A DNA stretch of 64,000 nucleotides from Planctomycetota bacterium (GTDB lineage Bacteria; Planctomycetota; Phycisphaerae; Sedimentisphaerales; Anaerohalosphaeraceae): NCBI GenBank assembly GCA_019456225.1, contig VRUI01000001.1:1-64000 (forward strand). The letters run 5' to 3'. Both the position numbers and the translations under genes were made by a program. Below, piece by piece: positions 1 through 64,000 of the stretch; the stretch's first letter is position 1, and every line of letters starts with the position of its first letter. The notes below the pieces were generated by a model. That model worked only from the letters and a program-made list of their open reading frames with translations. It was not told the DNA's origin and did not search any database.

Positions 1-77
1 CAGGAACCGCCGTGGTACGGAACCGTACGCCCGGTGGTGTGGGAGGACGGCGGGAGCAATCCCGCCTCCTACCCGAT
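1..77 (+). mobile_element. 3' end of a group II intron (domains V and VI), cut by the window edge
   Basis: Bases 6-38 fold as a compact domain V hairpin: the lower stem pairs ACCGCCG (6-12) with CGGTGGT (32-38), a small bulge lies around 29-31, and the upper stem pairs 15-19 with 24-28 over a four-base loop. Bases 40-74 fold as domain VI: GGGAGG pairs with the TCCTACCC side over a GGCGGG/CCCGCC helix, leaving an unpaired A near 71 as the likely branch point. The expected intron 3' end (..CCCGAT) is at about 77. In such introns the reverse transcriptase/maturase lies just upstream, outside this window. Group II intron 3' ends have this DV-DVI arrangement. No exon ORF is recognisable immediately downstream. 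Confidence 0.72.
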
Positions 78-242
78 AATCTGAGTCCTCGCGTACAGGG
101 CCAAAGAAATGCTGGAAAGGGGTATTTTGTAACAGGCGTAAAGTGACAGGTGAAAAGAAGATTCGGTTTTTTTGGCCGAAGTAATTAAATTTAATGACCA
201 TTTCCACATGAGCTTTCGGGCTTGCGGTTTGAGTGACCATTG

Positions 243-274
243 TCGCCGCTGCCAATATCTGCCGGCAGCGGCGA
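243..274 (+). promoter_or_regulatory. perfect 11-bp hairpin in the leader of the DUF4465 gene
   Basis: TCGCCGCTGCC (243-253) is the exact reverse complement of GGCAGCGGCGA (264-274), with a 10-nt loop. It lies about 58 nt upstream of the start codon at 333 and lacks a following T-run, so it is a leader structure rather than an obvious intrinsic terminator. I looked for cobalamin riboswitch core motifs here and did not find them. Confidence 0.5.
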
Positions 275-332
275 TGATGTCCGCCGTGAAGTGCAAAGTT
301 TATGCGGTAACAAAAAGAAAAGGAAATTTGTT

Positions 333-1139
333 ATGAAGACTTTAAATGTTTTATGTGTGATTTTTGTTTTATCGGCAACTTGTTTTGCAAGCACAGACCT
401 TGCGAATTTAGATGATTATGCGTTGAGTCCGGATTCGCACTTCAGCGGGAATTATACGATGGACGGCGATGATTTTAGTTATGATACGACTTATATCAAT
501 AGTGGCGGAGCTTCTTTTGTGAACCATTCAAACGGTGACGGCTGGCCCTCCTGGAAAGGTTTTTCCGTATCCAATGAGACCCATACATTTGCCGATGTTC
601 AGCCGGGTAATGAGTTTGCTCAACAGTACAGCGTTCATGCCGGTTCCGCTCATAGCGGAGACAATTTTGGTGTTGGTTATATGTCAGGTGCTTCACTGCC
701 GGAAATGATCCTGAATTCCGAAATGGTTGTCGATGGTCTGCATTTGGCAAATGTTACTTATACGGCTTATGACATGACTAATGGCAGCGGTTTCTCGAAA
801 AAGTTTGGCGGCGAATCCGGTGAAGACGAAGACTGGCTTAAGGTTGTAATGGAAGGTTTTGACGGTAATGGGGCGTCGACAGGAACGGAAGAATTCTATC
901 TTGCCGATTTCAGGTTTGCTGACAATACCGAAGATTATATTCTCGATACGTGGGAGTATGTCGATCTTACAGGCCTTGGTGCTGTCAAGAGTGTTGTATT
1001 CAGTCTTGAGTCAAGCGATGTTGGTGACTGGGGTATTAATACTCCGACATATTTTGCTGTCGACACAGTTGTTCCGGAGCCTTGCACAGTTGCGTTGCTT
1101 GGGCTTGGTTCCCTTTTACTGAGAAGAAGGCGCGGATAA
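333..1139 (+). CDS. DUF4465 domain PEP-CTERM protein
   Basis: A 268-residue exported protein. The start at 333 follows an AAGGAA ribosome site and gives a clear signal peptide (residues 1-19, cleavage after CFA). The body contains the DUF4465 pattern, with YTAYDMTNGSGFSKKFGG near the middle followed by DWLKV and a DxR/WEYVDL..GLGAVKSVVFSLESSD stretch. The last about 22 residues are a PEP-CTERM sorting tail: VPEP, a short hydrophobic segment, then RRRRG. PEP-CTERM proteins are processed by exosortase and delivered to the surface; no exosortase is in this window. The next gene is another exported surface protein. As I recall, DUF4465 proteins occur in Bacteroidetes cobamide-uptake loci, so ligand binding is possible, but this is inference. 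Confidence 0.82.
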   Translation: MKTLNVLCVIFVLSATCFASTDLANLDDYALSPDSHFSGNYTMDGDDFSYDTTYINSGGASFVNHSNGDGWPSWKGFSVSNETHTFADVQPGNEFAQQYSVHAGSAHSGDNFGVGYMSGASLPEMILNSEMVVDGLHLANVTYTAYDMTNGSGFSKKFGGESGEDEDWLKVVMEGFDGNGASTGTEEFYLADFRFADNTEDYILDTWEYVDLTGLGAVKSVVFSLESSDVGDWGINTPTYFAVDTVVPEPCTVALLGLGSLLLRRRRG

Positions 1140-1154
1140 TTTTTGATTTCCATG

Positions 1155-1188
1155 CAGGCAGCAGCGGTCATTGAACTGCCGCTGCCTG
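1155..1188 (+). promoter_or_regulatory. hairpin between the two surface-protein genes
   Basis: CAGG (1155-1158) pairs with CCTG (1185-1188) and CAGCGG (1162-1167) with CCGCTG (1179-1184), with a three-base bulge. It lies in the 75-bp spacer between the DUF4465 stop and the next start and is followed only by TATATCTTTT. It could be a weak terminator or an mRNA processing/stability element. Confidence 0.4.
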
Positions 1189-1214
1189 TATATCTTTTGA
1201 AGTGGAATGAGAAC

Positions 1215-2099
1215 ATGAAATATTTTACTATATTGTTGCCGATGATTTTGGCTTCGGGCCTGTCGGTTCTTGCCGGTCCTTATGCGCCGCGAGTTGGTCA
1301 GCCGGGCAGTTCTGAGGTTAGTATGGATGATCCTAATATAATAGCCTGGGTTACAGGTTATCAGGATTATGTCATTGGAACTCATTGTGAAGTCGTATGG
1401 CAAACTCCGGATAACGCTATCGGCAAGGCAGTTGGAATTCCTGACACAAATATAGTTTGTCTTGGCAGGGGCGGTGAGATCACACTGGTTTTCGACAGCG
1501 GTATAGGTGATAGTGACGGTAATGATTTTGTGGTTTTTGAAAATGCGGTCACGGATTTCTTTCTTGAGATTGGGTATGTGGAAGTTTCGAGTGACGGCGT
1601 TAATTTTTTCAGGTTTTTCTGCGATTCTCAGACGACTTCGACGGTTACCAGTTATTTAGATCCGACTAATATCACCGGGTTTGCGAGCAAATATATTGCA
1701 GGTTTCGGAACTCCTTTTGATCTCGCCGAGTTTAGGGGCGTTTCGCCACTGCTTGATGTTGGAGATGTACGATATGTACGCATTGTCGATATTGTCGGCG
1801 ACGGTACATATAAGGATAGTTCGGACAATATCATCTATGATCCTTATCCGACGATAGGTTCGGCTGGTTTTGATCTTGATGGTATTGGTGTGATGAATAT
1901 GAGAGTGGCTGACTTTGACAATAGCGGGGCTGTCGACGGCGTTGACCTTATCTGTTTTCTTCGGGTTTGGCTTAGCAGTGATGGTGACGGTAACTGGCAG
2001 CCGAAATTTGATGTGGCGTATCCAAAGAACGGTGTGATCGACCTGGATGATTTTGCGGTTTTGGCAAAGCAATATGGAGCGGGCGTTGAGGCTTTGTAG
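1215..2099 (+). CDS. exported surface protein with C-terminal dockerin-like domain
   Basis: A 294-residue protein. I chose ATG 1215 because it begins a signal peptide (KYFTILLPMILASGLSVLAG). The central part has the pattern of a family annotated as cell surface protein: a FVVFENA motif, a VEVSSDGVNF motif, and VRYVRIVDIVGDG followed by a GFDLDGIGVMN segment. The C-terminus from about residue 235 reads as two Ca-binding loops (DFDNSGAVDGVDL and a second NGVIDLDDF), the dockerin-like ending common in planctomycete exported proteins. It follows the DUF4465 gene by 75 bp and is probably in the same operon. Dockerin-like domains normally dock to cohesins; no cohesin gene is seen here. Substrate unknown. 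Confidence 0.72.
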   Translation: MKYFTILLPMILASGLSVLAGPYAPRVGQPGSSEVSMDDPNIIAWVTGYQDYVIGTHCEVVWQTPDNAIGKAVGIPDTNIVCLGRGGEITLVFDSGIGDSDGNDFVVFENAVTDFFLEIGYVEVSSDGVNFFRFFCDSQTTSTVTSYLDPTNITGFASKYIAGFGTPFDLAEFRGVSPLLDVGDVRYVRIVDIVGDGTYKDSSDNIIYDPYPTIGSAGFDLDGIGVMNMRVADFDNSGAVDGVDLICFLRVWLSSDGDGNWQPKFDVAYPKNGVIDLDDFAVLAKQYGAGVEAL

Positions 2100-2123
2100 T
2101 TAGGTTGTTAGCGGATAAATGAA

Positions 2124-2918
2124 ATGAAAAAGGCTTTTACTCTTATTGAACTGTTGGTAGTGATAGGCATTATCGCTTTGCTTATGGGTGTTCTTATGCC
2201 TTCTCTTAGCAAGGCTAAGAGTGTTGCCAGGGATGTTGTCTGCAAGAATAATATTCGGCAGCTAGGTCTTTCGAATATTTCTTACGCGACTGAAAATGAT
2301 AATTTCTTTGTTCTGGCTGCCGAGGATATTAATTCCGGCAATCTTCATCGCTGGCACGGTGTGCGGGAAAATAATAATGTTCCTTTCGATGTATCGCAAA
2401 GCAGCCTTGCCGATTATCTTGGTAACGGTGAGGTGAAAAAATGTCCGGAGAGAGTCAAGTTTCGCCAGGGCGATCCATGGGATAGTAATTTTGAGGACGG
2501 CTGCGGCGGGTACGGTTATAACATGACGTATCTTGGTTCAAGGATGTGGCAGGACGGTTTTAGCGGCTGCAGCAGGGCGACTCGGCAGACTCAGGTTCGC
2601 AATAATACCGAAACTGTTATGTTTGCCGACACTGCGATGACCAAGCTTGACGGGCAGGTTGCGTATTATCTTGAATATTCATTTGTTGAGCCGCCGTTCT
2701 TTTTGAAGGATGGAAACCCTAATCCGGCCTGGGGCTATGCTTCGCCGAGTATACATTTTCGACATAGCGGAAATGCCAATATAGCCTGGGTCGACGGGCA
2801 TGTAGAAAAGCGTGAGATGACAGATTTTAGCGGGGTTAATGTCTATGGCGTAAAGTCCTCTGACATGGGGATCGGCTGGTTTTTCCCGCTCAACAACAGT
2901 TTGTTCGATCTGAAATGA
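2124..2918 (+). CDS. prepilin-type N-terminal cleavage/methylation protein, H-X9-DG type
   Basis: A 264-residue pseudopilin-like protein. The N-terminus MKKAFTLIELLVVIGIIALL is a type IV pilin/type II secretion prepilin signal (cleavage between A4 and F5, with E9 in the hydrophobic helix). Near the C-terminus RHSGNANIAWVDGHVE fits the H-X9-DG motif of the expanded planctomycete/lentisphaere pseudopilin family, many copies of which occur per genome. Two cysteine-rich stretches (KKCPERV, GCGGYGYN) lie in the middle. It starts 25 bp after the dockerin-like protein on the same strand, so the three exported proteins may form one operon. The role of these H-X9-DG proteins is not established. Confidence 0.85.
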   Translation: MKKAFTLIELLVVIGIIALLMGVLMPSLSKAKSVARDVVCKNNIRQLGLSNISYATENDNFFVLAAEDINSGNLHRWHGVRENNNVPFDVSQSSLADYLGNGEVKKCPERVKFRQGDPWDSNFEDGCGGYGYNMTYLGSRMWQDGFSGCSRATRQTQVRNNTETVMFADTAMTKLDGQVAYYLEYSFVEPPFFLKDGNPNPAWGYASPSIHFRHSGNANIAWVDGHVEKREMTDFSGVNVYGVKSSDMGIGWFFPLNNSLFDLK

Positions 2919-2920
2919 CC

Positions 2921-3011
2921 TGGTGACAGGTGACAGGTAAAAAGTGTGAAGGTGACAAGTGTGAAGGTCGCTGGATTTTGGGCTTTTGTTTTTTGTTTGT
3001 TTGTGTATAAT
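2921..3011 (+). promoter_or_regulatory. short-repeat spacer carrying the comF -10 box
   Basis: The 5' part contains imperfect repeats of GTGACAGGT and GTGTGAAGGT (2922-2968). A perfect -10 hexamer TATAAT lies at 3006-3011, and the comF ATG begins at 3020, so the predicted transcript start falls at or within a base or two of the start codon. The -35 is poor (TTG-rich, about 2983). This suggests a leaderless comF mRNA. Confidence 0.45.
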
Positions 3012-3019
3012 TGTTTGCT

Positions 3020-3790
3020 ATGGCATTACAGACTTCAAAGTTTTTTAAGTCCGCTTGCAATATTTCGCGTGCCGGATTGTCCAGCTTTGGCGATCTTTTG
3101 TGGCCTCCTTTGTGCGGGGTTTGCGGTGAGAGTGTTGCCGCCGCCGGCGATGGTATGTGCCGGGTGTGCTGGGATGAGGTTATGGGTTGCGCCGGGGGCG
3201 ATTACTGCAGGCGATGCGGTAAGGATGTCAGCAGGTATGCCGTTGTCGACGGCAGGTGCGGTATTTGCAGCGGGGCGGAATTTGCCTTTGACGCTCTGGC
3301 AAGGGCGGGGGTGTATCGGGATGCCTTGAGGAAATTGATCCAGGGTTTTAAATTCAACGACCGCAGTGAGCTTGCCGGTTTGCTTGGACAGATGGCCGAT
3401 TCGGCTTTTCAGGGGAGCGAATTTTATGACCAGGTCGATATGCTCGTGCCGGTTCCTTTGCACTGGCGGCGTCGATTGCGGCGGGGGTATAACCAGGCGT
3501 ATCTGCTCACGAAGCAATTCAACCATCCAACGGCGACGATCTGCACCGATCTTGTGCGGATCAGAAACACACACCGGCAGTGGGGGCTTGAGCCTGCAAA
3601 ACGAAGAAGAAACGTCAAAGGAGCATTCGGAGTTCGCAGACGGCATAATTTTTCAGGTAAGAGGATTTGCCTGGTCGATGATATCAGTACCAGTTGGGCC
3701 ACATTGAACGAGTGCGCAAAAACCCTCAAGCTGGCAGGAGCAGAAAAAGTATTCGCCGTAGTAGTTTCGGTCGCGATGCAGAGATATTGA
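3020..3790 (+). CDS. comF: ComF family phosphoribosyltransferase-like protein
   Basis: A 256-residue ComF/GntX-type protein. The N-terminal third has a zinc-binding double CxxC region (CGVC, CRVC, CRRCGKD, CGIC). The middle has the family stretch LVPVPLHWRRRLRRGYNQAYLL, and the C-terminal part is a type I PRTase fold ending at VDDISTSWATLNECAKTL. ComF proteins act in DNA uptake in competent bacteria, but in most genomes the role is untested. Oddity: the usual PRPP-loop form is VDDVxTTGAT; here the Gly is Trp (STSWAT), which may compromise PRPP binding. I prefer ATG 3020 to the in-frame TTG 3011, which overlaps the -10 box. Confidence 0.85.
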   Translation: MALQTSKFFKSACNISRAGLSSFGDLLWPPLCGVCGESVAAAGDGMCRVCWDEVMGCAGGDYCRRCGKDVSRYAVVDGRCGICSGAEFAFDALARAGVYRDALRKLIQGFKFNDRSELAGLLGQMADSAFQGSEFYDQVDMLVPVPLHWRRRLRRGYNQAYLLTKQFNHPTATICTDLVRIRNTHRQWGLEPAKRRRNVKGAFGVRRRHNFSGKRICLVDDISTSWATLNECAKTLKLAGAEKVFAVVVSVAMQRY

Positions 3791-3817
3791 GATTTTTTGC
3801 GATTTTTTGGTTTTAGT

Positions 3818-3882
3818 TTGACAAAGCTTTGTCCGATACGTATAATAGGTGTTACGTGTTTACGTATAAGGAGTATTACGTA
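3818..3882 (+). promoter_or_regulatory. consensus promoter and TACGTA operator array of the toxin-antitoxin operon
   Basis: TTGACA (3818-3823), 17-bp spacer, TATAAT (3841-3846): a perfect sigma-70 type promoter. Overlapping and following it are four hexamers: TACGTA at 3837, TACGTG at 3853, TACGTA at 3861 and TACGTA at 3877. Their start-to-start spacing is 16, 8 and 16 bp. The first overlaps the -10 box and the last overlaps the start codon. The layout fits cooperative autorepression by the ribbon-helix-helix antitoxin. The ribosome site AAGGAG lies between the third and fourth hexamers. Confidence 0.75.
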
Positions 3883-4127
3883 TGGGAAAATTGACTATTA
3901 GTATGGATGACGACATTATCAGGGCCGCTAAACAGCTTGCCGCGGCCGATAATGTGTCCGTATCGGCTATGTTTCGCAGATACGTGCTTTGCCGCCTGAA
4001 ACCGCAAAAGCCTAAGATCAAGATCGGACCCCTTACAAAGAAGGCTACCGGTATTATTAAGCTGGATGAGTCTAAGAGTGATAAGGAATTGATCGCTGAG
4101 GCACTAATGGAGAAGTATTCTTTGTGA
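3882..4127 (+). CDS. ribbon-helix-helix antitoxin (DUF6364-like)
   Basis: An 81-residue protein. The N-terminus KLTISMDDDIIRAAKQLAA followed by a helix NVSVSAMFRRYVL is the ribbon-helix-helix DNA-binding fold seen in DUF6364/VapB-like antitoxins. The C-terminal 30 residues, charged and probably disordered alone, would wrap the toxin. ATG 3882 is preceded by AAGGAG. The stop codon overlaps the start of the toxin gene by four bases (GTGA), so the two are translationally coupled. It likely represses its own operon through the TACGTA array upstream. Assignment as antitoxin rests on fold plus context. Confidence 0.83.
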   Translation: MGKLTISMDDDIIRAAKQLAAADNVSVSAMFRRYVLCRLKPQKPKIKIGPLTKKATGIIKLDESKSDKELIAEALMEKYSL

Positions 4128-4549
4128 AAACGATCTTTGTCGACACTAATATACTGCTTGATGTTTTTGGCAAGAGATGGCCGCATTATTCAAAGGGTAT
4201 GGCTGTATGGTCACTTATCGAAGCGAACAAGGTTAAGGGATTTGTCTCTGCGATCAGCTACAATAATGTTTATTATGTCCTGAATAATGCAAAAAATGCG
4301 GTAGTTGCCCGAAAAGCCATGGTAGTTATACGGGATATATTTACGACATTGCCGCTCGACGAAAAAATTATCAATATGTCGATTGACTCTGAATTTGCTG
4401 ATTTTGAGGATGCTATTCAGTATTTCAGTGCCGTCAGGTGCGATGCTGACTGTATAATCACGCGAAATAAGAAAGACTTCAAACACTCCGATGTTCCTGT
4501 TTTGTCGCCGGACGAGTTTCTGAGTATTTATGAGCAGGAATCTGTTTAG
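4124..4549 (+). CDS. PIN-domain toxin (VapC-like ribonuclease)
   Basis: A 141-residue PIN domain with a GTG start overlapping the antitoxin stop. The acidic metal site is visible: D7 in FVDTNILLD, D14 in the same helix region, E/D residues at SEFADFEDAIQYFSA and the final DADCIITRNKKDF motif. PIN toxins cleave specific RNAs (often tRNA or rRNA) and are held inactive by the cognate antitoxin. Length and motif order match the common VapC type. The pair sits alone between comF and glgP and its 5' promoter is its own, which fits a mobile stress/defence module. Confidence 0.87.
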   Translation: MKTIFVDTNILLDVFGKRWPHYSKGMAVWSLIEANKVKGFVSAISYNNVYYVLNNAKNAVVARKAMVVIRDIFTTLPLDEKIINMSIDSEFADFEDAIQYFSAVRCDADCIITRNKKDFKHSDVPVLSPDEFLSIYEQESV

Positions 4550-4857
4550 CAGGTCTTTTTCACTTTTTCTCCATTTAATTTGTCAGCTAAAGGAAGGTGT
4601 TATTGTTTTGTAATTGTCAATATACCGTCCCATAATCGAAAATCAGTCAATAATATACTAAGACAATCGATTATTAGGATTTGTTCCATGGGTAATTTCA
4701 ATGTCCTGTAATATTAAAGCCAGCCTGAGTCTTCTTATGGCTTTATTGTAGTCCAAATTTGATGGTTTTGGGTTAAGGTTGATGGATATTTTGACGAAAA
4801 AGGCTGTATATGGATTTGTGTAAGTAATTTTTTTGTCTTAATTTAGGGATATGTGCC
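4550..4857. other. 308-bp non-coding spacer upstream of glgP
   Basis: AT-rich, with no ORF I would support. It holds a distant inverted repeat ATAATCG/CGATTAT (about 4634-4674). No clear terminator for the toxin gene and no convincing -35/-10 pair for glgP were seen; a TTGACG at about 4792 lacks a well-spaced -10. Confidence 0.4.
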
Positions 4858-7461
4858 ATGCGGAAGGTCCGAACCTTCACCGTTAAACCATCGTTGCCGA
4901 AAGAATTGCAAGATCTCAGTTTCATCGCCAATAACCTGTTTTGGACTTGGAATTCTGAATATACGGAACTTTTCACTCGAATTGACCGGAATCTGTGGGA
5001 GCAGTGCCATCACAATCCGGTAAAGCTGCTTGGTTCTGTCTCTCAGGCGAGGCTTGAAGATCTTGCTCAAAATGAAGGATTCGTTTATCAACTCCAGCAG
5101 GCCGCCGAAAAGCTCAAAGAGACACTTGCGATGCCAACGTGGTATGACAAGGTCTACGCCAAGAGCGCCAAGCCTGTAATCGCGTATTTTAGTGCCGAAT
5201 TTGGTATTCACGAGTCATTGCCGGTGTACTCCGGCGGTCTTGGAATGCTTGCCGGCGACCATCTGAAAAGTGCGTCCGATCTCGGTGTTCCGCTTGTCGG
5301 CATCGGCCTGATGTACCAGAAGGGTTATTTCCGTCAGTATCTCAATACGGACGGCTGGCAGCAGGAGCATTATATAGATAACGATTTTCATAACATGCCG
5401 ATTGAGCTGATCCGCAAAGATAACGAACGCCCAATAACAGTTAGTGTTCAGTTCCCCGGCCGCAACGTCATTATACAGATATGGAAGTCCCAGGTTGGCA
5501 GGGTTTCGCTTTACCTGCTGGATACGAATGTTCCGGCAAATACTCCGCAAGACCGCCTGATCACCCGGTCACTTTACGGCGGCGATATTGAGACGAGGAT
5601 TTGCCAGGAGATCATCCTGGGTATAGGTGGGTACAAGGCTCTGCGGGCTATGGATATTGAGCCAACGGTCTGTCATATGAACGAAGGACACGCCGCGTTT
5701 ATGGCTCTTGAGCGGGTTCGCGAGATGCGTAATGCCAAGAGCATGACATTTGAAGAGGCGACCGAAGCGACGAAATCAAGCAACGTATTTACAGTGCATA
5801 CTCCCGTTGCCGCCGGCAGCGACGAGTTTTCTGTCGAGTTGGTCGATAAGTATTTCGGTTCGTTCTACGGTAGCCTTGGCTTAAACCGCGAGCAGTTTCT
5901 GGCCCTTGGAAGAAAAGACGAACAAAACGAAGACGAAGCTTTCAAGATGCCTGTGCTGGCGATCAAGATGAGTGCGTATCGCAATGGCGTAAGTCAACTG
6001 CACGGTAAGGTTTCGCAGAAGATATGGTCAGGACTCTGGCCGGAACTTCCGCTTGACGAAGTTCCTATCAAAGCAGTTACAAACGGCATTCATGCAAAGA
6101 CCTGGCTAAGCTCTGAAATGAATAATCTCTACGAAAGATACCTCGGGGCAAACTGGTCCGATGAGATCGTAGATAAATCCGTATGGCAGAACATAGACCA
6201 GGTTCCCGATGAGGAGATCTGGCGTATTCACCAGCGGTGCAAAGAACGGCTTGTAGCTTATGCCCGCAAGTGCCTTCGAAAGCAGCTGCAGAGACGCGGT
6301 GCTTTCCATACGGAACTCGGCTGGGCCGATGAAGTGCTCAACCCGGAAGCTTTGACCATCGGTTTTGCGAGGCGGTTCGCCACGTATAAACGCGGTAACC
6401 TGCTTCTAAGAGATACGCAGCGTCTGATCAAGCTGCTCAGCGATACCGATAAGCCGATCCAGTTTATCTTCGCCGGTAAAGCTCATCCCAAGGATACGGC
6501 CGGTAAAGAGATCATCCGCCAGATCGTACACTTCGCCAAGCAGAATAACGTTTGCCGCAAGATCGTCTTTCTGGAAGATTATGATATGGACGTTGCACGC
6601 TACCTTGTTCAGGGTGTCGATGTATGGCTTAACAACCCGAGGCGTCCGATGGAAGCAAGCGGTACCAGCGGTATGAAGGCTGCGATCAATGGTATTCTCA
6701 ATATGAGTACGCTCGACGGCTGGTGGTGCGAAGGGTACGTCCCCGAGGCCGGCTGGGTTATCGGAGCCGGTGAAGAATACGACGATCTTGGTTACCAGGA
6801 TGCGGTCGAATCAAACGCTATCTTTAACCTTCTGGAAAAAGAAGTTGTTCCGTTGTTCTATGCCAGGAGCGCCGACGGGCTGCCAAGGCAGTGGATACGC
6901 AGCATGAAAAATACGATCAAGTGGTGTGCACCAAGATTTAACACCAGCAGAATGGTTGCCGAATATACCCGGAAATTCTATAACCCGGCGGCTGCCAGGT
7001 GGAGATACCTGACCGCGTCTGCGATGTCAAGGGTGCGTGCTCTTTCGATGTGGAAGAAGGATGTTAAAAACGCGTGGAGCGATCTGGCGATCGAAGATGT
7101 CGATGTTCAGATCGACGACGGTAATAAGGTTTGTGACCTTAGCATAAGACAGCCGCAGCTTGAGGTTGGCTCCAATCTTGTCGTAAACGCAAAGATAAGA
7201 CTCGGCAAGCTCAGCCCTGAAGACATCTCTGTTGAGATATACTATGGCGTTGTCGATTCGACGGGCAATATCGAAAAGGGCCAGGTCTCTAAAATGCAGT
7301 TTGCCCAAATGAGCGAAAACAACGAACATGCCGAGTTTCACGGAACTATTCCATGCAGGATGTCCGGTCAGCACGGTTTTGCACTGAGGCTTCTGCCGCA
7401 GCATGCAGACCTCGCCGAGCAGTTTGAGCCTGGAATGATCATGTGGGAATCACCGAAATAG
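4858..7461 (+). CDS. glgP: alpha-glucan (glycogen) phosphorylase with DUF3417
   Basis: An 867-residue enzyme that releases glucose-1-phosphate from alpha-1,4-glucans. Residues 1-110 are the DUF3417 N-terminal domain found on the long archaeal/bacterial alpha-glucan phosphorylases. YFSAEFGIHESLPVYSGGLG begins the catalytic GT35 fold. GTSGMKAAINGILNMSTLDGWW (about residues 600-625) holds the pyridoxal-phosphate lysine, near K607. The C-terminal about 130 residues form a beta-rich tail typical of this subtype. The family also includes members acting on maltodextrins, so the precise substrate is not certain. It is transcribed alone; heptamer repeats and a MITE follow. Confidence 0.93.
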   Translation: MRKVRTFTVKPSLPKELQDLSFIANNLFWTWNSEYTELFTRIDRNLWEQCHHNPVKLLGSVSQARLEDLAQNEGFVYQLQQAAEKLKETLAMPTWYDKVYAKSAKPVIAYFSAEFGIHESLPVYSGGLGMLAGDHLKSASDLGVPLVGIGLMYQKGYFRQYLNTDGWQQEHYIDNDFHNMPIELIRKDNERPITVSVQFPGRNVIIQIWKSQVGRVSLYLLDTNVPANTPQDRLITRSLYGGDIETRICQEIILGIGGYKALRAMDIEPTVCHMNEGHAAFMALERVREMRNAKSMTFEEATEATKSSNVFTVHTPVAAGSDEFSVELVDKYFGSFYGSLGLNREQFLALGRKDEQNEDEAFKMPVLAIKMSAYRNGVSQLHGKVSQKIWSGLWPELPLDEVPIKAVTNGIHAKTWLSSEMNNLYERYLGANWSDEIVDKSVWQNIDQVPDEEIWRIHQRCKERLVAYARKCLRKQLQRRGAFHTELGWADEVLNPEALTIGFARRFATYKRGNLLLRDTQRLIKLLSDTDKPIQFIFAGKAHPKDTAGKEIIRQIVHFAKQNNVCRKIVFLEDYDMDVARYLVQGVDVWLNNPRRPMEASGTSGMKAAINGILNMSTLDGWWCEGYVPEAGWVIGAGEEYDDLGYQDAVESNAIFNLLEKEVVPLFYARSADGLPRQWIRSMKNTIKWCAPRFNTSRMVAEYTRKFYNPAAARWRYLTASAMSRVRALSMWKKDVKNAWSDLAIEDVDVQIDDGNKVCDLSIRQPQLEVGSNLVVNAKIRLGKLSPEDISVEIYYGVVDSTGNIEKGQVSKMQFAQMSENNEHAEFHGTIPCRMSGQHGFALRLLPQHADLAEQFEPGMIMWESPK

Positions 7462-7510
7462 CAATTAGCAATTAGCGATTAGCAATTAGCAATTAGCGAT
7501 TAGCAATTAG
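7461..7510 (+). repeat. heptameric short tandem repeat (CRATTAG)n
   Basis: About seven units of CAATTAG or CGATTAG directly after the glgP stop. The same 7-bp unit recurs at 7926-7940, 50683-50714 and 63104-63136. The array is the site into which the following MITE inserted, since GCAATTAG is found on both sides of the element. Confidence 0.8.
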
Positions 7511-7925
7511 GTAACCGTTCACGGTTTTTCCTGTTAATCACTCTAAGCTCTCTTTTTTGACAGGATCACAGGATAAACAGGTTCAACTCCAATGAAGTTG
7601 GTTAATGTCCTGTTGATAAATCAAAAATGAAAAATTTGGCTATTGGTGTTTTGTTGAGTTTTGCTTGCAACTTTTGATCGCTTATACTGTTTTTCCTTTT
7701 TGCCATCGGCCAACTCTATTAACATGTATCTTTCATAAACCGACTCCAGGTAATCGTATTCCATTTTATTATAAACTGTATAAGCACAGGCTATGATCTT
7801 TTCTGTCAGTTCGCTATGCAGTATTTTTAACCTTACGCAAGTTGCAATATTTCTTTCGGATTGACATGATTTTTTATAATCTTTTTTTATCCTGTAATCC
7901 TGTCAAAAAAACTGTGAACGGTTAC
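7511..7925. mobile_element. MITE-like element, copy A (415 bp)
   Basis: Begins GTAACCGTTCAC and ends GTGAACGGTTAC, giving perfect 12-bp terminal inverted repeats, and is flanked on both sides by GCAATTAG (8-bp target duplication or array unit). Left sub-terminal sequence (CCTGTTAATCACTCTAAGCTC, then TCTTTTTT) matches the reverse complement of the right end of copy B (50040-50294), and its right sub-terminal sequence (ATCCTGTAATCCTGTCAAAA) matches the reverse complement of B's left end. A block around 7648-7677 (GTTTTGTTGAGTTTTGCTTG) is shared in direct orientation with B. No ORF inside, so it would need a transposase elsewhere. Confidence 0.75.
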
Positions 7926-7979
7926 GCAATTAGCTATTAGCTAAAAGAGTCTGGTTATCGGACTTCTGTTTGTTTTTTC

Positions 7980-8034
7980 AAAAAAGGATTTAATGATGCT
8001 TGCTTTATGCAGGCGTTGTTAAATCCTTTTTTTT
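7980..8034. terminator. 14-bp bidirectional terminator-like hairpin
   Basis: AAAAAAGGATTTAA (7980-7993) pairs perfectly with TTAAATCCTTTTTT (8019-8032), followed by T to 8034. Loop of 25 nt. It insulates the coiled-coil lipoprotein gene from upstream transcription. Confidence 0.7.
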
Positions 8035-8243
8035 GTTTGAAAAACCGTGTTAATATACTGGTAATCGCGTTTTGAGGCATCGGCTTAGCCAGAGGATTTT
8101 TTAGTGTGTATTTTCCTGAAAAAAAAACGGAATAACCGTCATATTCGTTAAGTGCCGTTATAATCCTGACGATTGTCACATTATGAAGCTCATTGATTGG
8201 CGATGGGCGGTAAGTTGAAGTGTCTTATTTCAGGAGAACAAAA

Positions 8244-10847
8244 ATGTCATACGGAAAAACGGAATGTATTGCCCGACAGGTCGCAGTGATATGTATGGTT
8301 GTCATGCTGCTTGTTTCAGGATGTGCCGACAGGTACGGACGGGTACTGAAGCCAGAAACTGATCGTGTAGTGATATCGGATGCCCATTCGGAATTTTCCA
8401 TTCTGGCAAACGATTCAGATCTGCCTGTCAGGTATGTAAGTGAAGGCAAAATCGGTGTTTCAAAGGTTGAAGCTGCCCTTGAAAAAGCAGATTCTGTCGA
8501 ATTACAGGCTCGTGCAGAACTAAAAAAGAAACTTGCCGACATCAATGCTCGTCGCAGCGAAACCCGGGCTCAGGTAAATAAGGATATTTCCGAAGCGGAA
8601 GCTCTTCGCCAGAAGTATCACAAAGAATTTGCCAAAGCAACCGCAGACATCGAAGCCCGCGACTCTGAACTTCAAGCCCTTATCGGACGCAAGGAAACTA
8701 TCATTTCGTCGCTCGTAAAGGAAGGCGAAAGCAAGAATTCAGACATCATCTCCGAAGCACGGTCTGCATACGATCTTGAAACTGCCCGTATCACGCAGCT
8801 TAAAGAGATCAACAAAATTATCGAAGTTGAAAGCAACGCAACGATGCTCGAAATGACGCAGGCTGCCAAGGCAACCCGCGAACGTGCAGACGCAACTGTA
8901 ACAGAGCTCGAAGCCCAGGCCGGAGCAGTTCAGCTTGTGACAGAGGCCCGCGTTGACGAACTGAAGGAGCTGATCAAGTCTACCGGTATCCAGACGAACT
9001 CGGAAGTTAACAGAATGAATGTTTCCCGTGAGGCGATTATTCAGAATTCCGGTGCCCAGGTACAGGAGATTCGTTCAAGGGCTGATACTGTTGAGGCAAA
9101 CCTGGCTAACGAAGAATATCAGTTGAAGTTAACAAAAGCTGAAACTGTCAAATCCGAAACAGATGCCAAGACCCAGGAAAAATCGGCCGGCGCACCTACT
9201 CGTTTTGATAAGGCTCTCGCCGAGATTGAACGTCTTCGTGCAAAGACCAGCCATCACCAGGCAACAGCCCAGGCCAGTTTCGATTCGATGCTTGCTGAGA
9301 TAGAAGCTAAACTCGAAGACGAGCTCAATGAAGTTAAGAAGATCAGAATTACTTCTGATCGTACAGAGCAGGTTGCCCGTGCGGAATTTGTCAAATCAGA
9401 AGCTACTGCCCGTGCAGAAGCTATTCGCCGGACGGCTGTCCACGCAGAAGCTCTTGCCGAAGCACAAAAACGTCATATCATCGCCGAAGCCGAAGCTGAA
9501 GCAGCAAAGATCAAAGAGCAGGTTCTTGCGGAGATCGCGGCAAAGAAGGCTGCCGGTAAAGTTGATATCAAAAAGAACACCACTGAAATCAACCAGCAGC
9601 CTAAAGAATTGCATGAAGTACCCGCAGTTCCGCAGGTTAAGCCGGTTGCGGTAAGGATCGAACCTGACCACATCGCCAATTTCCGTATATCATTTGCCAA
9701 CGTTATGAGAGATCGCTCCAAGGCAAACGCTCATGAACTGGTTGCAAACGCAACTTTTGAAGAAGCAAAAACAAACATCCTTTCTATTAAGGCTCAGGAA
9801 GATGCGATCGCCGGCGAACAGTTCGCTATCGCCGATGCTCTTGAAGCTCAGTCACGTGCTCGTTTTAACGAACTCGAGATCAAGATGGCTAAAGAGATGG
9901 ACGTTACCGAATCGAAGTATCGTCAGCATGTTGCACAGGCCGAATCTTTCCGAATGGAAACAGAAGCCGAAGTTATCGACTTTCGCAGCCAGGCTAATGC
10001 TTTTGAGCAGATCGCCGAAGCTCGCGCAGATCAGCTCCTTGCCGAATCGCAGGCACTTAGCATCAGCGGTCAGAACGATATCGAAGAGCTTAAGATCAAG
10101 CTTTGGGCGGCCCAGGAACGCGGTGACGCCGGATATTTAAAACTAATGACCGAAGCTAAGAGTGTACGTGATTCCAAAGAAGCGCTTGCTCTTCAGATCG
10201 ATGCTCAGATAGATTCTGCCCGGAGATACCTTTCGGCTGAACTTGCCAAGATCGGCAACGCGATTTCATCGGGCGAAAGAATCGCACAGGCTGACTACCA
10301 GGAAGCTATTACACAGGCTACTGTCGTACAGCAGAAAACAGAAGCTGAGATAGCTCGTATCCATGCTCAGTTCGCCATGGAACACGCCATTACCAAGGCT
10401 CGGATTATTCGTGACAGGGAGCTGGCCAGGAGCCAGACACTACGCGGAGAAGCTGCTTGTGATCGTCTGGTCGCAGACGCCAGGGCAACGAGCCTTAGCG
10501 AAAAGGCAGGCTTTGACGCAAAGCGTGCCGGTGCCGAAGCTGATATGAACATCATTCTTGCTCAGAACGCCGCAAAGCGTGAAAGTGCCAAGGTTAAACT
10601 CAATGCCGTCAAGGCTCGGTTCGCAGCCCGCATTCAGCAGGTTAAGGCAGAACGTGTTATTGTTGCCGCTGTTGAGCACAACGAGATGGCTAAGAGAAGG
10701 ACAGATCTTGCAAGTGTACTCGACCAGGCTATGGCCGCTCGCGAAGAGTCAAACAGAAAGCTTGCAGAACTGCAGAAAAAGCAGGCAGCTCTCCAGACCG
10801 CTTCGCTAGTAAACTGGTCTGACAAGCTGGCAGACTTCAGAAAATAA
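8244..10847 (+). CDS. giant alanine/glutamate-rich coiled-coil lipoprotein, unknown function
   Basis: An 867-residue protein. I place the start at ATG 8244, preceded by AGGAG (8232-8236). Residues 1-27 are a lipoprotein signal ending LLVSGC, with C27 as the lipidated residue. Nearly all of the rest (about 80-860) is predicted coiled coil from composition: repeated A, E, K, R and Q with heptad-like spacing and very few Pro or Gly, interrupted only around residues 430-460 by a Pro-containing linker (KPVAVRIEPDH) that splits the rod in two. There is no recognisable catalytic motif. It may be a periplasmic spacer or envelope-tethering rod. It is monocistronic, flanked by terminators on both sides. 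Confidence 0.75.
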   Translation: MSYGKTECIARQVAVICMVVMLLVSGCADRYGRVLKPETDRVVISDAHSEFSILANDSDLPVRYVSEGKIGVSKVEAALEKADSVELQARAELKKKLADINARRSETRAQVNKDISEAEALRQKYHKEFAKATADIEARDSELQALIGRKETIISSLVKEGESKNSDIISEARSAYDLETARITQLKEINKIIEVESNATMLEMTQAAKATRERADATVTELEAQAGAVQLVTEARVDELKELIKSTGIQTNSEVNRMNVSREAIIQNSGAQVQEIRSRADTVEANLANEEYQLKLTKAETVKSETDAKTQEKSAGAPTRFDKALAEIERLRAKTSHHQATAQASFDSMLAEIEAKLEDELNEVKKIRITSDRTEQVARAEFVKSEATARAEAIRRTAVHAEALAEAQKRHIIAEAEAEAAKIKEQVLAEIAAKKAAGKVDIKKNTTEINQQPKELHEVPAVPQVKPVAVRIEPDHIANFRISFANVMRDRSKANAHELVANATFEEAKTNILSIKAQEDAIAGEQFAIADALEAQSRARFNELEIKMAKEMDVTESKYRQHVAQAESFRMETEAEVIDFRSQANAFEQIAEARADQLLAESQALSISGQNDIEELKIKLWAAQERGDAGYLKLMTEAKSVRDSKEALALQIDAQIDSARRYLSAELAKIGNAISSGERIAQADYQEAITQATVVQQKTEAEIARIHAQFAMEHAITKARIIRDRELARSQTLRGEAACDRLVADARATSLSEKAGFDAKRAGAEADMNIILAQNAAKRESAKVKLNAVKARFAARIQQVKAERVIVAAVEHNEMAKRRTDLASVLDQAMAAREESNRKLAELQKKQAALQTASLVNWSDKLADFRK

Positions 10848-10896
10848 TGCACGCAAAGTCTCTGCATAAGAGACAAAAGCAGCATTAGAAATGTAA

Positions 10897-10943
10897 AAGG
10901 GTTTAACGGTGCCAAAAGCGGTGTCGTTAAACCCTTCTTTTTT
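10897..10943 (+). terminator. intrinsic terminator after the coiled-coil lipoprotein
   Basis: AAGGGTTTAACG (10897-10908) pairs with CGTTAAACCCTT (10925-10936), followed by CTTTTTT. The terminator at 13521 is built from almost the same stem sequence. Confidence 0.88.
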
Positions 10944-11133
10944 GCGCAAAAACGGCCAAAGGCGGCTTTGTAAGCAAAATTAGTTAAAAATAGTATCAAT
11001 TTTAAGTTGAATTGACATAGTTTTTTAATGTGATAGGGTATACTATTACAGCAATAGGGACAGATACCTGTTAATATATAAAGATTGATAGACTGTCTCT
11101 TTTTTTAAAATTTTACTTTGAGGACGGTATTGC

Positions 11134-12144
11134 ATGATGACATCGAAGGAGCGAATTTTTGCCGCTGTCAACGGTCAGGATTATGACCGCGTTGCCGTCG
11201 CTCCCATCTTCATGGCCTGGGCGGCGCATTTCATTGGTCGCAGTTACCGGGATTATTATCTCGACGGCGATGTGCTGGTCGAGTCGCAGCTTGCTGTTGT
11301 GCGGGCGTTTGAAATCGATCAGATCAGTGCGATCAGCGACCCGTGGCGCGAGGCGAGCGCATACGGTATGGAGTTTGATTATCCTGAGCAGGGCGTCGGA
11401 AAACCCAAAGGCCTTTTGCTCAACACACCCGAAGACATCAAGAAACTAAAACCGCTGGACATCGCCGATTCTGAAAGAATGCAGCAGCGTGTCGATAGTG
11501 TAGCGGCAATGTCCGCCGAAGTCGGCGAGACACACAGCGTTCTGGGTTGGGTCGAAGGCCCGTTAGCTGAGTACTCCGATTTGCGCGGGTTGGAAGCTAC
11601 AATGTTTGAGCTGATGGACAACCCCGAGATATTCCACCAAGCTGCAGAGATTATCACGCAAAACGCGATCGATTTCGCGGTTGCCCAGATCCGCGCCGGT
11701 GCCGATATGGTCGGGATCGGCGATGCGGCAGGCAGCCTGATCGGCTGCGATCTTTATGAGAGACATGTACTGCCGCTGGAAAAACGATTGATCGACGCGA
11801 TACACGAAGAAGGCGCACTGGCAAAACTGCATATCTGCGGCAATATCAATTCTATCATCGCGGCGATGGCAAAGACCGAAGCCGATGTCATCGACGTCGA
11901 CTGGATGGTTCCGCTGGACGAGGCGAGGGAAAAAGTTGGCGATGAGATTACTTTGTGCGGCAACTTCGATCCGTCGGGCGTGCTGCTGCAGGGTACGCCG
12001 CAGATAGTTGCAGACGCGGCAAAAGATTGCATTGAAAAGGGCGGAAAGCGTTTTATCCTGATGCCGGGATGCGAGGTTCCGCAAAATACGCCCCAAGAAA
12101 ATATTCGAGCATTCTGCCCGTGTAAAAAACAGATATTTAATTAG
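11134..12144 (+). CDS. uroporphyrinogen decarboxylase (URO-D) family protein
   Basis: A 336-residue TIM-barrel protein of the URO-D superfamily. Seen motifs: MTSKERIFAAVNGQDYDRVAV at the N-terminus, GWVEGPLAEYSDLRG, GADMVGIGDAAGSLI, and a KLHICGNINSII segment whose His-x-Cys is the zinc-ligand pattern of the MtaA/MtbA corrinoid methyltransferase branch. LCGNFDPSGVLLQGTP and the FILMPGCEVPQNTPQENI ending add further support, and the latter could supply the third ligand. True HemE lacks the HxC zinc site, so this is more likely a methyl-group transfer enzyme acting on a methylated or corrinoid substrate. The following oxidoreductase gene starts 21 bp after the stop, so the two may be one catabolic operon. 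Confidence 0.82.
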   Translation: MMTSKERIFAAVNGQDYDRVAVAPIFMAWAAHFIGRSYRDYYLDGDVLVESQLAVVRAFEIDQISAISDPWREASAYGMEFDYPEQGVGKPKGLLLNTPEDIKKLKPLDIADSERMQQRVDSVAAMSAEVGETHSVLGWVEGPLAEYSDLRGLEATMFELMDNPEIFHQAAEIITQNAIDFAVAQIRAGADMVGIGDAAGSLIGCDLYERHVLPLEKRLIDAIHEEGALAKLHICGNINSIIAAMAKTEADVIDVDWMVPLDEAREKVGDEITLCGNFDPSGVLLQGTPQIVADAAKDCIEKGGKRFILMPGCEVPQNTPQENIRAFCPCKKQIFN

Positions 12145-12165
12145 TACCAATTGAAAGGTTTTGAT

Positions 12166-13500
12166 ATGTTGAAAAAGAAGTTGAGCAGGCGGAATTTTTT
12201 GAGTAGTGCTGCCGCGGTGGGTGCTTTTAGTATTGTTCCACGTCACGTTTTGGGTGGTAAGGATTATACCGCTCCGAGCAGCAAGGTTAATATCGCCGGA
12301 GTCGGTGTCGGCGGGCAGGGTTTCACTAACCTCAAGGCTCTCCAGAGCCAGAATATCGTTGCCCTTTGTGACGTCGATCACGGATACGCGAATAAGGCAT
12401 TTAAGAAATTCCCCGGTGCCGCGAGGTACAAGGATTATCGCGTGATGCTCGAAAAGCAGAAGGATATCGACGCGGTACTTATCGCAACGCCCGACCATAC
12501 ACATGCCCACATTACGATCGCAAGCATGAAGGCGGGCAAGCATGTTTACTGCCAAAAGCCCATGGCGCATACGCCGGTAGAAGCCCGCGAAATGACACGC
12601 GTGGCAAAGGAAACCGGTGTTGTTACCCAGATGGGCATACAGGGCCATTCACAGGGTGGTATCCGCACGATCTGTGAGTGGATATGGGACGGGGCCATCG
12701 GCAAGGTCGAAAAAGTTGACGCATGGTGCTCGCTTGCTTACTATCCGCCCGGACCATGGTGGTGCACGACGCATTACGATATTCCCAAAGAAAAACCGCC
12801 GGTACCGGATGGCCTGGACTGGGATCTGTGGCTCGGGCCGGCCCCGGTTCGCCCCTATCATCCGACCTATCATCCGAGCAGATGGCGCGCGTGGTATGAT
12901 TTTGGCTGCGGCATGATGGGCGACCGCGGAGTGCATACATTTGACCCTATAGTTACGGCTCTGAAACTCAAACTGCCTACGTCTGTCAGTGCGAGCGTTT
13001 CGAATCTCAATAACCAGACACATCCGATCAGCTCGATAGTTAATTATTATTTCGAATCCCGTGATGGGAAGTCGCCGTTTAAGGTGACCTGGTACGAAGG
13101 TATCGAGGCACCGCGTCTGGAAGAGCTTGAAGACAGAAGAAGAATGTACGATCAGGGCGGCGTGGTGTTCAAAGGCGAAAAAGCCTCGATCATGTGCGGC
13201 GTTTATGGAAACGACCCGCGGATCATTCCGGAAGTCAAGCACAAAGCTTATACGAAACCTAAAAAAACGATCCCCCGCATAGAGACAAGCCATGAAATGG
13301 AATGGATCAACGCTATCAAAGAGAATCGAAAAGCGTCTGCCGACTTCGAGTACTCCGGCCCTCTGACAGAGACAGTTCTGCTTGGAAACCTGGCAAAACG
13401 CGTGCAGTCGATAATTCGCTATGACGCCGAAAACATGAAGATAACAAACAACGACAAAGCAAACGCACTAATGCACAAAGAGTACAGAACCGGCTGGTAA
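12166..13500 (+). CDS. Gfo/Idh/MocA family oxidoreductase with Tat signal
   Basis: A 444-residue protein. The start at ATG 12166 gives a twin-arginine signal, KKKLSRRNFLSSAAAVGAFS. The dinucleotide-binding domain follows (VNIAGVGVGGQGF, then ATPDHTHAHI and VYCQKPMAHT with the catalytic-type EKP/QKP lysine). The C-terminal domain contains the planctomycete-type GMMGDRGVHTFDP motif. Exported Gfo/Idh/MocA proteins are greatly expanded in planctomycetes and are thought to act on sugars or glycosides with a tightly bound NAD(P). The upstream start option TTG 12151 overlaps the ribosome site (GAAAGG) and is rejected. Ends at a terminator. Confidence 0.92.
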   Translation: MLKKKLSRRNFLSSAAAVGAFSIVPRHVLGGKDYTAPSSKVNIAGVGVGGQGFTNLKALQSQNIVALCDVDHGYANKAFKKFPGAARYKDYRVMLEKQKDIDAVLIATPDHTHAHITIASMKAGKHVYCQKPMAHTPVEAREMTRVAKETGVVTQMGIQGHSQGGIRTICEWIWDGAIGKVEKVDAWCSLAYYPPGPWWCTTHYDIPKEKPPVPDGLDWDLWLGPAPVRPYHPTYHPSRWRAWYDFGCGMMGDRGVHTFDPIVTALKLKLPTSVSASVSNLNNQTHPISSIVNYYFESRDGKSPFKVTWYEGIEAPRLEELEDRRRMYDQGGVVFKGEKASIMCGVYGNDPRIIPEVKHKAYTKPKKTIPRIETSHEMEWINAIKENRKASADFEYSGPLTETVLLGNLAKRVQSIIRYDAENMKITNNDKANALMHKEYRTGW

Positions 13501-13520
13501 GTCGAAAAGCTTGAAAACAC

Positions 13521-13566
13521 AAAGGGTTTAACGGTTCGAATAACGGAATCGTTGAACCCTTTTTTT
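13521..13566 (+). terminator. intrinsic terminator after the Gfo/Idh/MocA gene
   Basis: AAAGGGTTTAACG pairs with CGTTGAACCCTTT over a loop of about 16 nt and is followed by a T-run to 13566. Confidence 0.88.
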
Positions 13567-13633
13567 GCAAAGCCCCAACTTTTTAAGAGTCGAACCAAAA
13601 AAACATAACAAGCGATTAAGACGGGACCAGAAT

Positions 13634-13810
13634 ATGCCAGAAAAACGAACCATCAGAGTGCTCAGTGCAGAAGACATCAAAAAGGCTCTTACAATGGCTC
13701 AGGCTACTGAGGCTATGAAGACGGCTTTTTTGCAGTTGTCCCTTGCGGCCGGGCAGACCGCAGGCAGCCCCGTCTCCACGGAATCAAACTGGGCGGAAGC
13801 GGAGACGTAA
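13634..13810 (+). pseudogene. truncated ornithine cyclodeaminase/mu-crystallin family N-terminus
   Basis: From ATG 13634 the reading frame gives RTIRVLSAEDIKKALTMAQ and ATEAMKTAFLQLSLAAGQT, which fits the first about 45 residues of ornithine cyclodeaminase-like proteins (normally about 320 residues). The match ends near 13775-13780 and the frame stops at 13810 after running antisense to nothing known. The 3' part of the gene is missing and is replaced in a different frame by the end of a PQQ-propeller gene. It is therefore a remnant left by a deletion or rearrangement. Confidence 0.65.
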
Positions 13811-14184
13811 CCCAAACCCATCGCTTATGGAAGCGCAAGGACATAGGTCCCTTCATCCCAACACCAGCAGAATACAAAGGGCGGGTCTACTTAATAGGTG
13901 ACCGTGGTCAGATTGATTGCATTGATCCTTTAACAGGGAGAAATTTCTGGAGCGGCGTCTTTCCAAAAGGCAAAGGTAATTTCTACTCTTCACCTCTAAT
14001 TGCAGGTAGTCATCTTTACGCCGCTCGAGAAGATGGAATAATCTTTGCCGTAAAATTAAAAGATAAATTCGAGATAATTTCAAAGATAGACATGAAAGAT
14101 AGAATTATTGCATCACCGATAGCAATTTCAGATCGCCTACTGATTAGAACAAGTCACCACCTTTTCTGCATAGGAAACAAATAA
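13780..14184 (+). pseudogene. 5'-truncated PQQ-like beta-propeller protein
   Basis: In the frame ending at TAA 14182-14184, about 134 codons encode GIKLGGSGDVTQTHRLWKRK, then VYLIGDRGQIDCIDPLTGRN, then FYSSPLIAGSHLYAAREDGI and a final propeller blade. This is the C-terminal part of a PQQ-binding-like (BamB/quinoprotein-type) repeat protein. There is no start codon or signal peptide in frame; the sequence begins at the breakpoint around 13780. Its codons are more A/T-rich than its neighbours, so it may come from a different locus. Confidence 0.7.
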
Positions 14185-14354
14185 GGTGGAAGGCAATTTA
14201 GCTGTTCCGTAGATGACCTGATTCGGTAAAAACGGGGGGCGATATGGGCCGAGGCCAGCGGATATTGTAGAGGTCTTAAGCTCCGCAAATTAAAAAAGGG
14301 TGACAAAACACTAACATAAAAGTGATATTGTGGCTTGACTCTGGCTTTTGGGGC

Positions 14355-14813
14355 TTACTCGTGTTCTTTTTTGTTTATCAGGTCGTATACATTTTCCGCG
14401 GATTTTGCGGTCAGTAGCTGCTCTTTGAACTTGTCGTCGAGCATTAGCCTGCTGATCCTTGCCAAAGCCTGGATGTGCGGGCCTGTTTTGTCGGTGGGAG
14501 AGGCGAGAAGTATTATGATCGATACGGGTTTCTGGTCGATGCTGTCAAATTCGATGGGTTCTTTGGCAATGCCGATCGCCATTACGAGTTCCTTGACGCC
14601 GCGGCATTTTCCGTGCGGGATTGCGATCCCTGAGCCAATGCCCGTGCTGCGGGTTTGTTCGCGGATGAGGACGGCTTCCAGGACTGTGTCGCGGTCTTCG
14701 ATCTGGCTGGCGGCAGCTAACATGTCTACCAACTCGGTTATCGCGGAATCTTTGTCATTACTGTCCAGCGGGACCTTAACGCAGGTCGGCTGTAAAATCT
14801 GTGTTAATATCAT
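14355..14813 (-). CDS. ptsN: PTS EIIA component, nitrogen/fructose type
   Basis: A 152-residue EIIA domain. The phosphorylatable histidine is in the motif GIGSGIAIPHGKC, and LLASPTDKTGPHIQALARISR follows, both diagnostic of the fructose/nitrogen EIIA group (PF00359). No other PTS gene is adjacent. Stand-alone EIIA-Ntr proteins usually act as regulators of potassium, nitrogen or envelope stress responses rather than in sugar transport; that role is inference here. The next gene on the same strand upstream (14969) ends at a hairpin, so this gene is probably transcribed separately. Confidence 0.87.
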   Translation of the reverse strand: MILTQILQPTCVKVPLDSNDKDSAITELVDMLAAASQIEDRDTVLEAVLIREQTRSTGIGSGIAIPHGKCRGVKELVMAIGIAKEPIEFDSIDQKPVSIIILLASPTDKTGPHIQALARISRLMLDDKFKEQLLTAKSAENVYDLINKKEHE

Positions 14814-14912
14814 TGATTATTTCCGAAAACGAACTCTTAATATCTGACGCTTACACCAAGCTATTGAGTGTACAGTATGGGCTTGGAAATTACAACGGTT
14901 TTTCCTGTAAAT

Positions 14913-14953
14913 TTTCACTCTTGCCCAGGATTCTACCCTGGACAAGAGTGAAA
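14913..14953 (-). terminator. long hairpin downstream of the B12-binding-fold gene
   Basis: TTTCACTCTTG (14913-14923) pairs with CAAGAGTGAAA (14943-14953), and the inner CCAGG pairs with CCTGG. It lies 15 bp beyond the stop of the leftward gene at 14969. The T-run on the minus strand is short (AAAATTTAC), so termination may be inefficient. Confidence 0.6.
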
Positions 14954-14968
14954 GCAGCTTTTATGAAA

Positions 14969-15793
14969 TTATGACAGAACCGGCTCGAGAGCTTCGGCGA
15001 TCTTTTCCATGGTGCTTTTCTTTTTGCGTCTGTTGATAGTTCGCTGCGGTTTCGGGATGTCTGCTTCGTCGGCCGAGGCTATCTGGACAGCTTGTGCGGC
15101 AGTGGCAGCGTACATGTCGGCTCCGATCTCTTCCCAGAGTCCCTCTGCACGGTCAAAAATGCCGCCCGAGAGCATTATCTTCATGTCAGGACAGGCGTTG
15201 ATGGTTTTTATCGAGTCGATTAGCTGGCGTGTAGCCGGCGCTTTGTCGGACTGCATTCCGTATATAAGCAGGATGTCGGGGCTGTAGGAGTGGGTAAATT
15301 CCATGAGATCGTCACGGGTGACGCCGCTGCCAACGTATCTAACTTCCCACCCGCTTGACTCGAAGAGATCGGTGATCATCTGTGCGCCAAGCTCGCCCTG
15401 CTCGGTAGCTGTGCTGTAAATAACGACCTTTTTGTCGACTTGTTCTTTACGCGGCAGCTTGTTCTGGAGCTGGTCGACGATAGAGCGGTTGATGCGTGTT
15501 GCCAGTGCTTCCTGGACCGAGGATATCAGATCCTCTTTTTCAAGTCGCTCGATCTCGACCATGATCGGCCAGATAATGTCGGTATAGACAGTGTTTGCAG
15601 GCACTCCGCATTGAAGTGCCTCTTCGATAACAGAGCGGCTTGCAACTCTATCACCGTCTAACAGTGCTCTCAGGTATCTTTCAAGTACATTTTTCTTTAA
15701 CATTTCAGTTTCTCCAGCATTCAGTTTCTTTTTCTTTTTAGTTTTAGGTCTTGCCTTTACAGTTTTGGTTTTGCTCGTCTTCTGAGTTCTCAT
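14969..15793 (-). CDS. B12-binding-fold regulatory protein lacking the cobalt-ligand histidine
   Basis: Up to 274 residues. A Lys-rich tail (residues 1-25) is followed by a helical cap domain (LERYLRALLDGDRVASRSVI) and a Rossmann-like cobalamin-binding fold: VVIYSTATEQGELGAQMITD, VRYVGSGVTRDDLMEF, LLIYGMQSDKAP and MLSGGIFDRAEGLWEEIGAD. In cobalamin proteins the first loop is DxHxxG; here it is EQGELG, so the His is absent and B12 may bind differently or not at all. An alternative start at ATG 15703, with GGAG eight bases upstream, would remove the basic tail and give 244 residues. Such helical-cap plus B12-fold proteins often act in sensing or gene regulation. Confidence 0.72.
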   Translation of the reverse strand: MRTQKTSKTKTVKARPKTKKKKKLNAGETEMLKKNVLERYLRALLDGDRVASRSVIEEALQCGVPANTVYTDIIWPIMVEIERLEKEDLISSVQEALATRINRSIVDQLQNKLPRKEQVDKKVVIYSTATEQGELGAQMITDLFESSGWEVRYVGSGVTRDDLMEFTHSYSPDILLIYGMQSDKAPATRQLIDSIKTINACPDMKIMLSGGIFDRAEGLWEEIGADMYAATAAQAVQIASADEADIPKPQRTINRRKKKSTMEKIAEALEPVLS

Positions 15794-16227
15794 TTGCTAA
15801 TACCCCCATATTAATCAAATTCACATTAAGTTTTAAAATAGCACCCCAACGTGTTAAGTTAGGTAATATAAACAACTCAAGTAAAATACCTATCGGAATA
15901 GGCGGTGAAAATTCTTTAGTTAAAATAGGTAAGCTAGCGAAAATAAGGAAGATAAGGCGATTTTGCGGTTTTTCCTTAAGTCTTTTTGAATTAAGGGTTT
16001 ATGTTGGACAGCTGGGATTTGTGTCCCATAAGAACCGTTCAGGACGTTTTTAAGCAAAGCTAAAAATTTTTTTAAAACCTTAAATTTGAGGTATTTTAAC
16101 CCTGCCGGGTTATAATGATTCATAAATATCAGATTTTTATGCAACATTTGTTGCCTGTTTGTGTCGAAACTATTAGTGTGGTAGTTTATTCTGCATTAAC
16201 TTCAGGGCTATTGTTTTAATTGAATGG
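15794..16227. other. 434-bp non-coding spacer between divergent genes
   Basis: AT-rich. I see no supported gene and no convincing RNA. It must contain the divergent promoters of the B12-fold protein and the secreted HEAT-like protein, but no clean -35/-10 pair stood out. Confidence 0.4.
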
Positions 16228-17370
16228 ATGAATGATATGAAATTGAAGAACAGGTTTCGTTATTATGCAGTATTGCTTTCTGTTTTGATTTTTTCCGGGC
16301 ATGTTAATGCAATGTTGATTGGAGGCGGGCGGTTTGACTGGCTGATAGATAAGGCCGAAGTTGTTGTGAAAGCGCAAATCGCCCCTATAGAAGAGGGTGG
16401 ATTTGGGAATATTACTTTTCAAGCAAAGGTCATTTCTATTCTGAAAAGTGATGGAAAACCAATTTCTAAGAATCTTTTTCTTGGATCATCTATCTTTATT
16501 TGGCCAAATGACCTTGGTGTTCCATTTGAAAAAAAACAGGTAGTGCTTGTTTTTCTTCGTCGGATAGGGGGAGAATTGGAAGTTGTGAACAATTTTAGGG
16601 CGATTTTACCAGCAACAAAGTCGGCAATAAAACATAAGGACGACAGTGCGATCAGTCGAAAAGTATTTGACGAACTGCATGCATTTCTCCCCAAAGTCAC
16701 GGATGAAGTTTCTCAGGCTTTGGTTTTAGTGCATCTTTCGCATATTGCTTTAAAAACCGATGAGAAGATATTTCTGCCTTATGTTAAATCCAAGAATAAA
16801 TGGCATCGGCGTGCAGCCCTGGCTTGTTTGCTGAGGATCAGCCCTACAAATGAAAGAATCAAAGCCACAGTAGCTGATTTTGAGAGTTACCTATCAAGAA
16901 CACCAGTGTCTCCTCTTACGGAAATAATTACAAGCGATGATTTTTCTAAAGCACGTGACGATCAACTATTTTGGAGTATGTATCAAGACGTTCAATGGGT
17001 TTCAAGATGTGGAGCCTGGGGATCAGAGAATAATATGAAAGCGCGAGCAATAGCGTATCTGCCGATTTACAGGATTCTCATTGATGACGCTGCTAGAGGT
17101 AATAAGAACATTTATATCGGCATTGATGCTTTGAAAAGTATTGGAACCCGTGAGGATATTCATCGCTTGTATAAACATCTGAACCATGAAAAAGCATCGC
17201 TCAGGCACGATGTGATCGAAGGTATTGGCCGTATTTTAGGAATGAATATCAAACGTCCCCATATCCAATCGTATTTAATGCCGGAGAGCAGGGCCGGGCA
17301 TATACAAAAATGGGAGAAGGAAATGCAAGCCATTATAAAGAAAGCAATTGAAGAGGAACCGCAGCTTTAG
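16228..17370 (+). CDS. secreted protein with HEAT-like helical repeats, unknown function
   Basis: A 380-residue protein with an N-terminal signal peptide (hydrophobic residues about 12-25, ending SGHVNA). The first 130 residues look beta-rich and include an AEVVVKAQI..VISILKSDGK stretch resembling domains of exported metal/calcium-handling proteins, but I cannot assign it. From about 150 on, repeated helical pairs with RRAALACLLRI, DALKSIGTREDI and RHDVIEGIGRILG are reminiscent of HEAT repeats, which mediate protein binding. The weak ribosome site allows either ATG 16228 or 16237. Monocistronic. Confidence 0.6.
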   Translation: MNDMKLKNRFRYYAVLLSVLIFSGHVNAMLIGGGRFDWLIDKAEVVVKAQIAPIEEGGFGNITFQAKVISILKSDGKPISKNLFLGSSIFIWPNDLGVPFEKKQVVLVFLRRIGGELEVVNNFRAILPATKSAIKHKDDSAISRKVFDELHAFLPKVTDEVSQALVLVHLSHIALKTDEKIFLPYVKSKNKWHRRAALACLLRISPTNERIKATVADFESYLSRTPVSPLTEIITSDDFSKARDDQLFWSMYQDVQWVSRCGAWGSENNMKARAIAYLPIYRILIDDAARGNKNIYIGIDALKSIGTREDIHRLYKHLNHEKASLRHDVIEGIGRILGMNIKRPHIQSYLMPESRAGHIQKWEKEMQAIIKKAIEEEPQL

Positions 17371-17569
17371 AGACAAACAAAGAAACCTGGTTCCTTTTTG
17401 TAGAATAGGCAATTTGGGTTGTTTCCTACACCTTTTTTCAGATTATCCCCTCAAAATACCGATATGCTATATATATAGTATGAATCGTGCGCCGATTTTC
17501 TGGGCTTCGGTTTAATTTTTTTGATATTTTGATGTTATTACGGCCTTTATTAAGCTGTAAAGGGATTTT

Positions 17570-18379
17570 ATGCTTCATACAACCGGTGCAAAGACAGTTG
17601 ATGTTATTGCTAATGCCGGACGGTTTTCGCGGTTTGTGGGCAGGACTTGCGTTGGTTCGATGATCACCTGCCTTCAGCCGAAGACTTATTCTCTTGTCTG
17701 GACGCAGATGAACGCCATCGGTGTTCGCAGTGTGCCTGTTGTAATGGTAACCGGTGCGTTTGTTGGTATGGTTCTCGCCGTCAATGCTTATGACCAGCTT
17801 GCCGGTATGGGTCTGGAAGAGCGGCTTGGTGTGCTTATCAATATCGCTGTTGTCAAGGAACTCGGACCGGTTCTTGCCGCGATTATGCTTGCCGGCCGCG
17901 TCGGGGGTGCTCTAACTGCCGAACTTGGTACGATGAATGTTACTCAGCAGATATCGGCTGTCAGAAGCATGGGCACCGACCCGATCAAGTATCTTGTCGT
18001 TCCGCGTGTGCTCGCGTGTCTGCTGCTTACGCCGTTTCTGATCATCTATGCCGATCTGATGGGTATTCTGGGCGGATATTTCGTCAGCGTTATCCAGCTT
18101 GATATCAACAGTGCCGCGTACTGGCAGTACAGTGCCAACGGCGTTGAGTTGTGGGACCTGAGTGTTGGTGTGGTTAAGGGCTTTTTCTTCGGAGTCGTGA
18201 TTGCTCTTATCAGCTGCTATAAGGGTTTTAACTGCAGGGAAGGCGCACAGGGCGTTGGCGAAGCGTGTACCGAGGCTTTCGTGGGCAGCTTTATTTCGAT
18301 CCTGGCACTTAATTTCATCTTTGCACTTATCACCAAGGCGATTTATGCGACCTTCTGGACGACCCAGTCACTGCTGTAG
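17570..18379 (+). CDS. mlaE: MlaE family lipid ABC transporter permease
   Basis: A 269-residue inner-membrane permease of the MlaE/YrbE family with about five membrane segments. The signature VKELGPVLAAIMLAGRVGGA, followed by AELGTMNVTQQISA and then TDPIKYLVVPRVLA, is clear. MlaE works with MlaF (ATPase) and MlaD (MCE protein) to move phospholipids between membranes. The ATPase follows 106 bp downstream. No MCE-domain gene is within the window near them, so MlaD must be elsewhere or replaced. AGGGA precedes the ATG. Confidence 0.92.
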   Translation: MLHTTGAKTVDVIANAGRFSRFVGRTCVGSMITCLQPKTYSLVWTQMNAIGVRSVPVVMVTGAFVGMVLAVNAYDQLAGMGLEERLGVLINIAVVKELGPVLAAIMLAGRVGGALTAELGTMNVTQQISAVRSMGTDPIKYLVVPRVLACLLLTPFLIIYADLMGILGGYFVSVIQLDINSAAYWQYSANGVELWDLSVGVVKGFFFGVVIALISCYKGFNCREGAQGVGEACTEAFVGSFISILALNFIFALITKAIYATFWTTQSLL

Positions 18380-18410
18380 TCTCTAACTGTCCGATTGGCC
18401 GGTTTGAAAT

Positions 18411-18474
18411 TACGAATTACGAATTACAAATTACGAATTACGAATTACGAATTCAGGATTCGGCCTTTGGCCGA
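18411..18474 (+). repeat. (AATTACG)n array ending in a GGCC mini-hairpin
   Basis: Six to seven units of AATTACG (18411-18451) precede a hairpin TCGGCC-TTT-GGCCGA (18460-18474). Similar array-plus-hairpin units lie at 44703-44742, 51785-51838 and 59023-59074. Located in the mlaE-mlaF spacer, the hairpin may influence the relative expression of the two genes. Confidence 0.75.
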
Positions 18475-18485
18475 GACAATTTAAT

Positions 18486-19331
18486 ATGGGTAATGTTGTG
18501 GATAATGAAATCTCCCCAGACGATGGGGTAATCGTTGTTAAGGACCTGTTCAAGACCTTTGGTAAGCTTCGCGTGCTTAAGGGGATATCGCTGTCGGTAG
18601 AAGCGGGTAAGACTACCGTTATAATCGGGCCCAGCGGCTGCGGTAAGACAGTGCTTATGAATCATATGATCGTCCTGGACAGGCCAACCAGGGGCGAGAT
18701 ATATTTCAGATCGGAGCGTATCGATGAGCTTAACGAAAAAGAGCTTGCCCCGATACGGGTGCAGTATGGTTTTCTTTTTCAGGGCGGGGCGTTGTTTGAC
18801 AGCCTTGACGTCTTTGAAAATATCATCTTCCCGATCCGCCAGCACCGCAAGATAACGGATTGGAAGGCTATAGACGAACTGGTCAAGACCAAGCTGGCGA
18901 TGGTGGGGATGGAAGGGTTCCAGAACCATTATCCCGCGTCGCTTTCGGGCGGGCAGCAAAAAAGGGTTGCGCTGGCAAGGGCTATCGCGCTCGACCCGCA
19001 TATCATTCTGTATGACGAGCCGACGACCGGCCTTGATCCGATCCGGTCGGATGTTATTAACGAACTTATTCTAAAGCTAAAACGCGAGCTTAAGGTCACC
19101 AGCGTCGTCGTAACCCACGACATGAAAAGTGCCTACAAGATCGCCGACCATATCATAATGCTCCACGAGGGCAAGATCATCGCCGAAGGCGACACCGACT
19201 ACATCCGCAACCACCCGCATGACGTAGTCCAGCAGTTCATACACGGCAGAGTAAGCGAAGCCGACCTGGCAGCGCTAAGACTGGGCGGAACAAAGTTCAA
19301 AACACAATACGCACCGGAAGACTTTAAATAG
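18486..19331 (+). CDS. mlaF: ABC transporter ATP-binding protein, MlaF type
   Basis: A 281-residue ATPase. Walker A is GPSGCGKT, the Q-loop is YGFLFQGGALFDSLDVFENI (the MlaF-type FQ-x-GALF), the signature is SLSGGQQKRVALARA, Walker B is IILYDEPTTGLDP and the switch His is in VVTHDM. The C-terminal tail ADLAALRLGGTKFKTQ resembles other MlaF proteins. It powers the permease encoded just upstream. The ribosome site is weak, and the start lies immediately after a repeat array, so translation could be regulated by the preceding hairpin. Confidence 0.93.
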   Translation: MGNVVDNEISPDDGVIVVKDLFKTFGKLRVLKGISLSVEAGKTTVIIGPSGCGKTVLMNHMIVLDRPTRGEIYFRSERIDELNEKELAPIRVQYGFLFQGGALFDSLDVFENIIFPIRQHRKITDWKAIDELVKTKLAMVGMEGFQNHYPASLSGGQQKRVALARAIALDPHIILYDEPTTGLDPIRSDVINELILKLKRELKVTSVVVTHDMKSAYKIADHIIMLHEGKIIAEGDTDYIRNHPHDVVQQFIHGRVSEADLAALRLGGTKFKTQYAPEDFK

Positions 19332-19431
19332 ATTGATGATTTATAATTATGGATTATGATTATTTGAGTTCAACAGCGTGGGCATGGCCTACCCTACTGG
19401 ATCGTTTATAATTTTTTATGAGGTGTAGATT

Positions 19432-20328
19432 ATGGCGTTATATGGTGCAATTGAGGCTGGCGGTACTAAATTTGTTTGTGCAGTTGCAGCAGGGCCCGAT
19501 GATATTCGGGATACCGCTACGTTTCCTACTACTACTCCGGCTGAGACGCTGGAGGCGGTTTGCGGGTATTTTGCAGGTTACCAGCAAAAGACAGGCGACA
19601 AGATCGACTCTATCGGTGTGGCGTGTTTCGGGCCTGTCGATATGAACAAGGCCAGCGACAAATACGGCTATATTACCTGCACCCCAAAGCCCGGCTGGCA
19701 GGATACAGATGTTGTTGGTTCCCTCAATAGCAAATTTGGTGTGCCCGTCGGTTTCGATACCGACGTCAACGCCGCCGCCTATGGAGAGTATCTCTGGGGC
19801 GCAGGCAAAGGACTCGGCGTTGTGCTGTACCTGACGGTCGGAACCGGTATCGGCGGCGGGCTGTGCATAAACGGCAAACCGCTGCACGGATTGATGCACC
19901 CGGAGATGGGCCACGTCATCATGCAGCAGGACAAAACCAAAGACCCCTTCGAGTGTGCATGCCCATACCATGACAGCTGCCTGGAAGGCCTCGCCTCCGG
20001 CAAAGCAGTTGACCTGCGGTGGGGCGTTCACGCTTCAGAACTTGCCGACGACCACCCGGCATGGGAGATCGAAGCCGATTACCTCGCACAGGGGGTTATG
20101 GATTACATCCTGACCGTCTCACCCGAGAAGATCATCATCGGCGGCGGGCTGATGCACAAAGACCTGCTCTACAAAATGGTAAGAGAAAAAGTCCGGCAAA
20201 AACTAAACGGATACGTAAATGTCCCGGCAATAACAGAGGACATAGAAAACTACATAGTAAGCCCAGGCCTCGGAACAAAATCCGGAATCTGCGGAGCAAT
20301 AGGGCTGGCGATCGACGTGATCAGTTAA
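19432..20328 (+). CDS. ROK family sugar kinase (fructokinase-like)
   Basis: A 298-residue kinase. The ATP-binding motif AIEAGGTKFVCAV is at the N-terminus, GFDTDVNAAAYGEYLWGAGK contains the catalytic Asp region, and LTVGTGIGGGLCINGKPLHG is the second phosphate motif. A zinc-binding cluster, H-x-CACPYHDSCLEG, is typical of bacterial fructokinases. Fructose (or another hexose) phosphorylation feeding glycolysis is likely. GAGG precedes the start. It converges with rpmA over a bidirectional terminator. Confidence 0.9.
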   Translation: MALYGAIEAGGTKFVCAVAAGPDDIRDTATFPTTTPAETLEAVCGYFAGYQQKTGDKIDSIGVACFGPVDMNKASDKYGYITCTPKPGWQDTDVVGSLNSKFGVPVGFDTDVNAAAYGEYLWGAGKGLGVVLYLTVGTGIGGGLCINGKPLHGLMHPEMGHVIMQQDKTKDPFECACPYHDSCLEGLASGKAVDLRWGVHASELADDHPAWEIEADYLAQGVMDYILTVSPEKIIIGGGLMHKDLLYKMVREKVRQKLNGYVNVPAITEDIENYIVSPGLGTKSGICGAIGLAIDVIS

Positions 20329-20385
20329 GAGTAAAATGGGTGGCACCTTCAAGCGAAGCTTGTGGGTGTTTTCAAAGTGCGCATT

Positions 20386-20420
20386 AAAAAAAGGCCGGTG
20401 GTTTAATTCCGGCCTTTTTT
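20386..20420. terminator. bidirectional terminator between the ROK kinase and rpmA
   Basis: AAAAAAAGGCCGG (20386-20398) pairs with CCGGCCTTTTTT (20409-20420). T-runs lie on both strands. Confidence 0.9.
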
Positions 20421-20439
20421 GATATTTGTATTTGCTGCC

Positions 20440-20679
20440 TTAGCTGGCAACGATATGGACTTTTTTGCCCTTGAAGAGAACCTTGCCTTCTTCTTTTGCA
20501 AAAAGTGTGAAGTCTTTGCCCATGCCTACGTTAAAGCCCGGGTGCCATTTCGTTCCGCACTGGCGGATTATGATAGCGCCGGCTTTGGCGAACTGACCGC
20601 CGTATAGTTTTACGCCGCGATACTGCGGATTACTGTCTCTGCCGTTCCTTGAGGAACCTTGTCCTTTTTTATGAGCCAT
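20440..20679 (-). CDS. rpmA: 50S ribosomal protein bL27
   Basis: A 79-residue protein with the bL27 pattern [20 protein letters not shown] at the N-terminus, then [22 protein letters not shown] and the short basic C-terminus. It binds 23S rRNA near the peptidyl-transferase centre. GAGG precedes the ATG. In most bacteria it follows rplU and is often near obg; here neither rplU nor obg is adjacent, and obg is 14 kb away. Confidence 0.97.
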
Positions 20680-20935
20680 ATTCTTAACCTCGTATTATAT
20701 GTATTTAACTCTAAATCTTGTTACGAACTACATACACAATTAACGTCAAATTTACAAGTCAGACGTTAGTGCCGCTAGTAAAAGTGCGATATCGCACTTT
20801 GGGTAATTCTTATAAGCCCAATATAATACAGTCAGGGCGGGCCTGTGTCCAGCAAAAATTGATTTTTTCGGAGTTTTTTACGATTTCATCGGAAAAAACC
20901 CACATATTTCGCAAAAAACACCGTTTCCAGAGTCC

Positions 20936-21625
20936 TTACAGAACTTCAACCAGAGAATTCAAGACGTCCGGCGGGATAACTTTCACGGTTATAAGCTGAA
21001 TTTTCCCCTCTTTGTCGATGAAAAAGCATACCGGCATCTCGGCGTTTATCCTGTAGGGGGCTACCATGCGGCGTCCTTGTCTGCCGGCGACCGGGAAGGG
21101 AAGATCCATAGACTTGACGACGGGTTTAAGGATTGCCGGGTCATCCGATGAGAACGCGATGACTGCCAGATTCTCATCTCCGACCTGTTTTTGCAGTTCT
21201 GCGAGTGTCTTAACCATTTGCTTGGAGGGTTCGTATCTGGTGGACCATTTGACGATCACGGTTTTTTTGCCCTTAACTCCCGATAAGTTCAGCGAATTGC
21301 CGTCGAGGTCTTTCATCGTTAAATTCGGGGCAGCCTTGCCGTAATATTTGGCCAGTGCCGAGTCCACCCCTGCGGTAGCGGCGGCGATCCTGGCAATTTC
21401 CGAGGGTTTGTTAGCCTCTGCGGCCTGCATTTTTCTGAGCGCTTCGGCGTTATCGACCGGCGGAGGGGTAGATTCTATGTTGGGCTTGCCCAGCGAGGTA
21501 GTTTCTTTTGGAGGAGGCGTCGGTTTTTCTTCCTCCGTCTTGTCTTTCTTACATCCGCCCAGTATTACCGCGATAATAATAACGATAACGCTATATTTCA
21601 CAAATCCTTTTGTTTTCGGTGTCAT
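20936..21625 (-). CDS. TlpA/thioredoxin-fold lipoprotein lacking the redox cysteines
   Basis: A 229-residue lipoprotein. I start at ATG 21625 (AAAGGA upstream). The signal ends VILGGC with the lipidated C25, and a Pro/Thr/Glu-rich linker (about 30-60) precedes a thioredoxin-like domain: APNLTMKDLDGNSLNLSGVK, VIVKWSTRYEPSKQMVKTLA and MPVCFFIDKEGKIQLI. In active TlpA proteins the second stretch reads like FWATWCGPCK; here STRYEPSK replaces both cysteines, so it cannot carry out CxxC redox chemistry. A cis-Pro-type MPVCF remains. It may be a binding or chaperone-like relative. No partner is adjacent. Confidence 0.82.
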   Translation of the reverse strand: MTPKTKGFVKYSVIVIIIAVILGGCKKDKTEEEKPTPPPKETTSLGKPNIESTPPPVDNAEALRKMQAAEANKPSEIARIAAATAGVDSALAKYYGKAAPNLTMKDLDGNSLNLSGVKGKKTVIVKWSTRYEPSKQMVKTLAELQKQVGDENLAVIAFSSDDPAILKPVVKSMDLPFPVAGRQGRRMVAPYRINAEMPVCFFIDKEGKIQLITVKVIPPDVLNSLVEVL

Positions 21626-21935
21626 CAATAGATCCTTTCAAGTATAGTAATTGAAAATGTTTTAGTTCAAATCGGCAAACCCCGCTTAAATAACAGTATC
21701 GTCCAAACGCCCCCTCTTTGTCAAATATTAATTATAGCCGATTTGAGTTTATCAGGTGTATTTTACTCAGGCACAAAAAAAACCGGGAAAATCCTTCTGG
21801 TTTTGCAAATGTTGATAATCTTTTTTGAAAATAAAAGTGTAATTCCGTGGAATCGGCGGTTATAATGCTTTTTTCGTACCGCTCGCTTCCTGCCTGTGGC
21901 AATTTCGGATTATTAAGTTTTTTTGAGGTTATATT
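21626..21935. other. 310-bp spacer between divergent genes, with gltX promoter region
   Basis: A TATAAT lies at 21861-21866 upstream of gltX, but no good -35 is 15-19 bp away. An imperfect AAAACC/GGTTTT hairpin lies around 21778-21806. I see no gene in it. Confidence 0.4.
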
Positions 21936-23558
21936 ATGGTTGTTACACGATTTGCTCCTTCCCCTACCGGTTATCTCCATGTTGGCGGGGCACGGACGGC
22001 TTTGTTTAACTGGCTCCTTGCAAAGAAGATGGGCGGCAAATTCATCCTTCGTATCGAAGATACCGACACAAAGCGAAACACCCCGACCGCTGCCCAGCAG
22101 GTTATGGACGACCTTCAGTGGCTTGGCCTCAACTGGGACGAGGGGCCCGGTATCGGCGGTGAGAATGGCCCATATCTGCAGTCCGAAAGGCGGGACATTT
22201 ACGATAAATATATTCAGCAGCTTTTGGATGAGGGCAAGGCTTACTATTGTTTCGAGACTCCCGAAGAACTCGCCGCGATCCGTGACGAAGCGGCAAAGGC
22301 GAAAAAAGCACTCGTCTACCCGCGTCCGGCAACGTATCCAACTCTTGATGACGTAGAAAAAGCCAAATCCGAAGGCCGCCCGGTCGTTGTGCGTTTTGCC
22401 ATGCCCGGCACCGATGTTGTAATAACCGATGTTGTCCGCGGCGAGGTTAATGTCGCAGCCGGTGAGATCGGCGATTTCATCGTCCAGAAGTCCGACGGCT
22501 TTCCGACGTACCACATGGCCGTTGTCATCGACGACGAGCTTATGGGGGTAACGCATATTATCCGCGGCCAGGAACATCTTATGAATACCCCCGGCCACCA
22601 GGCTTTGCAGGACGCACTCGGTTTCAGGCGTCCGACTTATGCCCACATGTCGGTGACGGTCAGCGAAAGCGGCGGAAAACTCTCCAAGCGGGAACGCCCC
22701 AAGGCACTCAAGAATTTTATCAAGTCCAGAAGCGAAATTAACGTTGACGAACTGGTCGGCATCGGCGGGATTACCGCAGAACAGCTCGAAAGCTTTGTCA
22801 AGGGCAAGACCATCCCGGACATGCCGATCATTGATGCAATCGCAAAACATATTGGGCTCAAACTCCCCGAGATCAACATTGTCGATTTCTTCAAAAGCGG
22901 GTATCTGCCGGAGACTATGATCAATTTCATGGGCCTGCTCGGTTGGAGTACTTCCGACGACCGTGAGATAATGCAGCTTGCCGAACAGATCGAGTGCTTT
23001 GATCTGAAAAGGCTGGCAAAATCCAACAGTCTCTTCGACCGCAAAAAGCTGCTGTCCTTTAACACAGAGCATATCAGGCTGGTCGGCGAAGAAAAGCTGC
23101 TTGCCAATTTCAAGAACTACCTTCAAGAGATCAATTCGCCGCTAAATGCTGCCGATGACGAACTGCTAAAGAGGTTCCTTACCGCCAACGCAGGCGCAAG
23201 AACGCTTGCCGATGTCGAGGTAAAGTGCAGATTTGTTTTTGTCGAAAATGACGCAATACAGTACGACGAAAAAGCAGTCAAAAAAGTGCTGATGAAGGGC
23301 AACGCACTGGAGATACTCGCAGAGATTCGCAGCCGTTTCGCCGCGATGGAAGAGATTACCGCAGAAGGCATAGAAAAGCTTTTGCGCGATCTCGCCGAGG
23401 AAAAAGAAGTCGGCCTGGGCAAAGTCGCACAGCCCCTGAGAGTAGCAATCTGCGGAAACACAATAAGCCCGCCGATCTTCGAATCGGTAGACATAATCGG
23501 AATGGAAAGCACCCTGAAAAGAATAGATAAGACGCTGGAGAAGTTTAGTGAGGCGTAA
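21936..23558 (+). CDS. gltX: glutamyl-tRNA synthetase
   Basis: A 540-residue class I aminoacyl-tRNA synthetase. The HIGH motif is APSPTGYLHVGGARTALFN, and the KMSKS motif is SESGGKLSKR. The editing-free catalytic core is followed by an anticodon-binding domain ending FSEA. The length is about 50-70 residues above the usual 470-490 because of an insertion right after KLSKR (about residues 255-320, KALKNFIKSRSEINVDELVG onwards) before the normal DFFKSGYLPETMINFMGLLG. It charges tRNA-Glu (possibly tRNA-Gln too). GAGG precedes the start. Confidence 0.96.
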   Translation: MVVTRFAPSPTGYLHVGGARTALFNWLLAKKMGGKFILRIEDTDTKRNTPTAAQQVMDDLQWLGLNWDEGPGIGGENGPYLQSERRDIYDKYIQQLLDEGKAYYCFETPEELAAIRDEAAKAKKALVYPRPATYPTLDDVEKAKSEGRPVVVRFAMPGTDVVITDVVRGEVNVAAGEIGDFIVQKSDGFPTYHMAVVIDDELMGVTHIIRGQEHLMNTPGHQALQDALGFRRPTYAHMSVTVSESGGKLSKRERPKALKNFIKSRSEINVDELVGIGGITAEQLESFVKGKTIPDMPIIDAIAKHIGLKLPEINIVDFFKSGYLPETMINFMGLLGWSTSDDREIMQLAEQIECFDLKRLAKSNSLFDRKKLLSFNTEHIRLVGEEKLLANFKNYLQEINSPLNAADDELLKRFLTANAGARTLADVEVKCRFVFVENDAIQYDEKAVKKVLMKGNALEILAEIRSRFAAMEEITAEGIEKLLRDLAEEKEVGLGKVAQPLRVAICGNTISPPIFESVDIIGMESTLKRIDKTLEKFSEA

Positions 23559-23591
23559 AGCTGTGTTTTTGTTGGATATTGGGTGTTCCTT

Positions 23592-23690
23592 GTTCGTTAT
23601 TGGTTATTCAAGAAAAACATCCAGAATGCATAACGGCTGGCGAATTTGAATAGCCAACACTCAACAAGGAATAACCAATAATGAATAAAA
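23592..23690. repeat. imperfect inverted repeat in the gltX-PfkB spacer
   Basis: TCGTTATTGGTTATTC (about 23596-23611) is matched in inverted orientation by GAATAACCAATAATGAAT near 23667-23684, with further partial pairing of CTTGTT/AACAAG. Possibly a small terminator-like or mobile palindrome. Confidence 0.4.
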
Positions 23691-23718
23691 TATTCGTAAT
23701 ATAAAATTGGAGTTATAA

Positions 23719-24627
23719 ATGTCATCATTACTAGTAACCGGTTCAATTGGTATCGATACTGTCCGCACACCTTTTGGTGTCAGCGAAGAATGCATTGGCG
23801 GTTCTGCGGTTTATTTCAGCATGTCGGCGAGCTATTTCAATGCAGTTCGTTTTCTTGGCGTCGTCGGCGACGATTGCCCGTTTGACCTGACCGAAACCTT
23901 CCAGGGCAAAGACGTTGATTTCGAAGGGCTGGAAGTTCGCGCCGGCAGCAAGACTTTCCGCTGGCAGGGTTCTTATGAAGGTGCGATGAACGAGGCAAAG
24001 ACAGAAGGCGTCGACCTTAACGTCCTTGCCGAGGATCCTCCGATCGTTCCGGATTCGTACAAGGATTCCGAGTACGTTTTCCTTGCAAACACGGCGCCTG
24101 CATTGCAGATGCATATCTTAAAGCAGATCGACAGCCCAACCCTCGTCGCCGCCGATACGATGAACCTGTGGATTGATACCGCAAAAGACGATCTGCTCCA
24201 ATTGCTCGAACGCATCGACATGCTCGTCTTGAACGACGGCGAGGCCCAGCTGCTCACCGGTCAGCGAAATATTATACTTGCTGCCAAAGACATCCTTGCT
24301 TTGGGCCCGCGGATCGTGGTCATCAAACGCGGCGAGTTCGGCTCGATGATGTACGACGCCAACGGCGATTGCTTCATACTGCCGGCATTCCCGACAGATA
24401 AGGTGATCGACCCCACCGGTGCAGGCGACTCGTTCGCCGGCGCAATGATGGGTTCGCTTGCCAAAGCAGGCCGCGTAGATTTCGTAACCCTCCGCGAGGC
24501 GATAGTATACGGAACGGTCGCGGCATCATACACAATAGGCGACTTCTCGATACACGGAATTAATTCAACAAAATTAGAAGCAATAGACGACCGAAGAGAA
24601 ACACTAAAAAAAGTAACACAATTTTAA
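23719..24627 (+). CDS. PfkB family carbohydrate kinase
   Basis: A 302-residue ribokinase-fold enzyme. The N-terminal GSIGIDTVRTP and CIGGSAVYFSMSASYF (substrate-binding glycines) and the C-terminal DPTGAGDSFAGAMMG anion-hole/catalytic Asp motif are clear. The body contains a VLNDGEAQLLTG stretch seen in nucleoside/sugar kinase subfamilies. Substrate unknown; sugar or nucleoside phosphorylation is expected. GGAG precedes the ATG. It lies downstream of gltX in its own transcription unit. Confidence 0.9.
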   Translation: MSSLLVTGSIGIDTVRTPFGVSEECIGGSAVYFSMSASYFNAVRFLGVVGDDCPFDLTETFQGKDVDFEGLEVRAGSKTFRWQGSYEGAMNEAKTEGVDLNVLAEDPPIVPDSYKDSEYVFLANTAPALQMHILKQIDSPTLVAADTMNLWIDTAKDDLLQLLERIDMLVLNDGEAQLLTGQRNIILAAKDILALGPRIVVIKRGEFGSMMYDANGDCFILPAFPTDKVIDPTGAGDSFAGAMMGSLAKAGRVDFVTLREAIVYGTVAASYTIGDFSIHGINSTKLEAIDDRRETLKKVTQF

Positions 24628-24791
24628 ACGTACCGCTGGCATCCTGCCGGCTTTATTTTGCCTTACGATGAAAAATGGCCAAACAGAAGCCCTAAGCGCC
24701 AGCGCCGGGCTGATTGACGATTATAAAATTCTATAAAAAAACGCAATACAGCATGTCGCTTGCGTTCCACGCTGCTGCTGTTTTTTTTAAA

Positions 24792-24830
24792 AATAATCCG
24801 TGAAAATCCGCGTAATCCGTGGTTTAATTA
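24792..24830. repeat. dispersed (AATCCGTG/ATCCGCG) repeat
   Basis: About four degenerate 10-bp units (AATCCGTG, AATCCGCG, AATCCGTGG). Related copies at 26971-27010, 34791-34826 and 50086-50123, the last in the opposite orientation. Widespread in environmental genomes; function unknown. Confidence 0.7.
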
Positions 24831-24881
24831 TCCCTGAAAGTTTTTTGGGCACCCACGAGGGGTGCCACTACAGAGGATTAA

Positions 24882-25442
24882 ATGCGAACATTCATCGCTA
24901 TCGACATAGGCGAGACTGTTGCTGCTAATATTGGTGGTTTGCAGGATGAGCTTCGCGGATTTTTTGGCCAAGGGCGGCGGGGGGTTAAGTGGGTTGATCC
25001 TGGGCTTATTCATCTTACGCTGAAATTTCTTGGTGAGGTTGACGATGATCAGATCGTCGAGGTTTGTAAGGTTGTCGAAGATGTTACCACCGGGTTCGGT
25101 GAATTTTGTGTGGAAGTCGAAAAAGTCGGTTCTTTCGGCCGCCCGCCGCGGGTTATCTGGATCGGGACGCAGGAAAGCGAGGCTTTGTGTCGGCTTTGGG
25201 CCGGTCTCGACGCCCGGCTAGCCGAAATCGGCTTTGCGCCCGATGAAAAGATGTTTGTTCCGCATCTGACCCTGTGCAGGGTCAAGGATTTTGCCGCAGG
25301 CAGGCGGTTTGGACGCATTATCGGCGGTTTCGATGACTTTTCGGCGGGAAAAATTGACGTTAAATCCGTCTGCGTCTACAAAAGCGAATTGACAAAGACC
25401 GGCCCGGAGTATACTCTATTATCCTATTACAATTTAGATTGA
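24882..25442 (+). CDS. thpR: RNA 2',3'-cyclic phosphodiesterase (2H family)
   Basis: A 186-residue 2H phosphoesterase. Both catalytic HxTx motifs are visible: HLTLKFLGE near residue 47 and HLTLCRVKD near 128. Starts MRTFIAIDIGE, as usual for the ThpR/LigT group, with GAGG upstream. It hydrolyses 2',3'-cyclic phosphate RNA ends to 2'-phosphates and is known from tRNA ligation assays; its physiological role in bacteria is not settled. Length is normal. Confidence 0.92.
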   Translation: MRTFIAIDIGETVAANIGGLQDELRGFFGQGRRGVKWVDPGLIHLTLKFLGEVDDDQIVEVCKVVEDVTTGFGEFCVEVEKVGSFGRPPRVIWIGTQESEALCRLWAGLDARLAEIGFAPDEKMFVPHLTLCRVKDFAAGRRFGRIIGGFDDFSAGKIDVKSVCVYKSELTKTGPEYTLLSYYNLD

Positions 25443-25619
25443 GCGTTTAATGTCCATAAAGGTAAAATGCCTGAGTTTGACTCAATATTCGCCTGTCTAG
25501 TCCAGGCTGTGCCTGGTTGAGCAGAAATGATCTTTCCTGAAGATAATTTCGCAAAAATAATTATAAAGTTAAGTAAATTCCGCTTTACAACCGAAGGTAT
25601 TTAACATATTATTACTTTT

Positions 25620-25634
25620 GTTCGGTTTTTGTTC
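25620..25634 (+). promoter_or_regulatory. SOS/LexA-type box, GTTC-N7-GTTC, upstream of recA
   Basis: GTTC at 25620-25623 and GTTC at 25631-25634 form a direct repeat with a seven-base spacer. This is the LexA box known from alphaproteobacteria. It is 78 bp before the recA start. Planctomycete LexA boxes have not been characterised well as far as I know, so the assignment is inference from sequence pattern and position. Confidence 0.6.
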
Positions 25635-25712
25635 GGCTCTGTTGAGCCAGCCGAATATTGTAATTTGTGTATTGTAAATGTAACGGAATACTTAATTTTA
25701 ACCGGAGATAAA

Positions 25713-26783
25713 ATGGCTAAGAAAGCAGTTAAGAAGAAAACAGGTAAAAGCGCAGCTAAGGACAAACTAGCGGTTAAGGCAGAAATCGATGCTGCCGGCG
25801 GTGACGCGGCTTTGCAGCGTGCGATCGCTCAGATCGAAAAACAATACGGTGTCGGCTCGATCATGAAGATGGACGAGTCCAACATTTCCAAAGTCGAGGG
25901 CATCAGTGCGGGCGCCATCTCTCTGGATATCGCTCTCGGCGGCAAGGGTTACCCGCGCGGCCGTGTGTGTGAAGTCTTCGGACCGGAATCTTCCGGTAAG
26001 ACCACGCTTGCTCTTCACGCGATCGCCGAAGCCCAGAAACTCGGTGGGGTCGCAGCTTTCGTTGACGCAGAACACGCCCTCGACATTACCTGGGCCAAAC
26101 GCATTGGCGTCGATGTCAGCAGTTTGCTCGTCAGCCAGCCCGATACCGGCGAACAGGCACTCGACATCGTAGAGATGCTAGTCAAAAGTAACGCCGTCGA
26201 CATTATCGTCGTCGACTCGGTCGCCGCCCTCGTACCAGCCGCCGAACTCCAGGGCGAAATGGGACAAAGTCACGTCGGTCTCCAGGCCCGTCTTATGAGC
26301 CAGGCACTGCGTAAGCTTACAGGCGTAATCAGCAAGAGCAAAACCTGCATCATTTTCATCAACCAGATCAGAATGAAGATTGGCGTCATGTTTGGCAATC
26401 CGGAAACAACCCCGGGCGGCAACGCTCTTAAGTTTTACTGTTCGGTACGTGTCGATGTCCGCCGGATCGCGACGATCAAAGACGCCACCGGCAAAGCGAC
26501 CGCCAACCGCGTCCGCGCAAGGATCGTAAAGAACAAAGTCGCCGCTCCCTTCCAGATCGCAGAGTTCGACCTGTCGTTTGAAAGCGGCATCAGCAGATCA
26601 GGCGACCTGCTCGACATGGGCGTAGAATGCGAAATCATCCAGAAGTCCGGCGCATGGCTGAACTACGGCGATATGCGTCTGGGCCAGGGCAGAGAAAAAG
26701 CAAAAGTCTTCCTCGAAGAAAACAAGGACCTGACAGAAGAGATCAAACACAAAGTATACGAAGCAAAAGGAATTGAAGCATAA
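25713..26783 (+). CDS. recA: recombinase RecA
   Basis: A 356-residue RecA. I place the start at ATG 25713 ([12 protein letters not shown]) because it has a GGAGAT ribosome site; a longer in-frame start at 25629 would overlap the SOS box. Walker [14 protein letters not shown] is clear, followed by [20 protein letters not shown], the L1/L2 loops and [21 protein letters not shown] basic Lys/Ala-rich N-terminal extension of about 40 residues precedes the core. It forms the ssDNA filament for homologous recombination and SOS induction. Confidence 0.97.
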
Positions 26784-26888
26784 CCCGTAATGTCGGCATC
26801 TTGCCGACATTGTTTCGTGCTGTTGGCTTCCAGCCGACAGCAAAAGCCCGAAACGCAAGGGCGTGTTGCCAAATTAAATTTAACTTAA

Positions 26889-26954
26889 AAATGTTGTCAT
26901 CCCGCCCTTGACCCGGGATCTAGAGTGTATTAGTTTCCGCCGAAGGCGGTTTCC
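26889..26954. repeat. 66-bp dispersed repeat, copy 1
   Basis: Contains TTGTCATCCCGCCCTTGACC and then CCGCCGAAGGCGG. The reverse complement matches 48665-48730 over the same length, with a few differences in the middle. The 3' half contains a small hairpin. Confidence 0.7.
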
Positions 26955-26970
26955 TTATTTTAATTTTTAT

Positions 26971-27010
26971 TAATAATCCGTGTAAATCCGTGAAATCCGT
27001 GGTTAAATAA
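26971..27010. repeat. dispersed (AATCCGTG)n repeat, second copy
   Basis: TAATCCGTG, AAATCCGTG, AAATCCGTGG in a row just upstream of alaS. Confidence 0.65.
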
Positions 27011-27046
27011 AGCGGTACTAGCGACATTAAATTTCAGAAAATTCAG

Positions 27047-29824
27047 GTGGATAGAAGATTGCTTACATCACAGGAAATTCGTAGTGCGTTTATAAATTTT
27101 TTCAAGGATCGCGGTCACAAGTTTGTCCCAAGTTCATCGGTTGCCCCCATCGGCGACCCTACGCTTATGTTTACAAACGCCGGCATGAACCAGTTCAAGG
27201 ATATTTTTCTGGGTCTGAGCAAATCCGAATGCAAGAGCGCAGTCAACACCCAAAAGTGTATCCGCGTAAGCGGCAAGCATAACGATCTGGAAGAAGTCGG
27301 TATCGACACATACCACCACACATTTTTTGAGATGCTCGGCAACTGGTCATTCGACGATTACTTCAAAGAAGACACCATCAAATGGGCATGGGAATTATTG
27401 ACCGATGTTTATAAGATCGACGAAAGCAAGCTATGGGCGACAGTCTTTGCCGGCGACGAAGAGGATGGATCCGAATACGACAAAGAAGCTGCTCAGCTTT
27501 GGGCAAAAGTAACATCCATCAACCCCGACCGAATCCTCGCCTGCGGTAAAAAGGACAACTTCTGGGAAATGGGAGCATCGGGGCCCTGCGGACCGTGCAG
27601 CGAAATCCATATCGACCTCGGCGAAGGCAGATGCGACATGCAGCACATCGAAGACCACGTCTGCGAAGTAAACGCGGGCTGCTCGCGCTATATCGAACTG
27701 TGGAACCTGGTATTCATCCAGTACAACCGCCAGGAAGACGGTTCGCTTGTCAAACTCCCGGCACGTTATATCGACACCGGCGCCGGCCTCGAAAGAATCG
27801 CAGCCGTCCTCCAGAACAAAAAAAGCAACTACGACACCGACCTGTTCATGCCGATAATCAATGCGATAGCGGAGATTACAACCGCTCCCTATACATCGCA
27901 ACTTAACTTTGGTATAGACAATGCATTCCGTGTTATTGCAGACCATGCGCGAGCATTAACTTTTGCAATTACTGATGGCGTTACTCCTTCAAATGAAGGG
28001 CGTGGATATGTTTTGCGTCGCTTATTAAGACGTGCTGCTCGCTTTGGTCGCCAGCTTGATATCAATGGTCCGTTTATGTACAGCCTCGTAGATGTTGTTG
28101 TCGACAACATGGGTACTGCCTATCCTGAGTTGAATGGACGTGCCGAATTCGTTAAAACTGTTATTAAATCCGAAGAAGAAAGCTTTGGCAAAACACTTGA
28201 CCGCGGCCTGGACATCTTCGAAAAAGCCGCCGAAACCGCAAGAAAAACAAGTGCAAGACTAATCAGCGGTCAGGACGCCTTCCAGATGTACGACACCTAC
28301 GGATTCCCGCTGGACCTTACAGAGCTTATGGCCCGCGAGAGGGATCTTTCCGTCGACACCGCCACATTCGAGCAGTTCATGGACGAACAAAGACAACGCG
28401 CTCGTGATGCCCAAAAATCATCTTTACCAAAATTTACTTTCGGCAATGCAGAACTGCCACCAACTAATGATACATTAAAATACAAAACAGTTCGTTGTGA
28501 TGCTAAAGTTATCGGCCTGATGGATTTTGATGGTTATCACGAGAAAGGTTCTTTTGGCCGTGACGATTCTGTCAGGTTAAATGTTGATTATAACTATGTA
28601 GAAAAAGATGACCATATTAGTCTTGTGCTTGATGAGACGTGCTTTTATGTCAAAGCTGGCGGGCAGGTTGGAGATATTGGCAAAATAGAATCAGATGATT
28701 TTTCTTTTAAGGTTACAGAAACGGAAAAGCTTGGCGATTGTATAGCTCACTGGGGTAAACTCGTTTCAGGCACAATTACCGTTGATGCTAAAGTAACCGC
28801 TATGGTTGACAAAAAATTCAGAGACGCCGTAACGAAAAACCACACGGCGACGCATATTTTGCAATGGGCACTCCAGCAGACACTCGGCGACGGCGTCCAC
28901 CAGCAGGGCAGCCTCGTAAACCCCGACTACCTAAGATTTGACTTTACGTTTCCAAAGGCACTAACCCACGAGCAGCTAAGCAGTGTAGAACTTCTTGTCC
29001 GCACAAAGATCGCAGAAGCTTTGCCGGTTTCTTTCCACTCGATGGCCATAGACGATGCAAAGTCGCTCGGAGCGATGGCCCTGTTCGGCGAAAAATACGG
29101 CGATACGGTTCGCGTCGTCGCGATAGGCACAAAAGATGAAAATGGGATAAGACAGTCGATTAGCAAGGAATTCTGCGGTGGAATACACGTAGACAACACA
29201 GCCGCTATCGGCGGGTTTAAGATCGTAAAGGAAGAAAGCATCTCGGCAGGCGTAAGAAGAATAACCGCTCTTACCGGCCGTCCGCTGCTCGATTATCTCG
29301 TAACCCGCAGCGACATCGTCGACGAACTTACGCAAACGCTAAAGGCCCCATCCGACCAGATCGCGGCCCGCGTAGGCAAACTCCTCGACGACAACAAACG
29401 ACTTGCAAAAGAATTAAAGAACGCGGCAAAGGCAGGCGGTACCGACGTGATGGCGGCGGCAAGGAAACTTCTCGAATCCGCTGAAAAAGTCGGCGACGCT
29501 TCGGTAATAACCGGTGTGCTCAAAGGTGCAAAAGTCGACGATCTCCGCGGCGCAATTGATATGCTAAAGAAAACCGCAAAGAGTGCTGCGATAGTCCTCG
29601 GCGCCTCAGAAGGTGACAGCAAAGTCATCCTGATAGCCGGCGTAACCGACGACCTGATAAAACGCGGAGTTAAAGCAGGCGACATAATAAAAGAGATCGC
29701 CCCAATAGTAGGCGGCGGAGGCGGCGGACGCCCGCAGATGGCACAAGCTGGCGGAAAGAACCCGGCAAAGCTAGACGAAGCCATGACAAAAGCAAAACAG
29801 TTAATAAAAGAAAAATTAGGATGA
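27047..29824 (+). CDS. alaS: alanyl-tRNA synthetase
   Basis: A 925-residue class II synthetase. The catalytic core begins LTSQEIRSAFINFFKDRGHK and contains FTNAGMNQFKDIFLG. The editing domain carries the HxxxH zinc site (NHTATHILQWAL) and the CGGIHV motif; the C-terminal about 180 residues are the coiled-coil and DHH-like C-Ala domain ending GGGGGGRPQMAQAGGK. Start is GTG 27047 (GTGGAT); the RBS is weak. Codon usage is mosaic: about 27893-28200 and 28400-28790 use A/T-ending codons (GTT, CGT, TTA, GCT), while flanking parts prefer GCC, GAC and CGC. Alanine misacylation editing is expected. Confidence 0.97.
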   Translation: MDRRLLTSQEIRSAFINFFKDRGHKFVPSSSVAPIGDPTLMFTNAGMNQFKDIFLGLSKSECKSAVNTQKCIRVSGKHNDLEEVGIDTYHHTFFEMLGNWSFDDYFKEDTIKWAWELLTDVYKIDESKLWATVFAGDEEDGSEYDKEAAQLWAKVTSINPDRILACGKKDNFWEMGASGPCGPCSEIHIDLGEGRCDMQHIEDHVCEVNAGCSRYIELWNLVFIQYNRQEDGSLVKLPARYIDTGAGLERIAAVLQNKKSNYDTDLFMPIINAIAEITTAPYTSQLNFGIDNAFRVIADHARALTFAITDGVTPSNEGRGYVLRRLLRRAARFGRQLDINGPFMYSLVDVVVDNMGTAYPELNGRAEFVKTVIKSEEESFGKTLDRGLDIFEKAAETARKTSARLISGQDAFQMYDTYGFPLDLTELMARERDLSVDTATFEQFMDEQRQRARDAQKSSLPKFTFGNAELPPTNDTLKYKTVRCDAKVIGLMDFDGYHEKGSFGRDDSVRLNVDYNYVEKDDHISLVLDETCFYVKAGGQVGDIGKIESDDFSFKVTETEKLGDCIAHWGKLVSGTITVDAKVTAMVDKKFRDAVTKNHTATHILQWALQQTLGDGVHQQGSLVNPDYLRFDFTFPKALTHEQLSSVELLVRTKIAEALPVSFHSMAIDDAKSLGAMALFGEKYGDTVRVVAIGTKDENGIRQSISKEFCGGIHVDNTAAIGGFKIVKEESISAGVRRITALTGRPLLDYLVTRSDIVDELTQTLKAPSDQIAARVGKLLDDNKRLAKELKNAAKAGGTDVMAAARKLLESAEKVGDASVITGVLKGAKVDDLRGAIDMLKKTAKSAAIVLGASEGDSKVILIAGVTDDLIKRGVKAGDIIKEIAPIVGGGGGGRPQMAQAGGKNPAKLDEAMTKAKQLIKEKLG

Positions 29825-29865
29825 TCAAACGGGGGCAATAAATTGATCCGTTTTTTATGTGATGA

Positions 29866-30006
29866 TTGCGGCCGCCGGGTCAGGTCCTTGCATATTTACC
29901 ATTCATAAAACCGGTAATAACAGGCGTTGTAGTATATTTCTCGTTCATAGCCGCCCACCTGCTCGGCCGATTCTACTGGCTCAATTCACATAAACTGGAT
30001 TGGTAG
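29866..30006 (+). pseudogene. 5'-truncated membrane-protein remnant
   Basis: The frame ending at TAG 30004-30006 reads LRPPGQVLAYLPFIKPVITG, VVVYFSFIAAHLLGRFYWLN and SHKLDW. The HLLGRFYW ending and single hydrophobic helix look like the end of a planctomycete membrane protein such as DUF4013 types. There is no start codon; a TGA lies immediately upstream. It lies in the alaS-mnmE gap and is probably a decayed gene fragment. Confidence 0.45.
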
Positions 30007-30018
30007 AACGTGATGAAT

Positions 30019-31152
30019 CTAAATCTCGCCGTTTACAAGTTCCTTTATCAAATCTTTTGTGCTCTTGATATTGTCGCACTTAGTAATTCGTTTTAGAATC
30101 GCGGTCTGTCGCTCTGTAAAACAGATCGTCTTTGCGATTTGCCCGTTACCGACAAGTACGTCTGAAATCAATTTCATTAGTTGATCAATACCCGCACCTG
30201 TCATGGCACTGATGTTAATACTTCCCTGTTCCCCCGGCATCTCGCCAAGATCCGACTTATTGAAAATCGTAATAACCTTCTTGCCGGATTTTGTGATGAT
30301 ATCGAAATCGAATTCGTCAGCCGATTGCGTCGAATCCAGAACCAGCAGAACAATATCGCACTCGTTTAAAAGCTGCCTGCTCCGCCTTTGCGATTCTCCG
30401 TCGATTGCGCTTTCGCCGATAATAGAAGCGTCAAGCCCGGCGGTATCGAATAGCTCGATGACAAGATCGCCTGCCCTGCAGGTACCCGAAACCCAGTCAC
30501 GCGTCGTCCCTGCAATATCTGTGACGATAGCCTTCTCTCTGCCGCAAAGGAAATTCAGCAGGGTACTCTTGCCGCTGTTGGGAGGGCCTGCGATAACGGC
30601 CCTGCACACGCCGATAAGATATTTCGCAGGTTCGCTCGCAGATAGAATATCCTTACATTTATCCTTAATGTCATCGATGGTCAGCGAATCGATTCTTTTA
30701 AGCCAGTCACAGGCAACAGCCGAAAGGTCATTTGCGGCAATAGCTTTGACCCCCGCCATAGATACCGCTTTAAGCTTTTCAATTTCCGCTTCAATCTCAA
30801 TGGAGTTGGTCCGGCCTTTTGCGATGAGTTTTTCGGCGATGAGTTTTTCCGCGTCAACCAGTTTGGCTCCTGCTTTGCTAAGTGCCCCCATAACCATCTC
30901 AACGATCAAAGGGTTCCCATGACAGCTGATCTCTATGGCATTTTCTTCGGTGGACGCGGCAACAACATGATCGATGATCTCACCGTCGTCTGTGACATAG
31001 CCGGTGTATATAACCGACTCCTTGAACGCACAGGGTTTGCCTGTATCGCTCTGAAAAATGGACCGGACAACATCAACAGCCCCGCTGCCAAACACCTCAA
31101 CAACAGCAATAGCCGCCGCCCCCTTAGCAGTAGATACACAAGCCATAGTCAT
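30019..31152 (-). CDS. MnmE/TrmE-like tRNA-modification GTPase, shortened and lacking the C-terminal cysteine
   Basis: A 377-residue protein (start ATG 31152; AGGGA upstream). Residues 1-110 resemble the MnmE formyl-THF-binding domain, with IEISCHGNPLIVEM equivalent to the usual EVQCHGG region. G motifs are GPPNSGKST, DIAGTTRDW, DTAG and NKSD. MnmE normally has about 450 residues and ends in a CIGK motif whose Cys is essential for wobble-uridine modification. This protein ends KELVNGEI without any such motif, and its helical domain is reduced. Either it is a divergent relative, or another MnmE exists in the genome. It lies beside coaX on the same strand. Confidence 0.8.
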   Translation of the reverse strand: MTMACVSTAKGAAAIAVVEVFGSGAVDVVRSIFQSDTGKPCAFKESVIYTGYVTDDGEIIDHVVAASTEENAIEISCHGNPLIVEMVMGALSKAGAKLVDAEKLIAEKLIAKGRTNSIEIEAEIEKLKAVSMAGVKAIAANDLSAVACDWLKRIDSLTIDDIKDKCKDILSASEPAKYLIGVCRAVIAGPPNSGKSTLLNFLCGREKAIVTDIAGTTRDWVSGTCRAGDLVIELFDTAGLDASIIGESAIDGESQRRSRQLLNECDIVLLVLDSTQSADEFDFDIITKSGKKVITIFNKSDLGEMPGEQGSINISAMTGAGIDQLMKLISDVLVGNGQIAKTICFTERQTAILKRITKCDNIKSTKDLIKELVNGEI

Positions 31153-31228
31153 AAAAACCAATCCCTGTCAAAATTCAAAACGAACTTAGCGTTTTTCGCT
31201 GCCCGCTGCCCGTCGCCCGCTTCACGCT

Positions 31229-32050
31229 TTACGCTTTGTCATCTCTATTGCTCATTTCGCCAAGTTCGGCTTGTACGCTAAGGTGTTTCTTATACGCCAG
31301 CACGATCCCTTTTATCACCAGGTTCGGCACCCACGAATCGACAAATTCGCAATCGGGTTTTATGGTCTCGGCGCATCCGCCGGTCACTATCGTCTGGGGC
31401 CACTTGTCAAGCTGTTCGGCATAATTTTCGCATACCGTCTTCAAAAGCCCCACCGCCGAGTAATACAGCCCGGCGTTTATAGCGTCATGCGTATTTCCGC
31501 CGACAGGGTCTCTGGGTCGGGCAACCTCAACCTCCGGCAGTTGAGCGGTATTTACGCCAAGCGCTTCTGCTGAGATACCAAAACCCGGCGCGATCACCCC
31601 GCCCAGGAAGACTCCCTGTTCGTCGATCAGATCGATAGTTACCGCCGACCCGAAGTCGGCAACTACGACCGCATCTTCAACGACTGCAAAAGCCGCCGCC
31701 GCCGCGACGATACGGTCCGTACCAACCTCGTACTTGTTGTCAACAGCCATCTCAATAGGCAGATCGATATCGACGCCGATAACTTTTATCTTTTCGTCAA
31801 GTTCGTCTGCGCAGATGTCCTTAACCATATCGCACCAATCCGGCTTAACCGAACTGACAACGATAACTCCCTCGCGTTTATGCACCGTGTCGCTTTTAAC
31901 GAACGGAAACTGCCCCCACGCGTCGATCAGCATATTGCTAAGCCTGTCGCGGTCGCCGCCGCTGACCGACTCGATAAACTTCTCAATGTTATCGACAAAC
32001 AGCCCGACACTAATAGTACTATTGCCAATATCAACAGCAATTATATTCAT
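31229..32050 (-). CDS. coaX: type III pantothenate kinase
   Basis: A 273-residue ASKHA-fold kinase for the first step of CoA synthesis. The phosphate loops are VDIGNSTISVGLF at the N-terminus and VADFGSAVTIDLIDEQG, followed by LGGVIAPGFGIS and the TGGCAETI second loop. Length matches the family. GGAAG precedes the start. It and the MnmE-like gene downstream are separated by 76 bp of low-complexity CGCTGCCCG sequence. Confidence 0.93.
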   Translation of the reverse strand: MNIIAVDIGNSTISVGLFVDNIEKFIESVSGGDRDRLSNMLIDAWGQFPFVKSDTVHKREGVIVVSSVKPDWCDMVKDICADELDEKIKVIGVDIDLPIEMAVDNKYEVGTDRIVAAAAAFAVVEDAVVVADFGSAVTIDLIDEQGVFLGGVIAPGFGISAEALGVNTAQLPEVEVARPRDPVGGNTHDAINAGLYYSAVGLLKTVCENYAEQLDKWPQTIVTGGCAETIKPDCEFVDSWVPNLVIKGIVLAYKKHLSVQAELGEMSNRDDKA

Positions 32051-32086
32051 GTCAATACTTCCATAATTCGTAATTAAAGTTTGAGA

Positions 32087-34552
32087 CTAATGTTTCAATG
32101 CTTCAACTGGGATGATCTGCTTAGAATTTATCTCAGAACGCCAATAAACTTCAAGCCCCTGTCCGCCGGCGCCCTGGAAGTACTGGATCTCTACCGGATG
32201 CAGCCCCGCTTCGAGAACGACCATGCCTGCTTTTTCGACCATACCGTGCGTCCCATCGTTGCTAATGATCTCTTTACCGTGAACAAACATTTTAGTTCCG
32301 TCATCGGATTTGATCGAAAATTCATAGCCGCCCGTTTTCGGAGCTTTAACGAATCCGGTAAACCGCAAAGCGTAATCGTCCTTGTCATCGACAACGCTAA
32401 TGCTCAATGATTTTGCAATGCCCGACTTGACCGGTTTGATCTTTGAAAAGTCCGGCAATTCCCTGAATTTGCCCTGGTAGTATTCAAATTTCAATCCAGC
32501 ATTATTGGTGGCCTGGCTGACCGATTTAAGAGGTGTCCCAGGTTTAAATGTTTTCTGCAAAATCGAACTGACCTTACCCCCGCGCCAATAGCATCGAGCC
32601 TTTACAGTTGTTTCTTTGGTTATAGTGAACGGCCCGGTATAAAGTTTCGAGGATTTCTTCGGATCCGAACCATCGGCGGTATACCTGATCTTCGCGTTTT
32701 TATCGCCAGCCAGTTTAACGGCAACTTTTTCAAAAAATACCGAAAACTTATTATCGAAAACCGGCGGCAGGATCCCTTTGTTTACTAAAGCAAATTTCTT
32801 CGGATCAAGCTTAAAAAACTTACGGTCGTACGTCATTATCCCGTTAACTTCTCCCTCGACATCGGAAGTCTGCGTATAAACCGCCGCCGAAAGTCCCTTG
32901 TCTTTGAGAAGGTAAAGTTTCTGGATCAGGTCGATGTATCTATCTTGAAAAGCTTTTATGTCCTTAAAGTTTCGATAGCCCCAGTTCCTCCCACTCGCAT
33001 CCCACAGGTGTCCTTCAACAGGTAGACCCAACCCGCCGAACTCTCCAAGAACCGCCGCGCGATTTTCTTCCAGATCAGGCATCGCAGGTCCGGGATAACT
33101 GTGAATATCATGAACATCGCCAACACCTTTATCCGTCCAACCGGAAGCGCTATTGACCAGCCGCGATGGATCGTAATTCTTCGTCCACACCGCAACCTTT
33201 TCAGTCTCACGCTGACCCCACCCCTCATTAAACGGAACCCACATCACTATCGATGGATGGTTATACAATGCATCTATAACCCCTTTCCACTCAACATCCC
33301 ACTGATCGTAAAATGTCCTAAGCTGCTCTTCAGTATACTTAGATTGGTTGTACAACGCACTCGGCATGTCCTGCCAAACCAAAACACCAAGCTTATCGCA
33401 CCAGTAATAAAAACGCTGTGGCTCGCTCTTGACATGCTTGCGAAGCATATTAAATCCCAAAGCCTTTGTCATCTCCACGTCATACCTAAGTGCCTCATCT
33501 GTCGCCGGAGTATACAAACCATCCGGCCACCAACCCTGATCAAGCGGTCCAAACTGAAACAGCGGTTTGTTATTGAGCAGCAGACGGTTTATCCCATTTT
33601 CGTCTTTACCGATAGAACTCTTACGCATCCCGAAATAGCTCGTAACCTCATCAACCTTGCGGCCGAGGTGACTTAAAACCACTTTCAGATCGTAAAGGAA
33701 AGGATCGTCAGGCGACCAGAGCCTGGGTTCTGGTATTTCCAGCACTGCCTTTGAGCTCCCATAAAAAGTTTTAGTGGAAATTACCGAACCGTTTTTCATA
33801 ACGGACATGGTAACTTCGGCACCTTTGATAAGGCTTCCGGCTAATTGAGTCTCTGTTGTTACAGTTTTATTGTCTATGTCAGGCGTGATCTTGACGTTTT
33901 TAATATAAGTCGAATGAACTGTTTCAAGCCAGACGGTCTGCCATATACCGGTAACAGAGGTATAAAAGATACTGCCCGGGTTAATGACTTGCTTACCGCG
34001 AGGCTGAGGACTGTTATTAGCGTTAGTAGGATCCCAAACGCGAATGACGATCTCCTGCTTGCCCGGGTATTTAAGAGCATCGCTGATGTCATAACTAAAC
34101 GGGTCGTGACCGCCTTTATGTGTTCCGGTCTCTGTACCGTTGACCCAGACAGTACTTTCCCAGTCGATTGCCCCAAAATGCAGAAGCTTTCGTTTATGGT
34201 CGTCTTTACCGTAAGTAAATGTCGTCCTGTACCACAAGCTGTTATCGATACCCACCTTTTTACCAACGCCCGAAAGCGCCGACTCGATCGCGAAAGGCAC
34301 AAGAATTTTACCGTCCCATTCCGAAGGTTTCTTGGAGTCTTTCGGCACAATTGCATAATCCCACAAACCATTGAGATTAACCCACCCCTTACGAACCATC
34401 ATCGGCCGGGGGTACTCGTTCCAGGGCTTGTCCGGGTTTACATCACCGGCCCATTTGGTGGTGATCCTACCCTCCACAGCTTTCCATTCGGAATGAACTC
34501 CACAACCACAAATACAAATACAAGTGATAACAATCAATATCAAATTTCGCAT
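32087..34552 (-). CDS. GH2 glycoside hydrolase lipoprotein with PA14 domain
   Basis: An 821-residue exported enzyme. A lipoprotein signal ends at about C17. A jelly-roll sugar-binding domain (about 40-220) is followed by an Ig-like domain (about 220-330) and a TIM barrel. The acid/base Glu is in VPFNEGWGQ (about residue 445) and the nucleophile Glu is probably in LGEFGGLG (about 510). A chitobiase-like C-terminal beta domain (YTADGSDPKKSSKLYTGPFT) follows, then a PA14 domain (FEYYQGKFRELPDF through GLEVYWRS). GH2 covers beta-galactosidase, glucuronidase and mannosidase; the exact substrate is not resolved. PA14 suggests carbohydrate binding. An AAGGAG site precedes the start. Confidence 0.9.
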   Translation of the reverse strand: MRNLILIVITCICICGCGVHSEWKAVEGRITTKWAGDVNPDKPWNEYPRPMMVRKGWVNLNGLWDYAIVPKDSKKPSEWDGKILVPFAIESALSGVGKKVGIDNSLWYRTTFTYGKDDHKRKLLHFGAIDWESTVWVNGTETGTHKGGHDPFSYDISDALKYPGKQEIVIRVWDPTNANNSPQPRGKQVINPGSIFYTSVTGIWQTVWLETVHSTYIKNVKITPDIDNKTVTTETQLAGSLIKGAEVTMSVMKNGSVISTKTFYGSSKAVLEIPEPRLWSPDDPFLYDLKVVLSHLGRKVDEVTSYFGMRKSSIGKDENGINRLLLNNKPLFQFGPLDQGWWPDGLYTPATDEALRYDVEMTKALGFNMLRKHVKSEPQRFYYWCDKLGVLVWQDMPSALYNQSKYTEEQLRTFYDQWDVEWKGVIDALYNHPSIVMWVPFNEGWGQRETEKVAVWTKNYDPSRLVNSASGWTDKGVGDVHDIHSYPGPAMPDLEENRAAVLGEFGGLGLPVEGHLWDASGRNWGYRNFKDIKAFQDRYIDLIQKLYLLKDKGLSAAVYTQTSDVEGEVNGIMTYDRKFFKLDPKKFALVNKGILPPVFDNKFSVFFEKVAVKLAGDKNAKIRYTADGSDPKKSSKLYTGPFTITKETTVKARCYWRGGKVSSILQKTFKPGTPLKSVSQATNNAGLKFEYYQGKFRELPDFSKIKPVKSGIAKSLSISVVDDKDDYALRFTGFVKAPKTGGYEFSIKSDDGTKMFVHGKEIISNDGTHGMVEKAGMVVLEAGLHPVEIQYFQGAGGQGLEVYWRSEINSKQIIPVEALKH

Positions 34553-34838
34553 ACTGTCTCCTTAGTAAAATGTCTGTGTAAAAAAAGCTCCGCCAAAGGC
34601 GGGTACAAAAATTCATAATTAGGTAACCGTTCACATCAGGTGAACCACGAATAGACACGAATATAGGGTGCGTTGTACATTTGTGTCCATTTATTTTAGC
34701 TTAGTCCATCGCTTTTCTTTTTAACCCTAATTTTTTTTTCTTCATGACCGTCAAGTTCTTCATGGTTAAACTGCTTTTAGCTTTTGCTTTTTAATCCGCG
34801 TAATCGGCGTAATCCGCGGATTAATTCTTTTCCGCAAG
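34553..34838. other. 286-bp spacer with repeats
   Basis: Contains a CCGCCAAAGGCGG mini-hairpin (about 34588), a solo GTAACCGTTCAC terminal repeat (34623) identical to the MITE ends, a GTGAACCACGAATAGACACG stretch, and an AATCCGCG array (34791-34826). No gene seen. Confidence 0.5.
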
Positions 34839-35849
34839 CTAATCGCTATCGCTATCTTTGCTTCTAACTATTTTCCAGAGCTTCTCGTTAAGCTCATCGA
34901 GTCCCTGTCCCGTAACCGCCGAGATCACCGCTACATCGTCTACGCCAAGCCGTTCGATAGCGTCCTTGATGAAATCGCCGTCCGGATCGATGTCGGCTTT
35001 GTTGATGACTACGAGTTCTTTTTTGTCGGCGAGTACTTTGCTGTACTTTTCCAGCTCGCCGCGGATCTTGTGATAGTTCTCTACCGGGTCCGAGTTATCC
35101 GGCGGGGCGATGTCGAGCATATGCACGATGGTCCTTGTCCGTTCGATATGGCGAAGGAAATCGTGTCCGAGCCCCGCACCGTCGTGTGCCCCTTCGATAA
35201 GTCCGGGTATGTCGGCCATCACGAACCTGCGAAAGTCGCCAAGCTCGATAATTCCAAGCACCGGCTCTAACGTCGTAAACGGGTAGTTAGCGATCTTCGG
35301 TCTAGCCGCCGAGCACCTGGAGATCAACGTGCTTTTGCCCGCGTTTGGCATTCCCACAAGCCCGACGTCTGCGATCAGTTTCAACTCCATCCGGATATTA
35401 CGTTCCGCTCCGATTTTCCCATCGGTGGCAAAACGCGGGGTCTGGCGAACCGACGAGGCGAACGTTTTATTTCCGCGCCCGCCTTTACCGCCTATGCAGA
35501 ATCGAACCTTCATGCCAGCTTTGTCCATATCTTTCAGCATCAGATCGTCAAGGTCGGTATCGTAAACTATCGTCCCGACAGGAACTCTGACTATAAGATC
35601 GTCACCGCTTTGGCCCGTGCAATTGCTGCCTTCGCCAGGCAAGCCGTTTTTCGCTTTCCAGTGGTGTTTGTTGGCGAATTCCAGAAGGGTATCGACGTCA
35701 TCAAACGTTTCGATGTATATATCACCGCCTTTGCCGCCGCTGCCGCCATCGGGTCCGCCATTGGCGATATATATCTCACGCCGAAAACTAACGCAACCAT
35801 GTCCGCCGTCACCGGCCTTAATCCAAATTTTCGCTTCATCTATAAACAT
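34839..35849 (-). CDS. obg: GTPase Obg/CgtA
   Basis: A 336-residue GTPase. The start at ATG 35849 (MFIDEAKIWIKAGDGGHGCV) restores the Obg fold at its usual position. The glycine-rich six-helix N-domain (residues 1-158) is followed by the G domain: GMPNAGKSTLISR, DIPGLIEGAHDGAG, LVVINKADID and SAVTGQGL. No C-terminal OCT domain is visible. Obg acts in late 50S subunit assembly and stress signalling. Unlike the common rplU-rpmA-obg order, it stands apart from rpmA. Confidence 0.95.
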   Translation of the reverse strand: MFIDEAKIWIKAGDGGHGCVSFRREIYIANGGPDGGSGGKGGDIYIETFDDVDTLLEFANKHHWKAKNGLPGEGSNCTGQSGDDLIVRVPVGTIVYDTDLDDLMLKDMDKAGMKVRFCIGGKGGRGNKTFASSVRQTPRFATDGKIGAERNIRMELKLIADVGLVGMPNAGKSTLISRCSAARPKIANYPFTTLEPVLGIIELGDFRRFVMADIPGLIEGAHDGAGLGHDFLRHIERTRTIVHMLDIAPPDNSDPVENYHKIRGELEKYSKVLADKKELVVINKADIDPDGDFIKDAIERLGVDDVAVISAVTGQGLDELNEKLWKIVRSKDSDSD

Positions 35850-36190
35850 CAATAAACACCATTCTAAATTAAAAAAAACTCGTTTTTGGCTTGCTGCTTG
35901 TCGCACCGACCTGTCCCGCCATAGCTTTAGCGACGGCGGAAGCCTTGGCGAAGGTGGATGCCCACGCCATACCTGAAATATCCACCCAAGACCTCTAAGT
36001 CTGCAAGGGACAACGAATTATACAGATTTCAGCGAAAATAGCCAGAAATAAATATATGCTTATAAAAGGAGGGTGCATCAAAATTAAGCGGCACATACAT
36101 TACGGATACGGTAAGCCTCGAATTGCGTAATGGACTTAAAAGCGCGTCAGCGCGAGCTCCCCGATAGAATTAAAGCGACTGTTATCAAAA
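35850..36190. other. 341-bp spacer: palindromic fragment and IS110 right-flank sequence
   Basis: Near 35920-35960 lies a partial palindrome (CCCGCCATAGCTTTAGCGAC then GGCGGAAGCC), a type of short element common in bacterial genomes. GCAAGGGACA at 36003-36012 is repeated inverted at 37174-37183. The rest up to 36190 is the non-coding 3' flank of the IS110 transposase. Confidence 0.4.
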
Positions 36191-37132
36191 TCAAGCATAT
36201 AATTCAGATTTCCAATATTCTTTTTTAGCTACCATGACGTTTAAAATCGTCAACATTTTCCGCATGCACGCTGTTACAGCGGTCATTTTAGTTTTGCCGG
36301 CTTTGAGTAGTCGCTGGTAAAACTCTCTGATTGCAGGGTTATGCTGTATTGCCACCAAAGTTGGCATATACAGTTTTGCACGAACAGATCCCCGGCCACC
36401 GCCGGTCATGCGTTTACCTTTAAATGTACCGCTGTCTCTGGCTATTGGAGCCAGCCCAGCCAGTGAAGCAATTTGTCTACGAGTTAGCGATCCCAACTCA
36501 GGCAGTTCTGTCACCAGCATTGAGGATGTAATTTCACCAATGCCAGGCATACTTTCGGCGATCTTAGCTTTAGTATTCATCTCTGGATCATTGCTTATGC
36601 AGCCTTTGATTTCCTCGTCAATACTTTCAATTTGTTTTTCAAGCAGTTTAATTATAGCTTTTAAACTTCTGTCTACAAACTTAGCAACATCATGGCCCTG
36701 GCGATTCAGTTCGGCGGTTCGCATTCTGATCAGTTGCCCACGGCGAGCAACCAGAGATTTGATCTTACGAGTGCTTTCAGTAATCATTGCCGAAGTTGGC
36801 GGTTTCAATACACTGGCAAAAAAGGATATGGCCTTAGCGTCAATATTGTCTGTTTTAGCCAGTATTCCGGCAGCTTTGGCAAAATTTCTGATCCTGGCTG
36901 GGTTAACAACTGAAACCACCAGCCCAGCTTGCTGAAGGCCCATTGCCAAATTCATTTCATAACCGCCGGTAGCTTCAATTACGACCAATACCGGAGCGAG
37001 TTTAACAAGTGCTTTAGAACATTTCTTGATACCCTTGACATCATTATTGAAATGTTCAACCTTGTTATTGCCGTTGACATTGAGATCAAAAGTAAACTTT
37101 GATACATCTATTCCTGCAAATTTTTCACTCAT
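36191..37132 (-). CDS. IS110 family DEDD transposase
   Basis: A 313-residue RuvC-like/Tnp fusion. The N-terminal DEDD domain has GIDVSKFTFDLNV (first Asp), VVIEATGGYEMNLAMGL (Glu) and KTDNIDAKAISFFA (last Asps). The middle contains a coiled stretch. The C-terminal Transposase_20 domain (ESMPGIGEITSSMLVTELPE, SLAGLAPIARDSGTFKGKRM, RGSVRAKLYMPTLVA) contains the conserved Ser of the active site. GGATGGG precedes the ATG. IS110 recombinases are guided by a bridge RNA. It looks intact. Confidence 0.95.
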   Translation of the reverse strand: MSEKFAGIDVSKFTFDLNVNGNNKVEHFNNDVKGIKKCSKALVKLAPVLVVIEATGGYEMNLAMGLQQAGLVVSVVNPARIRNFAKAAGILAKTDNIDAKAISFFASVLKPPTSAMITESTRKIKSLVARRGQLIRMRTAELNRQGHDVAKFVDRSLKAIIKLLEKQIESIDEEIKGCISNDPEMNTKAKIAESMPGIGEITSSMLVTELPELGSLTRRQIASLAGLAPIARDSGTFKGKRMTGGGRGSVRAKLYMPTLVAIQHNPAIREFYQRLLKAGKTKMTAVTACMRKMLTILNVMVAKKEYWKSELYA

Positions 37133-37330
37133 AATTTTCCCATCCTTGCAAATGCGGGTTCATTAGCATATAATGTCCCTTGCGACTGTTCGGGTTAATA
37201 TTATAATAGCAGCAGTGTCTCATGCTTTAATACGGGATTTACTCCCAAGGTCCAACCGAGTTCACTGCCGCCGGTAGCCTCTACGCAAGGCTAACAAAGC
37301 TAAGATTTATAGCTTAATTCCTTAAAGAGT
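37133..37330 (-). ncRNA. candidate IS110 bridge RNA region
   Basis: Non-coding leader of the transposase with several potential stems: the 37200-37300 part, read on the minus strand, includes GGCTACCGGCGGCAGTGAAC, GGTTGGACCTTGGGAGTAAA and GACACTGCTGC. No ORF. By analogy with IS110 elements, bridge RNA would be expressed from this end and contain loops that read target and donor DNA. This is inference: I cannot fold it or show loop complementarity by hand. Confidence 0.35.
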
Positions 37331-37693
37331 TAAGCATTCTAATATTATCGAATAGTCGCTTATTTTTGCTTAATTTTTCAATTTTTTCGACAAAATTTGA
37401 GTGGCTTTCAGCCACAGTTTTGGTTTTGGCTTGCCCTGTCATACTCCGACGAGATCTGGAAGTCCCATTCTCGTCTGCCATGCCAAACCAAACCCAAAAC
37501 TACATTATATGATTATACAAAGATCCGACGAACGAATGGCGGTTGCTTAAGGGTTTGTTTCACTGAAGATTCCTTGATTTCGCCCAGAAAATGAGGTTTC
37601 GTGGTACTGGATGTTATTGGATTTTTGCTAATGCAACCGCCATTAGTCCGGCGGACCTTTAATTCTTTCCAAATTTTAATTCCAAAAAACTTC
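37331..37693. other. 363-bp spacer with a 25-bp imperfect inverted repeat
   Basis: AATGGCGGTTGC (37535-37546) is perfectly inverted at 37633-37644, extended outward to about 37522 and 37657. It may be a small mobile palindrome of about 136 bp. A non-coding stretch around 37395-37500 resembles dispersed palindromic sequence. No supported gene. Confidence 0.45.
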
Positions 37694-37722
37694 TTGACAA
37701 ACAGACCTATTTATGTTATAAT
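37694..37722 (+). promoter_or_regulatory. consensus promoter upstream of the T-arm-like leader
   Basis: TTGACA (37694-37699), 17-bp spacer, TATAAT (37717-37722). Predicted start about 37729. Both hexamers are perfect, so transcription should be strong. Confidence 0.78.
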
Positions 37723-37739
37723 TGTTTTTATAGTAATGA

Positions 37740-37791
37740 GAATTTAGAGCTAAGGGGCTTACGCAGGTTCGATTCCTGTTTTTCCTTAGCT
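37740..37791 (+). ncRNA. leader hairpin with a tRNA T-arm-like core
   Basis: AGCTAAGG (37748-37755) pairs with CCTTAGCT (37784-37791). Inside is GCAGG-TTCGATT-CCTGT (37763-37779), a five-pair stem with a seven-base loop TTCGATT that exactly fits a tRNA T-arm. There is no D-arm, anticodon arm or CCA, so it is not a tRNA gene. GAATTTAGAGCTA (37740-37752) overlaps the outer stem and is perfectly inverted at 37966-37978, so the leader can instead fold back onto the far end of the short ORF. The outer extension GGGCT/AGCCC makes 18 of 20 pairs. Confidence 0.5.
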
Positions 37792-37862
37792 GTTGGGTAT
37801 GTCTACTAATTTTAATCATTAACGGATCTTTTCCGTCCCTGATAATTCCTGGAGGTATGCTC

Positions 37863-38012
37863 ATGAAGAACATATTTATTGTTGTACCAATAGTTTTAAA
37901 TTTCGTAGTTGATGTTTTCAAAAATGTTATAGCCAACAAGATAGGTGAGTGGTTCACCAGCCCTCTAGCTCTAAATTCATTTTCTTTACTAAACTCTCCA
38001 TCTACACAATAG
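37863..38012 (+). CDS. 49-residue hydrophobic small protein (candidate type I toxin-like)
   Basis: ATG 37863 follows CTGGAGG with a six-base spacer, an excellent ribosome site. The product begins MKNIFIVVPIVLNFVVDVFK (one membrane helix), then a basic/polar segment NVIANKIGEWFTSPLALNSF. It is too short for homology judgement. The ORF end overlaps the 3' arm of the fold-back repeat. A strong promoter, structured 130-nt leader and small hydrophobic peptide are a combination seen in type I toxins, but no antisense RNA is evident. It could also be a random ORF in a structured RNA. Confidence 0.45.
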   Translation: MKNIFIVVPIVLNFVVDVFKNVIANKIGEWFTSPLALNSFSLLNSPSTQ

Positions 38013-38124
38013 GCATCCGGTTTATAATACCCGAAGGGTCTTAAGTTACCCAAAACAAAGAACCCAAAAAGACACCCACAACCAAAAATGCGGCAAAGGT
38101 AAGTTTGGGGAAAGTTTCGTTCAA

Positions 38125-38961
38125 TTACTCTGCTATCTTTGATTTCAGATAATTCACGAAAGCTGAACAGGAAACCAAGAAGTAGATGGCATCCGCCTGA
38201 GTTAGTGTTGATTCTTCGAGCATGGCGTGCCTTATTCCATCACCATCGCTGGTATAACCGTATAATTTAAGAAAGCCATCCTTCAAAGCTGGATGTAATT
38301 CATGACTCTTACCAAGTTTTTTCAGTGCCGCCCCAAGCGTTGCGGATTTGGACTCGGTGATCTTCCAGCTAACGCTCTCGACTGCAGAAATGGACTCCTT
38401 GATCGAATTCCTATAGTCAGGATTCGTTTTATCACTCAGGAGATCCAGGGCGGACTTCATATGTGCACTGGCTCCGGGAAATGTGTTATCTCCAATGGCT
38501 TCTTGAATTGCCTCTACTTCCTCGGTTGACGTAATCGGGGCGACCTTGCCATCAATAATACGGTATCCGGCTAACTCACGTTCGAGCATACTATTTAGAA
38601 ATGCTGTCAGTTCCTCAAGATCATAATAGTCAACACAGAACTCCACGAAGTTGTAAACTTCATACCAAATGCAGTCGAAAAAATACGCCCTGATCTCTTC
38701 TAGAATTCTGGAATTGTAACCAGAACGCTTATCGATCGGTCGCTTAAAATAGTTGGTCCAAAGCGATTTACTGAACGCTTGTATTCTTGCTTCACAACGA
38801 TTATGTTGAGAGCCATAATTGCTGAGAAAACTATTCAGACCAAATTTTTCAGCATAAAGCACGTTCCATATACCATTGCGTAGAGTATCATTCATGCCAT
38901 CCACTTGGATGACGTCTGAAACTGGCCTGAATCCCATTCGTTCGCTAAAGTTCATCTCCAT
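38125..38961 (-). CDS. AbiJ-type abortive infection protein (AbiJ_NTD4 + HEPN-like)
   Basis: A 278-residue protein. The N-terminal FSERMGFRPVSDVIQVDGMN and DTLRNGIWNVL pattern is that of the AbiJ_NTD4 domain. The C-terminal half, with NPDYRNSIKESISAVESVSW, then TLGAALKKLGKSHELHPALK and GDGIRHAMLEES, is a HEPN-like helical domain with a Arg-His pair (GIRHAM) in the position of the ribonuclease motif. AbiJ-like genes protect against phage by killing or arresting infected cells. It is read leftward and is preceded by a 58-bp promoter block almost identical to that of the neighbouring TPR gene. Trigger and target unknown. Confidence 0.85.
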   Translation of the reverse strand: MEMNFSERMGFRPVSDVIQVDGMNDTLRNGIWNVLYAEKFGLNSFLSNYGSQHNRCEARIQAFSKSLWTNYFKRPIDKRSGYNSRILEEIRAYFFDCIWYEVYNFVEFCVDYYDLEELTAFLNSMLERELAGYRIIDGKVAPITSTEEVEAIQEAIGDNTFPGASAHMKSALDLLSDKTNPDYRNSIKESISAVESVSWKITESKSATLGAALKKLGKSHELHPALKDGFLKLYGYTSDGDGIRHAMLEESTLTQADAIYFLVSCSAFVNYLKSKIAE

Positions 38962-38996
38962 GCCCTTTGTATCTAAACAAAACTCTTTTACCTTAT

Positions 38997-39054
38997 CATT
39001 ATATCCGAAAGGTGTGAGGTTGCAACAGGTTTATCTGCATCAGGACAGCGATTA
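38997..39054 (-). promoter_or_regulatory. AbiJ promoter block (duplicate 1 of 2)
   Basis: On the minus strand, -35 TTGCAA (39020-39025), 16-bp spacer, -10 TATAAT (38998-39003). Predicted start about 38990, leader about 29 nt. The 58-bp block matches 41156-41213 at 52 positions. It contains a TGCA..TGCA inverted-repeat arrangement that could be an operator. Confidence 0.75.
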
Positions 39055-39214
39055 TGCACTGTGCATTGCTTAGACAACAAGAGTGTCAGCGGGTTATGTG
39101 CCGTACTGCATTCTAAAAGGGCTTTAGGCAAATCCTAAGCACTAATTATTCATCGTCAAGGCGCCAAGGTAATGAAGAAGAAGACTCCTTCGTGCCGGCT
39201 TTGTTACAGGTAAA

Positions 39215-41053
39215 TCACTGTCCAAGCAGATCAGGAGCCATCGCAATGACTTTGGCCCTTGCCTGATCCTGACTGTCTCCCATTTCAACCAATAATCCGG
39301 AATAGTTATTAGCCGCTGCCATCAAATTCGGATGCGGATGTCCTGTTCGCCGGGTAAAATCAATAAATATCTCAATCATCCGTTTCATCAGCGGCTTGGC
39401 CTCGGTTAGACGATTGGTCGCTTTATACAACGACGCAAGGCCGTTTAATGATGTTGCGACCCACGGATGATTTATACCAAAGGACTTTTCATATACACGA
39501 ATTACTTCATTAAAAAGCGGTTCTGCTTCTTCAAACCGCTTTGTAGCTATCAATAAGTTCGCCAGATCATTGAGAGAAGTGGCATAATCGGGATGATTCG
39601 TTCCCAAGGACTTTTCCCTTATGGATAATGCTCTTTGATACAGCGGCTCGGCTTCCTTTAGACGATTGGTCGCCTGATACAACCGCGCCAGGTTGTTTAA
39701 TGCTGTGGCAACATTGGGATGATCTTTACTCAAAGATTTTTCTAATATCTCAACCACACGCTTATACAGCGGCTCGGCCTCCTTTAGACGATTGGTCGCC
39801 TGATACAACGCCGCCAAGTTGTTTAAATCTCTGGCCACGTCCGGATGGTCCCTGCCCAGACTGGCTTCATCGATAGTCAGCGTCCGTTTCATCAGCGACT
39901 CGGCCTCCTTTAGACGATTGGTCGCCTGATACAACATCGCCAGATTGTTTAATTTGATGGCCACATCCGGATGGTCCCTGCCCAGACTGGCTTCATCGAT
40001 AGCCAGCGCCCGTTTCATCAGCGGCTCGGCCTCCTTTAGACGATTGGTATCCTGATACAACTGCGCCAGGTTGTTTAATGCTGCGGCATAATTGGGTAAC
40101 GGTTCACCGCCAGGATTTTCTAATATCTCAACCACCCGTTTCATCAGCGGCTCGGCCTCCTTTAGACGATTGGTCGCCTGATACAACAGCGCCAGGTTGT
40201 TTAACCTAGTGGCTAAGTCCGGATGGTTTGGTCCTAGACTAGCTTCTCCAATCTTAATCGCCCGTTCCATCAGCGGCTCGGCCTCCCTTAGACGATTGGT
40301 CGCCTTATACAACTGCGCCAGGTTGTTTAAATATGTGCCCACGTTCGGATGGTCCCTGCCCAGACTAGCTTCATCGATAGCCAGCGCCCGTTCCATCAGC
40401 GGCTCGGCTTTTTGATACTGTGCGTTGTTGAGGTAAACTTGTGCTATTTCGTTCATGATCAGCGTATCATCGCCGGCCAGGGCTGTTAGTTTATCGCAGT
40501 ACTGCAATGCCTCCTGATACTTACCGGCATAATAGGCATTTTGCATGCGTGCCATGTATATCTTTATCTGGGCTCTATCCTTTTTCTCCTGAACGGCATC
40601 TAAGAACTGCTGTGTCTCGTCCAGGAATTCATCGGCTTGTTCATTGTCACCCTCGGCGATGGCCTTTAACGCCTGTGCATAAGGCCCGGCATCGTCCCGG
40701 ATATGTGCAGCGATGTCTTTTGCCTCCTGCGTAGGCTGAGGGACCTGGTGTTCGGCTGCGGGGCCTGCCGACAATTGCGGGCTCGCCAATTGTTCTTCAA
40801 GCTGCTCAATCTTCGCATCCTTATTCTTGATTATTTCTTTCGACTGACCAAGTTGCATGTATGCTTTTTCGTTACGGTCAAGGATATTATCCGGCTCTGT
40901 ACCTGCATTCTCATTTACAGGTGCCGAGGATGGAGTCTTTTTGCTGGATAGCCATTTGATCAGCCCGCCGACAGCGGCGGCAGCGAAAAGAGCAACAGGG
41001 ACAATAATAGCAATCCAATTGCCAGGTGTTAGATTCATAAGCGATTCAAACAT
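39215..41053 (-). CDS. membrane-anchored tetratricopeptide repeat protein
   Basis: A 612-residue protein. I start at ATG 41053 (GGGAGA eight bases upstream) because a longer frame would begin inside the promoter. One membrane helix (about residues 11-30, IAIIVPVALFAAAAVGGLI) is followed by a coiled-coil linker (about 60-110), then about nine TPRs of the 42-residue kinesin-light-chain type. The unit LNNLAxLYxATNRLKEAEPL, then MKRALxIDEASLGRDHPxV, repeats almost unchanged, and the DNA repeats are nearly identical at 126-bp intervals. TPRs bind protein partners. Shared promoter with AbiJ suggests a sensor or effector partner. Confidence 0.88.
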   Translation of the reverse strand: MFESLMNLTPGNWIAIIVPVALFAAAAVGGLIKWLSSKKTPSSAPVNENAGTEPDNILDRNEKAYMQLGQSKEIIKNKDAKIEQLEEQLASPQLSAGPAAEHQVPQPTQEAKDIAAHIRDDAGPYAQALKAIAEGDNEQADEFLDETQQFLDAVQEKKDRAQIKIYMARMQNAYYAGKYQEALQYCDKLTALAGDDTLIMNEIAQVYLNNAQYQKAEPLMERALAIDEASLGRDHPNVGTYLNNLAQLYKATNRLREAEPLMERAIKIGEASLGPNHPDLATRLNNLALLYQATNRLKEAEPLMKRVVEILENPGGEPLPNYAAALNNLAQLYQDTNRLKEAEPLMKRALAIDEASLGRDHPDVAIKLNNLAMLYQATNRLKEAESLMKRTLTIDEASLGRDHPDVARDLNNLAALYQATNRLKEAEPLYKRVVEILEKSLSKDHPNVATALNNLARLYQATNRLKEAEPLYQRALSIREKSLGTNHPDYATSLNDLANLLIATKRFEEAEPLFNEVIRVYEKSFGINHPWVATSLNGLASLYKATNRLTEAKPLMKRMIEIFIDFTRRTGHPHPNLMAAANNYSGLLVEMGDSQDQARAKVIAMAPDLLGQ

Positions 41054-41155
41054 TAGAGCATCTCCCGTGATTCGTTTTATAATACATTCTCTGCGTTCTC
41101 CAGTTACACAGTCGCTTTGTGCAGCTTTGATGTGCGACAACCTTTGATATGCTGT

Positions 41156-41213
41156 CATTATAGCCGGAAGCTGCAAGGTTGCAACAGGTTTATTTGCATC
41201 AGGACAGCGATTA
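41156..41213 (-). promoter_or_regulatory. TPR-gene promoter block (duplicate 2 of 2)
   Basis: Minus strand: -35 TTGCAA (41179-41184), 16-bp spacer, -10 TATAAT (41157-41162). Predicted start about 41149 with a 96-nt leader. The upstream stretch TGCATCAGGACAGCGATTA is identical in the AbiJ block. Confidence 0.75.
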
Positions 41214-41373
41214 GAGCACTTAAACTTTTTATGTATGGGCTTAGGCCGTCGTGAGGACTTTGGCCGGCAAGGCAGAAAACGCAGGCAATGTTATTCATTG
41301 CCGAGTATTTCTAACGCCGCTGGTCAAAGCCGCAACAGGCATAAGCCATACACTAAAAATTTAATTGCTCTAA
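41211..41373. repeat. 163-bp palindromic element
   Basis: TTAGAGCA (41211-41218) and TGCTCTAA (41366-41373) are the ends of an imperfect palindrome whose perfect centre is GGCAATG-TTATT-CATTGCC (41284-41302). The arms pair along most of their length (for example GTATGG with CCATAC, GGCCG with the inner side). It abuts the TPR promoter block. It may be a MITE or a long RNA hairpin. Confidence 0.8.
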
Positions 41374-41516
41374 GCAAGACTTAGAAATCGTGACAGATCA
41401 CAAAAAAAGTGATATTTATAATTACTCCCACTAAAAAAACTCGCTCACTAAACAGATATGGAGTAAAATGTTAAATTGGGATTTTTTATTTGATTTAACG
41501 GATGCTTTCTTGCTTA

Positions 41517-42875
41517 ATGGACAATGACGACAATAAATTCAGGATGCCGAAAGGTCATCGCCGAAACAGCATTCGTTACATCTTTATGCTCTCTATCGTC
41601 AGCGTTGGCGGGGCGGTTTTGATCTCTCAGCAGATGATGGTTCTCCTTGCCATCAAGGCTGGCGCAGGCGAGATTTTCATCGGTTTTCTCAGTTTTGCCG
41701 GGCTTGCTCCGTTTGCATTTTGCCTGCTGATTCTCCCTCAGATGGAAATCCGCGGCAAGAAATTCCTGATCACGCGATGGGCCTCGGTCAGCACCGTACT
41801 TATTATTCCGCTGATATTCCTGCCTCAGATCGCCCAATCAACTAATATTTATGTATTTATGCCGATAATGCTTGTCTTTGTGGGCACTCGCATTATCGCC
41901 GAGGGTTTTGGTTTTGCCCCCTGGTTCCCTCTTTTGCAGGACATCATCCCGACCCAGATCACCGGACGATTTTTCGCCAATTTGCGAACTGCCTGGCAAA
42001 GTGCCGCCATGGTGTCAATGCTTCTCGCCGCATGGTTTCTCGGCACCGACCCGGCGTGGTGGAAGTTTAATGTTATCTTTACGATCGCTTTTCTTTTCTT
42101 TGTCGTCAAGGTAATCTTCCTTCGCCAACTGTCGGAAAAACCCATGCAAAAGAATATTTCCGAGCAATCCACGGTCATGGAGATCATCCGGGTATTTTGG
42201 GCGAATAAGGAACAAAGAAAGGTCCTGACCTACCTGCTTTCTTACGCGGTCGCTTTCGGGATGAGCATACCGTTTCAGTTGAAATTCCTCAAAGATTTGG
42301 GCAGGTCAGACGGTTTCATACTGGCCTCGGTGGCAATGGTAAGCGCCGGGGCGGTCGTGGCACTTAGAAGATGGGGCAAACTCGCCGACAGATTCGGAAA
42401 CCGATCACTCTTTACGCTATCACACGCCGGGATGGTTCTTGTGACGGGATTATGGCTATTCGTCCAGACAGGCCCATATTCGACGGTACTGATCGTCGCA
42501 CTATTTTTCTTCAACAGCTTCTTCAACAGCGGCAACGGGATCGCCCAGACGCGATACCTTATGCACTCAATACCCACAGGCCGCCAGCGGGATATTACTA
42601 TTATTAGCATGCTCATCATTATGACATGGGGCATATCCCCCTTGATCGCCGGGCTGTTTCTGTTTTCAACGAAATCTTTCGGTGTGGAGATTATGGGCAG
42701 AGCGTTTAATAATTACCATCTTTTATTCGTAATAAACGCCGGGTTGTTTATGATCCCGCGAACACTGCGCAAAAACTTAAAGATGAACAAAGACACCCCA
42801 ACAGTCCACGTCCTCGCAACGCTGCTAAGGCCAAGGTGGATAATGCCGAACCCGTTCCAAAGATTTATAAAATAA
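41517..42875 (+). CDS. major facilitator superfamily transporter
   Basis: A 452-residue membrane protein with about 12 hydrophobic segments and the usual MFS cytoplasmic-loop basic residues (for example RRWGKLADRFGNRSLF in the second half, a motif-A-like loop). The substrate is not apparent; many planctomycete relatives of this type are annotated only as MFS. An in-frame ATG at 41502 is possible, but ATG 41517 gives a normal N-terminus. Upstream is 120 bp with no clear promoter. Confidence 0.85.
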   Translation: MDNDDNKFRMPKGHRRNSIRYIFMLSIVSVGGAVLISQQMMVLLAIKAGAGEIFIGFLSFAGLAPFAFCLLILPQMEIRGKKFLITRWASVSTVLIIPLIFLPQIAQSTNIYVFMPIMLVFVGTRIIAEGFGFAPWFPLLQDIIPTQITGRFFANLRTAWQSAAMVSMLLAAWFLGTDPAWWKFNVIFTIAFLFFVVKVIFLRQLSEKPMQKNISEQSTVMEIIRVFWANKEQRKVLTYLLSYAVAFGMSIPFQLKFLKDLGRSDGFILASVAMVSAGAVVALRRWGKLADRFGNRSLFTLSHAGMVLVTGLWLFVQTGPYSTVLIVALFFFNSFFNSGNGIAQTRYLMHSIPTGRQRDITIISMLIIMTWGISPLIAGLFLFSTKSFGVEIMGRAFNNYHLLFVINAGLFMIPRTLRKNLKMNKDTPTVHVLATLLRPRWIMPNPFQRFIK

Positions 42876-42892
42876 GTCTCCTTCTCCTGACC

Positions 42893-43289
42893 TTATCCTT
42901 GAGTAATAGGCATAATATTATCACCAGCATCGTCTGCGACCGCCTGATCTATAGAACCTGTGGTATCTGCCGAATCCTCCGTGTCGACCTCGGTACGGGG
43001 GTAAGCTATGTCTTCTGTATCTGGGCATTGGCCTGAAGCAAATACAGCCTGCTCGGTTATAATGTATTTCGCGGGCCGATTTGCAGCCGTTCGCTCGCGG
43101 ACAGGTATATCGATAGGTTCTGGCGTATTCTGCGGGCGGGTAACCGTTCCGGTAGTTCACCTCATACCGGTAGTATGCATCTGCGCCGCCGTATTGGTGA
43201 TAGCCGCCGCCATGTGCCTCGGCTGCGGGAAGATCCATCAGCAGCAAAACCAGCAGAATTGACAATATTGCAACAATAAACTTAAACAT
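42893..43289 (-). pseudogene. small secreted protein with a frameshift
   Basis: The start at 43289 is excellent (GGAGG seven bases upstream) and encodes a signal peptide (MFKFIVAILSILLVLLLMDL ending AAEA). Around 43132-43140 (a CCCGCCC run on the minus strand) the frame shifts by one base: before it the reading is HGGGYHQYGGADAYYRYEVN, after it the other frame gives a natural-looking acidic tail (PQNTPEPIDIPVRERTAANR, then AKYIITEQAVFASGQCPDTE, ending DNIMPITQG) and stops at 42893-42895. In the original frame the tail is a compositionally odd RRHSLPPYRGRHGG run. Either an inserted C (sequencing or real mutation) or, less likely, programmed +1 shifting. Confidence 0.6.
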
Positions 43290-43369
43290 TTCAAGCCTCC
43301 ATTTCCAGCCTTAATAAGGCCACAACTTTCCTACGAAGACCACCCCACCATTGTTTAAACCCTTCTGCC

Positions 43370-43397
43370 TTGAATTAGAATGCTTTTCTGCTATAAT
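43370..43397 (+). promoter_or_regulatory. rlmN promoter, leaderless arrangement
   Basis: -35 TTGAAT (43370-43375), 16-bp spacer, -10 TATAAT (43392-43397). The rlmN ATG begins at 43404, seven bases after the -10, where transcription would start. The mRNA would therefore have no leader, as proposed for comF. Confidence 0.62.
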
Positions 43398-43403
43398 GGG
43401 CGG

Positions 43404-44450
43404 ATGATCAAAGACCTTAAAAATTATACTTTCGACGAGCTTGAAGCTCTTGTTATTGACCTTGGCGCAAAGAAGTACCAGGCCAAATATATCTTTTCGT
43501 CCATCCATGCTAAGGATGTTGTCTCGATTGACGAGTTTACTACCCTGAAGAAGGATTTTCGCGCCCGGCTAGCCGATGATGGTTTCTATATTTCGTCCAT
43601 AGAGACGGTCGAAAAACTTGTTGATCCGGATGGGACCATCAAATATTTGTTCGGGCTAGCCGATGGTGTGCGGATCGAATCGGTTTTGCTGACTAATAAT
43701 GATCGGCGGACGCTTTGTATCTCCTGCCAGGCAGGGTGTCGGATGGGTTGTACGTTTTGCGCGACGGCCAAGCTCAAGTTCCGGCGGAACCTTACCGCCG
43801 CCGAGATTGTCGACCAGGTTAACGCCGTTTCTGCGGATATTGGGACTGTTAATAATGTCGTGTATATGGGAATGGGCGAGCCGCTGGACAATTATGACGA
43901 GGTTATGCGGTCGCTGCGTATTCTTAATCACCATGCCGGTAAGAATATCGGCCAGCGGCATTTGACGATATCTACTTGCGGTTTGCCGGATGAGATTTTG
44001 CGGTTTGCCGACGAGAAATTGCAGGTGCATCTGGCGATCTCGCTGCACTGCGCAACCGATGACGAGCGGGTACAGATAATGCCGACCGCCAATAGATACC
44101 CGCTAAAGGAGCTTTTTGAGGCGATACGGGGGTATCAGGCCGTGACCCGGCGGCGGGTGATGTTTGAGTACTGCATGATCAAGGGGGTTAACGATTCGGA
44201 TGATGACGCAAGGGCGATTTTGAAGCTGCTAAAGGGGTTAAACGCCAATGTCAATCTGATAGAGTACAACCGGCACCCGGGGTGTAAGTTCAAACCGTCG
44301 AGCCGGCAGCGGATCGGTGCGTTTTTTGATATACTGATGCAGGGGGGGATAGAGACGACGGCACGGTACAAAAGGGGGCAAAAGATCAAGGCGGCGTGCG
44401 GGCAGCTGGGGGCGACTTGGGATGAGTATGGGCGAAGAGGGGAGAAATAA
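43404..44450 (+). CDS. rlmN: 23S rRNA/tRNA adenine-C2 methyltransferase RlmN
   Basis: A 348-residue radical SAM enzyme. The Fe-S cluster motif is CRMGCTFCATAKLKFRRNL, followed by GMGEPLDNYDEVMRSL and the QRHLTISTCGLPDEI signature. A conserved C-terminal Cys lies in KRGQKIKAACGQL. RlmN methylates A2503 of 23S rRNA and A37 of some tRNAs. I start at ATG 43404; the upstream in-frame ATG 43380 would precede the promoter -10. Length fits. Confidence 0.95.
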   Translation: MIKDLKNYTFDELEALVIDLGAKKYQAKYIFSSIHAKDVVSIDEFTTLKKDFRARLADDGFYISSIETVEKLVDPDGTIKYLFGLADGVRIESVLLTNNDRRTLCISCQAGCRMGCTFCATAKLKFRRNLTAAEIVDQVNAVSADIGTVNNVVYMGMGEPLDNYDEVMRSLRILNHHAGKNIGQRHLTISTCGLPDEILRFADEKLQVHLAISLHCATDDERVQIMPTANRYPLKELFEAIRGYQAVTRRRVMFEYCMIKGVNDSDDDARAILKLLKGLNANVNLIEYNRHPGCKFKPSSRQRIGAFFDILMQGGIETTARYKRGQKIKAACGQLGATWDEYGRRGEK

Positions 44451-45078
44451 CGCAGGTTTCTTTAATTGGTTTTTGGCTTAAAATCCGGGTATACTGGACA
44501 TTGTAGATATTTCCCATCTATGGTTTTGGGCGTTTTTTTTGATTTTTTTTGAAATTAATTGACCGAAAACGAGAAAAATGCAGATATTTTGCATTATTTG
44601 AAGAAAAATGCGCGCTTTTTGGTGTTTTTTTTGGGGTAAAAGTAGTGGGAAACTAAATTCAACAAAGGTAGAATACCCTCTTTTGGGGCAATTCCGAATG
44701 ACAAATTACGAATTACGAATGGTGGAGACGGCCTTTGGCCGTGGCATTTTTATTAATAATTTGTTGATTTCCCCTAGATGCAGAGTGTCTATAGTATATG
44801 TTTACCCAAAATATCGCTCGTCGACATAGGCCTATGCTTTTGCAGTTTAGCGGTCGGATATTTGAGTTTGGGTTGCGGGCATTCAGGTGCGAAATTTGGT
44901 GCAGGATTATTTGGATCTCGGGTATTCAAGTGGTAAATTTTGTGCAGGATTATTTGGATCTCGGGTATTCAAGTGGTAAATTTTGTGCAGGCCAGTTTGG
45001 GTTCCTGGTGTTTTGAAGTGCCACATTAGGCGCGGCCTGTGTTCTAGGTTTTTTTTGTCGGATTTCTTGGGTGCGCTC
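44451..45078. repeat. 628-bp spacer with a 43-bp tandem repeat and a repeat-hairpin unit
   Basis: 44703-44742 is AATTACG array plus ACGGCC-TTT-GGCCGT hairpin. 44856-45030 holds about four copies of a 43-bp unit containing TTTGGATCTCGGGTATTCAA; two are exact (44899 and 44942, next start at 44985), the outer ones are degraded. Period 43 is not a multiple of three. I see no gene. Confidence 0.75.
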
Positions 45079-45107
45079 TTGCATTTGCCGATGTCGATTG
45101 CTATAAT
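45079..45107 (+). promoter_or_regulatory. promoter of the PEP-CTERM gene
   Basis: TTGCAT (45079-45084), 17-bp spacer, TATAAT (45102-45107); about 100 nt before the start codon. Confidence 0.6.
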
Positions 45108-45214
45108 ATTGTTCGTGGTCGGGTGCTCTCTTATCAAATCAGGGCCGGTCATATGGCCCTTTTGCAGGTTGCGTTGTACTAACTATTAGATAACTTTTAT
45201 TTTCAGGAGGCAAA

Positions 45215-45931
45215 ATGAGAAAAAAGATGGTATGTAATCGGTCGTTTCAATTGTTGTTTGTTATGTTTATTATTACTGCGATAATATCGCCAGCTGCGTA
45301 TTCACAATACGTGATCGATGATTTTGAGTCTGGAGTTGGAGTTCATCTTTCTGTGGTCGATTACCAGGGTGGTGACAGTTTTTCTGAAGCCGGTTTGCCT
45401 GTGCTCAGCGGCAAGCGAAAAATATCTGTTAATAATTGGTATAATCCAGCGGGCACAGTTACAAGTGCCGACCTGGACAGCACCGCGGGCGATGACGCGT
45501 TAGTTGTTTCCGGTTCCAAAGCAGTGGCTGACAAGCGAGGTTCTTCAGCAGCGATATGGTATAGAGACCATGACGATGAAATGTCTTTTGATATGACATT
45601 ACATGGAGATCGTTTTTATTTGATTTTTAGCGATGATCCCGGCGTCGACGTCAGAATGTCAATTTCATTGGTGAGTCAAGGTGTAAGCATTAGTGGTCCC
45701 GGACGCTGGGATCTTGACGGCGGCGGGTATTATGAAATCCTTTTTTCTGGTTATACAGATTATTCGCCAGGTTTTGATCTAACCGATATTTCTGGTTTGG
45801 GTTTACATGTTAGTTTTAGAGGCAGTCATCAGGAAGTTGCAATTACAGAGTGGGGTATTGTTCCTGAACCAGCAACGCTTGCAATGCTGGGGTTGGGTGG
45901 TTTGCTGATTCGCAAAAAGCAACGGGAGTAA
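45215..45931 (+). CDS. PEP-CTERM sorting domain protein
   Basis: A 238-residue exported protein. AGGAGG precedes the ATG. Signal peptide (about residues 10-31, FVMFIITAIISPAAYS). The middle is a beta-rich, aspartate-rich domain (DDFESGVG, DYSPGFDLTDISGL) without an assigned family, possibly a lectin-like sandwich. C-terminus VPEPATLAMLGLGGLLIRKK is the PEP-CTERM tail. Surface or extracellular location expected after exosortase processing. Confidence 0.85.
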   Translation: MRKKMVCNRSFQLLFVMFIITAIISPAAYSQYVIDDFESGVGVHLSVVDYQGGDSFSEAGLPVLSGKRKISVNNWYNPAGTVTSADLDSTAGDDALVVSGSKAVADKRGSSAAIWYRDHDDEMSFDMTLHGDRFYLIFSDDPGVDVRMSISLVSQGVSISGPGRWDLDGGGYYEILFSGYTDYSPGFDLTDISGLGLHVSFRGSHQEVAITEWGIVPEPATLAMLGLGGLLIRKKQRE

Positions 45932-45934
45932 GAA

Positions 45935-46423
45935 ATGAAGGATCTTTACAATGCCGAGACCGGGTGCTGCCCGCGTTTTGATCCGGGGCCGTGGGACGAG
46001 ACGGAACATGTCTGGCAGGACAGGAAATTTGTTAAAGATAATGTTTGTGCGTTTCTGCATATTCCGATCGGTTTCGGCAAGGTTGTTGTCAGGAATATGG
46101 AAAGAATCGTAAAGGCCGGGGCGGCTACGGAAAATCCACCGATCTGCCTGTGCGATGAAGGGTCGAAATGGAAAACGGTCCTGCACATCGAAACGGCTAG
46201 CGACGTGCCCAACGGCGAAATGACCGCGATATCCGGAACCTTCCTGACGAAGGTGTTCGAGGGACCGTACAAAGACGCCGGCAAGTGGTATAAGCAGATG
46301 GACGAATTCGTAAAGTCGAAGGGCAAAGACTGCAAGAAGATATATGCATACTACACGACCTGTCCGAAGTGCGCGAAGACGTATGGGGAGAATTATACGG
46401 TGCTGGTTGCGAAGATTGGGTAG
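45935..46423 (+). CDS. conserved hypothetical protein (hydrolase-annotated family)
   Basis: A 162-residue protein. The N-terminal KDLYNAETGCCPRFDPGPWD and WQDRKFVKDN pattern, and the C-terminal YAYYTTCPKCAKTYGENYTV (a CxxC), match a small family that I recall as widely annotated hydrolase in bacteria and archaea. The motif CCPRFDPGPW could be a metal or substrate site, but I cannot assign a reaction. It begins four bases after the PEP-CTERM stop, so it may be co-transcribed. Confidence 0.75.
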   Translation: MKDLYNAETGCCPRFDPGPWDETEHVWQDRKFVKDNVCAFLHIPIGFGKVVVRNMERIVKAGAATENPPICLCDEGSKWKTVLHIETASDVPNGEMTAISGTFLTKVFEGPYKDAGKWYKQMDEFVKSKGKDCKKIYAYYTTCPKCAKTYGENYTVLVAKIG

Positions 46424-46471
46424 GTGTCAGTACGGGTTAAAGAAAAGAGTTTTCACTCATCCTACCGGCCT

Positions 46472-47455
46472 TTATTTCTCTTTATTTTTGAAATCGAGGG
46501 GGCCAAGGCCAAGGATTTCCCGAGCCTCATTAATCAATTTGACGTGGGCTTCGCTATTACGCCAAATATTTTCGAGAATCTTTGCATTCCTCTGTGGGTA
46601 TATTTGACATAACAGTTCTGTTAGCTCTGTTAGGGTTTTGGGCTTTGAATAAATGTCTCTTACATCCTCAATTCTGCAACCATAAACATCTGTCAGCTCC
46701 CTTATATATGGATGTTTTGCGAATCTCTGCATGCGTTCGGCTTCTACCAGCCTTTCTTCTTCCGTCTCGATCAGTTTTATTGCTTCTGGCTCAGGAACGT
46801 TTTTCATGACTGCTTCCAGGTACGTCTTAAGAGTTGTGTTGATTTCAGCGAGTCCTTCGACCTCACTAGTAAGCGAGGCGAGTTTCTTTTGCCCTGAACG
46901 GTCTGACAGCATTTTTTTGAATAAACCGCCCCATTGATTGCGGAGCCAATCAGTGATTTCAGTATGGCTGTCAAACTGTTGGACGGGATTATTCCTGATC
47001 TGACCAAGGATGTCGTCGAGCAGGAGGAATACGTTTACTGAGTCTACTTGCGCATATTCGATGTTCTCTTTCTTACGGTTTTTCTTGAAGGTTTCGTATT
47101 CTGTGTAGACGGATCTGTTTACCAGAATATAGGTTGGGATGTCCTCCCTGACGGCGGCCTCATACTCGCTTTTGGTGATGGACCTGTACCGTTCGAAGAA
47201 ATCCTCCGAAGTCTTTTTTTCTTCATCGCTGGTCTGTGAACCGTATCGTCCTCCGATGATTAGTACGAATATGTCTGCGTTTGCGGCCTCCCGGTAACAT
47301 GATTCGTCCAGCGGTTTGTCCGGGTCATAGGCAATATCCCCTTTTTCCGATAAAATAGGTTCATAGCCCATATCTTCAACAAACTGCTCAAGCGACGACC
47401 TGATATGCTTAAGATCATAAAAGGTAGAACTAATAAAAACTCTAGGTCCAGCCAT
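46472..47455 (-). CDS. DUF4062 domain protein
   Basis: A 327-residue protein. I start at ATG 47455 (MAGPRVFISSTFYDLKHIRS), which has an AAGGAG site; upstream codons would lie over the promoter. Residues 1-110 are DUF4062 (RVFISSTFYDL, LVIIGGRYG), a Rossmann-like domain found at the N-terminus of many NLR-like and other defence proteins. The rest is helical and charged (KKLASLTSEVEGLAEINTTL onward), with no NTPase motif. Divergent from the nuclease-like gene at 47651, with a shared 195-bp promoter region. A defence role is inference. Confidence 0.83.
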   Translation of the reverse strand: MAGPRVFISSTFYDLKHIRSSLEQFVEDMGYEPILSEKGDIAYDPDKPLDESCYREAANADIFVLIIGGRYGSQTSDEEKKTSEDFFERYRSITKSEYEAAVREDIPTYILVNRSVYTEYETFKKNRKKENIEYAQVDSVNVFLLLDDILGQIRNNPVQQFDSHTEITDWLRNQWGGLFKKMLSDRSGQKKLASLTSEVEGLAEINTTLKTYLEAVMKNVPEPEAIKLIETEEERLVEAERMQRFAKHPYIRELTDVYGCRIEDVRDIYSKPKTLTELTELLCQIYPQRNAKILENIWRNSEAHVKLINEAREILGLGPLDFKNKEK

Positions 47456-47500
47456 GTCATATCTCCTTACAGATATCCAACTTCTGTTTATATGGTTTCT

Positions 47501-47574
47501 ATAGTACCAAGCCTTGCCCACATTGTCAAAGGAAAAACCTTGAATTGATTCCAGAATGTCATATAATTGTGACA
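47501..47574. promoter_or_regulatory. divergent promoters of the DUF4062/nuclease pair
   Basis: Minus strand: -35 TTGACA (47524-47529), 17-bp spacer, -10 TACTAT (47501-47506). Plus strand: -35 TTGAAT (47540-47545), 16-bp spacer, -10 TATAAT (47562-47567). TGTCA at 47557-47561 and TGACA at 47570-47574 form an inverted repeat straddling the plus-strand -10, a candidate operator. Confidence 0.65.
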
Positions 47575-47650
47575 TATGAAGTTAGTCGTGTCCGTCATAG
47601 GCGGGTAAATATTGAAGACGTTATGGGGACTTATTAGAAGGAAGGACCTA

Positions 47651-48475
47651 ATGGCAGCAAATCCTAACATGTATTTGGGTACAAAGTTTTATGATCAGTT
47701 GATCGGCGGACACCAAAAATGGCTGAAGGGGTTCGATAAAGTTCACTTGGATGCCTGGGATAATCTTTTCCTGAACGATAACTCAGAAGGAGCTCTCTGT
47801 GAAGCTGGCACAAGACAGTTATTACAGGAGTTGGATGTTAGTGTTGAGCCATATCCGTTAAAAGGCAATGATCGGAATCCTGATTTTAAGTGTGAAAAGG
47901 ATAGTAAGTTATTTTATGTTGATGCCACTTGTGTAATGAAAGATACTGCTACAAGGGGGTCGCGCCTTGATGATGTTGCACGGAACCCAAAGGCATCTTA
48001 TTATTCCCTTTTGACTAATGCTTATTTCAGAAAAGCAGGTAAGAAGAAATCTCAATTTGAAAATCTAAATGCTCCATGTATAATTTCTATTGGAACATTA
48101 CATTTTAAAGCAGGAGCACTTTGCTTCAATAAGATGTCGGCGGAAGAAATACTCACTGGCAAGTCCGGTATTGGTATCCAAATCAGCAAGCGGACAGGTG
48201 GAGCTGTTGGAGATCCCTATAATTCGACTTCTTTGGAATCGGCCCCCTTTCTCAAGGCACGCAAGATTATTTGTGATGAACCGCCGATCCAACCTGTTTG
48301 GCAAACAATTTCTGCTGTTCTTCTCTGTCCTTTTGGTACACAGCCAGTCAAGTGTATGGGAATTCTACATCCTAAGCCGGATCATGAATTTGAAAGAAAC
48401 CTCTTGCCGCATATTGAATTCTGTCGTTTGAAAGCAGGGTGGGAAGGAGGAACTCTTACACCTGAATGGATTTAA
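47651..48475 (+). CDS. PD-(D/E)XK-like nuclease-fold protein, unknown function
   Basis: A 274-residue protein. I start at ATG 47651 (GGAAGG upstream). The region GALCEAGTRQLLQELDVSVE followed by PDFKCEKDSKLFYVDATCVM looks like a PD-(D/E)XK core: an N-terminal Glu in a helix, then PDF and a hydrophobic strand ending VDAT. The last motif should be D/E-x-K; here D-A-T would be an atypical variant, so activity is uncertain. The rest is not assigned. The divergent layout with DUF4062 suggests a two-gene defence module. Confidence 0.55.
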   Translation: MAANPNMYLGTKFYDQLIGGHQKWLKGFDKVHLDAWDNLFLNDNSEGALCEAGTRQLLQELDVSVEPYPLKGNDRNPDFKCEKDSKLFYVDATCVMKDTATRGSRLDDVARNPKASYYSLLTNAYFRKAGKKKSQFENLNAPCIISIGTLHFKAGALCFNKMSAEEILTGKSGIGIQISKRTGGAVGDPYNSTSLESAPFLKARKIICDEPPIQPVWQTISAVLLCPFGTQPVKCMGILHPKPDHEFERNLLPHIEFCRLKAGWEGGTLTPEWI

Positions 48476-48498
48476 CACCTATGTTTTGATTATTATTT

Positions 48499-48541
48499 TT
48501 AAGGGATTTATAAATGCTTTAGGGACATATTGCTTTTAATG
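48499..48541 (+). pseudogene. remnant of the VOC gene's 5' end
   Basis: AAGGGATTTATAAATGCTTT followed by AGGGACATATTGCTTTTAATG matches the start of the VOC gene at 50296-50335 at about 36 of 41 positions, with a stop replacing codon 3. It preserves the empty site sequence in which the MITE at 50040 lies. No further VOC sequence follows. Confidence 0.7.
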
Positions 48542-48664
48542 AGCGTGGATTCGGCGCCTTCGCGGGAATGACAAAAGAGGGCTGGTATGTTTTGCCCCTT
48601 TGGGTTTTTTGGTTGGTGATTGTTTTTGTGTGGTTTTAGTTTATTTTGAGTCGTGCGCTGATTA

Positions 48665-48730
48665 GGAAACCGCCTTACGGCGGTACTATTTCATTCTGGG
48701 TCCCGGGTCAAGCCCGGGATGACAACATTT
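48665..48730. repeat. 66-bp dispersed repeat, copy 2
   Basis: Inverse of 26889-26954: GGAAACCGCCTTACGGCGG, then TCCCGGGTCAAGCCCGGGAT and GACAACATTT. Confidence 0.72.
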
Positions 48731-48877
48731 AGAGACGGTGTTAATTTGGTTAGTCGCGATCTTTGGGTTTTTATCCCTGCGCTTGCGCTTCGGGTTTTTG
48801 TTTATAATTATTTCTCTTGCCGCTACCAGTCAATAATATTATTTTGTAATGTAATAGAAGTTAAATAGGTAACATTT

Positions 48878-49225
48878 ATGATTAACCTTGGAGTTAGCGA
48901 CCGAAAACAGGCTGCGCTTGAGCTTCGTATGCAGAAATGCAGCTTGTTTGAAAAAGATATTGAGGAAGCGTTTGTTCGCAGCGGTGGGGCAGGCGGCCAG
49001 AAAGTCAATAAGACTTCCAGCTGCGTGCATTTGAAGCATATTGCCAGTGGTTTGTCAGTGAAGGTTCAAAAGAGTCGCAGCCAGGGACTGAATCGTTATT
49101 ATGCGAGAAAGCAAATGTGTGAATTGCTTGAGAATAAACTGCTTGGAAAAGAAAGCCCAAAAGCTAAAAAATTAGAAAAAATTCGGAAACAGAAAAACAG
49201 GAGACGGCGAAGAACCTCCTCCTAA
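48878..49225 (+). CDS. short class I release-factor-like protein (GGQ)
   Basis: A 115-residue protein with the peptidyl-hydrolase motif [14 protein letters not shown] and the basic C-terminal tail [16 protein letters not shown]. Such GGQ-only proteins (ArfB/MTRFR relatives) bind stalled ribosomes and hydrolyse peptidyl-tRNA independent of a stop codon. It lacks codon-recognition domains. Start ATG 48878 follows AGG at moderate spacing. Which of the rescue subfamilies it belongs to is not resolved. Confidence 0.85.
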
Positions 49226-49570
49226 TAATAATAGGGGACAGTGGGTGTGGATTCGGCGCCTTTAGCCCTGTGCTTGCGGGGCTGTTGTTTAAATAGCATT
49301 TCACGAAAATGAGCAGATTATCATCCATCATATAGTCCTTTTTAAGCCGTAAAGCACAATCTGCGGGCTGGAAGCCCGCAGTACGGAAAAAATGTTGGCT
49401 GGAAGCCAACACTACGGGGTTTGGCAACACGCTTTTGCGGTATACACCGCTTTTTATTAGCTTCGGGCTGCTGTTTGGTGGTAAATATAGTTATTGACTT
49501 TGGGGTTGCTGGATTATATATTTTTACGGGATTTGTCAATGAAATAAAACAAAATGGCAGAGGCTTTTAG
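49226..49570. other. 345-bp spacer of dispersed-repeat fragments
   Basis: Contains short inverted phrases (GGCTGGAAGCCCGCAG; GGCTGGAAGCCAACAC), GGTTTGGCAACACGCTTTT (inverted relative of 26855-26870), and GTGGATTCGGCGCCTT, also found near 48545. No gene seen. Confidence 0.55.
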
Positions 49571-50017
49571 ATGGATGATAGCTTAGCGATTGATCAGGAA
49601 ATTGACGCCGTTGCTGAGGTGGTTGCGGAGGGTCCGGTTGATAACGGCAGGGCGAAACGGAATTGTCTTGTCTTTATTCTGATTGTGGGCCTGATCGCGG
49701 GATTTTTTTATGGGATCGGCCCGGACGAATCTGACTATCAGATACCTATTGATTTTGCGAGCTCGTTTATCATCACGTTTGCCGTACTTGCCTGGTGTTA
49801 TCTGGACGGAGAAGAACGCAATTTCAACTTCTCTCGCAAGTGTTCAATTTGTTTTGTGTTTTTTCCGTATATCTGTTTTCCATGGTATATTTTAAAAGTC
49901 AGAAAAGGGATGGCTTGCTTAAAAATATTCGTACTGGCTGTTCTGTTTTTTGTTTTGTATCTTATAGCCTGCGGTTTGGGATACGCTTTGGGCTTGTTGA
50001 TGTCATACGTATTTTGA
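49571..50017 (+). CDS. small membrane protein, unknown function
   Basis: A 148-residue protein with about four hydrophobic segments (VFILIVGLIAGFFYGI, DFASSFIITFAVLAW, ICFVFFPYICFPWYI and the C-terminal VLAVLFFVLYLIACG). The N-terminal 30 residues are acidic. GAGG precedes ATG 49571. No family recognised. It lies next to a MITE. Confidence 0.6.
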   Translation: MDDSLAIDQEIDAVAEVVAEGPVDNGRAKRNCLVFILIVGLIAGFFYGIGPDESDYQIPIDFASSFIITFAVLAWCYLDGEERNFNFSRKCSICFVFFPYICFPWYILKVRKGMACLKIFVLAVLFFVLYLIACGLGYALGLLMSYVF

Positions 50018-50039
50018 TTTGACATTTTTTCAGGGAGTT

Positions 50040-50294
50040 GTAACCGTTCACAGTTTTTTTTGATAGGATTACAGGATACAAAGAATTTAACCGCGGATTT
50101 CGCAGATTACACGGATTAAAATTAAAGATTAAAATGCAAAAATCAAAATGACAGATCAAAATTTTAAAATATCGGTTTGCCTGTTTTGTTGAGTTTTGCT
50201 TGCAACTTTTTTGAGGTTTTTTTGTTTTCCTTTTTTTGCCACAGAGAAAAAAGAGAGCTTAGAGTGATTAACAGGAAAAATCGTGAACGGTTAC
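50040..50294. mobile_element. MITE-like element, copy B (255 bp)
   Basis: Ends GTAACCGTTCAC and GTGAACGGTTAC, flanked by AGGGAGTT and AGGGAATT, an almost perfect 8-bp target duplication. Sub-terminal sequences match copy A in opposite orientation. It contains an AATCCGTG-type array (50086-50123). Inserted about 13 bp upstream of the VOC start, it leaves the ribosome site AGGGA intact. Confidence 0.78.
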
Positions 50295-50307
50295 AGGGAA
50301 TTTATAA

Positions 50308-50682
50308 ATGCTTCAGGAACATATTGCTTTTAATGTTGAAGAACCGGCTGCTATGGTTGATTGGTATTGCACACATCTTGGGCTTGCGGTTGTAAAGGAT
50401 ACCGGGGCGGCATTTTTTATTGCTGATGACTCGGGGCATGGGATTCTTGAGATATACAACAACCCGGCCGCCGAAGTGCCGGACTATGCGAACATGGACC
50501 CGCTGCTGGTGCATATTGCGTTTGTTTCAGAAGATGTCGATGCCGACGAGGCGAGGTTGATCGCGGCTGGGGCGACGAAGTACAAAGAAACGATACGAGA
50601 GGGCGGCGATACGGTATCGATACTAAGAGACCCGTGGGGGCTGGCGATTCAGTTGTGTAAGCGCGGAACGCCGATGGTTTAA
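50308..50682 (+). CDS. VOC (glyoxalase/bleomycin resistance) superfamily protein
   Basis: A 124-residue single VOC module: HIAFNVEEPAAMVDWYCTHL at the start and GDTVSILRDPWGLAIQLC at the end, with potential metal ligands H6, E50 (ILEIYN) and E/Q near the C-terminus. Substrate unknown. Its leader has been altered by MITE B. Confidence 0.85.
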   Translation: MLQEHIAFNVEEPAAMVDWYCTHLGLAVVKDTGAAFFIADDSGHGILEIYNNPAAEVPDYANMDPLLVHIAFVSEDVDADEARLIAAGATKYKETIREGGDTVSILRDPWGLAIQLCKRGTPMV

Positions 50683-50714
50683 TTAGCGATTAGCGATTAG
50701 CAATTAGCGATTAG
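50683..50714 (+). repeat. (CRATTAG)n heptamer array
   Basis: Four to five units of CGATTAG/CAATTAG between the VOC stop and the convergent DAHP synthase stop; it overlaps the last bases of that gene. Confidence 0.75.
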
Positions 50715-51730
50715 ATATCTCTGTCTATTGCCTGGGCTACTTTCTTTGCTTTTGTCATTAGCTCTTTTAGTGCGTCTGGGGTTATAGACTGGGCTCCGTC
50801 GCTCATTGCGTGTTCGGGGTCGAGGTGGCATTCGAGCAGCAGGGCGTCGGCACCGGCGGCAACGGCTGCGAGGGATGTTGCCTGTATCAGGTGGGCGTGT
50901 CCGGTTCCGTGTGACGGGTCGGCTACGACGGGAAGATGCGTTTTATCATTCAATTCCGGTATCGCCGCTACGCAGAACGTGTTGCGAACGTACTCTTCAT
51001 ACGTTCTGATCCCTCGCTCGCACAGGATGACGTCTTTATTTCCGCCGTTTATGATGTACTCGGCGGCGAGCAGGAACTCATCGAGCCGTGCGCAGAGTCC
51101 GCGTTTTAGCAGAATGGGTTTGCCCGCTTTGCCGACGGCGTCAAGCAGGGGATAATGCTGCATATTCCTGGCCCCGATCTGCAGGACGTCGGCATATTCG
51201 GCGACCATATCGATGGTCTCGACGCTGACGACCTCGGTGACTACGGCAAGGCCGGTATTGTCGCGGGCCTCGGCGAGAATCTTTAGTCCCTCTTCGCCCA
51301 TGCCCTGGAAAGCGTACGGACTTGTCCTCGGTTTAAACGCGCCTGCCCGAAGGCCGATACAGCCGGCTTCTTTAACCAGTTCTGCGGTACGCAAAAGCTG
51401 GTCGCGATTTTCCACCGCACAGGGGCCTGCGATGACGGCGACTTTATTGCCGCCGATCTTGACATTTTCCGGACCGATAGCGATCTGGCTTTTTTCCTGT
51501 TTGACCTCGAGCGATGCCATCTTATACGGCGCCAGGATCGGCACGATACGCTCGACATTAGGAGCATTCTCGATGGCCCCATGATCGACGTTTCGCTTGT
51601 CGCCGATACACGCGACCACCGTCCGGTCGGTACCTACGATGACATGCTCTTTAAGCCCATAGTCACGAACAAGATCGATAACATGCTGGACATTGTCTTT
51701 GCTGGCGTCGGGTTTCATTACTACTATCAT
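50711..51730 (-). CDS. aroF: 3-deoxy-7-phosphoheptulonate synthase (DAHP synthase, type I beta)
   Basis: A 339-residue enzyme for the first step of the shikimate pathway. The N-terminal 70 residues are the ferredoxin-like regulatory domain; the barrel has [38 protein letters not shown] and [16 protein letters not shown] (metal His). Metal and PEP/E4P site motifs are present. GGAG precedes the start. It is near no other aro gene in this window. Confidence 0.94.
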
Positions 51731-51784
51731 TTTTTTAACTCCAAAAAAAGCTGGCTGGTCAAACAGGCCGGTTGGCCAGTTTGA

Positions 51785-51838
51785 AATGATTATTTATTAT
51801 TTATTATTGATTATTTAAGGATTCGGCCTTGCGGCCGA
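51785..51838. repeat. ATTATTTATT array with GGCC hairpin
   Basis: AT-rich units of about 7-8 bp run to 51818, then GGATTCGGCC-TTGC-GGCCGA. Same layout as 59023-59074. Confidence 0.65.
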
Positions 51839-51976
51839 GGCTATTTTATAAAAAAAACAGTCTTATTAGACGGATTATAATTAAATTTCAGAAAAAATCC
51901 AGTTAATTTCCGGTTTGACAGTTTAGATTATTGAGTTTAATATGTTGTTGTATTATTTGTTTCTTACAGGAATTCC

Positions 51977-52624
51977 ATGAAAATCATAGCATTAGCAGAC
52001 ATACACGGCGGGCTTGACTACCTGGCTGGGGCCGCTGGGGATCTCGCCGCCGCCGACCTTATCCTGATCGCAGGCGACATAACCAACTTTGGGGGAGTAA
52101 AACAGGCAAAGCATGTCATCGATGGGCTTAGAAGCTGCAACCGCAACATTCTCGCCGTCACCGGGAACTGCGACGAGCCCAAAACAGGCGGGTATCTCGC
52201 GGCGGAGGGGATCAATATTAATTGTAACTGCATCGGGTTTGAAGGGGTCAATTTTGTCGGCCTTGCCGGAAGTATCGATGCCAGCCGGTCCCAACTCGGC
52301 GATACCCTGGAAGAGCACTTTGCAAACACACTCGCCGAAATTGAGACACAAACTGCCTCGGTCGAACCTCTTGTCCTGGTAACCCATCAACCGGCAAGGG
52401 GGACAGCTGTCGAAAACCGCGGCGGGGGAAGCGACGCAATATACGACTTCATTGCAAGGCGTCAGCCGATCCTGGCGGTATCGGGCCACATCCACGAAGC
52501 AGCAGGCAAAGATACCATCGGGAAATGCGTTCTCGTAAACCCGGGGCCTTTCCACAATGGCTCGTATGCCTCGATAGAAATAAGAGACGGAAAAGTGAAT
52601 AAAGTCCGGATCCACAGACTGTAA
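51977..52624 (+). CDS. metallophosphoesterase
   Basis: A 215-residue calcineurin-like phosphoesterase. Metal motifs in order: DIHGG (D8, H10), GDITNFGG, GNCDEP, VTHQPARGT and SGHIHEA. Substrate unknown. It ends shortly before the phhB gene, with about 80 bp between. Confidence 0.87.
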   Translation: MKIIALADIHGGLDYLAGAAGDLAAADLILIAGDITNFGGVKQAKHVIDGLRSCNRNILAVTGNCDEPKTGGYLAAEGININCNCIGFEGVNFVGLAGSIDASRSQLGDTLEEHFANTLAEIETQTASVEPLVLVTHQPARGTAVENRGGGSDAIYDFIARRQPILAVSGHIHEAAGKDTIGKCVLVNPGPFHNGSYASIEIRDGKVNKVRIHRL

Positions 52625-52705
52625 ATAACATCCAAACCAGATTTCAAAGAACCCAAAAATCAAATAACTCGTACAGATAGCTAGAGTTTATTAATGAGGT
52701 GAAAA

Positions 52706-53044
52706 ATGGATAAGTTCGAAGAAATTCCGCTTGTTTCAAAGGAATGTAAGAGCTGTCGGAATGCTGCCTGCCCCTTGGAATCCAAAGAGTCGAATAACCT
52801 GATGGGCCAGTTGTCGGCTGATTGGGTGATCACAGACGGCAGGCTTGAAAGGCAGTTTACGTTCAAGAATTTCCGGCAAGCTTTGGATATGACAAACAGG
52901 ATCGGCCAACTCGCCGAACAAGAGGGCCATCACCCGGATATCTTCCTTGCCTGGGGGAGTGTAAAGGTGACGCTGTTTACGCACAAAGTGGGCGGACTTA
53001 CAGAAGAAGACTTTATACTAGCTGCAAAGATAGACCGGCTGTAG
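52706..53044 (+). CDS. phhB: 4a-hydroxytetrahydrobiopterin dehydratase (PCD/DCoH)
   Basis: A 112-residue protein. The substrate motif EGHHPDIFLAWGSVKVTLFT, then HKVGGLTEEDFILAAKID, is the PCD/DCoH pattern, containing the H-H-P triad. It regenerates the pterin cofactor after hydroxylation and in some bacteria may be a molybdopterin-associated protein. The N-terminal about 25 residues (CKSCRNAACP) have four extra Cys, which is unusual. Confidence 0.92.
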   Translation: MDKFEEIPLVSKECKSCRNAACPLESKESNNLMGQLSADWVITDGRLERQFTFKNFRQALDMTNRIGQLAEQEGHHPDIFLAWGSVKVTLFTHKVGGLTEEDFILAAKIDRL

Positions 53045-53071
53045 GGGCGGACCTATGGGCACGTCCGTTAA

Positions 53072-53836
53072 TTACTTGCCATTATAAACTATCGCCGCCA
53101 TGGTCATCCTTGAGTATTTTTTCCAAAGCTCGTTAGCGGAAAGCCTCTTGGCCTGGGGGCGAAACTCAACGGTAATAATGGGTATGCCAAGCGTTTCTCC
53201 GGCATAGGCCCCGAGCGAGCCGGGCCTGCTTCCAAGCTTCTTAACGGGCAGATCGGTATACGCTGCCATCGCTTCTGCTATCTGCCGCCCCGGCCCGTCA
53301 TAGTCGATACAGGCCAGCGGTTCATGGAATGTTACTATCCGGTCGGGTTTGTATAGCAGGATAAGTTTTTCGATTATTTGCGATTCCGGTTCCGACAGAC
53401 CATGCGGGCCGTTTCTGGCGTTGTTGACACGGTTATAAGCCGCAAAATTTCTGTTAAGATCAACACCGTTGGCATTATACCTCTGGTTATGGTGGTAGCC
53501 GTCCGGGTTAGCTATCGGCAAGATCACGATCTTGTGTTTTTTAAGAATGTCATCCTGTTCCTTGAGAAATCGTATCATACCCCTTGCGATCGGCGTGCCG
53601 GCGCTTTCATTTCCGTGGATGGTCGCGATTATCAAGATCACATCCTCTCCAGTCCCCAGCACACTATAGTCGATCATGCGGTTTTCCACCGAATACCCCG
53701 CCGAAAAAGAAGTCCTCGTCTCAATTCTTTTAACAGGTGAAGGTCCAACGATGAACTCAGTTTTCTTTTCAGCCTCGCATCCGCATAAACCGGCGGCAAG
53801 CAGAGCAATAATAAAAGTATGAACAGTTTTAGGCAT
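53072..53836 (-). CDS. M14 zinc carboxypeptidase/murein peptide amidase-like lipoprotein
   Basis: A 254-residue lipoprotein (signal ending GLCGC, C20). I start at ATG 53836 (AAGGA upstream). The zinc ligands are IHGNESAG (H..E) and VTFHEP (H), with catalytic Glu in TVEFRP. Relatives of MpaA or succinylglutamate desuccinylase-like M14 enzymes trim murein peptides. Its envelope anchoring fits that. Confidence 0.85.
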   Translation of the reverse strand: MPKTVHTFIIALLAAGLCGCEAEKKTEFIVGPSPVKRIETRTSFSAGYSVENRMIDYSVLGTGEDVILIIATIHGNESAGTPIARGMIRFLKEQDDILKKHKIVILPIANPDGYHHNQRYNANGVDLNRNFAAYNRVNNARNGPHGLSEPESQIIEKLILLYKPDRIVTFHEPLACIDYDGPGRQIAEAMAAYTDLPVKKLGSRPGSLGAYAGETLGIPIITVEFRPQAKRLSANELWKKYSRMTMAAIVYNGK

Positions 53837-53972
53837 AAACATTTCCTTAAAAGCGCGGGATCACAACAGCGGCGAATAAAAACTCAACTCGATCAATAAA
53901 ACACAATGACTCAAAAAGCTAATAGCTTATCGCTGTTGAGTGAAGCGAAATCCACCGAAAGGGGACTAATTG

Positions 53973-54485
53973 CTAATCACCATTTATCTCGGAGAGCAAA
54001 TTTTTCATCAGACCTTTCAGGACTACCGGCGCGATATCGGCAAGTTCCGGTTCGGGTTTTTCATTTTGGGCTATTTCTTCTAATATTTCTTTTGCATGGT
54101 CTCCGTAACGAACAATTTCGTCAACGGTCTGCTGTGCCTCGTCGAGTTCGCCGTCGGTCATCTGACGAAGATAGATAACGATATTTTTCCACAGCCGCTT
54201 TTTATCCTGCTCGTTAAACGCAAAACCGATCACATCGTCATCAACTCCCTGCGTCTCATGCAGAATATTTAACTGAACATCTCTCATCTCTTTCATTTTC
54301 TTCTCGTACTGCCTCTCTTCCTCTTCTTCGACAGGTATCAGCTTAAGCTCTTCTTCCTCAGTCGCAGGCGGAAGCGGGATATAGCATTTTAGATTGCAGT
54401 GCGGACACTTGCCCCATTTGCCCCCGGCTTTTACGGGAGCCTTTATCTTTTTCTTGCAACTTTGACAAGTGAAATTAATAGTCAC
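53973..54485 (-). CDS. zinc-ribbon protein with charged coiled tail
   Basis: A 170-residue protein, GTG start with GGAGG upstream. The N-terminus CQSCKKKIKAPVKAGGKWGK, CPHC is a zinc ribbon seen in many planctomycete proteins. An acidic stretch (EEEELKLIPVEEEEER) and a helical domain follow. Function unknown. Confidence 0.7.
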   Translation of the reverse strand: MTINFTCQSCKKKIKAPVKAGGKWGKCPHCNLKCYIPLPPATEEEELKLIPVEEEEERQYEKKMKEMRDVQLNILHETQGVDDDVIGFAFNEQDKKRLWKNIVIYLRQMTDGELDEAQQTVDEIVRYGDHAKEILEEIAQNEKPEPELADIAPVVLKGLMKNLLSEINGD

Positions 54486-54562
54486 GAAAGAGCCTCCTTC
54501 TTAATAAAATAGAGTGAGTCGCATATGTTTAAGCATCGGCTATATGCCGAGTTGTACATTAA

Positions 54563-54922
54563 TCATTTGATACCTTTCTTTGCCTTATACTCGCAGGTGA
54601 CATCGGTGCTGATGCCGCCGCGGGGAGTAAATTTAGAAGTGATCCGCATCCACTTCGGTTTGCATGCCATGCAAAGATCATCCAGAATATCGTTCGTCAA
54701 TTGCTCGTAGAAGATTCCTTTATTCCGATAGCTCTGCATGTAAAATTTCAGGCTCTTAAGCTCAAGGCATTCTTTGTGAGGGGTGTATTCGATGACGATC
54801 TCACCAAAATCCGGTTGTCCCGTCACAGGACACACACTGGTAAACTCCGGAACTGTCGTTGTGATCACATAGTCACGCCCTATACGCGGATTTTCAAAAA
54901 CTTCAAACTCAAAATCACTCAT
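54563..54922 (-). CDS. queF: preQ1 synthase (NADPH-dependent 7-cyano-7-deazaguanine reductase)
   Basis: A 119-residue QueF of the short type. FTSVCPVTGQPDFGEIVIEY has the catalytic Cys, and the E-S-K-x-YMQSYRN region supports it (LKSLKFYMQSYRNKGIFYEQ). It reduces preQ0 to preQ1 in queuosine synthesis. Divergent from queC across 81 bp. Confidence 0.92.
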   Translation of the reverse strand: MSDFEFEVFENPRIGRDYVITTTVPEFTSVCPVTGQPDFGEIVIEYTPHKECLELKSLKFYMQSYRNKGIFYEQLTNDILDDLCMACKPKWMRITSKFTPRGGISTDVTCEYKAKKGIK

Positions 54923-55003
54923 TCATTTGCCCTTATCTTCAAAAACGGTTATACTTATTGCTTATGGTAACTTTTAATATGGATTTTTGCAAGGGTTTCA
55001 ACC

Positions 55004-55711
55004 GTGTCAAACACAAATAAAAAGGCCGTAGTCCTGGTCAGCGGCGGGCTGGATTCGGCAACAACGCTCGCTATTGCAGGCGAGATGGGCTTGGATTGTT
55101 ACGCGATGACATTCCGTTACGGCCAACGGCACAATGTAGAGGTTGAATATGCCAAAAAGGTTGCGGACTCGCTTTCCGTTAAGGAGCACCGTATTATTGA
55201 GATAAATCTTGGCGCTTTCGGCGGGTCGGCTCTTACGGATATGGCCCTGGAAGTGCCCAAAAACCGCGATGAAATAGCCGAAAACGCCGAATCTTCGCAG
55301 ATCCCGATAACATACGTACCGGCAAGGAACACGATTTTCCTGAGCTATGCGCTTGCTTTCGCCGAGGTGATCGGCTCTTTTGACATATTTATTGGTGTAA
55401 ATGCAACCGATTACTCGGGTTATCCGGACTGCCGACCGGAATTTATCGAGGCATTTGAGAAGATGGCAAACCTCGCAACCGCTGCTGCCGTCGAGAACAG
55501 GGGCAAATACATCATCCACACCCCGATAATTGAGATGTCAAAGGCCGAAATCATCCAGACAGGAACAAAATTGAGGGTCGATTATTCCCTCACCCACAGC
55601 TGCTATGACCCAGCCGAGGACTCAAAACCATGCGGAAAATGCGATTCCTGCAAGCTCCGCCTGAAAGGCTTCAAAGAGGCAGGCCTATCCGACCCGGTAA
55701 AATACTCCTGA
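55004..55711 (+). CDS. queC: 7-cyano-7-deazaguanine synthase
   Basis: A 235-residue enzyme, start GTG. P-loop-like motif [16 protein letters not shown], then [18 protein letters not shown] and a zinc site C-x8[10 protein letters not shown] near the C-terminus. It makes preQ0 from carboxydeazaguanine. Together with queF, it supplies queuosine modification; other que genes are elsewhere. Confidence 0.94.
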
Positions 55712-55734
55712 TAGCCCTACTTTCAGACACGCAG

Positions 55735-55792
55735 ATTACCTATCTTCCGGAAACGGAACCGGGTACCTTTTTCGGAAGATGGGTAATTTGGC
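55735..55792. repeat. REP-like palindrome, copy 1
   Basis: ATTACCTATCTTCCG pairs with CGGAAGATGGGTAAT around an inner GGAACCGGGTACC segment; it ends four bases past the RAYT stop. It matches 56543-56600 at 56 of 58 positions in direct orientation. Confidence 0.85.
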
Positions 55793-55795
55793 GGT

Positions 55796-56476
55796 TTATT
55801 TGAATTTTGTTGGCCTTCCTTGTTTTCTCAGGGTTGATTGTAGGTTCAATTCTTCTGCTGTTTTTATTATCCAATCCTTGTCTCCGTAAGGGCAGCCTCT
55901 TTTAATGCAGTTGGTTAGCTGGGCGTAATCTTCCTTGGGGACGACCTTATTTACTATTTCCGGCCAGCTTTTTGGTATTGGCAGCGGGCCTGGGTTCAGG
56001 ACGAACGGCTTGGCGGATCGAATTTCGAGATTGTCTCTATGTATGAAGCTTGACCATTGCCAGTCGGCGGCGGTTTCGACCATGCCGGCGCGGAGTGGGT
56101 TGGCCTCTATGTATCGCATGACATTTAAGTATCGCGAATTGCTCTGAATTGGGAAACTTTTGTAGCGACCCTTGTAGAGATGGCCGATTCCGGTGGTTCC
56201 GTGAGCGGCGTGCCAGCGGTGAGAGTGGGTGAGAGTGATCCAGTGCATGAAACGCGGGAGAGTGCCATCTTCTGGGGGCCAAAGCAGCAGATGCCAGTGG
56301 TTTGACATTATACAATATCCGCAGAACCGCATGGAAAAACGCTCAATTCCCTCGGCAAGGATGTTTTCAAAGGCAACGAAATCCAGATCCTTATTGAATA
56401 TCCTGGCCTTGCCGATCGCGCGATTCATGACATGATATACGATACCCCCTTTAGTTATCCGTCTTTTCTTTCCCAT
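55796..56476 (-). CDS. REP-associated tyrosine transposase (RAYT)
   Basis: A 226-residue Y1 transposase. The HUH motif is CIMSNHWHLLLWP, and the catalytic Tyr is in YLNVMRYIEANPLRAGMVE, followed by WSSFIHRD. The N-terminal KKRRITKGGIVYHVMNRAI is the family start. RAYTs are thought to spread REP sequences. This one is flanked by two nearly identical palindromic repeats. Confidence 0.93.
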   Translation of the reverse strand: MGKKRRITKGGIVYHVMNRAIGKARIFNKDLDFVAFENILAEGIERFSMRFCGYCIMSNHWHLLLWPPEDGTLPRFMHWITLTHSHRWHAAHGTTGIGHLYKGRYKSFPIQSNSRYLNVMRYIEANPLRAGMVETAADWQWSSFIHRDNLEIRSAKPFVLNPGPLPIPKSWPEIVNKVVPKEDYAQLTNCIKRGCPYGDKDWIIKTAEELNLQSTLRKQGRPTKFK

Positions 56477-56542
56477 AAAAGCATATTATAGTCCACTGTA
56501 TATAATGTCAACAGGTAAAATCAATAAATATCAGGCAGTTAA

Positions 56543-56600
56543 ATTGCCTATCTTCCGGAAACGGAACCGGGTACCTTTATCGGAAGATGGGTAATTTGGC
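56543..56600. repeat. REP-like palindrome, copy 2
   Basis: Same 58-bp sequence as 55735-55792, 66 bp before the RAYT start. Confidence 0.85.
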
Positions 56601-56641
56601 TGCATTGCAAGTGCATTTCGTCCTTGCTAAGGCATATTTTA

Positions 56642-57340
56642 TTACTGATAATTCGATCCCGGGTAGAGTATGTTTAGTGCTATTGAGTGAATTGGGCTGT
56701 ATATAAAGCCGATCAGTTTCCAGGCGATGACAAGGCCGACAATGCATATTGTTCGGTTAGACATCAACTGCCGGTATCTGGCAAGCGGCTCGCCATCTAG
56801 TGCCAGTTCCACCAGCGCCGTCCCGTCCAGCGGGGGAACCGGAATCAGGTTGAACACAAACAGCAGGCAATTGAGCGAAAACAGCAGGCTTAGCATAATA
56901 GCCGATCCATTAGCGATCCCCGATGTAACCGGTTCAACAACGGTAGAAAATACTATCGAATCAGGCTGATAAAACCATCCGAACCAGATTCCGGTATGTA
57001 TCAAGACGCCCGCGATCACAACAAGAAGCAAATTAGATGCAGGGCCGGCTAGCCCCATGTATGCCGCTTTCTTAGGATTCCTCGCCGCCCAGATTGGGTC
57101 ATAAGGAGCACTCGCCCAGCCCATCATAAAACCTCCAAGCGCATACGATAGCAATGGAATCACGATAGTCCCGAACGGCTCACGCTTTATATGCGGCAAT
57201 GGATGCAGGGAAACCTGCCCGCCCCGATAAGCCGTATCGTCACCAAACTTGAGCGCGGCAAACGCGTGCGAAGCCTCATGGACGCTTATCGAAATAATGA
57301 AAACGATATACCAGGCAAAACCTAACAACAAAGAATCCAA
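56642..57340 (-). CDS. site-2 protease family membrane metalloprotease
   Basis: A 232-residue membrane protein with the HExxH-type site ISVHEASHAF and the second ligand motif NLIPVPPLDGTALVE. I start at TTG 57340, seven bases after AGGAG. Members act on membrane substrates or as chaperones; the role here is not known. Confidence 0.85.
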   Translation of the reverse strand: MDSLLLGFAWYIVFIISISVHEASHAFAALKFGDDTAYRGGQVSLHPLPHIKREPFGTIVIPLLSYALGGFMMGWASAPYDPIWAARNPKKAAYMGLAGPASNLLLVVIAGVLIHTGIWFGWFYQPDSIVFSTVVEPVTSGIANGSAIMLSLLFSLNCLLFVFNLIPVPPLDGTALVELALDGEPLARYRQLMSNRTICIVGLVIAWKLIGFIYSPIHSIALNILYPGSNYQ

Positions 57341-57485
57341 ACCATACTCTCCTGAACAAAAAACCATCCGAAACAGCTAAAACACGGTAAATCTATAATA
57401 ACCCAGGAAGCCTTGCAGTCAAAACAAATAATATGCGGCATATTTTATGTGAGTGAGTTTGTTTGGCGGCAAAAAGAAGATCAAA

Positions 57486-58070
57486 CTAGAGTACCAGGTC
57501 GCAGGCGTTGGCCGGCATCCAGTGGGGATCCTTGCCTTCCCATTTGACGTTGCATCCGATGGGGTTGGTCATCGGTTGGGTTATCTCTTTTCCGGCTAAA
57601 TGGTCCTGAAGTGCGTTTTCCAGATCGTTTACCGTGATTTTTTCGGCATCTTTGGGGTTGTCTACGGCTCTGCCGGTGTAGATCAGCTTTCGATTTTTAT
57701 CAAATACGAAAAAGTGGGGCGTCCTTAGTGCACCGTACGCCAGTGCGACATCCTGCGCGGGGTCGTGCAGGTAGGTCCACGGAAATCTATTTTCCCTCAT
57801 CCTGACGACCATATTTTCGTATGAATCTTCTATGTAGGTGTTTGGGCTGTTGGAGTTTATCCCTACAAAACAGACGCTTTTGTCCGCAAATTTATCAGCG
57901 GTTTGACGTGTCACTTTATCTGATCCGATCACATACGGGCAATGATTGCATGTGAAAAAGATCACCAGGACATTCGCATCTTTGAAGTTTTCGAGGCAAT
58001 AGGCGCGTCCGTCTGTTGAGCAAAGCCTGAAATCAGGTGCGTTATCGCCGATTGATAGTGTAAATGGCAT
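57486..58070 (-). CDS. redoxin/AhpC-TSA family thioredoxin-like protein
   Basis: A 194-residue protein with an active Cxx[15 protein letters not shown]. Thioredoxin-fold features ([37 protein letters not shown]) are normal. No signal peptide, so cytoplasmic. GGGAGG precedes the start. Confidence 0.85.
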
Positions 58071-58400
58071 AATTTACCTCCCTTTGAGCGGTTAATTTTT
58101 TTTATTGCAGGACAGGCTGCCTGGCACAAGTTCTTTCAAGTTAATCGGTCATTAAACCCGAAATAGTTAAAAGGATTCCCTGAATAACAGATTGTATTTC
58201 ATTACAGGTATTGTTTTTGAAACAAAACAACGACTATTGTAGAGATTGCGCTGTTTTTAGAGCCTGAAAGAAAGATTAAATGAACTGTAACTTTTCCTGC
58301 TTTTTTTGCTTATTCCTTGCGATTTGTTTCTGTATTTGCTAGAATAGAGTTTGTTGAAGCCGGGCATAAATGAGACAAGTTTCATCAGAAGGAGCTTTTT
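58071..58400. other. 330-bp spacer with promoter at 58317
   Basis: Contains TTGCGA (58317-58322), 17-bp spacer, TAGAAT (58340-58345) leading rightward. No gene found; AT-rich. Confidence 0.5.
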
Positions 58401-59003
58401 ATGAGTAGTACTTCTTCATACCTGGAAATTATTTTCCAACTGATCAACGGCCAGCAGCTTCGTTTTTCCGAGGACGATACTGCCGCCGCCGATGAGATAC
58501 TGCATAATATCAAACCTCACAAGTTTTTTACCGACGACCAGCTTCGCCTTTGCGGCGATAGTTTTGTCAGCGGGATTAGCAAAAACGCAATTTGCTGGAT
58601 GGTGTTTAAGACGCATGAAAAACTCAACTGGCATTATCCGCAGCATTTCCTTGGCGCAGAGGTCCTTACCAAAGAGCGGTTTCAACAGGCACTGGATACC
58701 GAGCTTGAGGGCATTAAGAAGCTGATGAGCGAAGGGAAACCGGGTAAACCTGTGTCGCTGTTTCTTGAGCTTATGATGCGGGACGGGGTTTTCTGGCACC
58801 TTCGGATACATTCCGAGACGCTTGTGCGGATGGAAAAGATCGAGATGAGCAAGATCATCCGGGAACTGACCGGCCTGCACGCAACGGGCCCGGAAGGCGG
58901 CGGGGTACTGATCAACATGAACAACGTAATGTCGTGGAAGTCGTTCCCGGGAGCGATCGACGCTACAGCCAATTCATGGAAGATGAACATTGCCTCAAAC
59001 TGA
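58401..59003 (+). CDS. conserved hypothetical protein, unknown function
   Basis: A 200-residue protein with AAGGAG before the ATG. No signal peptide or motif recognised; sequence is mixed alpha/beta (LEIIFQLINGQQLRFSEDDT at the start, RIHSETLVRMEKIEMSKIIR in the middle). Confidence 0.6.
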   Translation: MSSTSSYLEIIFQLINGQQLRFSEDDTAAADEILHNIKPHKFFTDDQLRLCGDSFVSGISKNAICWMVFKTHEKLNWHYPQHFLGAEVLTKERFQQALDTELEGIKKLMSEGKPGKPVSLFLELMMRDGVFWHLRIHSETLVRMEKIEMSKIIRELTGLHATGPEGGGVLINMNNVMSWKSFPGAIDATANSWKMNIASN

Positions 59004-59022
59004 CCTTTGGTCAGCTTGAGGA

Positions 59023-59074
59023 TTTATTATTGATGATTGATTATTTATTATTTGAGGATTCGGCCTTGGGCCGA
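59023..59074. repeat. TTATTGATTATTTATT array with GGCC hairpin
   Basis: AT array followed by TCGGCC-TTG-GGCCGA (59060-59074). Same structure as 18411-18474 and 51785-51838. Confidence 0.72.
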
Positions 59075-59122
59075 GGCTTTTTTATTTAAAATTCGTTAGT
59101 TTAAATAGGAGGATCAAGTCAT

Positions 59123-59572
59123 ATGGGGTCAGTTGCACGGAACCACGTAACATTTCAGGCTACAGGATTTAATACCACCGAAGATTTGGAAGAATTTATC
59201 AATCCCTGTAATTTTGGCAAAGATGTTGCTGAATGGTTGATTACTGAATTGGAAGGCAAGGTACCAAATATCGATCCAGAAGTTGGTCAGGAAGACTTTG
59301 GTTGGTATTTTACTTTCACTGGAAATACAGGAAAAGAATACAATTTTTTCGTAGGGCAATATGGTGATGAGGGGTGGTTGGCTTTTTTCAAGCGATCTCT
59401 CGGATTATTTGAGTTTTTATTTTGGTTTTGGAAAAAAAGAGAGATTTCACGGGATGATTTAATGGTATTCAATCAGATATTTAAACAGTCAGAACGTGTT
59501 TCCGATGTTAAGTGGCATTACCGGGATGATTTCATGAAGGGTAATGAGGACGTCTATAGCGATGCTCCATGA
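59123..59572 (+). CDS. hypothetical protein, unknown function
   Basis: A 149-residue protein with AGGAGG in good position. Acidic, Trp/Phe-rich (FGWYFTFTG, GWLAFFKRSLGLFEFLFWFW). No family recognised. Confidence 0.55.
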   Translation: MGSVARNHVTFQATGFNTTEDLEEFINPCNFGKDVAEWLITELEGKVPNIDPEVGQEDFGWYFTFTGNTGKEYNFFVGQYGDEGWLAFFKRSLGLFEFLFWFWKKREISRDDLMVFNQIFKQSERVSDVKWHYRDDFMKGNEDVYSDAP

Positions 59573-59631
59573 TGGGCTTGAAAGACAGAGATTATTGGTT
59601 TGATGAATAATATTTGGTGGAAACTATTTTA

Positions 59632-59661
59632 TTGACGTTTGGTTGTGTTGGGGGTTATAAT
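59632..59661 (+). promoter_or_regulatory. thiC promoter
   Basis: TTGACG (59632-59637), 18-bp spacer, TATAAT (59656-59661). Start about 59669, at the first base of the riboswitch. Confidence 0.75.
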
Positions 59662-59671
59662 TATTTTAGTC

Positions 59672-59773
59672 AGTTCGCCAGGGGTGGTCTGTTTGGCCTG
59701 AGAAATACCCTTTGAACCTGATCAGGAAAGGCTTTTGGATTAGTTCCTTGCCGACCTGCGTAGGGAAGCGACG
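59672..59773 (+). ncRNA. TPP riboswitch (THI element)
   Basis: The conserved core GGGGTG..CCTGAGA..ACCC..TTGAACCTGATCAGG and the 3' GCGTAGGGAA are all present. P1 can pair TCGC (59675-59678) with GCGA (59768-59771). It binds thiamine pyrophosphate. Confidence 0.93.
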
Positions 59774-59792
59774 TGCGTTACAGTTTTTGTAA

Positions 59793-59824
59793 GGTCGCTT
59801 TCTATTTTGAAGCGATCTTTTTTT
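59793..59824 (+). terminator. riboswitch-controlled terminator of thiC
   Basis: GGTCGCTT (59793-59800) pairs with AAGCGATC (59810-59817), then seven T. Alternatively GTCGCTT (59794-59800) pairs with AAGCGAC (59766-59772), which overlaps the P1 3' strand. TPP-bound P1 would free the terminator. Confidence 0.85.
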
Positions 59825-60017
59825 GTGCACCAGTGCACTTTTAAGGGCGGCTGAACTATTTTATTGTATATTAACGGGCCCGACTGTCCTCGATTCAATA
59901 ATTTATACTGTTTCGAATCTACCTCGAAAGTGTTAAAGACTTTTATGAGGCAGGGCCCTTCGGGTATGATTTCAAATACGAATTCTGCGAAAGTTAAGTT
60001 TTTTATGGAGTTTTATA

Positions 60018-61328
60018 ATGTCGACCCAGTTGGAAATTGCCAGGAGCGGTCAAATAAGCGACGCGGTTAAATCCGTTGCCGCTATCGAAAATCTTGCCCC
60101 AAAATTCATTCGTGACGAAGTTGCGGCGGGGCGTATTGTTATCTGCGCCAATAAGGTTCACCTTGCCGACAACCTCGTTCCAGCAGGTATCGGCAGGGCA
60201 CTGACGGTTAAGATCAATGCTAATATCGGGGCAAGCGATGTTCGTTCTTCGCTGGACGGCGAGGTCGAAAAAATGAAGATGGCGATCGACCTCGGGGCAG
60301 ATGCGATGATGGACCTGAGCACCGGCGGCGACCTTGACGAGATACGCACGCGGCTGCTTTCTCACTGCAACGTGCCTTTTGGGACGGTTCCGCTTTATGA
60401 GGTTATCACCGACCGCAGTGTCGAAGAGATCGACCGCGATTCGATCCTGAAGGTTGTAGAAAAGCAGGCAAAGCAGGGCGTTGATTTCTTTACGATACAC
60501 GCCGGTATCCTTCGCGAACATCTCGACCTGATCGGCAGCCGGGTTTGCGGTATTGTCAGCAGGGGGGGAGCGCTCATGGCTAAGTGGATGATTCATCACA
60601 ACAAGCAGAATCCGATGTTCGATATGTTCGACGATCTTTGCGCGATCATGCGTGAGTATGATGTTTGTTTTTCGCTGGGCGATGCACTTCGGCCCGGCTG
60701 TATTGCGGACGCTACCGACGAAGGGCAGATCGCAGAACTTCGCACGCTTGGCGAGCTTACGCAGCGGGCGTGGGAAAACGGCTGCCAGGTTATGGTAGAA
60801 GGGCCGGGGCATGTGCCGTATCATGAGATACAAAAGAATATGGAGATGCAGCAGGAGATTTGCCACGGTGCACCGTTCTATGTGCTCGGGCCGCTTGTAA
60901 CGGATATCGCGCCCGGGTATGACCATATTACCTCGGCTATCGGCGGGACGGCTGCGGCTGTTTACGGGGCTTCGTTTTTGTGTTATGTAACTCCGCGCGA
61001 GCATCTTGGTCTGCCCGATGTTGAAGATGTTCGGCAGGGCGTTATCGCCTCGAAGATCGCCGCACACGCAGCTGATATCGCAAAGGGTTTGCCCGGTGCG
61101 GCTGACCGCGATCTGCGTCTTAGCACGGCAAGGGCGAACCTGAACTGGAACGGGCATATCTCCGAATCGCTCGACCCGAATACCGCCCAGCGGATGCATG
61201 AGGAGGCTTGTGCCGGAAGCGAGATGGCCGAAACAAAAGATTCTGCCGACTACTGCACTATGTGCGGAAGAGACTGGTGCAGCGTGCGGATAAACAAGGA
61301 GATTCGAGATGCCTGCGGCAAGCAATAA
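60018..61328 (+). CDS. thiC: phosphomethylpyrimidine synthase ThiC
   Basis: A 436-residue radical SAM enzyme that converts AIR to HMP-P for thiamine. The C-terminal Fe-S motif CTMCGRDWC is present. It uses a shorter N-terminus than the E. coli enzyme. GGAG precedes the start. The methyltransferase gene overlaps its last 20 bases. Confidence 0.97.
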   Translation: MSTQLEIARSGQISDAVKSVAAIENLAPKFIRDEVAAGRIVICANKVHLADNLVPAGIGRALTVKINANIGASDVRSSLDGEVEKMKMAIDLGADAMMDLSTGGDLDEIRTRLLSHCNVPFGTVPLYEVITDRSVEEIDRDSILKVVEKQAKQGVDFFTIHAGILREHLDLIGSRVCGIVSRGGALMAKWMIHHNKQNPMFDMFDDLCAIMREYDVCFSLGDALRPGCIADATDEGQIAELRTLGELTQRAWENGCQVMVEGPGHVPYHEIQKNMEMQQEICHGAPFYVLGPLVTDIAPGYDHITSAIGGTAAAVYGASFLCYVTPREHLGLPDVEDVRQGVIASKIAAHAADIAKGLPGAADRDLRLSTARANLNWNGHISESLDPNTAQRMHEEACAGSEMAETKDSADYCTMCGRDWCSVRINKEIRDACGKQ

Positions 61329-61977
61329 GCGATTAAGGCGCTTTATGGAAAAGCTGAAATCTGCAATAGAGAGGTTTATAAAGAGCTTTGCTTTTAGTTT
61401 GCTCTTATTTTGTTATTGCGGGTATTCGGCTTTTAGCAATATGCGGTCACTGTTGAATGTTTTTGATTTCTTTGAACTGGTGTATCTGATATTCAATGTA
61501 ACGCTTGGGATACTTTTTTTATTCCGCGAAAAACCCTTGCTGGTTAGTACGAATATTATACATTGGGCCGTTGCCCTCATCACTTCATTTTCGGGTTTCC
61601 TTTATGTCAGGGAGCAAGGCAATAGTGCCGCTTTTTTATTGGTTACAGGCAAATCGCTTATATTATTTGCAATATTGCTGATGCTGTTTTCAGCGCTTAT
61701 ACTTGGAAGGAGTTTTGGTGTTTTCCCTGCGCTTAGACATGTTAAGACTGCATTTGTGTATCAGCTAGTCAGGCATCCGATGTACCTGTCTTCTATAATC
61801 ATCAAGCTGGGGTATGTGCTGAAAAATCCTTCGGTTTATAATTTCGCCCTTACAGTGGTCATAATATTTTTATATGACAGGCGGGCAAAGTACGAAGAGA
61901 GTATCTTGTCGAATGATCCTTCATACATCGAATACATGCAGAAGGTAAGGTGCAGATTTGTTCCAGGCATATACTGA
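61309..61977 (+). CDS. ICMT/PEMT-like membrane methyltransferase
   Basis: A 222-residue membrane protein with several membrane helices and the C-terminal VRHPMYLSSIIIKLGY and DRRAKYEESIL pattern of isoprenylcysteine/phospholipid methyltransferase-like proteins. Overlaps thiC by 20 bp, suggesting coupled translation. An alternative start is ATG 61345. No thiamine-pathway role is expected; the overlap may be fortuitous. Confidence 0.75.
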   Translation: MPAASNKRLRRFMEKLKSAIERFIKSFAFSLLLFCYCGYSAFSNMRSLLNVFDFFELVYLIFNVTLGILFLFREKPLLVSTNIIHWAVALITSFSGFLYVREQGNSAAFLLVTGKSLILFAILLMLFSALILGRSFGVFPALRHVKTAFVYQLVRHPMYLSSIIIKLGYVLKNPSVYNFALTVVIIFLYDRRAKYEESILSNDPSYIEYMQKVRCRFVPGIY

Positions 61978-61978
61978 A

Positions 61979-63100
61979 TCAGGTTTTCATTGAGTCTATT
62001 TCAATGATCGCTATCGGGAAGAATATTAGTATTGGCAGCCAGGCCCATAGTTCCGGCCAGATCCTGTCGAATATGAACTGCTCTGTCGATACCATTTTGC
62101 ATCCGAATGTGATCAGGAAACACAACGCGGTGATGGCGAAACTTTTCATTATCGCCGGTTTCATCGCCTTGGGGTCGCGGCAAACCAGAACCGGCAGTGC
62201 GATCATCAGCATTATCATATTGATGACCGGGTCGGTAATGCGGAAGTTTTGCTGGCTGATGAGTTCGGCCTGGTCCTTGATCTTTGTCTCCTGGTTGGCC
62301 ATGTTTGCCAGCTGAGCCGAGCTTAGCATGGCCTTATAACTTTCCTGCCTTCTAAGCGGTATCTGGTCTGGTGTGACGTCGGTGGTGAAATAGGCAACGG
62401 TACTGACTTGTGGAAGCTTCCGTTGGTTTGCGGAGCTGTCTATGTCCAGCATAGTTTTTACCCCGTTATCCAGGTCCCATCTTTTTTTGTCGTGGTTATA
62501 GACGGCGTTATTGGCTTTAATTTTACCTGTGACTACCCATTCGTCTAGTTCTTTACCCTCTTTTCTAAGGATGATCGCCGGGTTTTCCATTGTTTCGGTT
62601 TTTTCGGAGTATAGAGGAGCGCAAATGAGTGAACCATTCCTGTCACTCATGAACCAGATCGAGTATGCATCGCCTTTGGATGGGTCATAATCCTGGCTTC
62701 TTACGAGTTTGTTGGCTAGCCTGGGTATTATCAGTTCCTGGTCGATAACCAGCAGGCCTGTAAAGAGTGCGGAAAGAAAGATGATCGGTGCGATGACCCT
62801 CTTGAGACTCACTCCCGAAGCCATTACGGCGATCAGTTCATTGTTCTTTGTCATCTTGCCCAGCGAAAAGACAGCGGCAAGTACGGTGATCATGGCAGCG
62901 AGGTCCCTGAAATACAATGCGCATTGGGCGCCGTAATATGAGAGGATATTCTTCATTACAGCGACCGTTCCTGTCTGCTCGGCGAATTCGTCGATATTGA
63001 CAAAAAGATCGATGACTATGCAAAGACCGATCAGGACCATAAAGGCAATGAAGTAGCCGGTTATAAAACTTTTAGCAACATATTTATCAAGAGTTTTCAT
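61979..63100 (-). CDS. LptF/LptG family LPS-export permease
   Basis: A 373-residue permease. LDKYVAKSFITGYFIAFMVL starts helix 1; KNNELIAVMASGVSLKRVI is the coupling-helix segment and the beta-jellyroll occupies about 130-250. With LptB and LptC it extracts lipopolysaccharide. It is followed on the same strand by a second permease gene, consistent with an LptF-LptG pair. Confidence 0.87.
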   Translation of the reverse strand: MKTLDKYVAKSFITGYFIAFMVLIGLCIVIDLFVNIDEFAEQTGTVAVMKNILSYYGAQCALYFRDLAAMITVLAAVFSLGKMTKNNELIAVMASGVSLKRVIAPIIFLSALFTGLLVIDQELIIPRLANKLVRSQDYDPSKGDAYSIWFMSDRNGSLICAPLYSEKTETMENPAIILRKEGKELDEWVVTGKIKANNAVYNHDKKRWDLDNGVKTMLDIDSSANQRKLPQVSTVAYFTTDVTPDQIPLRRQESYKAMLSSAQLANMANQETKIKDQAELISQQNFRITDPVINMIMLMIALPVLVCRDPKAMKPAIMKSFAITALCFLITFGCKMVSTEQFIFDRIWPELWAWLPILIFFPIAIIEIDSMKT

Positions 63101-63103
63101 TGT

Positions 63104-63136
63104 TTAGCAATTAGCGATTAGCAATTAGCGATTAGC
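63104..63136 (-). repeat. heptamer array between the two Lpt genes
   Basis: About four units of CAATTAG/CGATTAG. It lies in the 45-bp spacer of the presumed operon. Confidence 0.78.
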
Positions 63137-63145
63137 TTCTTGCGG

Positions 63146-64000
63146 TTAGGTTCTTGTTAGTTTTCTGTAGATCAGGAAAGCGATTACTGAAAGGGCTACT
63201 AGTCCGGACCACATGACAATAATTCCTGTGTTTTCCGGCATTGCGGCGTTCCTTGTTTTGGTCAGTTCCTTGCCCGACATGATAAAGACGATCAGTGCCG
63301 CGGCAGGAATTGAGCTTGCGCCGAACGCGCTAAGCAGGTGTCCGCCTTTGAATATTATCCCAAGCGCCACGGCGAAAAGAATCAGCGTGATCGACCCGAT
63401 CCCGAAAACCAGTCTCGTATGAACCTCCGAGAGGATCTTTTTTGAGGTGACCCACATTTCACGGTCGGCAATTTTTTTAAGATTGATAAGCGTACCAGAA
63501 GGATTTGCGGCAATAACCGGATCTTCTGTTTCCGGGTTGTTTATCGCAGCGATCAAATCGGCAAGAGTTTGCTTGTTCAATTTATTGCTGATTTCCGGAG
63601 TGAGTTTAATACCTGGAAAAACTTTTCTAAGAAGCGGGGCAGGCCCTTTGAAGTCTCCCTTTCCTTTCCATGATGTGTTAGTAAGCATCAATCCCAGTTT
63701 CGAGTCCGGCTGGTTGTCGGAAAAGGTGAGCTCGGCTTTGTCGTCCGAGGTCCACGTGAGGCTAAGCCGGCGAGAAAACCTGTTATATTCATGGAGTTTA
63801 ACAGGTGGTTCAAAACTGATCGTGTTATCGGCCTGGGCCTTACACCCGGCGGTGAATATCTGTAATATCTTGTCTTCTGTGGCGAATTGATAGAAACCTA
63901 TTTCCGGATCGGCGATTTTTTTGGCGATGTCTTCTGCGAGTGCTTCAGTGGCGAGTTGTGCCCTTGCCGCGAGCATCTTATCTCTTACCGGTCCGAATTT
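63146..64000 (-). CDS. LptF/LptG-type permease, partial (continues beyond window)
   Basis: The frame is open through the right edge. The visible 284 residues contain the jellyroll (FSRRLSLTWTSDDKAELTFS) and the last helices (FGIGSITLILFAVALGIIFK, SIPAAALIVFIMSGK). Its partner is the gene at 61979. The 5' end lies outside the window. Confidence 0.78.
   Translation of the reverse strand, partial: KFGPVRDKMLAARAQLATEALAEDIAKKIADPEIGFYQFATEDKILQIFTAGCKAQADNTISFEPPVKLHEYNRFSRRLSLTWTSDDKAELTFSDNQPDSKLGLMLTNTSWKGKGDFKGPAPLLRKVFPGIKLTPEISNKLNKQTLADLIAAINNPETEDPVIAANPSGTLINLKKIADREMWVTSKKILSEVHTRLVFGIGSITLILFAVALGIIFKGGHLLSAFGASSIPAAALIVFIMSGKELTKTRNAAMPENTGIIVMWSGLVALSVIAFLIYRKLTRT

Follow-up and report, generated by a model that had tools for sequence, protein, structure and literature searches.

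A candidate toxin-type mRNA with a 5'-3' fold-back in Planctomycetota and its relative in a prophage region

Introduction

The hok/Sok system of plasmid R1 in E. coli combines a short hydrophobic toxin with a long structured leader, a metastable 5' hairpin and a 5'-3' fold-back that silences the full-length mRNA (PMC8167048, PMC6733600). In the AapA/IsoA systems of Helicobacter pylori, successive hairpins mask the Shine-Dalgarno sequence (SD) during transcription, followed by a 5'-3' long-distance interaction (PMC6733600). This order, with metastable hairpins first and the long-distance fold later, applies to aapA3 and partly to hok; in aapA3 the long-distance fold replaces the metastable SD hairpins, and 3' trimming activates translation (PMC6733600). 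Type I toxin-antitoxin loci have been described as limited to Proteobacteria, Firmicutes and Tenericutes, together with one cyanobacterial case, msoT1/msoA1 of Microcystis aeruginosa, which a 2025 report presents as the first type I system beyond these three phyla (PMC12390103). The narrow range has been attributed to search methods that depend on similarity to the sequences of known loci (PMC12390103). We found no report of type I toxin-antitoxin in planctomycetes in the literature searched.

Here we describe a locus in a 64-kb stretch of a Planctomycetota genome (the window, meaning the whole stretch of DNA analysed). Similar to hok/Sok, a short hydrophobic peptide, a structured leader, a 5' hairpin and a fold-back of the mRNA ends are predicted. 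The locus differs from hok/Sok in that HOK_GEF similarity is absent (no Pfam, NCBIfam or PHROG match), the coding sequence itself, rather than the region after it, contains the 3' arm of the fold-back, the leaders of the locus and its one relative share no start codon or SD for a mok-like overlapping frame, and no Sok-like antisense gene was recognised. As in AapA/IsoA, an SD-masking hairpin precedes the long-distance fold in growing transcripts; in contrast to AapA/IsoA, this hairpin coexists with the fold-back, 3' trimming alone leaves the SD closed in silico, and there is no Rfam or Pfam match. Because defining features of each family were tested for and not found, we place the locus in neither. 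The cyanobacterial msoT1/msoA1 shows that systems of this kind exist in other phyla, and the comparison with it concerns distribution.

A promoter, a structured leader and a small hydrophobic ORF

The elements of the locus, all on the forward strand, are as follows.

37694-37722 (+): sigma-70 promoter with extended -10; the relative has TTGCAA-N17-TATAAT at equal distance
37740-37759 (+): 5' arm of the fold-back, overlapping the 5' strand of the local hairpin
37748-37791 (+): 5' local hairpin, with outer stem AGCTAAGG/CCTTAGCT and inner T-arm-like stem GCAGG/CCTGT
37794-37863 (+): second leader hairpin, masking the SD (GGAGG, 37851-37855) and extending to the start codon; kept in the relative
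37863-38012 (+): ORF of 49 codons for a hydrophobic peptide, modelled with one helix (residues 3-32)
37959-37978 (+): 3' arm of the fold-back, within the ORF (coding for SPLALNS), pairing with 37740-37759; VPLALHS in the relative, likewise paired
38029-38042 (+): ACCCGAAGGGTCTT hairpin, a possible transcript end; a strong T run is absent and the terminator role is putative

The preliminary description of this DNA had proposed a perfect TTGACA-N17-TATAAT promoter, and our data agree. The promoter at 37694-37722 has a TG preceding its -10 element. Only one other exact TTGACA/TATAAT pair at 17-nt spacing occurs in the 64 kb, and the score of the promoter is well above the background (15.9, versus 7.9 for the median of the best scores per 480-nt strand segment). 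Transcription is predicted to start at approximately 37729 and, judging from the sequence, the mRNA would span approximately 37729 to 38045. Folded as a whole, this transcript has a z-score of -2.8, and none of 100 shuffles was as stable. The 14-mer of the ACCCGAAGGGTCTT hairpin occurs at two further sites in the genome. The GC content of the element is 34% compared to 47% for the window, which would suit acquired DNA.

The 49-residue ORF with an SD and a one-helix hydrophobic product, also part of the first account, is present: it begins at the ATG at 37863, downstream of GGAGG at 37851-37855, and its stop codon ends at 38012, while an alternative in-frame ATG at 37857 would give 51 codons. 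The peptide was modelled as one helix with moderate confidence, and is probably a single-helix membrane peptide. The peptides of the window (49 residues) and of the relative (42 residues) both reach a top 19-residue hydropathy of approximately 2.1, and both fall within the size and character expected of type I toxins (under approximately 60 residues, hydrophobic).

A relative with the same order of elements

A peptide search of genomes from the same order returned one match (E = 0.006), which proved genuine once its flanks were read. The relative (L064) lies on contig JAEIOG010000037.1 of Phycisphaerae bacterium MAG24, was also recovered by a pattern scan of the genome collection and is approximately 60% identical to the window element. 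We found that the promoter, 5' hairpin, SD hairpin, SD and ATG, ORF and fold-back arm all occur in the same order as in the window. In the relative, TTGCAA-N17-TATAAT is followed by GAATGTAGAGCTAAG, the 5' hairpin, a strand beginning TTGGGC that pairs with GGAGGCTTGCCC, and an equally spaced ATG; its peptide is MNELIIVITVFASTFVIDVFKGILANFATALVHVPLALHSNL, and the stretch coding for VPLALHS pairs back to the 5' end. The similarity between the two leaders has a probability of approximately 3e-8 against shuffles. The preliminary description had named loss of the stems or of the ORF as grounds for giving up its reading, and in the one relative to which this could be applied both are conserved. Since this planctomycete relative keeps both folds and the peptide, the locus has the appearance of a hok-like toxin gene that silences itself.

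The relative is antisense between helicase-like and primase-like genes, with an integrase-like gene in the region and Doc-like and AbiEii-like genes beside it. These gene names come from inspection of the translations by eye, and they place the relative in the replication region of a prophage.

Leader hairpins and the 5'-3' fold-back

Folding reproduces the five-pair stem with a TTCGATT loop that had been described as nested in the AGCTAAGG/CCTTAGCT stem. The inner stem GCAGG/CCTGT occupies 37763-37767 and 37775-37779, its outermost pair is G-U, and the loop spans 37768-37774. The outer stem is retained in the relative with one two-sided change. By itself the 5' hairpin is unexceptional, as 89 of 1000 shuffles fold equally well. 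The SD-masking hairpin at 37794-37863, which was absent from the preliminary description, is the part of the leader that matters most for translation. In the local-fold form, 27 pairs are present in both members with two two-sided changes and none broken, a covariation signal that is weak alone (140 of 500 shuffles in the control). Masking of the translation site by structure is predicted for both members, with consistent changes between them.

The inverted pair 37740-37759/37959-37978 matches at 18 of 20 positions, as originally noted. Between the 5'-terminal 60 nt and the 3'-terminal 90 nt of the transcript, a pairing energy of -43.1 kcal/mol was calculated, compared to a shuffle mean of -19.8 (sd 4.2), and none of 1000 shuffles reached it; the end-to-end pairing of the relative, tested separately, was likewise reached by 0 of 1000. 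Both members have standard pairs at all 59 paired positions of the fold-back form. Of the 19 pairs in the terminal helix, 13 are unchanged, three carry one-sided and three carry two-sided changes, and none is broken, although this covariation is limited in that it rests on two sequences. When partners were slid by 1-3 columns, 38-50% still paired, a control that flatters the structure because the structure was derived from the same two sequences; the shuffle control for the fold-back gave 12 of 500 shuffles.

We found that the two folds proposed at the outset, a local hairpin or a long-range fold-back, exclude each other only in part. The exclusion holds for the outer AGCTAAGG stem, whereas the inner T-arm-like stem and the SD hairpin can stay within the fold-back. 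Folding of growing transcripts predicts that the SD is masked once the leader is complete, and that the appearance of the 3' arm gains 18-21 kcal/mol with the SD still masked. Across untrimmed and 3'-trimmed forms, the calculated cost of opening the SD is 4.1 to 5.1 kcal/mol for the window RNA and 8.7 to 8.8 kcal/mol for the relative. The SD is predicted to open most readily once the SD hairpin has lost its 5' strand as well (approximately 2 kcal/mol in the relative and 2.8-2.9 kcal/mol in the window RNA).

Proposed mechanism and alternatives

We consider it moderately probable that the locus encodes an mRNA of the toxin type whose silencing begins during transcription and persists afterwards, similar to hok and AapA, and that it represents a new family. 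The strong promoter would fire, and the 5' hairpin would form first on the emerging leader, followed by the SD hairpin, blocking ribosome loading on the nascent RNA. The 3' arm at the end of the ORF would then displace the outer stem of the 5' hairpin and pair with the 5' end, sealing the RNA as a stable inert form in which the SD remains paired. These three steps are supported by sequence, predicted folding and conservation. By analogy with the known systems, activation would require processing that strips the 3' arm and the anti-SD strand, after which the peptide would probably insert into the membrane and harm or arrest the cell. The activated mRNA would normally be destroyed by a partner RNA, probably one antisense to the leader. 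An antisense RNA could make contact at the conserved UUCGA of the apical loop, which would be compatible with a U-turn (YUNR) motif. The opposite-strand genes flanking the relative in its prophage could supply an antisense transcript.

This reading is weakened by the number of members (only two), by the lack of a conserved antisense promoter and of similarity to a known toxin, and by an SD that stays shut after 3' trimming. On the minus strand within the gene we found no promoter matching at 9 of 12 positions, and the weak candidates lie at non-matching positions in the two members; none is convincing as a conserved antisense promoter. The initial comparison to hok-type toxin RNAs is upheld in its logic of leader, fold-back and small hydrophobic ORF, which the conserved relative supports with compensatory changes. 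More tentatively, we suggest that Planctomycetota and their prophages carry a new family of self-silencing toxin mRNAs. In its members, the final conserved toxin codons would also serve as the sealing arm and, with the SD hairpin shut after 3' trimming, activation would take two cuts, unlike hok or AapA.

A non-toxic, conserved small membrane peptide of mobile elements, gated by the same folds and serving for example in prophage superinfection, lysis timing or signalling, is a rather unlikely alternative. The structure and ORF evidence is equally compatible with it, no antitoxin RNA was recognised, and the relative is located in a phage replication region. However, a tiny hydrophobic ORF under such tight double masking is typical of toxin mRNAs, and no non-toxic example of such a layout was found in the searches made.

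We next consider a structured noncoding or dual-function RNA, whose ends pair for the function of the RNA while the ORF is secondary or spurious. The strongest conservation falls in the RNA stems, and the tail of the ORF past the fold-back arm, encoding the C-terminus, is unconserved between the members. Nevertheless, the SD, ATG and spacing are common to both, and the sole internal indel of the ORF is 3 nt and thus in frame. When equal numbers of substitutions were placed at random, amino-acid similarity exceeded chance for the ORF (p=0.002) and also for the ORF minus the fold-back arm (p=0.005), which makes the noncoding reading improbable. The leader read in the frame of the ORF gave p=0.29 in this test, and dN/dS is approximately 0.46. 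These sequence comparisons suggest protein-level constraint on the ORF and none on the leader; a coding leader, for which the frame is open through both leaders, was rejected.

A relic of a tRNA 3' end (the attachment-site scar of an inserted element) or a T-arm mimic, with the remaining pattern coincidental, is very improbable: GGTTCGATTCC matches the T-arm consensus exactly and tRNA 3'-end-like sequences lie near other loci of PDC-S32, the family of a neighbouring gene (L058, L059), but no acceptor strand adjoins the hairpin, no tRNA of the genome carries this T-arm, the relative keeps the hairpin despite a U-C in place of the loop-closing pair (ACAG-UUUCGAAAC-CUGU), and conservation covers the whole gene, beyond the hairpin. 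The tRNA T-arm aspect of the preliminary description is not supported; ARAGORN and gathering-level Rfam were also negative for T-arm membership. A piece of tmRNA was rejected as well, the genome already having a tmRNA on contig C31.

If the toxin-type reading is true, the locus places the type I kind in Planctomycetota and their prophages, having been noticed through its RNA layout. As a signature, structure-led searches could then look for a single 5' segment that can pair both with a neighbouring stretch of the leader and with the final part of a small hydrophobic ORF, and the repeated evolution of self-silencing in toxin mRNAs would become testable.

Distribution and family searches

At ordinary thresholds, no DNA relative was found in 98 related genomes, 392 genomes of the phylum, phages or plasmids, and no match came from viral, genome or plasmid collections scanned with the peptide. 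Covariance models were run on genomes of the order (161), the class (397) and the phylum (392) and recovered no member beyond the two, a count that is a lower bound since the filters used on large sets miss weak matches. Within the searchable genomes the family is rare, both members lying in the 161-genome set of the order. Other candidates were read and rejected. The pattern matches L065, L066, L073, L074 and L075 and the covariance matches L076 and L077 (the last a tRNA) are unrelated and lack the order of elements; among the other weak peptide matches, L006 and L007 show no leader, and for L008-L011 the comparison was made on the peptides.

The element belongs to no Rfam, Pfam, NCBIfam, PHROG or PADLOC family at usable scores; matches in Rfam were at chance level, including tRNA-Sec at 15 bits, and Foldseek against viral models returned nothing significant. 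The Rfam, Pfam, NCBIfam and PHROG negatives bear out the earlier remark that no known family fits.

Genomic surroundings

To the left of the element is an IS110-family transposase gene (36191-37132, minus strand). The IS110-family element as a whole spans 36191-37383, and the 5' noncoding part shares 94% identity with a stretch at the end of contig C105. Just upstream of the gene is a palindromic repeat (37524-37661, approximately 125-140 nt) that recurs in the genome (G000:C149:1051-1531 and G000:C130:7771-7907), with the copies on C149 arranged head-to-tail in tandem; it is possibly a MITE-like or other mobile repeat. A promoter-like site on the minus strand, TTGTCA-N16-TAAAAT (37673-37700), stands back to back with the promoter of the gene and would send RNA leftward into the palindromic repeat, and a weaker site is found at the equal position in the relative.

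To the right, and convergent with the element, is a gene for a 278-residue AbiJ_NTD4 protein (38125-38961, minus strand), which matches the PADLOC candidate defence family PDC-S32 over almost its full length. Eight further PDC-S32 loci, spread over seven genomes of the phylum, have no such element nearby, and the adjacency is therefore probably incidental. The tRNA 3'-end-like sequences near PDC-S32 at L058 and L059, in two other genomes, may be island attachment sites.

Several tRNA-like stretches were observed elsewhere. Two near-identical stretches of approximately 165-175 nt, L079 (G000:C72, approximately 173760-173920) and L080 (G000:C113, approximately 63820-63980), begin like the 5' half of a tRNA-Leu (GGCAGTGACGGAATGGTAAACGT) and end in a T-arm and acceptor end (GCAGGTTCGACCCCTGCCTGCC), with approximately 90 extra nt between; in both, ARAGORN found no tRNA, also with introns allowed, and Rfam gave no match. 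L026 (G000:C33, approximately 31450-31530) resembles the 3' part of a tRNA-Arg at 20.6 bits, under the Rfam gathering score, and is a possible attachment-site remnant. Further along the window, an ordinary TPP riboswitch (59670-59783, plus strand) lies upstream of a ThiC-like ORF at 60018.
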